Positions 1 through 36,806 of a stretch of 36,806 nt of DNA are shown here, in pieces. The position numbers and the translations under genes were made by a program. Position 1 is the first letter of the stretch. The number at the start of each line of letters is the position of its first letter. The notes below the pieces were generated by a model. That model ran no database searches and was not told where the DNA came from. It saw only the letters and a list, made by a program, of their open reading frames with translations. Source of the stretch: Gammaproteobacteria bacterium (GTDB lineage Bacteria > Pseudomonadota > Gammaproteobacteria > Pseudomonadales > Azotimanducaceae). The DNA lies in contig JAPPHD010000006.1 of the NCBI GenBank assembly GCA_028821125.1, positions 1 through 36,806 on the forward strand, in the 5' to 3' direction.

Positions 1-1438
1 GGACGTAGGCCAGGGGCAGGAGGTCGATGTCGGAGACCAGGTCCAGGCGCCATTCGCCCTGCCCGTCCCCGACGCCTTGCGCCAGCCCCTTGCCCGTGTT
101 TCCGACCTCCAGGTCGTCGGAATTGAAATGAACGGTTTCGCGCGCATGGATCTGAACGTCAAATGGCTCAAATCGCATGCCGGCATCGTCAATCGCATAG
201 ACGCGGACGCTGCTGGACCGTTCCGAACGGTTGATCAGCCGCACGAATCCCTGCTGGAGCGGATTGGCGGTGGACAGCACCAGGGGCAGGGCGTATTGCT
301 GACCGATGATCGCTCCGCCGGCGCCCGTGTCGGAGACGGTGATGCGCACGGCGCTCGAACAGTTGTCGTCCGTGCGGTTCTCGCCGGACACACGTCGCAC
401 GCAGCCTCCATAGTAGTAGACGCCGGCCTCTTTGGGTGCGTTCAGGTCGATCAATTGCTCCTCACCGCCGGAGACAGGCAACCCGCCGATCGGGTCTGAA
501 CCCAGAAACTCGTCGTCGGTCGTTATGGTGCTGTCGCTGGAGCGAAAGTATCTCAGCACGGTGGACTCCGATGCGGCCTCGCCATGGTTGCGCACCCGCG
601 CCCGTATCGTGAACGACTCCCGGGGCATGAGGTTGGCCTTTGATGCACTAACCGCCTCAACGCGCAGGTCGGGACGGTCGACACCCAACCCCGAATAGTG
701 GGTTACCCGCAGAGAATACGAGCCGACGCTGCCGCGGTTCCCGGACACTTGCACGAAATAGGTGCCCGCCGGTACGGCGGTTGAGATCAGGAAGTTCAAG
801 CCTTCCCCACTGTCGTTGTCTTGCGTCAGCTCTTCCCCCGCGTCGCTGAAAAGAGCGCCGAAAGTGTCGGTGTCACCGGTGGTCTCGGCCTCGACTTCTC
901 CCTGGGATCTGATTGCAAATCGCCACCAGTCCGTATCCCTTGGATCGTTAACCCCGTCCTGAACCGTTTCGCCCAGTCGGATCGGGTTGGCGAGAGCCAT
1001 CGTGTCGTCGTCCCTGTCAGTGCCGGCCCCCAGGGCGTCGCTGCTCACGCGCAAGGTGTAGGGGCCGGTTGCCTGCTCGACGCCACTGACGCGCACGTAA
1101 TAGGTACCGGCATTGAGGGTGTAGGTGATCAGGAAGTTGAGCCTCGATCCGCCGTCATCGTCCTCGGCCAGATTGAAACCGGAGCTGGTCTGCAATTGGC
1201 CGAACGTATCGGTGCTGCCCTTGGTTTCCACGGTCACCGGCGCCCGTCTCGGCATTTCGAACTGCCAGTAGTCGACATCGCCCGCTTCGTTCAGCACATC
1301 TTCCACATCCTCGTTCAGGTTGATGGGCGTGGCTTTTTCAAGCGTGTCGTCGTCCCGGTCCTCGGCGGCGGCCGCCAGGTTCGCGGCAAGAACCAGCGAA
1401 AGCGCTGCCGCGATTCGGAACGGATTGGATCTCGTCAT
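1..1438 (-). CDS. Exported protein with two PPC domains and a CARDB-like domain (partial, runs off left edge)
   Basis: Reading the minus strand from the ATG at 1438 gives an uninterrupted frame of 479 codons to the window edge; no stop is reached, so the C-terminus is missing. Residues 1-24 form a Sec signal peptide (basic start, hydrophobic core, AxA-like end). Two similar beta-sandwich units follow (about 28-132 and 140-248), each opening with DRDDDT and containing AGTYYVRVSG or AGTYFVQVSG, the signature of bacterial pre-peptidase C-terminal (PPC) domains. Residues about 255-370 resemble a CARDB domain (RPDLRVEAVSAS, then an ENRTDDNCSSAVRITV end). A further domain starts near 385 (QGFVRLINRS, HFNSDDLEVGN), a type I associate from memory with surface proteins of gammaproteobacteria. 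It is probably secreted or surface-exposed; no catalytic domain is visible in this part. The neighbour upstream on the same strand is separated by a terminator. Confidence 0.85.
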   Translation of the reverse strand, partial: MTRSNPFRIAAALSLVLAANLAAAAEDRDDDTLEKATPINLNEDVEDVLNEAGDVDYWQFEMPRRAPVTVETKGSTDTFGQLQTSSGFNLAEDDDGGSRLNFLITYTLNAGTYYVRVSGVEQATGPYTLRVSSDALGAGTDRDDDTMALANPIRLGETVQDGVNDPRDTDWWRFAIRSQGEVEAETTGDTDTFGALFSDAGEELTQDNDSGEGLNFLISTAVPAGTYFVQVSGNRGSVGSYSLRVTHYSGLGVDRPDLRVEAVSASKANLMPRESFTIRARVRNHGEAASESTVLRYFRSSDSTITTDDEFLGSDPIGGLPVSGGEEQLIDLNAPKEAGVYYYGGCVRRVSGENRTDDNCSSAVRITVSDTGAGGAIIGQQYALPLVLSTANPLQQGFVRLINRSERSSSVRVYAIDDAGMRFEPFDVQIHARETVHFNSDDLEVGNTGKGLAQGVGDGQGEWRLDLVSDIDLLPLAYV

Positions 1439-1464
1439 GGCTGCCCCGACTACTGCAACGCAGC

Positions 1465-1490
1465 AAAAAAAGGGGGCTTTCGCCCCCTTT
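1465..1490 (-). terminator. Intrinsic terminator of the exported protein gene at 1523-3172
   Basis: Read on the minus strand, a perfect 9-bp stem (AAAGGGGGC with GCCCCCTTT) and a 4-nt loop run into seven T residues, starting 33 nt after the stop codon at 1523. It is a textbook rho-independent terminator. It separates the two exported-protein genes, so they are probably separate transcripts. The A-rich foot of the stem could also serve rightward transcription, but no plus-strand gene ends here. Confidence 0.9.
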
Positions 1491-1522
1491 CCGCATCCTG
1501 TGGATGCCGCTGCATGTTGGGA

Positions 1523-3172
1523 TCAGTCGTAAATCACCGTATCCGTGCTGCCGTCCTCCAGATTGACCTGGGTGGTGGCAATCGAGATGTTGGCCGGATT
1601 GGAGTTCACCGTCACCGTGGCTGCCGCGCGATTCTTGCCTTCGAAGTTCAAGATATCACCGACTCGCAGTACCACCTGCGACTTCGGCATGATCGTGTTG
1701 AGCCCAGCTTCCTTCGCAGCCATCGCCGCATCGGAAAGCATGACGCTGGTGCCGTCTTCCGTCGTGATGCCGACCAAGTCGTACTTCACCATCTTGCCGC
1801 TGTGGTTCACGATGATGAGCCGTTGGTTGTACTTCTCGGAGGCGGTAAGATAAGTCACCCTTTGGGCAGTGCCGTCGCGTTTGATGGTACCGATCGTCCC
1901 CGATCCAAGTAGAGCTGTTTTGGCGGCGGGACCCCATACCAAATCGGTATCGCCAGGGACAATCAACACGTTCGCAGCGAATTCCTGTTCTTCAATCGGA
2001 ACCGTGTTAGATTCCGGGCCTTCTGTATCGACGTTTACGCAAAGGGCATAGGCTGTCCCAGGCATCAAACCGCCCATCGTATTTGTTGCTGGCGGGTCCA
2101 ACGATTCGATTCCGGTCAGCGGATTTTCCGGTGTGTGGCCTGTGGCATCCAACCCGCACATAACTGAACCTGTTGCGTCCACCTCGGCTAGAGCGAATGC
2201 GCCGATTGTCGTATCACCTTCGATGTTGACTATGACGCCCCCTGAGCCGTCGTCCATCGGAGTCGCGACAAGACCGTGAGCTATGGGGGGTGAGGCGGTG
2301 TCGTCATCTAAAAGTGCTACTGCTAGGCCGTTGCGTGCGTCGTAGACCATACCGCCGGGATATGACAGCAAGTCGACCTCGGCGTTGCCGAGTGACACGA
2401 CGTTTGTAATGTCACCACCGGCGACAAACCACAGAAAGTCTGCATCGACACTGGCGGTGGCGCTTCCGTTGTTGATGGTGGCTCCGAGCGCATCAACTAC
2501 CCTAATCAGAGCCGCGCTACCGCCGACGGAAGCTGTTGCTATCGCCCCGATCCCATCAATAGCGTCGAATTGATCTCGGTGCAACGTTACGGAAATTCCA
2601 TAGCTGCCAGGACTGAGACTATCTACAGCAAGTGCTTCGCTCAGTTCAAACTTGATATGCGTGAGAAGCGTAATCGCGGTGTTCATGTCAATAACGGCAA
2701 CGCTTGAACCAACACCATCGCGAACGAATGTGGCCGAACCAGCCGCCGCGTAGTTATTGGCGCCGGTTAGACCGCTATCGGGCGGGATATAGGGAGTAGG
2801 CGGGGTTGCATTGTTGTCCGCTGGAATACCGGCTGCAGTAAACATCGCCGGTGCAGCTCGGAAAATCATGCCATCCAACTCGATCCGCAAATGATACCCG
2901 TCACCCGCATCGAGTTGCAGTCTAGGCCGGAACGAGATATCCATCCTATCCGGACCGTGCACGTCGAAGTACTTAGCCCCGGTGCTGCCATGACTTGTAA
3001 CGGTATTCGCCGAGTCGGCAAGCGTTTCCGCCGCGATAAGCGTGAACGCTGGTGAGATAGCGTCCAAGTTAGTAGTAGGGCTAGTAGCCTGTGCTGCCGC
3101 AAAGCCCGGCCCAAGCAAAAGCGCAGACCCAATGGCCACAATGGCAACCCTGAGAGTTTTCATGCTGAGCAT
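1523..3172 (-). CDS. Exported protein of unknown function
   Basis: I chose the ATG at 3172 because GGAG lies 8 nt upstream; a GTG at 3181 is also in frame, and the ATG at 3163 is a further alternative. The product is about 549 aa with a signal peptide (hydrophobic stretch followed by FAAAQA). The mature protein is rich in Ala, Thr, Asp and Gly and low in charge repeats, as in beta-rich extracellular proteins. It has a central segment with CGLDATG and ALCVNVDTEGPESN resembling a fibronectin-like strand pattern, and a C-terminal segment (from about residue 430) with RLIIVNHSGK and an Asn/Thr-rich end. I do not recognise a named family and see no active-site motif. A surface or matrix protein is plausible. 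It has an AT-rich upstream region and its own terminator at 1465-1490. Confidence 0.8.
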   Translation of the reverse strand: MLSMKTLRVAIVAIGSALLLGPGFAAAQATSPTTNLDAISPAFTLIAAETLADSANTVTSHGSTGAKYFDVHGPDRMDISFRPRLQLDAGDGYHLRIELDGMIFRAAPAMFTAAGIPADNNATPPTPYIPPDSGLTGANNYAAAGSATFVRDGVGSSVAVIDMNTAITLLTHIKFELSEALAVDSLSPGSYGISVTLHRDQFDAIDGIGAIATASVGGSAALIRVVDALGATINNGSATASVDADFLWFVAGGDITNVVSLGNAEVDLLSYPGGMVYDARNGLAVALLDDDTASPPIAHGLVATPMDDGSGGVIVNIEGDTTIGAFALAEVDATGSVMCGLDATGHTPENPLTGIESLDPPATNTMGGLMPGTAYALCVNVDTEGPESNTVPIEEQEFAANVLIVPGDTDLVWGPAAKTALLGSGTIGTIKRDGTAQRVTYLTASEKYNQRLIIVNHSGKMVKYDLVGITTEDGTSVMLSDAAMAAKEAGLNTIMPKSQVVLRVGDILNFEGKNRAAATVTVNSNPANISIATTQVNLEDGSTDTVIYD

Positions 3173-3669
3173 TGTTTTCACTCCGTCATCCCAACAAATT
3201 GATATTAAATCTGTGGTTTTTCGGACGGAATTTTGGTTATTTTTCCAATAATTTCAGTTAATTAATCAAAGATCACGTGTTCCAAAGGTCGTTCTGTGTT
3301 CGTGCTGTATCAACAATTGGAACCCCGTCCGAGTTGCGATTTGGTGGACCTTTGGGAATGTTTTCTGCCTTTGGGGGCGTTGAACTGCCGCGCCGGAGTT
3401 GCAGAACGTAGACTGGCGCTATGTGGAGGGCGCCCGTCCGAGGCTCAAATGAAGAACAATCATCGGAGATTGCTTACACCAAAGGAGGCCAATCTCGCAT
3501 GTCGAACTACGCGTTGGGCGGACATGTGATTCAGAGTCCGCTGACAATCGCTTCTTTCAGCCGATGCCGGCAATGCCTTTGCAACCGGTTCGACCCTGAA
3601 ATCGTTCAATACAGCGAGTGCACGCAGGCAGCGCGGCCGGGTAATCGGGAGCGATGGGGGATCGCTGGC
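3173..3669. other. Intergenic region, AT-rich near the exported-protein gene
   Basis: No convincing gene. The part at 3210-3280 is strikingly AT-rich for this window and includes TTAATTAA. It is the likely promoter region of the leftward gene, with a TAATAT -10 candidate about 40 nt before the start. The remainder (3300-3669) has unremarkable short frames on both strands and may hold the chromosomal side of an integration site for the adjacent recombinase, but I could not find a repeated core to prove it. Confidence 0.4.
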
Positions 3670-4824
3670 CTAAACGGCGTCCAGTATCTTGGCCAGGTCG
3701 CCGGACACCAGATTGGTGGCGTTCACCACGGGAATGTTGGCGCGGCGGACGTAACGGTCTGCCATCGTCGCCGTCTTGTGGCCCAGCAGGTCGCGTAGAG
3801 TGTGCGAAGAAACGCCGGACTCCGCGGCGCGCGTCATGAACGTGCGCCGGAGATCATGCAGGCGAACGTCGGTCAACCCCGCCGCTGTCGCCGCTTTCAG
3901 GAACGCCAGCCGCACGGTCGTGTAGCTCACCGGTTTGGTTGGGTCGGTGCAGAAGACGTAGTTGCCCTGCACCGGGAGTCGTTTCAATGCGTCGAGAGCG
4001 GCTGCGCTCAGGGGGTGGTTCCGTCGTCCGGTCTTCGTGGTCGGGAGAAGTACGCTGCCGGTTTCGAAGTTGACGCAGTCCCACCGCAACGAGATCACCT
4101 CGCTGATGCGCAACCCGGTAAGAATTGCGATGTGAATCACGGCGCGCCTGGCAGGGTCGACGCTCTCCTTGGCCAGGGCCTTGCACAAGGCGAAGATTTC
4201 AGTCGTCTTGAGCGTTCGATCGCGAGGTTCCTCCCGGCTGCGTTCCACTCCCCTGCATGGATTGCTGTACTGATGGCGCAATCCCTGATCTTCAAAGTAC
4301 CGGAAGAGCCTGCTGGCCAGGGCCAGAATCCGGTTCCGCAGAACCGGGCGCAGCGGGTTCACCATTCTTTCGATCTGGGAGCGCCGTACCTCGTCGATGT
4401 CCAGCTTGCCGATTGCGGGGATGAGGTAGCGAGCCGCCTGTTTCTCGTATTCCCGAACCGTCCTGGGTGTCATTCTGCCGTTCTGAACGCGCTTGGGGCA
4501 GAATTGTTCGAAGAAGATGCGGATTCCCTGTGCCACGGTGACGGACCTGCGCCGTTTCTGCCGCCGGCTCAGCAGGTCGGTTTCCCCCATACGGATCTTC
4601 AGCAGTTCCTTGCCGGCCAGTTCACGGACTTCCTTCAGCGAGACCTCGCCGGTCCGGGCCAGGGTGACAAGCCGCTGCTTGCCCTTGGCGTCTCTGTACC
4701 GGAGGACGAACGCGCTCGATCCGGCCGGCGTGATGCGGCATCCCAATCCTTTGAGCTTGGAGTCCCACAGGATGCGGGTCCTGTCGCCGGGCTTCAGGTC
4801 GCGAACGGTGCGCTCAGTCAGCAA
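3670..4824 (-). CDS. Tyrosine recombinase (phage/island integrase)
   Basis: Site-specific recombinase that would cut and rejoin DNA at an attachment site. I start it at the TTG at 4824, preceded by GGAG at 7-nt spacing, giving 384 aa; this places an LTERTVRDLKPGDR opening where P4-type integrases (DUF4102 arm-binding domain) usually begin. Earlier in-frame codons run into the GGTAGGTGTCCC repeat at 4898 and look spurious. A SAM-like core-binding domain spans about 95-195 and the catalytic domain 205-384. All catalytic residues are present: R239 (TGLRISEV), K264 (TKTGRR), H323 and R326 (HDLRRTF), H349 (LLGHKT) and the nucleophile Y358 (DRYVRR). It is intact and probably functional. It sits at the left edge of an accessory region with toxin-antitoxin and TIR-like genes, consistent with an island integrase. 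Attachment sites were not identified. Confidence 0.92.
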   Translation of the reverse strand: MLTERTVRDLKPGDRTRILWDSKLKGLGCRITPAGSSAFVLRYRDAKGKQRLVTLARTGEVSLKEVRELAGKELLKIRMGETDLLSRRQKRRRSVTVAQGIRIFFEQFCPKRVQNGRMTPRTVREYEKQAARYLIPAIGKLDIDEVRRSQIERMVNPLRPVLRNRILALASRLFRYFEDQGLRHQYSNPCRGVERSREEPRDRTLKTTEIFALCKALAKESVDPARRAVIHIAILTGLRISEVISLRWDCVNFETGSVLLPTTKTGRRNHPLSAAALDALKRLPVQGNYVFCTDPTKPVSYTTVRLAFLKAATAAGLTDVRLHDLRRTFMTRAAESGVSSHTLRDLLGHKTATMADRYVRRANIPVVNATNLVSGDLAKILDAV

Positions 4825-4897
4825 ATGACGTCTCCTTGGAGAACCGAGGGGACGGCGAACCGGATTGGGTATCAATACGGGCCGGAGTCCACTCGAA

Positions 4898-4909
4898 GGT
4901 AGGTGTCCC
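4898..4909 (-). repeat. Single copy of the GGGACACCTACC motif upstream of the integrase
   Basis: One exact copy of the 12-nt motif, reading GGTAGGTGTCCC on the plus strand, 74 nt upstream of the integrase start. All other copies lie beyond 26.5 kb. It shows the element is not confined to the right-hand island. Confidence 0.8.
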
Positions 4910-4992
4910 AATCCGCCGAAATCGCCAGGTCCGGTCGGTCCCGATACTCGGGGAAATTATCGCCCGTTTTCTCTTGGGGTTGCATAAATCTA

Positions 4993-5250
4993 CTATTTGG
5001 AGTTGGTGAATTTCGTGTGATTTTCGTAAATTATCGGGCTTCGAGTTATCTCATCGAGTTCGGTGTCGTCGAGCTCGAACCGGGGCATGCGCCGAACGAT
5101 GCATGGAACCTCGCTGGTGGGAAAGTGCTCGATGTCGCTAATGGCGACGGGAATCAGACAAATTCTGCATTTCCTGGCGCCGAAGGCGTACTCGATGTTT
5201 TGCTCTACGACGGGGGAGCTTTCTGCCGCTGGTGTGAGTGGCGCCACCAT
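4993..5250 (-). CDS. Small hypothetical protein (85 aa)
   Basis: The ATG at 5250 is preceded by AAGGAG at 9-nt spacing and opens an 85-codon frame. The protein has a CRICLIPV segment followed by an acidic, polar tail (FELDDTELDEI, then a basic end). Codon composition looks coding, but no family is recognised. The same frame stays open further upstream to 5517, though that extension reads poorly. The gene lies on the same strand as the integrase, 168 nt upstream of it, so it could be an accessory factor of that element; this is speculation. It could also be a chance frame. Confidence 0.4.
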   Translation of the reverse strand: MVAPLTPAAESSPVVEQNIEYAFGARKCRICLIPVAISDIEHFPTSEVPCIVRRMPRFELDDTELDEITRSPIIYENHTKFTNSK

Positions 5251-5675
5251 GGCGGGAGGCTCCTTCAGGAGGCACGCGACCTCGCCCGCCCGTTCGAACC
5301 TATACCAGTTCACTGCCGCTTGCGATGTGCTACTCTCTTTTCCGCATACTGTTTCGAGGATCCGGCGTTGCCGGGTCACCCGCTGAATAAAACAGCCGCA
5401 ATGATCGGCTGGGGGTAGCTCTCCCGGCTGCGTGGCGAACAGGCGGGTATTCTCCTTCCTTGGAGCAGTATGCAATGGCCCGGCGCCAGTCGCCGGATGA
5501 CTGTGCGATTTCGCCACAGGTTGTTCTCCATGACCGAGACACTCCTGGCGTTGCTGTCCGCGCTATCGGTCGTTGCGGCGGCTGACCGGAACCCGGGTTT
5601 CGCGTCCGGCCGGTCGCCGCGGAAAACGACGTCCCCATTGCAGACCCGCCCCCCCACAGGGTCAGGAGGAACCCC
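5251..5675. other. Intergenic region without a convincing gene
   Basis: Several overlapping frames exist on both strands, but none has a good ribosome site together with coherent protein character. The last 15 nt hold the strong AGGAGG site of the gene that starts at 5676. The promoter of that gene should lie here, but I cannot place it with confidence. Confidence 0.4.
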
Positions 5676-6140
5676 ATGACCGCTTTCCTGAAGGCCATGG
5701 CCCGACAGGGCGCCGTGGGCGTAGCCGCACGCTGGGCGGCGCACCGCTACCAGTTCTACATGTGTCTTGCCCCCGACGAACCCGTGACGATTGACTCCAT
5801 CGTCGCTGCCCTCATTGCCGCCCGCTACGACGTCGATGCGCTCGTTTGTCCGCTCGGCCGTTCGCCCGGAATCCGCGCCGCGCTCGGCACCCTGCGTGAA
5901 GCAGGCGGCATCCACGGCATCTGCCACCTCGTGGTTCTGATACTCACGGCCGAAACCGATTTTCTGGGCCTGCCCCCCGGCGTGAAAACCGAGTCCATCG
6001 AAGTGATCGGCTCGGAACTTGCCGCTCTGGGCGTTCCCGGGGAGCATGCCTTCGGCGACGACCCCGGCGGTTGCCCGGAGAGCCTCTGCTGCGCCTACCT
6101 GCCATCGATTCAGTTGCTCGGGCTGCTGTTGCGTGAATGA
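5676..6140 (+). CDS. Hypothetical protein (154 aa)
   Basis: Start is fixed by AGGAGG 6 nt before the ATG. The 154-aa product looks cytosolic: alternating helices and strands, no signal peptide and no clear membrane segment. It carries several Cys residues (MCLAP, LVCPLG, IHGICH, GGCPESLCC), which might bind metal, but their spacing fits no zinc motif I know. No family is recognised. A 271-codon frame on the opposite strand overlaps it and is regarded as a shadow because it lacks a ribosome site. The next gene begins 217 nt downstream on the same strand. Confidence 0.6.
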   Translation: MTAFLKAMARQGAVGVAARWAAHRYQFYMCLAPDEPVTIDSIVAALIAARYDVDALVCPLGRSPGIRAALGTLREAGGIHGICHLVVLILTAETDFLGLPPGVKTESIEVIGSELAALGVPGEHAFGDDPGGCPESLCCAYLPSIQLLGLLLRE

Positions 6141-6315
6141 GTTCCGGCCCAACCGCCAGGGCGCGGCCATCGGGAATGCCAGGCGCACCATCTCATTTCA
6201 GAACACCGGTACGTGTCGACAGGTTGGTGAGGTGCCCGGATGGACTTTCAAGCAGGCTCATCACGACGAGTTCGGCGTTCGACTCGACAAGCAATCGCCG
6301 CTTCTCCTTGGGATT

Positions 6316-6376
6316 TTTACCACAATCGGGATGCAGGCGAGGTGCTAGAATCATCGGATGTCCAGTCCCGTATTCG
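6316..6376 (+). promoter_or_regulatory. Extended -10 promoter with ATG at about +1 (possible leaderless mRNA)
   Basis: A TG-C-TAGAAT extended -10 element has its hexamer at 6346-6351 and the ATG at 6358, so transcription would start at or next to the A of the start codon. No Shine-Dalgarno sequence lies in the short gap, consistent with leaderless translation. A related copy of the same segment, with the same 6-nt gap, occurs at 8571-8604. A good -35 box at standard spacing is not visible. Confidence 0.45.
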
Positions 6377-6894
6377 ACACGCTCAAGGCAGCGAACTCCC
6401 TGAAAGATGCTGGTTTTGACGACCGTCAGGCCGAGGCGGTGGTTACCACCGTCGGTGGGGCGATGATCGACAACCTTGTGACGAAACCGGATTTGCGGAA
6501 CGCGCTGGAGCCGATGGTGACGAAGGCGGAGTTGCGCAGCGCGCTGAAGGCGGCGCTCGAGCCGATGGTCACGAAGAACGAGTTGCACCTCGCGCTCGAG
6601 CCAATGGTGACCAGGGAGGAATTGCGCCTCGCGCTGGAGCCGATGGTGACCAGGGAGGAATTGCGCTTCGCGCTGGAACCGATGGTGACCAGGGAGGAAT
6701 TGCGCTTTGCGCTGGAGCCGATGGTGACCAGGGAGTACCTGGAACATTACCTGGAACAGGCTCTCGACAAGCGCCTGGAACCGATGGCCACCAGAGCCGA
6801 CCTGCATCTGATTCAGCACCAGGTAACGACGCGGCTGGGGGCCCTGGTTGTCGCTTGTGTGGGCATCCTCGGCGTTCTGATCGGATTGTTCTAG
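6358..6894 (+). CDS. Coiled-coil, C-tail membrane-anchored protein with 13-residue tandem repeats (DUF1640/CCDC90-like)
   Basis: The 178-aa product has an N-terminal module (SPVFDTLKAANSLKDAGFDD, then RQAEAV) like that of bacterial DUF1640/CCDC90-type coiled-coil proteins. A run of near-identical 13-residue units (LEPMVTREELRLA type) follows from about residue 50 to 145, and a hydrophobic tail (about 160-178) forms a single C-terminal membrane anchor. Heptad-like Leu spacing predicts a long helix. Such proteins are usually small membrane-tethered coiled coils of unclear function, often in mobile or stress-related contexts. The repeats are exact enough at DNA level to change number by slippage. 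The start may be leaderless. The family assignment is from memory of the N-terminal pattern and is moderately sure. Confidence 0.75.
   Translation: MSSPVFDTLKAANSLKDAGFDDRQAEAVVTTVGGAMIDNLVTKPDLRNALEPMVTKAELRSALKAALEPMVTKNELHLALEPMVTREELRLALEPMVTREELRFALEPMVTREELRFALEPMVTREYLEHYLEQALDKRLEPMATRADLHLIQHQVTTRLGALVVACVGILGVLIGLF
6556..6711 (+). repeat. 39-bp in-frame tandem repeat, four units
   Basis: Four head-to-tail units of 39 nt (13 codons), the last three nearly identical at DNA level. More diverged units flank them at 6505-6555 and 6712-6774. Being a multiple of three, copy-number change would lengthen or shorten the coiled coil without breaking the frame. Confidence 0.85.
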
Positions 6895-7162
6895 CGCGGT
6901 GAGCCTGGCGCAGTGCGTACGGGCCTGATTTGCGCGCTCGTTCTGTGGGTGGCACCTGCCGTGGCGCAGGCGTAGCCGTCGAAGTCCAGGTCCTCCTCGG
7001 AGTCGTACCAGCCGCCAAAGAAACTGTACCGGGCCGCCTGCGGTGAAACGGTCGACGCGGGTGTGGGTAACGTTGGCGGCCGCGCGCCGGCTGCAGACCA
7101 CCACTACCGGGGACACTAACAGTCAGCGGCTGGCCATGCTTTGATCGTTCGGCTTACCGGGG
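6895..7162. other. Intergenic region, possible degraded gene fragment
   Basis: No intact gene. On the minus strand, between about 7020 and 6900, one frame reads YSFFGGWYDSEEDLDFDGYA, which looks more like real protein than noise, but it has no start or ribosome site. It may be a remnant. A diverged GGGGACACTAAC at 7108-7119 resembles the 12-nt repeat of the right-hand region. Confidence 0.3.
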
Positions 7163-7792
7163 TCAACGGATCACGTAGCCCAGGCGCCGCGCCGCGTTCT
7201 TCAGCAGGGTGATCATGCCGGGATCGTCAAGCGTCTTGTGGAAACCGGGAGAGCGTGGCAGCGCTTCCGCAGCATCGGTGCGTTCGTTCAGTACGATCGC
7301 CACGGCATTGGCGAGCATGGAGGAGGGGTATGCGAATCCCTGTGCCTCGGGGTACGACGCATGGAGTGCCCTGGCCCAGTTGCGGCCTACCGATCGTGAG
7401 CCGGTCATCAGTGCCATCGATGCACCGATGCGCGTCGGGAACTCTCCGGTCAGATCCAGGAGATTGAGCGGCGACGTAACTGCAAAGCCAACCAACGCGG
7501 GTTTCTTGTGTGTACGGTGGATGGTGCGAGTCTTCTGGAACACTTCTGCAAGGCAGGTGACCGGGTTCATTGCCAGGTACATGACTGCGCGGGCGGTGTC
7601 TGTCCGGCCGTCAGGATGGTGGTCGAAGCGCGCGTCCGTCGGGCCGACGGTGCGGAACTGGTTCCAGAGGGACGGGTGCTCGCCGCCGCGGAAGTACAAC
7701 CGCCACAGTTCGTCACCCGACTCGATACGGCACCGCTCCGGGTCCGTGAATTCGAGTCTGTCGAGGTTGGGGTGCTTCGGAAGCTTGGTCAC
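7163..7792 (-). CDS. RES-domain toxin (type II toxin-antitoxin, NAD-targeting family)
   Basis: The start is the GTG at 7792, which overlaps the antitoxin stop (TAGTG), giving 209 aa and translational coupling. Longer frames reach upstream but would run through the antitoxin gene. The protein carries the three residues that name the RES family: R31 (LWRLYF), E83 (LAEVFQKT) and S157 (FAYPSSM), with Y72 nearby. RES toxins such as MbcT are related to ADP-ribosyltransferases and deplete NAD+; this is family knowledge, not shown here. The antitoxin is encoded directly upstream with a C-terminal domain that fits this partner class. Domain length and key residues look intact, so an active toxin is likely. 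Confidence 0.88.
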   Translation of the reverse strand: MTKLPKHPNLDRLEFTDPERCRIESGDELWRLYFRGGEHPSLWNQFRTVGPTDARFDHHPDGRTDTARAVMYLAMNPVTCLAEVFQKTRTIHRTHKKPALVGFAVTSPLNLLDLTGEFPTRIGASMALMTGSRSVGRNWARALHASYPEAQGFAYPSSMLANAVAIVLNERTDAAEALPRSPGFHKTLDDPGMITLLKNAARRLGYVIR

Positions 7793-8364
7793 TACCGTTC
7801 CGGCGCCACCCGCAACACGGCGTCGATATCGCGTCCCGCTTTCAGCCAATTCAGCGGCGTCATGTCTTCCAGGTCCGGATCGGAGGTAGTGATCCACCGT
7901 TGTACTGATACCGGGTCGAGACCGGCAATTGCCTGATTCACCCGCCCGATATTGGGCACGAGTGTCTTGCCGGAGAGCTGGTAGGCGGAGATGTGCAAAC
8001 GCCCTTCGATCCGCATCGCGTAAAGGCTTCTCTCGCGGATCATCTGCCGTACCCGCACCGGCGTGATACCGAGTGATTCGGCCAGCGCCGCGGGCGTCAG
8101 GCTGGTCGCGCGGATGGCGGCGAACTCGGTTGTGTAGTCGAGCATGGGGTCTGCGCCGTCCGGCCGTTCGTCGAGATCGACTCCGGCACGCTCCAGCATC
8201 GCGATCTCGGTGTCGGTCAGTTCGGTGCGGCTCGGGCCATACAGCGCCACCTGGAGTTCATCGATCGCCGCCTTGAGCGCAGCGTTGAGTCCTTCGGGCG
8301 CCACGGCCTTGAGGCCGTGGGCGTGAAAGTAGCGCTGTTCGGCCAGGGCTTCAGTGTGATCCAT
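7792..8364 (-). CDS. Xre/MbcA/ParS-like antitoxin of the RES pair
   Basis: This 190-aa protein would bind and neutralise the RES toxin and repress its own promoter. A helix-turn-helix lies at about residues 90-125 (LTPAALAESLGITPVRVRQM). The C-terminal part (about 145-190, ending in PLNWLKAGRDIDAVLRVA) matches the DUF2384 toxin-binding domain. The start ATG at 8364 is preceded by GGAAA. Gene order (antitoxin then toxin, 1-nt overlap) is standard for the family. A perfect inverted repeat lies 15-39 nt before the start and is the obvious operator. Confidence 0.85.
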   Translation of the reverse strand: MDHTEALAEQRYFHAHGLKAVAPEGLNAALKAAIDELQVALYGPSRTELTDTEIAMLERAGVDLDERPDGADPMLDYTTEFAAIRATSLTPAALAESLGITPVRVRQMIRERSLYAMRIEGRLHISAYQLSGKTLVPNIGRVNQAIAGLDPVSVQRWITTSDPDLEDMTPLNWLKAGRDIDAVLRVAPER

Positions 8365-8378
8365 GTTTCGTTTCCACG

Positions 8379-8403
8379 ACTATCGTTATCTATTGACGAT
8401 AGT
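8379..8403 (-). promoter_or_regulatory. Operator/promoter of the RES-Xre toxin-antitoxin operon
   Basis: ACTATCGT and ACGATAGT form a perfect 8-bp inverted repeat separated by 9 nt, centred about 27 nt upstream of the antitoxin ATG. It lies in a local AT-rich stretch suited to a promoter. Binding by the antitoxin helix-turn-helix would block transcription, the usual autoregulation. That the antitoxin binds here is inferred. Confidence 0.65.
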
Positions 8404-8570
8404 AAACAAAAGGAAACTGCAGGGCAATCTGTCGGGACGGGGTCGAGCCTTCGTTTTTTGCGGATTTCGCGCTTCACTGACCCTGTGACCAACGTAGGGT
8501 ATAACGCGAGAGTTCACCGGCCGCCGCCGCGCCCCATGCCGTGGCGCGAGCGGTCAAGGCGTAGGCCCGA

Positions 8571-8627
8571 TGCTAGTATCGTTGCATGTTCAGCCCGGTA
8601 TTCGGTGGGCAACATGCAGAGCACTGA
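8571..8627 (+). other. Duplicated promoter/start remnant and 13-codon leader frame
   Basis: Bases 8571-8604 match 6343-6376 (extended -10, ATG and first codons of the coiled-coil gene) at 27 of 34 positions, with the same -10 to ATG distance. Here the ATG at 8586 opens only a 13-codon frame (MFSPVFGGQHAEH) ending in TGA at 8627, overlapping the start of the TIR-like gene at 8614. It may be a leftover of a coiled-coil gene or the promoter now used by the TIR-like gene. Confidence 0.5.
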
Positions 8628-9531
8628 AAGCAGGACGGATTGGCTGCCGTTGGACGGCAACTGGGAGTTCGACGGCGACAACGCCACGTTCGAGCACGAT
8701 CCTGCGGAATCTACTCATTCCCGTCATCCATTGGGTGTGGCTCTGTCTGCGCTGCGTGCCCCACGTGGTGGGTGTTTGTCCGCCGAGGTCACACTGCCGG
8801 AAAACCTCGAAGGAGACCCGGCCGCACGGTTGCTGATCGGGTATGAAGCTGCCTCGAAGGACTACTACACGGTTGGGTTGGGTGGATACGGGTTCGCGTA
8901 AGTGCTCCATGAATGCCGGGAAAACGTGCACCGTCTGCTGCACGGCCTGGGCAGGCGTTCGCACCTCAGGCCGGGCGGGAAGTATCGCGTGGCGGCGGCT
9001 GTTCATTCGCACCGGGTGACACTCGCGATCGACGGCATCAGCGTATTCACCCAAGACTTGCCTCGCCCGCTCACCGCTCAGGCGGGGGTTGTTGCCCATG
9101 CTCACGGAACCGTCAGGTTCGAGGCGTTCGATTGGGCTGCCAGGCGGGGCAAGGCCTTTGTCGTCATGGAGTTTGACGAGCCGTACAACAGCCTCTACAA
9201 AAGCGTCATCAAACCGATTTGTGAAAATGGTGGTTTCGACGCCGAGCGTGCCGATGACGTTTATCGACCAGGCGTGATACTCCAGGACATCACAGCCGCC
9301 CTGGGTGCAGCGGATGTAGTGATTGCCGAGATCTCGCCGATCAATGCCAATGTCTTCTACGAGGTGGGGTACGCCCATGCGCGCCAGACCCCTACCATTC
9401 TGCTCGCGCGGCGCGGCGAGCAGCTACCGTTCGACGTAAGCGGGTATCGCACGATCTTCTACGAGAACACCATCAGCGGCAAAGACGACGTTGCCAGCGA
9501 TCTCCGATGGCACCTCGCGCACATCCGTTGA
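8614..9531 (+). pseudogene. TIR-like/deoxyribosyltransferase-fold protein with N-terminal beta-sandwich, broken by in-frame TAA
   Basis: A single reading frame runs from the ATG at 8614 to the stop at 9531 and is interrupted only by TAA at 8899-8901. The first part (95 aa) and the second (209 aa from a GTG at 8902) read as one protein. The N-terminal portion, spanning the stop, resembles a concanavalin-like/DUF1080 beta-sandwich (LDGNWEFDG, YYTVGLGGYGFA, then KYRVAAAVHSHRVTLAIDG). The C-terminal domain (KAFVVMEFDEPYNSLYKSVI to the end) has the nucleoside 2-deoxyribosyltransferase/TIR-like fold with ADVVIAEISPINANVFYEVG, where the Glu of FYEVGYAHA is the expected catalytic residue. Such domains often act as NAD- or nucleotide-cleaving effectors in anti-phage systems (family knowledge). 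The second part alone could still be translated from the GTG. Either a recent nonsense mutation (Tyr TAC to TAA fits) or a sequence error. Confidence 0.75.
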
Positions 9532-9571
9532 CGAACTCTCTGGCTCGAATCGGAGGGAAACCCCGAATTGC

Positions 9572-11899
9572 TCATGTCGGCGGCGCGGCCATGCGATAGC
9601 CGACGCCGCGCTCGTTGAAGATCCAGGTGGGGTCGCCGGCCCGGTCGCCGAGCTTGTCGCGCAGTTGCTTGACGAAGATTCGCACGAGGTTGGTGTCGGC
9701 GCTGGCTCGGCCGGACCAGATACGGTCCAGCAGTGTGTCGAAGGTGACCACGCGCCCGGCATTGACGGACAGCAGGCGCAGCAGTTCGTATTCGGTTACG
9801 GTCAGGTTGACGGCGCGGCCGGCGACGGTCACTTCGCGGCGGTCGTAGCGCACGGCGAGGTCGCCGAGCACGAACGGGTCCGGCTGCTCATGGCGGCGCA
9901 GCGCCGCGCTCACGCGGGCCACGAGTTCGGTGGGCGAGAACGGCTTGACGATGTAGTCGGAGGCGCCCGCCTCGAAGGCGCGCGCGACGGTCTCGTCGCG
10001 CCCGTACCCGGAAATGAACACCACGGGAATCTCGGCCAGTTCCGGCACCTGCTCGAGCAGTTGGATGCCGTCGCTGCCGGGCAGCAGCAGGTCGAGCAGC
10101 ACCAGCCGCGGCCGCTCGGCGCGGATGAGGCGTGAAAGATCCTGGGGCGCGCCGGTGACGATGGGGGCGTAGCCGGCCCTGGACAGGGCGTCGCGCACGA
10201 AGCGCAGTGTGCGCGGGTCGTCGTCGACCACCAGGACGCGCGGGGGTTCGCCCGCCGCGCGGGCCGGCCGCTCGTTGGCGGGTGCGGCGGCCGGGGCGCC
10301 GGAGGCTGCGGGGATGGTGAAGGTGATGGTGGCGCCGTGGCCGGGGCCGTCGCTCTCGGCGCGGATTCGCCCGCCGTGCGCCTCGACGAGCCCCTTGCAG
10401 ATCGCGAGTCCGAGCCCGTGACCGGCGGTGTGGCTGGTGCCGCCGAGGTGCTTGCGGAAGAGGTGCGGCAGCAGCTCCGGCGCCAGGCCCGGCCCGTCGT
10501 CTGCGACCGAGATCGCGACATGCGTGCCTTCCCGCGCCGCGGCAACGCGGACTGTGGACGCCGGCGGCGCGTGGCGCGCGGCGTTGGCGAGCAGGTTGTT
10601 CAGCACCTGCGCGATGCGCCGCCGGTCGGCCATCACGTCGGGCAGGCCGGACGGCAGGTTCGCGACCACGGCCTGGCGGCCGCCGGCGCCGGTGAAGGTG
10701 TCGCGGGCGCGCTCGACCAGGCCCGCCACGGGCGTCGGCTCGGGAGCCACCGACAGCGTGCCCGCCTCGATACGGCCGGCGTCCAGCAGGTCGCCGATCA
10801 GGCCGCGCATCTGGTTCGCCTGCTGGTCGATGATGCGGGAAAACTCGTGCACCTCCGCGGGCTCGAGGTTGGCGCCTTCGCCCAGCAGCGTGGCGGCGGA
10901 ACCCTTGATGGCGGTGAGCGGTACGCGCAGCTCGTGGCTCACCAGGCTCAGGAACTCGGTGCGCATGCGTTCCATTTCGTCGAGCGGCGCGAGGTCCTGC
11001 AGGGTGACCACCACCGACCGCCTGGCAACCCCTTCCGCGGGGATGGGGGTGGCGTTGACCAGCGTGCGCACGCTGCGCCCGTCCGGTACCGACAGCACCA
11101 TCTCTTCGGCGCGCACGGTCTCGGGGTCGGGGTTTGCGAACTGGTCGGCCAGTGGAAAGTCGGCGAGGGAGGTCTCGCGGCCGTCCGCGCGGCGGCAGGT
11201 GACGACTTCGAGGAGCTGTTCCGTCGGATGCCCGGGCATGCGCAGGCTCTCGACGATGCGCCTCGCCTCCCGGTTGAACGACACCGGCCGGCCGCGGCCG
11301 TCGAACACCACCACACCCACCGGCGATGTCTCGACGAGCGCCTCGAGGTCGGCCCGCGCAAGCCGCTCGGAGCGGTACATGCGCGCGTTGGCGATCGCGG
11401 CGGCAGCCTGGGCGGCGAACAGCAGCAGCGCCTTTTCGTCGTCGTCGCTGAACTCGATGCCGCCGGTCTTGTCGGCAAGGAAGAAGTTTCCGACGTTAAC
11501 GCCGCGATAGTGCATCGGCGTGCCCTGGAACGACCAGGAAAACGTTGGGGTGGGTGCGAGCCCCAGCGTACCGGCATAGTCCGCGAGGTCCGGTACCCGC
11601 AGCGTCCCGGGCAGTTCACGCAGGTGCTCGAAGAGGCGGCCCCGGTCGGGCCACGTAGCGAGTTCGACCTCTTCTTCGGGCGTGAATCCGCGGGCGATGA
11701 ACTCCTCCGTACCGCCGTCGTCAGCGACGGTGGCGATCATTCCGGTGCGGGCGCCGGTGAGGGCACAGGCGCCGTCGACCGCCTCCCGCAGCACCGTGTC
11801 GAGGTCGAGGCTCGTGCTCATGCGCAGTATCGCATCGGTCAGCGCGGCGATCCGGTTGCCGGAGTGCTTGTCGGCTGAGGTTGTATCGGATCGAGCCAT
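9572..11899 (-). CDS. GAF-PAS-histidine kinase-receiver-winged helix fusion (two-component system in one protein)
   Basis: The ATG at 11899, preceded by GGGAGG, is chosen over an in-frame GTG at 11938; product 775 aa. Domains in order: GAF (about 17-174), PAS (185-305), HisKA with phosphoacceptor H322 (LVSHELRVPL), HATPase_c (about 420-530; N-box NNLLANAARHA, G-box DDGPGLAPELL, second G-box GHGLGLAICKGL), receiver (about 553-668; acidic DDD, phosphoacceptor D603 in LLDLLLPG, K652 in DYIVKPFSP), and an OmpR/PhoB winged helix (about 675-772; ending WIFNERGVGYRM). All catalytic residues are present. There is no membrane segment, so it senses a cytosolic signal and would itself bind DNA after phosphotransfer. 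Fusing kinase and DNA-binding regulator in one chain is uncommon. A close paralogue lies at 18596-21049. Confidence 0.93.
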   Translation of the reverse strand: MARSDTTSADKHSGNRIAALTDAILRMSTSLDLDTVLREAVDGACALTGARTGMIATVADDGGTEEFIARGFTPEEEVELATWPDRGRLFEHLRELPGTLRVPDLADYAGTLGLAPTPTFSWSFQGTPMHYRGVNVGNFFLADKTGGIEFSDDDEKALLLFAAQAAAAIANARMYRSERLARADLEALVETSPVGVVVFDGRGRPVSFNREARRIVESLRMPGHPTEQLLEVVTCRRADGRETSLADFPLADQFANPDPETVRAEEMVLSVPDGRSVRTLVNATPIPAEGVARRSVVVTLQDLAPLDEMERMRTEFLSLVSHELRVPLTAIKGSAATLLGEGANLEPAEVHEFSRIIDQQANQMRGLIGDLLDAGRIEAGTLSVAPEPTPVAGLVERARDTFTGAGGRQAVVANLPSGLPDVMADRRRIAQVLNNLLANAARHAPPASTVRVAAAREGTHVAISVADDGPGLAPELLPHLFRKHLGGTSHTAGHGLGLAICKGLVEAHGGRIRAESDGPGHGATITFTIPAASGAPAAAPANERPARAAGEPPRVLVVDDDPRTLRFVRDALSRAGYAPIVTGAPQDLSRLIRAERPRLVLLDLLLPGSDGIQLLEQVPELAEIPVVFISGYGRDETVARAFEAGASDYIVKPFSPTELVARVSAALRRHEQPDPFVLGDLAVRYDRREVTVAGRAVNLTVTEYELLRLLSVNAGRVVTFDTLLDRIWSGRASADTNLVRIFVKQLRDKLGDRAGDPTWIFNERGVGYRMAAPPT

Positions 11900-11973
11900 C
11901 GGGCCTCCCGGCGTTTTGGTACCTATTGGGTCCCGCACTGGCTGGTGGGCCGACTGCCGCGGAAACCGGGCGG

Positions 11974-12003
11974 ACTATAGCAAATTTCACGAAAAATTAA
12001 CGT
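11974..12003 (-). promoter_or_regulatory. Probable promoter of the kinase-regulator fusion gene
   Basis: On the minus strand an extended -10 (TGC-TATAGT, hexamer 11974-11979) lies about 68 nt before the first transcribed part of the coding region, in an AT-rich stretch shared with the divergent protease gene. The -35 is weak (GTTAAT region). The divergent arrangement suggests shared regulation. Confidence 0.5.
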
Positions 12004-12138
12004 TCGGAGCAAGTTTCTAAATACGAAATTTACCCAATAAAACAGCGTTCCTGTCAGACTGATTCGAGATGCGGAGATAGACGCGCTCGGCGGTGCCTGC
12101 CACCGCCAGGAATCCATTGGTGGCATGCGAAGTAAGCG

Positions 12139-15100
12139 TTGGAAACCGAATTGAGGTCACCCACAACACGCAAGGCGTTGGGCCTGTTGATCGGCGCACT
12201 CGCCTGTGCGTCGGTCGCAGGCGCTCTGCTGTACTTCTGGTGGAATCCGGCGGCGACGAGCGCGGATTCGAACCCGATGCCGGCCGACGCCGCAGCGCGG
12301 ATTGCCGCTGAAAGCCGAGGCGAGAAAATCCTGCCCGAGGTAAAAGCCCCACCCGGTGCGAAGCTGCGGCGCGACTTGCCGGATCGGGTTGCAAACGGTT
12401 CGCTCCCGTTGGAAGCGCCAGAAGCAACGCCCCCGGCAGGATACGCATTCAGCGAGCACTTCGGCGAAATGGCCAGAGGGTCGGTAAAGACCGCGACGGC
12501 GCAGGTCGAAAAGGACGCTCGCGCACCCACCTGGCTCGATGGGCCGAGCGACGTTGCGCGGCTCGTGGACCAGGCCGTGGCGCAAGGGCGAAGCTGGTCG
12601 TTTGGCTGGATTCGCCCGGCAGGCGACACGACTCCCGCCGGGTTGGCCCGGTCGCTGGCGGGCACGGGTGTCGAGATCGTCGGGATGTCGGGCCGCCTCG
12701 TGCGCGCCCGATTGCCGGGCGAATTGCACCGGCTTCGATCGATCGTGTCGCTGGCTGCCGTCGACGGCATCGCCGCCATGCCGGTGGCGGCGAAACTCGC
12801 GGGATTCGGCGAATCGCCACCGGGCCACATGGGCGAATCGACGCCGATCTATGTGACGCTGATGCCGGACGATCCCGATGGCCGATGGCGCCGGGCGATG
12901 GAAGATCTCGGCGCAACCGTCGGCGGGTACGATCCGGCGCTTCGTGTCTACAGGGCGACCGCCGACGCCGTGGCGATCGGCGCACTCGCGGATCAAGACT
13001 ACGTGCTCGCCGTGGAACCCGTTCCCGTGGTGGAAGCGACCCACGACACCGCCGTTCCCGCCATGGGCGCCGACGCGTTGCGCGCTCATGCCGGTTCCCC
13101 CGGGGCCTACATGGGAACCGGCGGCGCTTCCGTGCCCGTGGCGGTGATGGACACCGGACTCAACATCAACCACCTGGACATCGTGTCGGACCGGGACAGC
13201 ATCTGCGCCGCCAATTTCGTGTACAGCTCCTGGGGCAGTCCCGATAACCCGATACTGGAAGATGAAGACCTCTGGATGGACGCGAACGGTCACGGAACGC
13301 ACGTCACCGGCACGATCGCCGGTCGGGGTGTCGTCGAACGCCGGTTCGCCGGCATGGCGCCTTCGGTGCGCCACATCCGGTTCGCCAAGGTGCTGAGCCG
13401 GCAAGGTTCCGGGTTCGGCGACGACATCGAGCGCGGCATGGATTTCCTGGCGAAGGAATCGGGCTGCAGCGAAGGCGGACGGATGTCGGCACGCGTAAAG
13501 CCGCAGATCGTCAACATGAGCCTGTCGTGGACCAGGCTCACTCATGAGGGAAGGGATTTCGGCGCGCGCAAGCTCGATGCCACCGTGTGGAATCACAAAC
13601 AACTGTACGTGGTCGCGAACTCCAATGCGGCCCGGCGCGGATTCTCGAACTACGCCGCCGCGAAGAACTCGCTCGCGGTCGGCGCGGCGATGGACAGCGG
13701 CGAACTGGTGTCGTTCAGCAGCCTCGGGCCGACGGCGGACGGTCGCCTGGCGCCAAACATTGTGGGCACGGGCGTGAACCTGCATTCCGCCGCAGGCGAT
13801 GGCAGCCGCGGCGGCTACGTCGCAATAAGCGGCACCAGCATGTCCTCGCCGGCCGTGGCGGGCGTTGCCGCGCTGTTGCTGGACGCGGTGCCCACTTACC
13901 AGGATCGGCCGGCGCTGGCACGGGCCCGGTTGATGGCGAGCGCGATTCGACCGGACGTGTGGCTGGCCGAAAGCGGTGAGTTTGCTGCCAACAACAGCGC
14001 GGGCCCGGGTTCCTTACAGGACCGGTACGGTCTGGGCAAGGTCTCCGCGCGAACGACGGTTCTCCAGCGCCATCGGCCCGATGGATGGCAGAACGGCAGC
14101 GTGACCACCCATCTGGTCGATGGCCAGTACGCCTGGCGGGATATCGAGGTGCCGTCTGGAGCGAACCGCCTGGACATCGTGATGACGTGGGACGAACCGC
14201 CGGCGGATGCGGTGGCAAGCACCGTCGTGAACGACCTGGACCTGTGGCTCGACCGGGACGGAGACTGCGAAGCCGAGGCGTGCGGCGAATATGTCTCCCG
14301 CTCGCGCGTGGACAATGTCGAGTGGATCATCGTCCGCAATCCCGAACCCGGCACGTATCGCGTCAAGGTGGTCGCCAACCGCGTTTACACCGCGGCGCCC
14401 CGGGCCGCTGTCGCATGGACGCTGATTCGCGGGGCGTCCACGCCGACCCTGACGGTGGAGGCCGACAAGGAACGGCTCATCGGCGAGGGTTCGCATGAGT
14501 TGACGCTGACGCTTGCAGCCGACGGCTACGTGGCTGCCGGAACGCGGCTGCACATCGACTGCCGTTCGGCATCGGTGAGCTGCAACGATACCGTCACGAT
14601 CGAAAGCGTGGCGATGACGCGCGCAGACACCGTGCCCGTCGGGCTTGAGGACGAAGCGCATGCCCCGAAGCCACCGGGCTATACGTTCTACAGCAGCGAT
14701 GAAAAACCGGTCGAGCTTGGCGCGTCGATTCCCGTCGGGGAGATCGCAGTCGGAGAGGAGCGGACGATCCATCTCGTCGTCGAGCTCGGCCCCGAGGCGG
14801 ATGGAGCCCGCCTTCACTTCACCGCGAACGCCTGGAACGGTCACGCCGGCCGGTCATCGGTCGACATCGGCTCTGTGGAAGAGACGGCGCCCCTGCCACC
14901 GGACAACGACGCGTTTTCCACGGCGATTGCACTTGAAGGGGATGAAGGCACGCGCAGTCTGGACATGCTTCGGGCGACCCCGGAACCGGGGGAACCGGTG
15001 TTCGAATCCCGATGGGGCCGGCCGGCCGGATCCGTCTGGTACACCTGGACCGCGCCGGCCGACGGTCCCTTCCGCTTCGAGGTGCCTGGCATCGAGTTCG

Positions 15101-15642
15101 ACCCGAATGACCGGGGGCCCGATGAACGGCGCAACGACCGGGTCGATGTGTTCCAGGGGGACGGCTTGACCGGATTGCGCAATGTGGCGACGGGTCTGTG
15201 GGGCGCGTCGTTTTTCGCCAAGCAAGGTGAGCACTACCGTATTCGAGTGGGTTCGCTCGCGCGGGGCGCAGCCATGGACTTGACGTGGTCGCCGGAGGGG
15301 CGGCCCGCGAACGACGACTTTGCCGACGCCATCGTGCTGGAGGGCGAGTCCGGCAGCTTCGAAGGCACCGGCGCCGGCGCGACGCTGCAGCCGGGGGAGT
15401 CGTTCGGGAAGTTGGCCGCGACAACCTGGTTTCGGTGGACCGCGCCACAAGACGGACTGTGGGAATTCAAGGGCGGTGAGCGGCTGCTTGTCTTCGAAGG
15501 CGAAGAGATCGCGGCGCTCCGCCTGATCGGCCCTTCGCCGAGAGACCGAGTGCAGTTTTTTGCGGGTGGTGGCAGGGAGTACAGAATTGCCGTGGCCGAG
15601 CTAGGGGGCGATGAGTCGGGGGCCGATTACAACCTGAGGTGA
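12139..15642 (+). CDS. Exported subtilisin-like serine protease (S8), truncated by in-frame TGA
   Basis: The frame opens at a TTG (12139) or at the TTG at 12151; an in-frame TAA lies just upstream, so the start must be here. The N-terminus has a hydrophobic anchor (about residues 12-35). A prodomain-like region to about 320 precedes the S8 domain with a complete triad: D338 (VAVMDTGLN), H385 (NGHGTHVTG) and S567 (GTSMSSPAVAG), with oxyanion Asn near 494. A P-domain-like sandwich follows (about 640-780), then beta-sandwich repeats opening PxNDxFxxAIxLEG with WYTWTAPxDG. The frame ends at TGA 15640-15642 in YNLR-stop, but coding continues in the same frame to 17538. In sister repeats the residue at this point is Trp (DLTWSPEG, SLTWGSTP), so TGA probably replaced TGG. 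The protease domain itself is intact, and a shortened enzyme could still be secreted. Confidence 0.9.
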   Translation: METELRSPTTRKALGLLIGALACASVAGALLYFWWNPAATSADSNPMPADAAARIAAESRGEKILPEVKAPPGAKLRRDLPDRVANGSLPLEAPEATPPAGYAFSEHFGEMARGSVKTATAQVEKDARAPTWLDGPSDVARLVDQAVAQGRSWSFGWIRPAGDTTPAGLARSLAGTGVEIVGMSGRLVRARLPGELHRLRSIVSLAAVDGIAAMPVAAKLAGFGESPPGHMGESTPIYVTLMPDDPDGRWRRAMEDLGATVGGYDPALRVYRATADAVAIGALADQDYVLAVEPVPVVEATHDTAVPAMGADALRAHAGSPGAYMGTGGASVPVAVMDTGLNINHLDIVSDRDSICAANFVYSSWGSPDNPILEDEDLWMDANGHGTHVTGTIAGRGVVERRFAGMAPSVRHIRFAKVLSRQGSGFGDDIERGMDFLAKESGCSEGGRMSARVKPQIVNMSLSWTRLTHEGRDFGARKLDATVWNHKQLYVVANSNAARRGFSNYAAAKNSLAVGAAMDSGELVSFSSLGPTADGRLAPNIVGTGVNLHSAAGDGSRGGYVAISGTSMSSPAVAGVAALLLDAVPTYQDRPALARARLMASAIRPDVWLAESGEFAANNSAGPGSLQDRYGLGKVSARTTVLQRHRPDGWQNGSVTTHLVDGQYAWRDIEVPSGANRLDIVMTWDEPPADAVASTVVNDLDLWLDRDGDCEAEACGEYVSRSRVDNVEWIIVRNPEPGTYRVKVVANRVYTAAPRAAVAWTLIRGASTPTLTVEADKERLIGEGSHELTLTLAADGYVAAGTRLHIDCRSASVSCNDTVTIESVAMTRADTVPVGLEDEAHAPKPPGYTFYSSDEKPVELGASIPVGEIAVGEERTIHLVVELGPEADGARLHFTANAWNGHAGRSSVDIGSVEETAPLPPDNDAFSTAIALEGDEGTRSLDMLRATPEPGEPVFESRWGRPAGSVWYTWTAPADGPFRFEVPGIEFDPNDRGPDERRNDRVDVFQGDGLTGLRNVATGLWGASFFAKQGEHYRIRVGSLARGAAMDLTWSPEGRPANDDFADAIVLEGESGSFEGTGAGATLQPGESFGKLAATTWFRWTAPQDGLWEFKGGERLLVFEGEEIAALRLIGPSPRDRVQFFAGGGREYRIAVAELGGDESGADYNLR

Positions 15643-17538
15643 GCCCGGATCGACGGGGGGTTGTACGGAAACGACTGGTTTGCTGAGGCCGAGTCGATTG
15701 AAGCCGACGGCTCGTCGGGCGTCAGAGTCTCGATCGACAGCCAGGCGACGGTCGAGCCGGGGGAACCGCCCGAGTCGGGCGTCCGGACGGAATGGTGGGT
15801 CTGGGAAGCGCCGGCAGACGGCTTGTACACCTGGCGACTCGGAGATTCCGGGGAGTCCTCGCCTCGATATCCGATGATGCGGGTCTCGGGTTATTCCGGT
15901 ACGGACTTCGACAACCTTGAACTCGTTGCGGAGACCGGCCCCGGGGCGCCTTATGATTTTCTGATCGATGCTACCGGGGGAGAGCGCTACTCGATGGCCG
16001 TGGGCTTTGCCGGCAACGATATCGCCGCGTTCGAGCAATCGTACGCTTCGGCGAGTTTGACCTGGGGGTCGACGCCGGACAACGACTCATTGATGGGCGC
16101 GACGGCTCTGTCCGGCGTGTCCGGGTCGATTGCGGGTTCGAACGCGTTCGCGACGACAGGCCGCGGCGACCGAAGCGCCACGCTCGGCCGGTCGACGCTG
16201 TGGTGGACGTACGAGGCGCTGGAATCGGGTTGGGTGCGGTTTTCCGTAGAGGGCGAAGGCGGACCCTGGGCGTTGACCGTACAGCGGGAGTCCGAGGACG
16301 GGCCCGGTCTTGAAGTGATTGCGTCAAGCGGTTGGCAAAGGAGCGAAGGCAACGCCGTCGAAGTACTGGCGGAACTCGAGGGAGGCGTTGCCTACACGCT
16401 TGCGCTGGGCACGCGGGGCGCCGGAAGAGGTGGCGAGTTCAGGCTCCGCTGGGAAGAGGCCGAAGCGCCCGCCTGGCTGCGCTATGTGGGCCGTCTGGCC
16501 GACGGCGACCGCGATTCCGGCGGCGAGAGCGTGGTGATTCGGGGAACCGGCGATCTCGCACTCAACGGCAGCGGGAATGCACTCTATTTGGGCTCGCGAA
16601 TCGGCCTGCAGGTGTTTGAACGGGACGGGGTGACCGGCGGGCTCGACCAGGTTCAAGTGCTCGAAACCGGGTTCGATCTCGCAAGCGCCCAGTTGATCTG
16701 GGACCCGAACCGGGATCGATTGCTCGCAAACAACTGCGCTGGCTGGCACTCGTTCGAATCGGCAAACGGCGGCCCGCGGATGACGGACGAGGGTGAACTC
16801 GTGGCGATTGAAGATCCTGGAACCTGCGCGGAATCGCTGTTGATGGACGAAACCGGCTCCCATGTCTATCGCCTCGGCGGTCGGCGGTTGGAGACGTTTG
16901 CTGTCGAGCCGGAAGGCGGGCTCAGGTTTGTCGAGGAGCATTCCCTCCGTTGGGGCATCCCATCGTTTGCGCTGACACAGGACGGGCGCCACGTCTTTGT
17001 CGCAACCGGGTCGACGCTCTGGGTCTTCGACCGCGACCCCCAATCGGGAATGCTCTCGAGAAACGAATTCGTACATGAGTTTGGATCGTTCTGGTCCGAC
17101 CGACCAAGTCCGATGGCAATCAGCGATGACGGCGCTTACCTGTTCCTGTTCAGGGGAGGCGCCAACAGCGTCCACGTTTTTTCCCTCGCAGACCCGTCGA
17201 GTCCGGAACACGCGGCCGACCTGGCGAAATTCTGGGACGCATCATCGGCTTGGGAGCGTTGCCGGTTTGCCGATGCGAGAGGCGATTCTGCTACTCTGGA
17301 CGTGCTTTGCCCGGGGCTGGCGATTACGGCTCGCTGGGATCCCGAAGCGGGTGATCTGATTGGAACGGACTTCATCACGCCGCGAGCCGCAGACCGCTTC
17401 AACGGCGCGCCGGTCCCTGAGTTCGATGGCCCGACAGGCGCGGTTGCGACAGCCGACGATACATACCTGTACGTCAGCACACCGGCTCAGGGGATCCTGG
17501 TTTTCGCAAGGGTAGGCGGCACCATCGAAACGGACTGA
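15643..17538 (+). pseudogene. C-terminal half of the S8 protease gene: two more beta-sandwich repeats and a beta-propeller
   Basis: This is in the same frame as the protease and separated from it only by the TGA at 15640. The best internal start is a TTG at 15661, without a good ribosome site, so separate translation is doubtful. It encodes two further repeats (GNDWFAEAESI and DNDSLMGATAL openings) and, from about 16490, repeated four-strand units with patterns such as ALNGSGNALYLGSRIGLQVF and ALTQDGRHVFVATGSTLWVF. These are typical of seven-bladed lactonase/YVTN-type propellers. No signal peptide is present in this half. It probably mediated surface binding or substrate recognition of the full-length exported protease. 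Together the two parts would make a protein of about 1,800 residues. Confidence 0.7.
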
Positions 17539-17555
17539 CGCGCAGCGTGGAGATG

Positions 17556-17654
17556 ACGGTCGTTCGGGAAACAAGCGGCGCGGATACGACGGTCGTTCGG
17601 GAATTGCGCGGCGCGGATACGACGGTCATTCGCGAATTCCGGAGTCCGGCTCAT
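17556..17654 (+). repeat. 33-bp tandem repeat, three copies
   Basis: Three units start at 17556, 17589 and 17622 with ACGGTCGTTCGGGAA-type sequence; the third is slightly diverged. The 33-nt period keeps frames open on both strands: a 45-codon plus-strand frame from the ATG at 17554 repeating ADTTVVRE, and a minus-strand frame repeating FPNDRRIRAA. Neither has a clear ribosome site. The repeat sits just after the broken protease gene and before the membrane-protein gene. Confidence 0.7.
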
Positions 17655-17788
17655 GCCGATTGCCGGGATGTCGTTCTCGTACGACCATGGTAACGCCGGA
17701 CCGAACCTGCGAGTAACATTCGACCGGCCACGCCTCTTCAGCACCGGTGCCGAGCGATTTCGGCGCCCGCACCCTACAGGAGATGCGC

Positions 17789-18469
17789 ATGAACATACGC
17801 TTAGGAACCTTTGCCGCGGTTACGATCGCGTCCATAGCGGCGCTCGGGATCGGTGGCTACCATACGGTTACGGGCACGGTCCACGCGGTCTATGCCCTTA
17901 TCAATCTCTTTCTCTCGATCAACCTGTTCGTCTGCTATTGGGAGATGTGCCTGTACTGGCGGCGCCACGATCTCAAGAAGCGGGCCGCCTACTGGCGCGA
18001 GCGCAAGGACACTCACCGCCTGTCGCCGGCGGCCCGGTTTCTCGCCGGCAAGGTGCCCGTGCGCCGCCTGGCCTCGCCGACGCTCTGGACGGACGTGTGG
18101 GCGACCTACGCCCAGTACGACGGCTCCTACGCCAGCCGGCGCACCTACGGCTTCCACGCCGACATGGCGAACGGGTTCGCGACGCTTCTGCCGTCGCTGG
18201 TGTTGCACGCCACGTTCACCGTCCCGTTCCTGCCGGCCCGAATCGTGGGGGTCGCCGCCGCGATGCTGTTCTGGCAGTGGTGGTACATGACCGTGGTCTA
18301 CATGGTGAGCTTTTACGTGGTCGGGCGACACAAGCGCATCACGCGCGGAGAACTGTGTCTATACGTCTGGGGCTCAAACTCGCCGTGGCTGCTGTTTCCG
18401 CTGCTGGGCCTCTACGTCTCCTTCCGGCTGGTTTTCGACGGAGACTACAGCGTCCTGGGCCACGGGTAG
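17789..18469 (+). CDS. Polytopic membrane protein of unknown function
   Basis: The ATG at 17789 is set by AGGAG 6 nt upstream; a GTG at 17747 is in frame but lacks a site. The 226-aa product has about five hydrophobic segments: residues 6-27, 32-55, about 130-150, 155-180 and 195-215, rich in Trp and Tyr at the interfaces (CYWEMCLYWRRHDLKK, LFWQWWYMTVVYM). A basic cytosolic loop of about 60 residues separates the second and third segments. I do not recognise the family; nothing suggests a transporter signature or enzyme motif. It lies between the broken protease and the second kinase-regulator fusion on the same strand, and a hairpin follows the stop codon. Confidence 0.8.
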   Translation: MNIRLGTFAAVTIASIAALGIGGYHTVTGTVHAVYALINLFLSINLFVCYWEMCLYWRRHDLKKRAAYWRERKDTHRLSPAARFLAGKVPVRRLASPTLWTDVWATYAQYDGSYASRRTYGFHADMANGFATLLPSLVLHATFTVPFLPARIVGVAAAMLFWQWWYMTVVYMVSFYVVGRHKRITRGELCLYVWGSNSPWLLFPLLGLYVSFRLVFDGDYSVLGHG

Positions 18470-18474
18470 GCTTG

Positions 18475-18500
18475 CCGGACTCGCCAAATGGCGGGTCTGG
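18475..18500 (+). terminator. Strong hairpin after the membrane-protein gene (terminator-like, no U-tract)
   Basis: CCGGACTCGCC and GGCGGGTCTGG form an 11-bp stem with two G-T pairs and an AAAT loop, starting 6 nt after the stop codon. No T run follows, so it is not a classical intrinsic terminator; it may stabilise the 3' end or act with other factors. Confidence 0.4.
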
Positions 18501-18595
18501 GATCCGATGCGGCGATGGCTTCGGCAGAATAAGTTAGTTTTTCATGTGAATGCTGTCTATCAGTATATTATTACTATTAAGTTAGCGGGATAATA

Positions 18596-21049
18596 GTGGG
18601 AAGAACCTGGATCGGACATGAAACCAATGCCGGAAACCGCATTCCGTTCTCGCTGCGACACGCAGGGTCCGTGACAGGGCACGAACAAGCCGGCGCCAGG
18701 CCGGAAACCACGCGGGGGAGAACCTCCGAGCTTGTCGCCGCCATGCTGCGCATCAGCGCCAGCCTCGACCTCGACACCGTGCTTGCCGAAGTGGTGGCGG
18801 GCGCCCGGGCGCTCACCGGCGCCCGGTACGGCGTCATCGTCACGGCCGATGAAGCCGGCGAATTCCAGGACTACGTCGCTTCCGGCTTTACCGCCGAGGA
18901 AGAGGAAAGGATGATCGCCTGGCCGGACGGCCTGAGCCTGGTCGACCACTTCAGGCACCTGGCGGGGCCGCTGCGCCTCGACGACCTCTCGGGCTATGTG
19001 CTCTCGCTCGGTTTTGAACCGGCTCCCATTTTCTCCCGAACGTTCCAGGGCACGCCATTGCGTCACCGCGGCGTGCACGTCGGCCATTTTTTTCTCGCCG
19101 AAAAAACGGGAGGCGGGGCATTTACCGCCGAGGACGAGGAACTGCTGGCATTGTTCGCGTCGCAGGCGGCCACCGCGGTTGTGAATGCGCGCATCCACCG
19201 CGGCGAGCGGCGCGCCCGGGCCGACCTCGAGGCGCTCGTTCAGACCGCCCCGGTGGGCGTGGTGGTGTTCGCGGCGGAAGACGGCCGGCCCGTCAAGTTC
19301 AATCGCGAGGTCTGGCGAATTGTGGAAAGCCTCCGCACGCCGGGGCAGCCGCGGGAAGAACTGCTGGACATCGTCACGTGCCGACGCGCCGATGGGCGGG
19401 AGGTCTCGCTCGGCGAGTATCCGCTGGCGGTGCAATTCGCCAGGGGCGAAACGGTACGCGCGGAAGAGCTTGTGCTTTCCGTTCCCGACGGGCGCAGTGT
19501 GCGGGTGTTGGTGAATGCGACGCCCATTCCGTCTGCCGATGGGGCGGTGGAGTCGGTTGTCGTGGCCATGCAGGACCTGGCGCCGCTCGACGAGATCGAG
19601 CGGCTGCGGGCCGAGTTCCTGGCTCTGGTGAGCCACGCGCTTCGTCAACCGCTCTCGTCCATCAAGGGTTCCGCGGTCACCCTGCTCGAGGATGGGGCGA
19701 ACCTGGACCGGGCGGAAATGCGCGAGTTCCATCGCATCGTCGCCGAGCAGGCCGATCGCATGCGGAGCTTCATCGGCGATCTCCTCGATGTCGGGGCCAT
19801 CGACTCGGGCACACTCTCGGTTGCGCCGGAAGCCTCGGACCTGGCGGCGCTGGTGGAGCGGGCAAGAAACGACTTCCTGAGCACCGGCGCGCGCCACACG
19901 GTTCTCATCGACCTGCCGCCGGACCTCCCCCGGGTGATGGCGGAGCGCCGCCGCATCGTGCAGGTGCTGAATAACCTGTTATCGAACTCGGCCCGAAACG
20001 CGGCCGAGTCTTCCTCCATCCGCGTTTCCGCGGAGCGCGACGGGTCGCACGTCGCGGTAGCGGTTGCCGACGACGGGCGGGGGATCGCCGCGGAGCTTCT
20101 TCCCCGGTTGTTCAGCAAGCACACCGGAGACAGCGCAACGATGGGTTACGGCCTTGGCCTCGCGATCTGCAAAGGCCTCGTGGAAGCCCACGGCGGGCGT
20201 ATCCGGGCCGAGAGCGCCGGGGAGGACAACGGCGCAACCATTCGCTTCACCCTGCCGATTGCGGAAACCGCGGATGGCCGTGCGGATGTGGCCGCCGAGG
20301 ATGTTTCGACCTTGCCTGGCGAGGTGCCGGAACCGGAGCGAATCCTGGTGGTCGACGACGACCCCCGCACCCTGCGCTTTGTGCGCAATGCGCTGGATGC
20401 CGCCGGCTACGCCCCGCTGGTGACGGGTGACGGGCAGGACATGGCGCAACTCCTGCGCACTCAGAAACCGCGGTTGGTGCTGATGGACCTGGTATTGCCC
20501 GGGCTGGATGGCATTGAACTGATGCAGCAGGTGCCGGAGCTTGCCAAAGTGCCCGTTATCTTCATTTCCGGCTACGGCCGGGACGAGACGATCGTCAGGG
20601 CGCTGGAAGCCGGCGCCGCCGACTACATCGTCAAACCGTTTTCGCCGACGGAACTCGTGGCGCGGATCCGGGCGGCGCTGCGCCAGCGCGAGGAATCCGA
20701 ACCGTACACGCTTGGCGAGCTCTCGATCGACTACGGGCGTCGGCGGGCGCGCCTGGCCGGGCGCGAGCTTGACCTCACCGCCACGGAGTTCGATCTTCTG
20801 CACGTTCTGGCGGTCAGCGCAGGCCGGGTCGTGACCTACGAGACGCTTCTGGAAAAGGTGTGGACCGGGCGGGCGCACGCCAATTCGAACCTGGTGCGCA
20901 TCTTTGTGAGGAACCTGCGCGAGAAGCTTGGGGACAGCGCGTCGAGTCCGGCCTGGATTTTCAATCAGCGCGGCGTGGGGTATCGCATGGCGCGGCCGGG
21001 GAATGGCGGACGGAGGCCGACGAGCAGAGTGACTGCAGCCGCGATCTAG
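18596..21049 (+). CDS. Second GAF-PAS-histidine kinase-receiver-winged helix fusion, with altered H-box
   Basis: Paralogue of the protein at 9572-11899 with the same domain order, up to 817 aa. The start is uncertain: GTG at 18596 or a GTG about 25 codons later; no good ribosome site decides. GAF about 45-200, PAS 210-330, HisKA around H347, HATPase_c about 440-555 (NNLLSNSARNA, DDGRGIAAELL, GYGLGLAICKGL), receiver about 580-697 (D631 in LMDLVLPG, K680 in DYIVKPFSP), OmpR-type winged helix about 703-800. The H-box reads LVSHALRQPL: the acidic residue normally following the His is Ala (A348), and position H+4 is Gln. In HisKA kinases that acidic residue supports phosphotransfer and the H+4 Thr/Asn supports phosphatase activity. 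Kinase activity may therefore be reduced or lost while ATP-binding and output domains look intact. Upstream DNA (18525-18595) is very AT-rich and probably holds the promoter. Confidence 0.92.
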   Translation: MGRTWIGHETNAGNRIPFSLRHAGSVTGHEQAGARPETTRGRTSELVAAMLRISASLDLDTVLAEVVAGARALTGARYGVIVTADEAGEFQDYVASGFTAEEEERMIAWPDGLSLVDHFRHLAGPLRLDDLSGYVLSLGFEPAPIFSRTFQGTPLRHRGVHVGHFFLAEKTGGGAFTAEDEELLALFASQAATAVVNARIHRGERRARADLEALVQTAPVGVVVFAAEDGRPVKFNREVWRIVESLRTPGQPREELLDIVTCRRADGREVSLGEYPLAVQFARGETVRAEELVLSVPDGRSVRVLVNATPIPSADGAVESVVVAMQDLAPLDEIERLRAEFLALVSHALRQPLSSIKGSAVTLLEDGANLDRAEMREFHRIVAEQADRMRSFIGDLLDVGAIDSGTLSVAPEASDLAALVERARNDFLSTGARHTVLIDLPPDLPRVMAERRRIVQVLNNLLSNSARNAAESSSIRVSAERDGSHVAVAVADDGRGIAAELLPRLFSKHTGDSATMGYGLGLAICKGLVEAHGGRIRAESAGEDNGATIRFTLPIAETADGRADVAAEDVSTLPGEVPEPERILVVDDDPRTLRFVRNALDAAGYAPLVTGDGQDMAQLLRTQKPRLVLMDLVLPGLDGIELMQQVPELAKVPVIFISGYGRDETIVRALEAGAADYIVKPFSPTELVARIRAALRQREESEPYTLGELSIDYGRRRARLAGRELDLTATEFDLLHVLAVSAGRVVTYETLLEKVWTGRAHANSNLVRIFVRNLREKLGDSASSPAWIFNQRGVGYRMARPGNGGRRPTSRVTAAAI

Positions 21050-21545
21050 GGGTTCTCACAGTGGGTCCCGCTGTGAGGACTTCGACAAAATACGCAACCT
21101 ATTGATTTTAAAATAAAAATATTTGGCATAGTGTCGATGCTGCGGCGACGGGCCGGTATGGACTCTCAAATTTGTTGCGCGCGCGCAACAAAATCCGGCG
21201 AACGAGACCGGTCCGCGCGGACCTGCGACGGTGAAAGGCGAGCGGGTATTGGATTGAAGGGGCTGCTGCTTCCCGGGACCTGTGAGAGAGTTTGGCCCGC
21301 ATGCAGGCCTTCTGTAAGTTTTCGTTAATCGACATAAAATAATTTTTATGAACCTCAGGCGAATGTCGAGCGGCGCTTGCGCCAGCCAAGGGCAAAGCGA
21401 TGCAGTGCGCGGCCAGACTTGTTGGATTTCGACATGATCGGTCTATAATCTTCGTCGCCACGCTGGTTGCAGCCTTGGCTTAGGGGCAGGCCTCCATCAT
21501 TCTTTTCGGGGGTCGGGTCCCGCTTTATCTCAAAGGACATGCTGA
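21050..21545. other. Intergenic region with hairpin, palindrome and AT-rich tracts
   Basis: Just after the kinase-fusion stop, CTCACAGTG and CGCTGTGAG (21055-21077) can pair as a 9-bp stem with one G-T pair, without a T run. An AT-rich tract at 21095-21130 and another at 21320-21350 could hold promoters. A perfect 14-bp palindrome (GGTCCGCGCGGACC) lies at 21210-21223 and might be a protein-binding site. The region ends with the strong promoter and 5' leader of the small operon. I see no convincing gene. Confidence 0.45.
21422..21449 (+). promoter_or_regulatory. Strong sigma70-like promoter of the two-gene small-protein operon
   Basis: TTGGAT (21422-21427), a 16-nt spacer and a perfect TATAAT (21444-21449). 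Transcription would start near 21456, leaving a leader of about 90 nt before the first ATG. This is the best consensus -10 in the window, notable for genes of 58 and 73 codons. Confidence 0.65.
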
Positions 21546-21722
21546 ATGGACGAATTGGAGCGCGACAGTTACCTGGAGCGGCTTGAACGGGACCTCGAGC
21601 GCTACCGTATGGCCGTGTTCATGACGGACCTGATGCCCACCACGCAGCACACTTACGCAGACTGTGCGGCGCGGTTCGTGCGTTGGGTGGCCAACCCCGT
21701 CGTGGATGAATTGAAGCGATGA
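21546..21722 (+). CDS. Small protein (58 aa), recombinase core-binding-like C-terminal half
   Basis: ATG at 21546 with AAGGAC 8 nt upstream; the TGA overlaps the next gene's ATG (ATGA), so the two are translationally coupled. The N-terminal half is a charged amphipathic helix (LERDSYLERLERDLERYR). The second half (PTTQHTYADCAARFVRWV) resembles the SAM-like helix that opens tyrosine recombinase core-binding domains, but there is no catalytic domain here or nearby. It could be a remnant of an integrase, a stand-alone binder, or an unrelated helical protein. The strong promoter, good ribosome site and coupling argue that it is expressed. Confidence 0.65.
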   Translation: MDELERDSYLERLERDLERYRMAVFMTDLMPTTQHTYADCAARFVRWVANPVVDELKR

Positions 21723-21940
21723 CACAAGGCCTGCGGGTCGAGATTGAAGTGCGGCTCAGACCGGCGCTGTGCACCGAATGCCTGGCTGCGCTGGTCCAGT
21801 CCAGCTACATGGACGTCGTCATGGAGATCCGCGCGATGGAACGGGATTCGCGGTTCGTGCGGGAGCGAAGCATCTGCACGCGCTGCGGGCAGGACGGCCG
21901 CATGGTGATCTGCATGGCCGATCACAAATCCTCTCCATAG
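21719..21940 (+). CDS. Small protein with two CxxC motifs (73 aa)
   Basis: Starts inside the stop codon of the preceding gene (ATGA overlap). The 73-aa product has CTEC near residue 18 and CTRCGQDG near residue 53, a paired CxxC arrangement that suggests one zinc site of the ribbon or knuckle type. A central helix (MDVVMEIRAMERDSRFV) separates the pairs. No family is recognised. Zinc-ribbon small proteins are often adaptor, nucleic-acid-binding or transcription-related; which applies here is unknown. It is very probably co-produced with its 58-aa partner. Confidence 0.68.
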   Translation: MTQGLRVEIEVRLRPALCTECLAALVQSSYMDVVMEIRAMERDSRFVRERSICTRCGQDGRMVICMADHKSSP

Positions 21941-22300
21941 GCTGTTGGAGCGGCCTCGCTCGAACCGCGCCTGGTCGAGGGTGTTGACTCAATCCGGATA
22001 GAAGAACTGACCTGGGTCGAAAGGAACCCCATGAACGATCGAGCGATCTGCCGGCGGAGTAACCGGATCATCTCTTCGGTCTTTCCGGGGCACGCGAGCC
22101 GATGATCCTGGGGATTCGTCGATCGAAGCGGAAACAAGGTGTCGATGCCGCGGACAGTGTCGAGGTCGCACAGGCGGCTGAATCCGTGCGAATCGGCGCG
22201 TTGTGCCCCGGAAGGGGCGTACACGGCGGCTGCGCCACGGCTCCGACTCAAACCAGGCGCACAGTTGCACGGTGACCTTTACCTGCAGACCCGGCAGGGG
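21941..22300. other. Intergenic region downstream of the Oar-like receptor; possible gene remnant
   Basis: On the minus strand two partly overlapping frames contain protein-like stretches (LDTVRGIDTLFPLRS at about 22165-22120 in one frame, GVPFDPGQFFYPD at about 22030-21990 in another). This could be a frameshifted remnant of a gene once downstream of the receptor. Neither frame has a clear start. No terminator is obvious. Confidence 0.3.
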
Positions 22301-25300
22301 TCACAGTTCGATACGTACCCCCAGGCGGATGCGGTAGACCGATCGCGACGCCGAAGGGAACTTTGACGGCAGGGCCCGGAAGCTGTTGTATCGGTAGACG
22401 CAGTCAGGTCGGGTCCGGCAGGTCGTGCGCGGCGCATCGCCCGTAAGCGCCGGCGCGCCGTCGACGCCGAGCGCTGCGACATCGGCCGCGGATACGAGAT
22501 CGGCGCGCACGATCGCCGCCTGGCCGAAGCGCGGCCCAGCCTGATAGGTGCCCCAGTCGTCGTTCAGGAGGTTGAGGAAATTCTCGATGTCGAGTATCAG
22601 GCTCACCCGGTTCTCGCCCACCCACCGGTTTAGGGCGGGGATGCCGGGGAGGTCCAGGCGCAGGCGCAGGTCCCAGAGGTGGTTGAAACCTGCGTCCGCG
22701 GAGTGGGGCGCGTGGATGCCGTTCCCCGCGTCGTTGGCGTCGAGATAGGCGAGAAAAGCGTCGCGGTCGAATGCGGAGCCGTAAACCACCGCCGGGTCGC
22801 TGCCACGGGCGGGCACGTAGAGCGGGCTGTTGTCGTAGGGACTCTCGCCGGCGCCGGCGCGCCCGAACAGGGCATTCGTCCGGTCGACGTCGAACGTGTA
22901 AGTGTAGCGGTCGCCGGTCCATGCCCTCGCGAACAGGTCGGCGCGCAGCCGGAACGCGCCGAACGACCGCTCGTAGCCGAGATTCAGCTTGATCGCGTGA
23001 GTGACCTCGTGCGGCGAGGTGCGCGGCGACGGGCGGTTCCGGTCGGCATCGACGATGCCGCGCCAGTTGGAGATGCCCCGGGAGGAAAGCCCTTCGGTGA
23101 CGGCCTCGACGTCCTGCCACGCGTAGCTGACCTGGACGTCGAGGCCCGTGTCCGTGCGCCGCCCTAGCGCCGCGGTAAAGATCCGGCTGCGTCCTCCATC
23201 GTGGTTGCCGAGGGCGACCAGATTGAGGCGGCCGAGGTCGTCAAGGTCGGCGTATATCGGCCGCCCGTCAGGTGCGATGCCGGTGGGGAGCGCGCCGGGC
23301 AGGTGCGTCTGGGCCAGATTGCTCCACAGGAAGCCGTCCGAGGTCCACGTGAACAGCGCTTGCGCGGTCAACGTATAGCCGGTACCGAGGTCGATGCCGC
23401 CGAGCCGAAGGTCGAATTCGCGCTCGAGGCGCAACGACGCCTTCCAGTCGGACGGCGCCTCGAAGTCGGACGCAATCGCGTCGATGGGCACGGGGCTGCC
23501 CGTCGCCACAGCCGCCTGCAGTTCCGCCGGAACGGACGTTGGCGACGCGCCGCCGGTTGTCTTCGTGGCGAATACCGTCGGCGGCTGAAACGCGTTCGAT
23601 GTCCAGACTTTGGGGTCGCCGCCGGTGAAGCGGCCGATGCCGCCCGTGACGACGGTGCGCCGCCACCCGGTCCAGCGGAAGCTCAGCCGGGGCAGCACCA
23701 GGTCGAGGCCGTCCAGGTTCCTGTCGGTGCGGACGCCGTAGACATCGGCCAGGGTCGGGTTGAATGTGGGGCGGTCGCTTTGCGTCAAGCGTTCGTAGCG
23801 GAGGCCCGCGGTGAGTTCGAAGTGCCGGGTGACCTGCCAGGCGTCCTCGAGGAACAGGGCGCTTCGGCCGTAGCCCCAGTCGGCTGCACCGTCGGCAGCG
23901 ACGTTGGAGGGGACGTTGACGTAGTCCACGCGCGCGGTGCGGTCGACGATGGTTTCGAAGTTGCGGAAGACGAACCGGCCGTTGGAGCCGGGCATGAACA
24001 GGTTGAACAGGTCAAAGGTCTCGTTCGCGGCGCCGAGGCGCAGGATATGGTCTCCGGCGAGGTAATCGAGCGCGCCGTAGAGCTGCAGCCGCGTGTCTTC
24101 GTAGGCGTTGGCGTGGCGGAAGCGGTCGCAGCCGGCGACGAGGTCGACGCTGCCGGTCAGGAGACCCGCGAGGGGCGTTTCAGCGACGCTGTCGGCGTCA
24201 AGGTCGAACTCCAGCGCGCCCACGCCGGGCGCCCGGCAGTTCTGCCCGCGATCGAACGCCTTGCGGTTGACGCGCACCGTCGTCGACAGCCGGTCGCTCC
24301 AGTCGGAGAAGAGCTGAACCGTGACGGCGGCGAGGTCAACGGGTATGTCGATCCAGGCCGACTCGAACCGGTCGGCCCTGGCGGACGTCTCGCGCTCCCG
24401 GCTGCGCTGGTAGGTGAACGACGCCCGGTGTGCTTCGTTCAGGTTCCAGTCCAGCTTGACCAGCGTGCGCTTCGACGTGGTCGGGGTGGCTGCGGACGAC
24501 GGGCGGCCGCCGGGGTCGTAGCCGTAGACATCGCGGACCAAGTCGCGCAGACCCTCGAAGAACCCCGGCTGGACACCGTTGGCGGCGTCGAAGGCGCCGA
24601 AGTCCACCGGCTCGACGGCCTCGAACTCGTCGTAGGAAAGGAACACGAAGAGCCGGTCGCGCAGCAGCGGACCGCCGATGGCGGCACCGTACTCGTTCTC
24701 CTCGAAACTGGCGGGCGAGAAGGGACGGTTGCCGTCGTAGGTGCCGCCGACGAGGCCGCTGCCCTGACGATGGTAGAACGCCGCGCCGTCCCACTCGTTC
24801 GTCCCTGATCGGGTCGTTATGTTGACGAGGCCGCCGGTGAAGCCCGAGGCGCTGGCCGAGTAGTCGGAAGCCGCGAGCGAGACCGACTCGATGGCCTCGA
24901 GATTGATCGGAGAGCGGCTGGTGGCGTAGGTGCTGGTGCCGAGGCCGAAGTCGTCCTGCTGCAGCGAACCGTCGATGGCGAGCCCGTTGAAGCGCGGGTT
25001 GACGCCGCCCACGGTGAGGCTGCCTTCACCCGCGGAGTGGGCCAGTGGATCGCGCAAAAGCGTGCGTATGACGTCGCGCTTGACGCCGGGCTGGCGGGCG
25101 ATGTCACCGGCGGTGAAAGCCGAACCGACGCCGTTGTTGAGGTCGCGCCCCGAGACCGGCGCGCTCGCCGTGACCACGACCTCTTCGACCCCGAGCGGGG
25201 CGAGCGTGATTTCCAGTGGCGGTTGCGGTCCGGGCCTGAGCGTAAGCCCGGTAAGCCTGCGGTCGTGGTGGCCGTCGGCCACAACCCGCACCGCGTAAGG

Positions 25301-25618
25301 GCCGCCGCGACGCAGGCCCGGCTGGTGGGACGCGCCAATGGGTGGCGCAAACCCGGTGGCGGCCGTTCCGGACGGCCGGTGGACGATGTGGATGCGGGCG
25401 GCGGCGACCGGCGCACTGGCCGCATTGCGCACGTAACCGCCGAGCGTGGCGGAGGTCGACGCAGCGATGGCCGCAAGGCTCCAGCAGGCGGCGGCCGCGC
25501 ACAGAACGAGGCAAGACGCAAGGCGTGTGCGTGGCGCTGGGAATTGCCTTCGGTTCCCCCGCGCGTGAGTCTCTCGATGTCGCCGTCGAGTGCTTCTGTT
25601 GGGAGCGCTGCTTTGCAT
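22301..25618 (-). CDS. Oar-like TonB-dependent outer-membrane receptor
   Basis: The 1,105-aa product would import a ligand through the outer membrane using TonB energy. The N-terminus is long and Arg-rich before a signal core (about 33-53, LASCLVLCAAAACWSLAAIA); no ribosome site clearly fixes the ATG at 25618, and a shorter form is possible. A carboxypeptidase-regulatory-like sandwich follows (about 56-143, with TSATLGGYVRN and HIVHRPSGT), as in the Oar subfamily. Next come a TonB box (VEEVVVTA), a plug domain (about 155-270, with RFNGLAIDG) and a large beta-barrel. The barrel has alternating aromatic strands and a C-terminal strand ending VYRIRLGVRIEL. Oar-type receptors are larger than siderophore receptors and have been linked to peptide or protein uptake and secretion in other bacteria. 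The ligand is unknown. It appears to be transcribed alone. Confidence 0.92.
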   Translation of the reverse strand: MQSSAPNRSTRRRHRETHARGNRRQFPAPRTRLASCLVLCAAAACWSLAAIAASTSATLGGYVRNAASAPVAAARIHIVHRPSGTAATGFAPPIGASHQPGLRRGGPYAVRVVADGHHDRRLTGLTLRPGPQPPLEITLAPLGVEEVVVTASAPVSGRDLNNGVGSAFTAGDIARQPGVKRDVIRTLLRDPLAHSAGEGSLTVGGVNPRFNGLAIDGSLQQDDFGLGTSTYATSRSPINLEAIESVSLAASDYSASASGFTGGLVNITTRSGTNEWDGAAFYHRQGSGLVGGTYDGNRPFSPASFEENEYGAAIGGPLLRDRLFVFLSYDEFEAVEPVDFGAFDAANGVQPGFFEGLRDLVRDVYGYDPGGRPSSAATPTTSKRTLVKLDWNLNEAHRASFTYQRSRERETSARADRFESAWIDIPVDLAAVTVQLFSDWSDRLSTTVRVNRKAFDRGQNCRAPGVGALEFDLDADSVAETPLAGLLTGSVDLVAGCDRFRHANAYEDTRLQLYGALDYLAGDHILRLGAANETFDLFNLFMPGSNGRFVFRNFETIVDRTARVDYVNVPSNVAADGAADWGYGRSALFLEDAWQVTRHFELTAGLRYERLTQSDRPTFNPTLADVYGVRTDRNLDGLDLVLPRLSFRWTGWRRTVVTGGIGRFTGGDPKVWTSNAFQPPTVFATKTTGGASPTSVPAELQAAVATGSPVPIDAIASDFEAPSDWKASLRLEREFDLRLGGIDLGTGYTLTAQALFTWTSDGFLWSNLAQTHLPGALPTGIAPDGRPIYADLDDLGRLNLVALGNHDGGRSRIFTAALGRRTDTGLDVQVSYAWQDVEAVTEGLSSRGISNWRGIVDADRNRPSPRTSPHEVTHAIKLNLGYERSFGAFRLRADLFARAWTGDRYTYTFDVDRTNALFGRAGAGESPYDNSPLYVPARGSDPAVVYGSAFDRDAFLAYLDANDAGNGIHAPHSADAGFNHLWDLRLRLDLPGIPALNRWVGENRVSLILDIENFLNLLNDDWGTYQAGPRFGQAAIVRADLVSAADVAALGVDGAPALTGDAPRTTCRTRPDCVYRYNSFRALPSKFPSASRSVYRIRLGVRIEL

Positions 25619-25874
25619 TCGGGATTCGCCGGGTACGCATTTTGATAATCACCAGCGGGCGCCGGCAAGTCTGGGAGCGAAAAATGAATTGTATTAATCC
25701 AATCAAAATAAAAAAGGCTGGTTTCGATACAAAAAATTAACTCAAGGACAAACTCGTTGTGTCAAGCTGATTCTCGCGCGGAAGGAGGAGAGGAACCGGG
25801 CCGCACTGTTCGGTGAACGAACGTTGATCAAGTCCACAGAGTGGCTGTGCCACTCGCAAAGGCGGCGTTTGCAA
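25619..25874. other. Divergent promoter region, AT-rich
   Basis: Between the leftward Oar-like receptor and the rightward small operon. Bases 25680-25745 are strongly AT-rich (runs of A on the plus strand and a TTGATT on the minus strand) and most likely hold the receptor promoter. The exact boxes are ambiguous. Confidence 0.4.
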
Positions 25875-26048
25875 ATGCATGTCGGCTATATCTGGACCGT
25901 CTGGGCAAGCGTCGGTTTGGTGATGGTTCTCGAAAGCGAGATCGCGCCGTGGTGGGCCTGGGTACTTTGGCTGTTCGTGATCGTGCTGCTCGTTCCCTGG
26001 AACGAGGACAGGGTGCTGCCCCGGAAGCGGGAAGGACGTGACCGATGA
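25875..26048 (+). CDS. Small single-pass or hairpin membrane protein (57 aa)
   Basis: The ATG at 25875 gives a 57-aa protein. It is mostly hydrophobic with two closely spaced segments (HVGYIWTVWASVGLVMVLES and WWAWVLWLFVIVLLVPW) and a basic cytosolic tail (RVLPRKREGRDR). The Shine-Dalgarno site is weak, and a TTG at 25824 is in frame upstream. The stop overlaps the ATG of the next gene (ATGA), so they form a coupled pair. No family is recognised; it may help anchor the next protein. Confidence 0.55.
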   Translation: MHVGYIWTVWASVGLVMVLESEIAPWWAWVLWLFVIVLLVPWNEDRVLPRKREGRDR

Positions 26049-26470
26049 GTTTCGGTGTGCTGCTGTTCGCGGTTTCTCTGGTTTTCGATACCGCCGGCGA
26101 ATTCATGGACGAGCGGCGCCTGCAGGTGTGGGTAGAGCCCGATTCCCCCGCCCACCCGTCCTCCGGCCTGTATTTCTTCTGCAATCGCAAAAAGCTCGTT
26201 GTGGGGATTGCTGTTGGCGCCAGCCATGACGTCCAGTCTCCTGTCCTCCTGAAATGGGGCTTCGATGACGAAGCGATGCGGCAGCAGCAGATCGTTCATC
26301 GGGCGGCCGATGCCTTTGGGGTCTACATTCCCGCCTGGTGGGAGTTGCTGGAGCAAGCCGTGAGTGCCGACCGCCTGGTTGTCCAGGTAGCGGACGAGCG
26401 CGCCATGCGTTTCGACCTGGCCGATGCCCGCAGCGACCTTGAGAACTTTGCCTGGCAGTGCCGCGCGTGA
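26045..26470 (+). CDS. Periplasmic TagO/VasI-like hypothetical protein (141 aa)
   Basis: Begins with a short hydrophobic export signal (SFGVLLFAVSLVFDTAGEF). The mature part carries paired Cys (YFFCNRKKLVVGI and the terminal WQCRA) and the pattern ADRLVVQVADERAMRFDLADA. This resembles the fold of small periplasmic proteins annotated as TagO/VasI in type VI clusters (cysteine, beta strands, an R-x-D-like middle, then an FDL helix and a terminal Cys). No type VI genes are present here, so the label describes likeness only. It is coupled to the membrane protein upstream by an ATGA overlap. The pair is followed by an array of the 12-nt repeat. Confidence 0.6.
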   Translation: MSFGVLLFAVSLVFDTAGEFMDERRLQVWVEPDSPAHPSSGLYFFCNRKKLVVGIAVGASHDVQSPVLLKWGFDDEAMRQQQIVHRAADAFGVYIPAWWELLEQAVSADRLVVQVADERAMRFDLADARSDLENFAWQCRA

Positions 26471-26800
26471 CTGCCGGCCATGGGCGTTGACGGAGAACCT
26501 GCGACGGAGGCCATCCGGGTTCTGGTTCGTCGGGGCGGTCCCCAGTCGGGCCGTTTGGCGGGCCGTTTGGGGACACCTACCTTTTCCGTTTGGGGACACC
26601 TACCTTTTCGTTTGGGGACACCTACCTTTTCGCGTTTTCACCGAATCGATAGCCGCGTATTGCAGTGTGAGGCTCGTAGAAGCGTACAGTTCCTGGTCGG
26701 AAAACCCTTGCGGAAACGAGAAGGTGTACAGACGTTTCAGAGCACCTGCAATTCATTGAGGCGATCTCTGGACGAGGTTGGAGGCGTCTTGCGATTGCCG
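26471..26800. other. Intergenic region between the TagO-like gene and vapC
   Basis: Its first half holds the three-copy repeat array described separately. The second half (26641-26800) contains no gene I can support. Confidence 0.5.
26564..26640 (+). repeat. Array of GGGACACCTACC motif, 3 copies (plus orientation)
   Basis: Three nearly perfect head-to-tail units of 22-23 nt, each CGTTTGGGGACACCTACC followed by TTTTC. The motif cores begin at about 26570, 26593 and 26615. The array lies between the stop codon of the TagO-like gene and the stop codon of vapC. Confidence 0.9.
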
Positions 26801-27256
26801 TTATGGAGACCGCGACGATGGTGTCGCCAGTGGATCGCGGGTGGGGAGTTCCGGAAACAGCGAGAAGTCGCGGTCGCGTGTGAGCAGAACGTCGACGCCG
26901 TGCGCGATGCAAATTGCCGCAATACGCGCGTCGTGTACAACTCCTCCGACCACGTGCGGCCGATGTACGAATCGCTGCAGGGTCTGGTCGAAATCCTGTG
27001 TTTCTCCGATCATCCGGTTGGTGGGCGATGCGTACCAGGCATGAAACTGCAGCCAGGCCTGTTCCGGCGTTGTGGGCTGGTCTTTCCAGATGCGACGATT
27101 GGTCACCACGCTCAGGAACTCGTAGCAGCACGGCCAGGGAATCGACCAGGCTCGTTCGCCCTCGGCAAGATCTGTCAAGAGGGCATGTGCCGCCTCGCCG
27201 AATTGAGATTCGCGGCGGTGGGCGTAGACAAGGATATTGGTGTCGACCGCGATCAC
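26801..27256 (-). CDS. vapC: VapC-type PIN-domain ribonuclease toxin
   Basis: A 151-aa PIN-domain endoribonuclease that would cleave RNA (tRNA or rRNA in studied members) until bound by VapB. The acidic metal-binding residues are present: D5 (MIAVDTNILVYA), E46 (CCYEFLSVV), D109 (VVHDARIAA) and D128/D130 (LLTRDRDF). The start ATG overlaps the 3' end of the antitoxin gene by 4 nt (ATGA). Length is slightly above the usual 130-140 aa because of a Pro/Ser-rich tail. The toxin looks intact. Confidence 0.93.
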   Translation of the reverse strand: MIAVDTNILVYAHRRESQFGEAAHALLTDLAEGERAWSIPWPCCYEFLSVVTNRRIWKDQPTTPEQAWLQFHAWYASPTNRMIGETQDFDQTLQRFVHRPHVVGGVVHDARIAAICIAHGVDVLLTRDRDFSLFPELPTRDPLATPSSRSP

Positions 27257-27501
27257 CGGGTTCCGGGGTCGCCGTAAATCATCTCCCGAAGTTCCGGCCA
27301 GGAGTAGCTTTCCAACGGGTCAGCCGCGGCCGGATCGCCGACTCTCAGGTCGGGCAGCCGGTAGGAAGGGGGGTGATCGGTACTGTGCAACACGGCGCGC
27401 AGCCCTTCTTCGACAACGGCGCGCAATGGCCGTGCGGTAAGTTTCGCATGACGCTTGGCTTGCAGAAGCAATTCGTCGTGGATGTCGAGAGTGGTTTTCA
27501 T
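27253..27501 (-). CDS. vapB: VapB-type antitoxin (DUF2191 family)
   Basis: 82-aa antitoxin partner of the downstream PIN toxin. The N-terminus (MKTTLDIHDELLLQAKRHAK) is the ribbon-helix-helix-like region of DUF2191 VapB proteins; the C-terminal part (ESYSWPELREMIYGDPG) should wrap the toxin. Repeated CCATAT half-sites immediately before the ATG point to autorepression. No Shine-Dalgarno lies in the short upstream gap, and a TAATAT -10 ends 6 nt before the ATG, so the mRNA may be leaderless. Confidence 0.9.
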   Translation of the reverse strand: MKTTLDIHDELLLQAKRHAKLTARPLRAVVEEGLRAVLHSTDHPPSYRLPDLRVGDPAAADPLESYSWPELREMIYGDPGTR

Positions 27502-27505
27502 GGAG

Positions 27506-27543
27506 CCATATTACCCATATCTTTGAATATGGTACAGCCATAT
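27506..27543 (-). promoter_or_regulatory. vapBC operator with inverted CCATAT half-sites
   Basis: CCATATT (27506-27512) and AATATGG (27526-27532) are a perfect 7-bp inverted repeat with a 13-nt spacer. Further CCATAT copies lie at 27515-27520 and 27538-27543. The site starts 5 nt before the vapB ATG and overlaps a TAATAT -10. Binding by the VapB/VapC complex is inferred from how this family is regulated. Confidence 0.65.
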
Positions 27544-27569
27544 CTGTGCTATTGATGGAATTTGGAATA

Positions 27570-27660
27570 GGGACATCTACCTTTGGAATAGGCACACCTA
27601 CCTTTTGACGAAAAAGTGACGAAAAAGGGACACCTACCATCAAAATAGGGACACCTACCT
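27570..27660 (+). repeat. Array of GGGACACCTACC motif, 4 copies (plus orientation)
   Basis: Cores at 27570 (one mismatch), 27591 (one mismatch), 27627 and 27648, with AT-rich spacers of irregular length. It lies between the vapB promoter and the end of the Asp/Asn hydroxylase gene. Minus-strand frames through it give repeated VGVP peptides, a translation artefact. Confidence 0.9.
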
Positions 27661-27725
27661 TCCGCGCGACCTTGCGCGCGTTTCCCGCAACTGCGCTTGA
27701 GGTGTTGCTACGAACCGGTTCGCCG

Positions 27726-28301
27726 TCAAGCGGCTGTCTGGCCCAACCGAGCCAGTTCCTGGGGAGGCACGTAATCGAAGATGAAGGTGATTCGGTCCTC
27801 AGAGCCCTTGTTGGCAACGCTGTGCGTCAACTGGTTGTTGATTTCGTAGGCCTGACCGACTTGCAGTTTGTAAGGGCGCCCGTCGATGGTGAAACGCACC
27901 CGGCGGTTCGTGGTGATGGGCACGTGAATCCGATGACCGATGCGGAATGACGGGTGGCGATCGGTGTGCGGGGTGATCTTTCCGCCCGCCTTCAGCCTGG
28001 CGGCCATCGCCCGGATGATCGTGCCTCCGCCCGGGTAGTGCTGCCCAACGATCTCGTGGATGGCGGGCATGGCCACCTCGGCGAGGCGATCCCAGGCGGC
28101 CTCTTTCCTGACCATGAGCTCCGGCCAGGACGACTCCTCGGTGAACACCAGCACCATGGACTCCGTGTCCTTGTGTACCTCGTACGCGCGCTGGCGGTGT
28201 TCCTGTTCGTGCCAGGCGGCTTCTTCCTGGGCAAGGATGGCGGCGGCGAGCGGGCCGGAATCCACCGGCCCGAGTTCGCGGATGCGTGTGTCGATGTCCA
28301 A
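27726..28301 (-). CDS. Aspartyl/asparaginyl beta-hydroxylase family dioxygenase
   Basis: A 191-aa Fe(II)/2-oxoglutarate-dependent oxygenase of the Asp/Asn hydroxylase (PF05118) type. The double-stranded beta-helix core spans about residues 85-180. Metal ligands H112 and D114 (ITPHTDRHPS) and H160 (NNQLTHSVAN) are visible; R170 (EDRITFIFDYV) is in the expected place for 2-oxoglutarate binding. Family members hydroxylate Asp/Asn side chains of proteins or peptide natural products. It starts 32 nt after the stop of the TonB receptor on the same strand, so the two are probably one operon. A role in handling the receptor's ligand, or modifying a peptide, is an inference. Confidence 0.88.
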   Translation of the reverse strand: MDIDTRIRELGPVDSGPLAAAILAQEEAAWHEQEHRQRAYEVHKDTESMVLVFTEESSWPELMVRKEAAWDRLAEVAMPAIHEIVGQHYPGGGTIIRAMAARLKAGGKITPHTDRHPSFRIGHRIHVPITTNRRVRFTIDGRPYKLQVGQAYEINNQLTHSVANKGSEDRITFIFDYVPPQELARLGQTAA

Positions 28302-28333
28302 CGGCTACGGCCGGTAGGCCTGTTGCGTGGCGG

Positions 28334-30799
28334 TCAGTTGATGCCGCGCATGTACCGGAAGTTGACGCCGAAGGTGCGCGGCTGGTTCACGCTCAGACGC
28401 TGCTGGGCGAAGCGGTTGTTGAAGAATAGCTGCGCCTTCTCGTCGGTGATGTTGTCGACGAACAGCGACACCGCCCAGTTCTGGCTTTCCAGGCCGAACT
28501 GCAGGTCGAGGGTCTGCCAGCCATCCTGGTTCACCACCGGTGAGAGGAACGGGCTCGACTCGATGCCGGCCAGCGAGTTCACCGACTCGCCCGTGTGGGT
28601 GAAGCGGGCCATGATGTAGGGCTCGGCGTTCATCCACATGGTGGGGAAGGAGTAGGTGACGTTCACGTGGGCCTTGAGGTCGGGCACGATCGGTAACTGG
28701 GTGCCGGTGGGCACGACGATGGGGGCCTCGGAATCTGCAAACAGGGTGTCGGCCTTGGAGAGTTCGCCGTCGTTGTAGCCGAGCGTCGCCTCGATGTTCC
28801 ACTGGGCGTCCGGCAGCCAGGAGAACCAGACCTCCACGCCGTTGATCTCGGCTTGGGGGAAGTTGACGATGCCGAGGGTGAAAAGTGTGGGCTGCGGGTC
28901 TTCCGCCTGCACCTGGATGTCGTTCCAGGTCATCCAGTAGGCCGAGATGTTCAAGCGCAGGCTGTTGTCGAGCCACTCCGTCTTGGCGCCGATTTCCCAG
29001 TTCTCCACCGTGTCGGAACTGTAGGCGTTCAGGGTGCCGGCAGGTGCGGGGAACAAGTCGTTGGGCGGGCCGAACACGCTCTGCGGCCTGGCGGAGTTGG
29101 CGCCGCCGCGGCGGAAGCCTTCGGAATAGGTGGCGTAGAGGAGTGCGTCGTTCCAGCGGTAGCTGACGTTTACCTTGGGCACGAAGCCGTCTTCGTCGGA
29201 GATGCCGAGGTGGCCGGGGGAGTAGCAGTAGTCCACGGCGCAATCGGGTTCGCCTCCGTTCAGGCCGACCATGGTGCCGTTCTTGACGATGTAATCGTTG
29301 TCAATCTGGTAGTAGCGGCCGCCGGCGGTGATGGCGAAGTTCTCGGTGAGGTTGACGGTGGCTTCGCCGAATATCGCCCACTGTTCGAGTTCGCTGTCGT
29401 AGGTGCCGGAGTACCAGTTGTTCGACTCGTATTTCGGGTCGATGCCGTTGAAGTAGTAGCCGGCATAGTTGATGTAGGCGAACGCCGCGCTGCCGGTGAA
29501 GTTGTAGACGTTCGAGATAAACAGTTCGTCCACCTCCCGCCTGTTGTAGAAACCGCCGACGATGGCCGACCAGCGGCCTTCCGCGGGGGTGGCGTAGCGG
29601 CCCTCGATGGTCCAGTTGTTGGCCTTGCGGATGTCGTAGTCGTTGGCGATGGGGTCCCCGCCGAAGTCGTAGATGCCGCCGGTGTCGTAGTAGGGGTCGC
29701 CGGTGTTGAAGGAGCGGAAGTAGTCGCCCCGCTGCTGGTATACCTGCAGGTAGGAGGTGGCGTCGGCGTAGTAGGCGCTCTCGCGGTCGAAGTAGGCGGC
29801 GGTGAGCACGACGCTGCCGTAGGGCAGGTCGCCCTCGATGGTCATGGCGAGCTGATACCACTCGTCGTCCCAGTCGTCGTCGGTGAAGCGGGCCTGTTCG
29901 CGGGGGCCGAAGGTTGGGAACACGGTGGTGTCTTCGTAGATCTGCTTGTTCAAGCTGGCGTCGGCGAATCCGTTGAGCTCGTATTTCTGGTAGATGCCGA
30001 CCAGGTCGACGGTCCAGGCCTCGTTGGCGTCGATGCGCAGTGCTGCGCGGCCGCCGGTCCAGACCGAGGAGTTGACGTCGTCCTGGACGCGGTGCGCGTT
30101 GGTGAAGGTGCCGCCCGGCGAGGGCGAGAGGATGTTGTCGACCCAGCCGGCCTCGTCGGCGCGGAAACCCACCAGGCGCAGGGCGACCTTGTCGGGTACC
30201 AGGGGCATGTTCAGCATGGCGCTGACGTCGTAGCTGGCGCCGCCGTCCTTGACGGCCCAGCCGGCCAGGTTCACCCAGCCGCTGGTGTTGTTGGGGTCGG
30301 GCTTGTTGGTGATTATGCGCAGGGTGCCGCATTGGGCGGCGTCGCCGAAGAGGGTGCCCTGGGGGCCGGCCAGGGCTTCGACACGGGCGATGTCCACGAG
30401 ACGGGGGTCGGGGTTGTAGCCTGCAGCGGTGATGGGCTGCTCGTCGAGATAGACGGAGGTGGTGGCGGAGTCGCTGAAGCTCAGCCCTTGGGCGGCGCAG
30501 CCGCGCATGACCACGGAGTTGGCGCCGGGCTGACGTTCGCTGAGCGCGAGGCTGGGGATCTGGCCGACGTAGTCGTTGAAGGTCTTGAAGCGCTGCAGGG
30601 AGATTTCTTCGTCGGAGAGGGCGGTGACGGCAATGGGGGCGTCCTGTTGGCTCACCGCCCGCTTGGTGGCGGTGACGATGATCTCTTCCAGCGCCGTTTC
30701 CTGGGCCTGGGCCGCGCCGGTGCCGGCCACCGCGGCGCCGATGGCGATGCTCAGGGGGCGCTTGTGGCCCGGGACTTTGTCGCTGCCGTTGCTTGACAT
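28334..30799 (-). CDS. TonB-dependent outer-membrane receptor
   Basis: 821 aa from the ATG at 30799, preceded by GGAGAG; an in-frame extension to 30883 has no site. Signal peptide about 15-32 (SIAIGAAVAGTGAAQAQ), TonB box EEIIVTATKR, plug domain about 44-160 and a beta-barrel ending FGVNFRYMRGIN. Plug motifs include SVYLDEQPI and RVEALAGPQGTLFG as in sphingomonad/caulobacter-type receptors of broad or unknown ligand. Two Cys in the plug (VMRGCAAQG, DAAQCGTLRII) sit where other members usually have small residues and could form a disulfide. It is the first gene of an operon with the hydroxylase. Substrate unknown. Confidence 0.93.
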   Translation of the reverse strand: MSSNGSDKVPGHKRPLSIAIGAAVAGTGAAQAQETALEEIIVTATKRAVSQQDAPIAVTALSDEEISLQRFKTFNDYVGQIPSLALSERQPGANSVVMRGCAAQGLSFSDSATTSVYLDEQPITAAGYNPDPRLVDIARVEALAGPQGTLFGDAAQCGTLRIITNKPDPNNTSGWVNLAGWAVKDGGASYDVSAMLNMPLVPDKVALRLVGFRADEAGWVDNILSPSPGGTFTNAHRVQDDVNSSVWTGGRAALRIDANEAWTVDLVGIYQKYELNGFADASLNKQIYEDTTVFPTFGPREQARFTDDDWDDEWYQLAMTIEGDLPYGSVVLTAAYFDRESAYYADATSYLQVYQQRGDYFRSFNTGDPYYDTGGIYDFGGDPIANDYDIRKANNWTIEGRYATPAEGRWSAIVGGFYNRREVDELFISNVYNFTGSAAFAYINYAGYYFNGIDPKYESNNWYSGTYDSELEQWAIFGEATVNLTENFAITAGGRYYQIDNDYIVKNGTMVGLNGGEPDCAVDYCYSPGHLGISDEDGFVPKVNVSYRWNDALLYATYSEGFRRGGANSARPQSVFGPPNDLFPAPAGTLNAYSSDTVENWEIGAKTEWLDNSLRLNISAYWMTWNDIQVQAEDPQPTLFTLGIVNFPQAEINGVEVWFSWLPDAQWNIEATLGYNDGELSKADTLFADSEAPIVVPTGTQLPIVPDLKAHVNVTYSFPTMWMNAEPYIMARFTHTGESVNSLAGIESSPFLSPVVNQDGWQTLDLQFGLESQNWAVSLFVDNITDEKAQLFFNNRFAQQRLSVNQPRTFGVNFRYMRGIN

Positions 30800-31169
30800 T
30801 TGGCTCTCCGGTCGATCGTCAAGGCGTCGCGGCAATTCTAGTGCAGGACCGTTGACGGGTTTTGTGTACCTATAGGCCCGCAAGCCGAGCCGGTGCGCGG
30901 CTTCCTTGCGGGTCGCGCGAAGGCGTCATTTTCCTGTAACTGACTGGATGTCGCAAATTTGGGGAGCGATGCATTGGTGGGCGGGATTCTTTGTCGGCTC
31001 GGTCGGAGGTTCTTTGGGTAGGTGTCCCTTTTCCGTTGTCGGCTCGGTCGGAGGTTCTTTGGGTAGGTGTCCCTTTTCCGTTGGGTAGGTGTCCCTTTTC
31101 CATCCCTTTTCCATCCTCGTTTCCAGAGTAAACTCGGCCATCGCTTTTTTGGCGCATTGCCGAGTCCAA
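30800..31169. other. Divergent intergenic region dominated by repeats
   Basis: Promoter region for the leftward receptor and the rightward propeller gene. Its middle (30991-31095) is the repeat array listed separately. Frames through it are low-complexity artefacts. I cannot place -10/-35 boxes with confidence. Confidence 0.45.
30991..31095 (-). repeat. Array of GGGACACCTACC motif, 3 copies (minus orientation), with perfect 45-bp duplication
   Basis: Bases 30991-31035 and 31036-31080 are identical 45-nt units, each ending in the motif (GGTAGGTGTCCC on the plus strand) and CTTTTCCG. A third, shorter unit follows at 31081-31101. Cores are at 31017, 31062 and 31084. Exact identity of the 45-nt units indicates recent duplication. 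Confidence 0.92.
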
Positions 31170-32105
31170 TTGACCACACTCATCGCCACCTCCATCGTTC
31201 GCGGCAGCCGGCAAGGCGAGAGCCATGGCGGCGCGTACCTGGTGGATCTGGAAGGGGAACGCGTGCGGCAGGTGATCGACTGGGACAATTCGGACATTGA
31301 CTGGCGGGGCCGGGGTCAGGACCGCGGCCTGCGCGGCATTGCGTTCGATGAAGACCGGGTGTTCATCGCGGCGAGCGATGAGTTGTTGGTTTACAACGTA
31401 CGATTCGAGCAGCTTGCGTCCTACCGCTGCGGATACCTCAGGCACTGTCACGAGATCAGCCGCTACCGGCGCCGGCTTTACCTCACCTCCACCGGTTTCG
31501 ATTCCATCCTGGGGTTCGACCTTGACAGCAATCGTTTCAGTTTCGGGCTGCATGTCACGCGCGACCGCAAAGGGCTTCGTGGTGCGCCCTTTCAGCCCGA
31601 CGGCCGGCGCGGGCCGCAGCCTGGCAATGAACTGCATCTGAACAGCGTTACCTGCGACCGCAGCGCCTTGTACCTGAGCGGGCTCAACACCGGCGGGTTG
31701 CACGCCTATACCGGGCGTTACATCAGACAGGTGGCGGCACTGCCGGGAGGTGCCCGCAATGCCCAGCCGTACCGGGATGGCGTGCTGTTTAACGATACGG
31801 AGAAAAACCTGGTGCGCTTTGTGCCCGTCCAGGGAGAGCAGAAGGCATTCAGAGTTCCTTTCTACAATCCGGCGCTACTCACGCATTCTGGCCTGGGCGA
31901 CTCCCGCATCGCGCGTCAGGCATTCGCGCGTGGGCTGTGCCTGGTCAACGACAGTGTGATCGCAGCCGGCTCCTCGCCCGCCACCATCACGCTGCATGAC
32001 CTCGATGCGATGCAGACCAGGGTCAGCGTCAACCTTTCCATGGACGTCCGGAACGCCGTTCACGGGCTGGAGGTGTGGCCGTTCGGTGCTGAGAAGGGGT
32101 GCTGA
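31170..32105 (+). CDS. Predicted beta-propeller protein (TIGR03032/DUF4915-like)
   Basis: About 311 aa from a TTG at 31170; a longer frame from 31089 begins with GTGTCCC inside the repeat array and is rejected. The ribosome site is poor, so the start is uncertain. The product has repeated beta-strand units (GGAYLVDLEGERVRQVIDW, FDEDRVFIAASDELLVYN, YLTSTGFDSILGFDL, LYLSGLNTGGLHAYTG), with conserved-looking DRGLRGIAF and HCHEIS motifs. This is the style of uncharacterised six-bladed propeller proteins; TIGR03032/DUF4915 is my best guess from memory. No signal peptide. Its last codons overlap the next repeat array (GCTGAGAAGGGG), so the C-terminus may have been reshaped by repeat insertion. Confidence 0.65.
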   Translation: MTTLIATSIVRGSRQGESHGGAYLVDLEGERVRQVIDWDNSDIDWRGRGQDRGLRGIAFDEDRVFIAASDELLVYNVRFEQLASYRCGYLRHCHEISRYRRRLYLTSTGFDSILGFDLDSNRFSFGLHVTRDRKGLRGAPFQPDGRRGPQPGNELHLNSVTCDRSALYLSGLNTGGLHAYTGRYIRQVAALPGGARNAQPYRDGVLFNDTEKNLVRFVPVQGEQKAFRVPFYNPALLTHSGLGDSRIARQAFARGLCLVNDSVIAAGSSPATITLHDLDAMQTRVSVNLSMDVRNAVHGLEVWPFGAEKGC

Positions 32106-32270
32106 GAAGGGACACCTAAATTCAGGCTGCTGAGAAGGGACACCTACATTCAGGCTGAGAAGGGACACCTACCTTCCGACTATCTCATTGACGTCCACCC
32201 TGTCCGAAGAGGCTGAGAAGGGACACCTACCTTCCGACCGTCTCGTTGACGTCCACCCTGTCCGAGGCGA
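32096..32270 (+). repeat. Array of GGGACACCTACC motif, 4 copies (plus orientation), with second-order duplication
   Basis: Cores at 32109, 32137 (both with altered last bases), 32162 and 32220. Each is preceded by CTGAGAA or GAGAA. The last two carry a 41-nt companion (CCGACTATCTCATTGACGTC type, from 32174 and 32232) repeated with two changes, followed by a diverged tail. The array covers the gap between the propeller gene and the hydrolase and overlaps the 3' end of the former. Confidence 0.88.
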
Positions 32271-32337
32271 CCATGCACGCGGCGCGTTGGAGCCCGTTGG
32301 CGAGATCGCTGACTGTATAGCGCAAGGGGAGCCGGAT

Positions 32338-33267
32338 TTGATTGCGGAAACGATTGACTTTCGCGGCGGCGATGGCAAAGCGATCCATGCCTGTCGCTGG
32401 ATGCCCAAGCAAGTCCCTAGGGCCGCTCTACAGATCGCCCACGGGATGGGCGAGCACATCGCCCGCTACGAACCGGTGGCGGCGCGGCTCAATGCGGCGG
32501 GATACGTCGTTTACGGTAACGACCACCGGGGTCACGGGCGCACCGATCCCGACCGCCTCGGGTCACTGGGGCATGACGGCTGGAACCGGGTAGTCGATGA
32601 CGCCCGTCTCCTCAACGAGCGCATGGCCGAGGACTTTCCTGGCCTTAAACGTATGCTGCTCGGCCACAGCATGGGCGCCATGCTGGCGCAACAATTTCTG
32701 TGCTATCACGGGTCGAGCCTCGATGCCGCGGTGCTCTCCGGTTCTCCGGGCTTCCGGGGTGGGCTGCAGACAGCAATCACCGGATTGGTGACGCGTTTCG
32801 AAGCCTGGCGGCTCGGAAACGACGCGGAGAGTGAGGTGTTGTCCGGCTTGTTGTTCGGCCACGCCAACCGGGACTTCGACGGCGACGACGCTACCGGGTT
32901 CGAGTGGCTGTCGCGGGATGCCGGTGAGGTATGCAAGTACGTCGACGACCCGCGTTGCGGAACGGTGCTGCGCACTGGCAGCCTGCTGGCCCTGTTCGCA
33001 GGGGCTAAGGGAGCAGCGTCTGCTGCCGCAATCGCCCGCATTCCAATCGATCTGCCTATTCTGGTGCTCTCCGGCACCGCCGATCCGGTGCATGACGAAT
33101 TGAAAAACCTCGACCGGCTGTTCAAACGCTACGCGGCAGCCGGGCTCAACGTGAGCCGCAAGCTCTATGCCGACGGGCGACACGAGATGTTCAACGAGAT
33201 CAATCGGGTGGAAGTGCTCGACGATCTTGTGGAATGGTTGGATGGCGTCTCGCTGAATCGGGCATAA
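32338..33267 (+). CDS. Alpha/beta hydrolase, monoacylglycerol lipase/lysophospholipase-like
   Basis: The TTG at 32338 with AGGGGAG 6 nt upstream gives 309 aa, beginning right where homology to the Hydrolase_4 (serine aminopeptidase S33-like) family starts. The earlier frame from 32188 runs through repeats. Catalytic triad: S111 (LLGHSMGAM), D249 (LSGTADPV) and H282 (DGRHEMFNE); oxyanion region HGMGEH and the DHRGHGRT motif are typical of monoacylglycerol lipases. It would hydrolyse an ester, probably of a lipid, in the cytosol. It converges with the sulfotransferase gene, the stop codons being 1 nt apart. Confidence 0.9.
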   Translation: MIAETIDFRGGDGKAIHACRWMPKQVPRAALQIAHGMGEHIARYEPVAARLNAAGYVVYGNDHRGHGRTDPDRLGSLGHDGWNRVVDDARLLNERMAEDFPGLKRMLLGHSMGAMLAQQFLCYHGSSLDAAVLSGSPGFRGGLQTAITGLVTRFEAWRLGNDAESEVLSGLLFGHANRDFDGDDATGFEWLSRDAGEVCKYVDDPRCGTVLRTGSLLALFAGAKGAASAAAIARIPIDLPILVLSGTADPVHDELKNLDRLFKRYAAAGLNVSRKLYADGRHEMFNEINRVEVLDDLVEWLDGVSLNRA

Positions 33268-33268
33268 A

Positions 33269-35320
33269 TCACAGGCCCTCATCAGGGGGTGGCTGTTCGC
33301 TCACTTGTTGGCGATTGATGTATTCGTACTGCGAGTAGCGCGGTAGCACGGGCTCCAGCACTTCGATCAATTCGTCGAGGTGGCGTTGGTAGTTGCGCCA
33401 GTAGTGGATCGACTGCGTATAGACTGGCAGGCGCACTTGTTCGGAGCTGGCGGTTCGGATCGGGCGGTCGGTTTCGTGGAAGCGTGCGCAGGCATCTTCC
33501 CAGGGCAGTTCGCAGTAGTCGAGCAGACGACGTAGCTGATTGTCGAAGTCGGTGACCATCTCTTCGTACTGCACGGTGAGTACGTGGCCCGGGAGCGCTT
33601 CGTGCCAGTGGTCCATAAAGCGCTGATATTCCAGGAAATATTCGCCGATATCGGTTAGGTCGTAGACGAAGGTCTGGCCCTTTGCGAACAACTGGCGATA
33701 GCAGCTCAGAGTGGAATCCAGGGGGTAGCGCCGGGCGTCGATGACCTTGGCATTGGGTAGAACCAGATGCAGGAAGCCGATGGTAGGGAAGTTGTTGGGC
33801 ATCTTGTCGACGAAACGGGGGCGGTCGGTGTGGCGGTGCAGTCTGGCGCGTTCCAGGTAGTCTGTGCCGAGGGCCTTGAGGTGGGACGGGCGCAGTTCGC
33901 GCACGGCATGGGGATAGTTGATGCCGTCGGCGCGGTTTCGGTTCAGCGAGGTTGCCACTCGGCCGAGGTAGGGCAGTTCCGAGGTGCCTTCCACCTGGCT
34001 GTGGCTGGCCAGGATCTGTTCGATGAGGGTCGAGCCGGACCGAGGCAGGCCCAGGACGAAAATGGGTGCCGGGTCGGGGTGGCCGAGGCCGGTGTGTTCT
34101 TGAAGGAAGGGCTGGTCGAATACGTCGATGATCTCGTCGTTCATCACCTCCGTCTGCACCGGGTCGTAGTGTTCGAGCATGCGCTGCCTGGCGTTTCCGC
34201 GTGAGTAGTAGCGCCAGGCGGCGTCGAAATCGCCGGCGTCCTCATGAGCTTTGGCCAGCGCAAACAGGAAGTTGACGGCGGATTGATCGGTAAGGTCGTC
34301 CTCGCTTCGCAGCGCGGAGTTTATGGCTTCGATGTCGTTGTCGGTGAGCCGGTAGGTTTTCAGGTTGGCCAGGCTCCAATAGCTTTCCCCGTTCTCGGGG
34401 CGCATGCGGATGCATTGGCGGTAGGCCTGGATGGCTTCTTCCTGGCGGCCGAGTGTCTTGAGCGTATGGCCGGTGCCGAGCAGCGCGCCAGCGTGTTTCG
34501 GTTGCAATTCGAGCGCGCGGCGGTAGGAGGCAAGAGCGTCTTCCGTACGCCCGACCGGCGCCAGAGTGGAGGCGAGCAGATAGTGTGGTTTTGCGGCGGT
34601 GGGTTGCAGGCGGCAGGCCCGCTGAAAGCAGTCCAGGGATTCACCGTAGCGGTGCTGCTCCTGGTAGATCTGGCCCAAGTCCAGGAAGGCGAGGGTGTAG
34701 TCTGGCGCCAGGGAGACGGCTCTCTCAAGGAGCGCCTCGGATTCCTCGGTTTCTGACTTGTTCGAGAGGATGCCGGCCAGCAGGCGCATGGCATCGACGT
34801 TTTCCGGGGATTCCCTCAGCAACTCGCGATACAGGCGCTCGGCTTCGTCGTGGCGGCCTTCCTTATGATGCTCCGCGGCGAGCGCCAGTTTCCTGCGCTG
34901 CGGGTTGAGCGCGAAGGAGGCTTCGAATGCGCCGTCGGCCGCTTCTCCCCTGCCGGCCATCGACAGCGCCCGGCCCAGGTAGAAAAACGCCATTTCCGCT
35001 TGCGGGTCCAGCCGGGTCGCGTTCTCCAGAATCTCGACTGCCTCATCGATTCGACCGGTCTCAATCAGGAGATAGCCGAGGTCCTCGTGAGGTTTGGCAA
35101 AGTTTGGCGCCAGTTCAATTGCGCGCCTCAAACGCTGTTCCGCCTCATCGAAATCCCGCGCCTTCAACAGAATTGCGCCGAGCAGCGCGGTCAAATTTAC
35201 ATCGTTTCGATGCTGCTTAAGCGTTTCCCGACAAATGGCCGCGGCAGCGTTCATGCGCCCCGCGTTGATCAGGCCCATCACCTTGTTGAAGGCGGCCCTG
35301 GGTGTCAATTGCTCGTCCAT
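33269..35320 (-). CDS. TPR-repeat sulfotransferase
   Basis: 683 aa from the ATG at 35320 (GAAGAG 4 nt upstream). A longer frame from 35368 starts with GTGTCCC of the repeat and is rejected. The N-terminal part (about 10-325) is a series of tetratricopeptide repeats (for example ELAPNFAKPHEDLGYLLIET, RALELQPKHAGALLGTGHTL), forming a protein-binding superhelix. The C-terminal Sulfotransfer domain has the PAPS 5'-phosphosulfate loop at about 419-432 (FVLGLPRSGSTLIEQIL) and a 3'-phosphate motif (VIDARRYPLDSTLSCYRQ). It would transfer sulfate from PAPS to a Tyr, peptide, lipid or glycan; the target is unknown. TPR-sulfotransferases are frequent near TonB receptors in this kind of bacterium (from memory). 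Confidence 0.92.
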   Translation of the reverse strand: MDEQLTPRAAFNKVMGLINAGRMNAAAAICRETLKQHRNDVNLTALLGAILLKARDFDEAEQRLRRAIELAPNFAKPHEDLGYLLIETGRIDEAVEILENATRLDPQAEMAFFYLGRALSMAGRGEAADGAFEASFALNPQRRKLALAAEHHKEGRHDEAERLYRELLRESPENVDAMRLLAGILSNKSETEESEALLERAVSLAPDYTLAFLDLGQIYQEQHRYGESLDCFQRACRLQPTAAKPHYLLASTLAPVGRTEDALASYRRALELQPKHAGALLGTGHTLKTLGRQEEAIQAYRQCIRMRPENGESYWSLANLKTYRLTDNDIEAINSALRSEDDLTDQSAVNFLFALAKAHEDAGDFDAAWRYYSRGNARQRMLEHYDPVQTEVMNDEIIDVFDQPFLQEHTGLGHPDPAPIFVLGLPRSGSTLIEQILASHSQVEGTSELPYLGRVATSLNRNRADGINYPHAVRELRPSHLKALGTDYLERARLHRHTDRPRFVDKMPNNFPTIGFLHLVLPNAKVIDARRYPLDSTLSCYRQLFAKGQTFVYDLTDIGEYFLEYQRFMDHWHEALPGHVLTVQYEEMVTDFDNQLRRLLDYCELPWEDACARFHETDRPIRTASSEQVRLPVYTQSIHYWRNYQRHLDELIEVLEPVLPRYSQYEYINRQQVSEQPPPDEGL

Positions 35321-35650
35321 TAAACTCTTCGAATAGTGACTAGCCGAATAGGAGCCGAATAGGGACACCTACCCCCGACTAGGGACACCTACCGCCGATC
35401 CAAATAGGGACACCTACCCCTGATCGATTGGGGACACCTACCGGTCACCACTAGGGACACCTACTGGATACCCGTTCGACCTTTTATCACAGACCAGGGG
35501 TGGAACGCTTCGATGACTGAGCACGAGAGAGTGCTGAGGTGGGATTCCAAAACAGCGCGAGCAGGTTGCGTGCTGCAAGGTACCCTCGCAGCCTAACTGC
35601 TGCTGCGGCGTGCAGTTGCTAGATCAGCAGGTTCCAGGAGAGAAGTTGCG
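35321..35650. other. Intergenic region between the sulfotransferase and RAYT genes
   Basis: It contains the five-copy repeat array (35362-35465) and about 180 nt with no gene. In the latter, AACTGC and GCAGTT (35595-35617) can form a 6-bp hairpin, and overlapping GCAGC/GCTGC pairs give alternatives. This might be a 3' structure of the RAYT transcript or a structured end of the element. Confidence 0.4.
35362..35465 (+). repeat. Array of GGGACACCTACC motif, 5 copies (plus orientation)
   Basis: Cores at 35362, 35382, 35407, 35431 and 35454, mostly preceded by TAG or ATAG, with spacings of 20-25 nt and unrelated spacer sequences. It is the longest array in the window and lies between the start of the sulfotransferase gene and the 3' end of the RAYT-like gene. 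Confidence 0.92.
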
Positions 35651-36571
35651 TCAACTAGTGAATGCCAGCATGCCCCTGGGCAAGCTTGCGTGCGACTGCG
35701 TGCGCCGTCGCAGCTTGGAAAAGTAACTCAACCACGCATTGGGTTCGTTCGGTCCGGCCGGGGGTAGGCGCTGCTCAGCTTCCTTGGGGATGTGTGATTG
35801 ACCCGTGCGCGCGGCAACCCATTGAACATGTGCAAGGTACTCCTTCAACGACAGAGCCAGTACGGTTTGGCCACGCGACTTGATGTGCCCGTTGTCAAGG
35901 TCGAACGTGATTGGTGCCATCGCCTTGTTCAACAACTCTGGCTTGGCGCTGGCTTCCTCCTGGCGCCGCGCCAATGAGGTATGCGTCGCGGCATCGATTC
36001 GGTCGGTGTCTCCGGCACGCAGTGGATTGAGATCGACGTATGCCATGCAGGCATGCACAGCGGTTTCATCCGGCAAGGCTTTGGAATGAAATCGCCCCTC
36101 CCAGAATCGACCAGTGCATTCGTCCTCGATGTTTGAACGCCGAGCGATCGGTGCGTTCAGGCATCGCATGTACCAGGACAGATCAGACAGCCTTTCGCGC
36201 AAAACCGCGATCCGTTCGGTGTTTTCGGCCAATGTGTCGATTGACTCATCGAGGTCGTCACCGGGTTTGGGCGGGAAGACGGTCAACCAGCGTCGCGCGA
36301 CGTCTATGTCGGGCAGTTGTTTGCCGGCCCTGGGCCGATAGTGGATGACGATGTGGTAGTGATTCGACATTACCGCGTAGCCCAGCACGTCAACGGCGAA
36401 AACGTTTGTGAGTGCCAGTAGTCGGGCTTCGATCCAGCAGCGCCGATGGGAGAAGTCCTTGCCGGTGGTTGGATCCTTCCCAGTCAGCCGAGTGCGGCGT
36501 ACGCATCGGGAAACGATGTGATAGAAGCCGCCGATGTCTCGATCGATCAATTTGCTTCGCGGACGGGTCAT
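35651..36571 (-). CDS. RAYT-like (REP-associated, IS200/Y1 family) HUH transposase
   Basis: 306 aa from the ATG at 36571 (GGAAA upstream); the in-frame extension to 36754 lacks a site. It has the Y1 transposase core: opening FYHIVSRCVRRTRL, the HUH metal motif H71-x-H73 (AVMSNHYHIVIHY), the likely catalytic Tyr Y134 (LSWYMRCLN) and the GRFWEGRFHSK and YVDLNPLRAG motifs typical of REP-associated tyrosine transposases (COG1943). An insertion of about 45 residues between the HUH and Tyr motifs and a long C-terminal region make it larger than the classical IS200 enzyme (about 150 aa). It would nick and rejoin single-stranded DNA at short recognition sequences. It is flanked by two arrays of the 12-nt motif in opposite orientation. 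All key residues look intact. Confidence 0.9.
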   Translation of the reverse strand: MTRPRSKLIDRDIGGFYHIVSRCVRRTRLTGKDPTTGKDFSHRRCWIEARLLALTNVFAVDVLGYAVMSNHYHIVIHYRPRAGKQLPDIDVARRWLTVFPPKPGDDLDESIDTLAENTERIAVLRERLSDLSWYMRCLNAPIARRSNIEDECTGRFWEGRFHSKALPDETAVHACMAYVDLNPLRAGDTDRIDAATHTSLARRQEEASAKPELLNKAMAPITFDLDNGHIKSRGQTVLALSLKEYLAHVQWVAARTGQSHIPKEAEQRLPPAGPNEPNAWLSYFSKLRRRTQSHASLPRGMLAFTS

Positions 36572-36756
36572 GCTGGCGTTTCCGTGAGGATTGACTCTGG
36601 ATAATGCGAAACGGCGACGGGCATTGTCTATGGCGATATAGGTTGGAATCGCGTAGGAAATCGCCCCTGTGGTTTTTTGTAGCAGGGGTCCAAAGCCGCC
36701 GGCAGCAGGCGCCGGAAGTGACCCCAATCGGACAACGTGGGCGCCCCCGATCAAAA

Positions 36757-36796
36757 GTAGGTGTCCCCGATCACCGATCAGAAGGTAGGTGTCCCC
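36757..36796 (-). repeat. Array of GGGACACCTACC motif, 2 or more copies (minus orientation), at window edge
   Basis: Plus-strand GTAGGTGTCCCC at 36757 and 36785, each followed by GATCA-rich sequence (CGATCACCGATCAGAAG). The array probably continues beyond the right edge. It lies upstream of the RAYT-like gene, in inverse orientation to the array at 35362-35465. Confidence 0.88.
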
Positions 36797-36806
36797 GATC
36801 AGAAGG

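Follow-up and report, generated by a model that had tools for sequence, protein, structure and literature searches.

Known enzymes of the RAYT and IS200/IS605 type recognise folded DNA hairpins, and the locus described here matters because its transposase family seems to use a linear sequence. IS200/IS605 elements have palindromic ends, and their cleavage sites are chosen via guide sequences 5' to the palindromes (PMC8266576). TIRYT or TIRtron elements consist of a RAYT-like HUH transposase gene with flanking terminal inverted repeats (TIRs) that are unrelated to GTAG; some of these TIRs have GGGGWSAS in common, and some TIR families form dimers or clusters (De Nocera et al. 2013, PMC3733652). 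From 26 TIRYT examples, 20 belong to TnpAY1 subclass 2.1 and 6 to subclasses 2.2 and 2.5 (PMC6006769). As for subclass 2.3, Quentin et al. (2018, PMC6006769) report no cognate repeat; its proteins carry NHYH and YVDLNP, measure near 325 aa, contain 55 inserted residues between beta3 and alphaC and are extended at the C-terminus. Short intergenic repeats are also found in the Beggiatoaceae, sulfur-oxidising gammaproteobacteria in which the 7-nt direct repeat TAACTGA is strictly tandem (PMC4679880); the word "transposase" is absent from the main text of that paper.

The window, i.e. the whole stretch of 36,806 nt analysed here, carries a complete RAYT-like HUH/Y1 transposase gene of 306 codons on the minus strand (35651 to 36571), as the sequence-only reading had stated. 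In an alignment of 54 sequences the HUH motif of its product is N70-H71-Y72-H73 (NHYH) and the candidate catalytic tyrosine is Y178, within YVDLNP. Most homologues with an intact frame share both motifs, and one clade reads Y[D/Q/N/I]xLNP. In the predicted model about 52 residues (79-130) lie between the HUH strand and the helix at 131-149, and a C-terminal region covers residues 199-306. Judged by its motifs, length and predicted insertion, the protein may thus be called TnpAY1 subclass 2.3-like, and the gammaproteobacterial spread of its homologues, with multiple divergent copies per genome, resembles that of the published subclass. The profile scores stay under their cut-offs, both for NCBIfam REP_Tyr_transpos (37 bits, cut-off 80) and for Pfam Y1_Tnp (16 bits, cut-off 23), and a profile search of the own genome gave no Y1_Tnp match. 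Sequence searches of the PDB gave nothing useful; only the fold search with Foldseek gave a match, the TnpAREP structure 4er8 (E 7e-4), which was the sole match under E 0.001. A phage origin was considered and rejected, as there was no PHROGs match and the single match to a viral contig was partial with 21% identity. A link to defence was likewise rejected, with no PADLOC match.

The gene lies among six arrays of the 12-mer GGGACACCTACC. With at most one mismatch the motif matches the window 21 times (16 times exactly, 5 times with one mismatch), whereas 100 dinucleotide shuffles give an expectation of 0.12 (largest count 1), so the repetition noticed in the sequence-only reading is real. One of the 21 matches is isolated, at 4898, and therefore 20 lie in the six arrays; the earlier count of 21 array copies is reached only after adding GGGACACCTAAA, a degenerate copy with two mismatches at 32109. 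Since each of 57 related genomes holds 0-2 exact copies, chance could account for the one at 4898. Three arrays on the plus strand lie at some distance from the transposase gene: array 1 (26570 to 26626, three copies), array 2 (27570 to 27659, four copies, two of them with one mismatch) and array 4 (32109 to 32231, four copies including GGGACACCTAAA, the other three from 32137). Array 3 (31017 to 31095, minus strand, three copies) is situated between a TonB receptor gene and a divergent gene starting near 31169. This gene pair is kept in five same-genus genomes without array 3 between them, and the intergenic regions are too diverged for a precise empty site of the array at 31017 to be mapped. 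In same-genus genomes the hydrolase and sulfotransferase genes of the window are mostly located elsewhere; in genome G005 the sulfotransferase gene adjoins gene 31169. The transposase gene itself has inward-pointing arrays on both sides, namely the right-end array 5 downstream (35362 to 35465, plus strand, five copies) and the left-end array 6 upstream (36756 to 36795, minus strand, two copies), which probably continues in contig C105.

Genome-wide, the own genome holds 41 exact copies of GGGACACCTACC against 2 of a reversed control pattern. The exact copies in the 57 relatives are at background level, and 29 of these genomes hold a more or less distant homologue of the transposase; the contig scan of related genomes covered the best 80 of 162 relatives. 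The word GGGACAYCCAYC occurs 11 times in the own genome (G000) and exceeds six copies among the 57 relatives only in G011, G012 and G014, the genomes that hold the three transposases closest to that of the window.

The association of motif and gene extends well beyond the window. A search for the best word at each locus was noisy and often returned flank words, which led to a directed test for GGACA. From the 30 loci added by protein search (L088-L117) 17 were used; those left out were L088, which corresponds to the window, nine partial or weak matches, and L090, L098 and L103, which repeat L021, L057 and L066 as their contigs have equal lengths. At 97 loci including the window, GGACANN[C/T]A was found within 600 nt of the gene 263 times pointing inward and 17 times pointing outward. 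An inward copy is present at 84 of the loci, which have this core in common, and an outward copy at 12, while 13 loci are without a strict inward motif. Numerous loci among the 97 come from genomes that contribute several copies, and the count over 32 protein clusters (60% identity), which allows for this, gives more inward than outward copies in 27 clusters and the reverse in none. The density of inward motifs is 3.36 per kb at 0-300 nt from the gene and 0.14-0.16 per kb beyond 4 kb. On the plasmid set the strict GGACA rule failed or came near to it (inward at 4 of 13 loci, outward at 3). Relaxing the first G, a choice made after the plasmid sequences had been inspected, GACANN[C/T]A is inward at 93 and outward at 30 of the 97 loci, and at 13 and 6 of the 13 plasmid loci, respectively.

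In several multi-copy families the identity between copies starts or stops at the motif. The element edge coincides with the motif in Exilibacterium (3 left and 2 right edges), on both sides in Thiotrichaceae (2), at the left edge of the pair L063/L086, and at the left edge of five Pleionea copies, where it reads CAGACA[C/T]TCC. Clean edges were not found in Saccharospirillum (7 copies) or Catenovulum (3). The edges of the window's own element could not be mapped because its transposase is single-copy in the own genome and at most 54% identical to the aligned relatives. GGGACACCTACC looks like the TIR of the transposase's own family, subclass 2.3, a role that the sequence-only reading had not proposed. 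The attribution of the motif to the RAYT-like gene is supported. We consider it quite probable that the motif is the TIR of a mobile element whose transposase is a TnpAY1 HUH enzyme of subclass 2.3, that recognition is linear and that the arrays are extra ends. Such an element is close to the TIRYT/TIRtron elements of 2013, which have the same plan of a RAYT-like gene with flanking TIRs; the GGGGWSAS consensus is matched by GGGGACAC, found in arrays 1, 5 and 6. Over the loci, G occupies position -1 in only 38%. The differences are that the transposase here is subclass 2.3-like, that the motif was followed over 97 loci with several edges mapped, and that the arrays are long. Unlike the published subclass 2.3, the family now has a proposed cognate repeat, and no paper among the matches listed in the openly licensed PMC literature appears to describe this motif for the subclass. 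The likeness to the Beggiatoaceae repeats is limited to short, non-palindromic intergenic repeat sets, as the motif is unrelated to TAACTGA.

A canonical REP/RAYT system, in which the RAYT would spread the motif as a short REP with a GTAG foot, would agree with the RAYT-like protein (NCBIfam and fold match), with the inverted flanking repeats known from REPtrons, and with GGTAGGTGTCCC, which contains GTAG and has GTGG at this place in many relatives. The ends, however, do not look like REPs. No hairpin signal was detected in the 50 nt inward of 121 ends (mean z 0.12, against -0.40 for random 50-mers, mononucleotide shuffles), so that the ends carry less structure than random 50-mers do; a canonical REP with a hairpin was rejected on this ground, and the result agrees with the earlier description of the motif as linear. 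On the other strand, GT[A/G]G needs C at motif positions 6 and 9, where C is found in only 68% and 60%, respectively, and some clades read GTGC or GTGT at the GTAG site; a conserved GTAG was rejected on these figures. As GTAG is not conserved across lineages, the earlier interpretation of the motif as a GTAG-type site was mostly wrong. In addition, element edges are marked by the motif, the repeats form tandem arrays that are clustered near the gene in the best-resolved genomes, and no REP was found for subclass 2.3 by Quentin et al. (2018, PMC6006769). We therefore regard the REP/RAYT explanation as extremely improbable. The element also differs from IS200/IS605, with which it shares a Y1 HUH transposase moving as an element, in having linear inverted-repeat ends without subterminal hairpins (121 ends) and a Y1_Tnp score below cut-off. 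A linear recognition site for the transposase family is thus well supported at the level of sequence comparison.

The variable bases of the motif are lineage-specific and agree with the transposase tree more closely than shuffled labels do, the correlation being moderate. The tree has 82 rows, 15 of the 97 loci with a broken or short frame having been left out, and changes were counted on 71 rows after dropping 11 without a motif label. The dinucleotide changes 27 times on the tree against 34.6 for shuffled labels (minimum 29 of 500), and GG versus any other dinucleotide changes 6 times against 12.2 (minimum 9).

Read in this way, the arrays are extra element ends, often clustered near the gene. 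This clustering is plain in the best-resolved genomes but it is not universal: in G062, 14 contigs other than the main transposase contig carry 19 of the 37 copies among the matches listed, and G061 has 28 copies spread over 12 contigs. Copy number turns over: in a comparison of two genomes with about 93% identity, 12 of 14 paired arrays have unequal numbers of copies. The iterated copies, counted at 15-60 nt spacing and in some cases upstream of genes, recall iterons or transcription-factor arrays, i.e. operator sites bound by a DNA regulator for autoregulation of the transposase or control of nearby genes. We find this highly improbable, since inverted copies are also found downstream, element edges are marked by the motif, no strict helical phasing is evident in the spacing, and the arrays adjoin unrelated genes.

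Some arrays carry duplications of flanking sequence that are free of the motif. In the window these are gtgctgagaaGGG, of which two copies precede the first motif of array 4 (32086 to 32111, plus strand), atggaaaaGGG, twice before array 3 (31093 to 31114, minus strand), agccgaataGG, twice before array 5 (35342 to 35363, plus strand), and tgacgaaaaaG, twice inside array 2 (27606 to 27627, plus strand). Over 419 copies at non-overlapping loci, a motif-free copy of the 5' flank was found at 214 and of the 3' flank at 113 (219 and 120 in an earlier overlapping set of 453), while a control word 40 nt upstream of the motif, counted more loosely than the flanks, recurs at 215. A general excess of 5' flank duplication is statistically weak, and flank duplication is therefore to be seen as the anatomy of particular arrays rather than as a proven general excess. 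Such flank-only duplications resemble slippage products, and together with local flanks common to the units of an array and the varying copy number they would fit ordinary minisatellites, which grow by replication slippage while the transposase is idle after the first end insertion. This explanation is possible but doubtful: one exact motif recurs in arrays with unrelated flanks in the same genome, motif type tracks the transposase, and slippage by itself cannot bring one and the same 12-mer to new positions between genes. That the transposase builds the arrays is plausible.

A further explanation, that the arrays serve to move genes between them in an integron-like cassette system, draws on two genomes: between two arrays of G059, enoyl-CoA hydratase genes lie on a segment of 3.35 kb where G058 has one array, and G058 has a RidA-like gene where G059 has arrays. 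The location of the window's hydrolase and sulfotransferase genes would also fit. Nevertheless, the TonB receptor gene and gene 31169 are paired in five relatives, therefore array 3 sits between old neighbours; the sulfotransferase gene keeps company with gene 31169 in G005, and array-to-array recombination accounts equally well for gene loss. A cassette system is thus unlikely.

Returning to the TIR reading, the transposase probably recognises about 11 nt of linear sequence, GGACA-NN-[C/T]A-[C/T]-N, in which NN differs between lineages and no hairpin is involved, and the element probably starts and stops at this site. The enzyme may nick single-stranded DNA at the leading GG or beside it, with a 5'-phosphotyrosine as the result, and nicked copies could give rise to tandem duplications through strand exchange or template slippage. 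Some duplication breakpoints might fall in the leading GGG, in which case the 5' host flank would be copied too. Solo end arrays may arise at AT-rich sites between genes, often in the vicinity of the transposase gene; inward-facing pairs of arrays could there serve neighbouring genes as alternative ends.

A multi-copy RAYT-like subclass without a DNA partner in the 2018 survey now has a candidate recognition sequence, which is testable and differs from lineage to lineage. Cutting of a linear site by the enzyme, if true, would be a departure from the hairpin rule of IS200/IS605 and TnpAREP. The family is also a possible source of short-repeat arrays in environmental gammaproteobacteria, and offers a way to ask whether one transposase remodels the gene neighbourhood around itself. 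Only tentatively do we suggest a hairpin-independent branch of Y1 HUH enzymes that recognise linear ends and copy them, sometimes with host flank, into numerous intergenic arrays around the gene. If this were true, nearby genes would lie between interchangeable left and right ends and could be joined, deleted or moved by one transposase, and the added domains of the subclass would directly read a code of two bases in the motif that is specific to each lineage.

The motif GGGACACCTACC is present in the excess claimed by the sequence-only reading, with 21 matches in 36.8 kb when one mismatch is allowed, where chance predicts 0.12; 20 of these lie in six arrays from 26570 to 36795 and the remaining one is isolated at 4898. 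The excess holds for the whole genome (5.28 Mb in 193 contigs), where 41 exact copies were counted versus 2 for the reversed control: 16 on the window contig (15 in arrays), 16 on contig C105, 7 on C84 and 2 on C48. C105 terminates within an array, and the flank repeated there, ttctgatcg, is found again at the end of the window contig; given this common flank, C105 would appear to continue the window beyond 36806. In that case the transposase gene would have 31 of the 41 copies within about 11 kb on one side or the other. On C48, one array (L143, 16216-16617) mixes GGGACACCTACC with copies of GGGACACCCACC, and the genome also contains 11 copies of GGGACAYCCAYC, more than nearly all relatives; together these may be the relic of a second, lost element.

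The transposase gene (36571 to 35651, minus strand, 306 codons) is the sole match of its product in this genome. The protein stays below the cut-offs of Pfam Y1_Tnp (16 bits, 23 needed) and NCBIfam RAYT (37 bits, 80 needed); the RAYT model is matched by all 54 aligned sequences at E 0.001 or better. Its AlphaFold model (mean pLDDT 87.7) has a single PDB structure match below E 0.001, the REP-bound transposase 4er8 (E 7e-4, TM-score 0.56 by target length, rmsd 9.4), after which come matches at E 0.1 or worse, chiefly to IS200/IS605 transposases. The protein fits TnpAY1 subclass 2.3 as described by Quentin et al. 2018 (PMC6006769) in its NHYH and YVDLNP motifs, its length and the roughly 52 extra residues that separate the HUH strand from the next core helix. 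That study reports that searches for REP-like sequences, automatic and manual alike, gave none for either subclass 2.1 or subclass 2.3.

Among relatives, the motif behaves as a linear terminal inverted repeat that points into the transposase gene, occurs in lineage-specific variants and turns over. A scan of genome contigs (best 80 of 162 relatives) gave 79 loci; GGGACACCTA was found at none of them, and many have abundant versions of their own (GGGACACCCAC, GGGACATCCAC, GGGACACACA, GGACAGGCAC, GGACATCCAT). The main set of 97 loci adds to these the window and 17 other loci from relatives. Within 600 nt on both sides of the gene, GGACANN[C/T]A occurs 263 times inward versus 17 times outward, inward copies being present at 84/97 loci and outward ones at 12/97. 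Many of the loci come as several copies per genome and were therefore grouped by protein at 60% identity; of the 32 clusters obtained, inward copies outnumber outward ones in 27, and the reverse is found in none. Copies pointing inward have a density of 3.36 per kb at 0-300 nt, which drops to about 0.15 per kb past 4 kb.

The strict rule performs poorly on 13 plasmid-borne homologues (inward at 4/13 loci, outward at 3/13), and the five plasmid loci viewed have [A/T]GACACCCA or near forms, with the first G altered. The relaxed rule GACANN[C/T]A, chosen post hoc after these sequences had been viewed, gives inward copies at 13/13 plasmid loci and outward ones at 6/13, and 93/97 and 30/97 respectively in the main set. 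One homologue (L194) lies on NZ_AP026896.1, a circular record labelled as an Aeromonas caviae plasmid, whose size of 4.94 Mb suggests a mislabelled chromosome. In Aliikangiella marina (L024, gene 10001-10987) the repeated flanking word TAGACTGTCTA, about one per 53 nt downstream, is palindromic, as opposed to the linear motif at other loci; it is possibly a link from linear ends to REP-like palindromes.

In several families the motif is the edge of the element, i.e. copies agree within and diverge beyond, with the changeover at the motif. On the left, three Exilibacterium copies are alike from GGGACAGGCAC onward; on the right, two agree up to GGTGCCTGTCC, and L052, the third, lacks a motif at that end. 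Two Thiotrichaceae copies span AAAGGACATCC to GGCTGTCC, with no target-site duplication seen by eye, the L063/L086 pair has its left edge at GGACACCCATC, and five Pleionea copies begin at CAGACACTCC (once CAGACATTCC). The edges are not clean in Saccharospirillum (7 copies) or Catenovulum (3 copies). An A/T-rich stretch occupies positions -7 to -2 upstream of the motif. At 121 end regions compared with mononucleotide shuffles, a hairpin was sought and the mean z was 0.12 versus -0.40 for random 50-mers from the same loci; the ends are less structured than random sequence, so recognition is not explained by a hairpin.

The motif versions follow the transposase lineages to a moderate degree. Placing the two variable bases on an 82-protein tree took 27 changes among the 71 labelled rows versus a shuffled mean of 34.6 (minimum 29 in 500), and GG-versus-other required 6 versus 12.2 (minimum 9). 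The proposed tie of the motif to its own transposase agrees with the counts in 57 related genomes, each having 0-2 copies of the exact window motif. The sister version GGGACAYCCAYC is high only in G011 (17), G012 (18) and G014 (16), whose transposases are the three closest among the relatives, and has 0-6 copies in all others; this particular version shows no excess in the 26 further relatives that have some match to the transposase.

Clustering near the transposase gene is not universal. Two complete chromosomes, G058 and G059, contain 47 and 57 copies of GGACAGGCACC (reversed control 3 and 2) in four clusters that hold all copies but one in G058 and every copy in G059; the cluster with the sole transposase match contains 23/47 and 35/57. 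The genome G062 has 49 copies of GGGACACCCAC, and of the 37 places listed 19 fall on 14 contigs other than the one with the main transposase copy; another genome, G061, has 28 motif copies on 12 contigs and at least two transposase loci.

Paired by flanking alignment, array sites of G058 and G059 differ in copy number at 12/14 (e.g. 13 versus 4 and 13 versus 5), and at one further site G059 has 11 copies, against just two degenerate ones in G058. A 3.35 kb segment with enoyl-CoA hydratase genes is flanked by two arrays in G059 where G058 has a single array, and a RidA-like gene is present in G058 where G059 has arrays only. Opposed array pairs could provide the genes in between with alternative ends, a reading with which the data are compatible, as they also are with plain recombination between repeats. 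One difference is the insertion of an ordinary DDE transposase. Upstream of the transposase gene, G058 has an insert of about 1.1 kb (1767284-1768409, versus 437474-437480 in G059), part of which resembles another stretch of G059 (72%); it is probably another mobile element.

Within arrays (spacing 15-60 nt, 60 nt being the chosen upper cut-off) helical phase is not clear, and the 8-14 nt directly 5' of the motif are array-specific. In several arrays this flank is also repeated without the motif, the duplication stopping inside the leading GGG, as in the window at 32086-32111 (gtgctgagaaGGG twice) and at a single motif at C84:29455. Motif-free flank copies accompany 13/18 window copies on the 5' side versus 5/18 on the 3' side, and among 419 array copies counted without overlap the numbers are 214 and 113. 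The general 5' excess is weak, because a control word taken 40 nt upstream is repeated close to 215 of the 419, in a count that also admitted copies in register with a motif. At five loci (L012, L014, L020, L056, L074) flank words, for example GGGCCTGATG, TTGCTATT and CATGTATTCC, recur about ten times, some repeats having the motif and others lacking it, which makes two nested repeat units per array.

The array at 31017-31095 (minus strand) lies between a TonB receptor gene and the divergent gene starting near 31169. These two genes adjoin in 5/8 same-genus genomes (G001, G002, G006, G007, G008), with neither GGACACC nor its complement in the intergenic stretch; they are apart in G005, and the pair was not seen in G003 and G004. 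The array was therefore gained in the window lineage or lost outside it, gain being the simpler reading. Between the arrays at 26570-26626 and 27570-27659, positions 26801-27500 contain a probable toxin-antitoxin pair, a VapC-like PIN toxin gene preceded by a small gene.

As to mechanism, we infer that the HUH/tyrosine centre would nick single-stranded DNA beside the leading GG, that nicked copies would undergo strand exchange or slippage, and that solo arrays would be seeded. The nearest published concept found is TIRYT/TIRtron, whose terminal inverted repeats, according to De Nocera et al. 2013 (PMC3733652), in some cases have GGGGWSAS in common and may form clusters. To this concept the present analysis adds large arrays and, for subclass 2.3, a candidate cognate motif with its lineage variants and its role at element edges.
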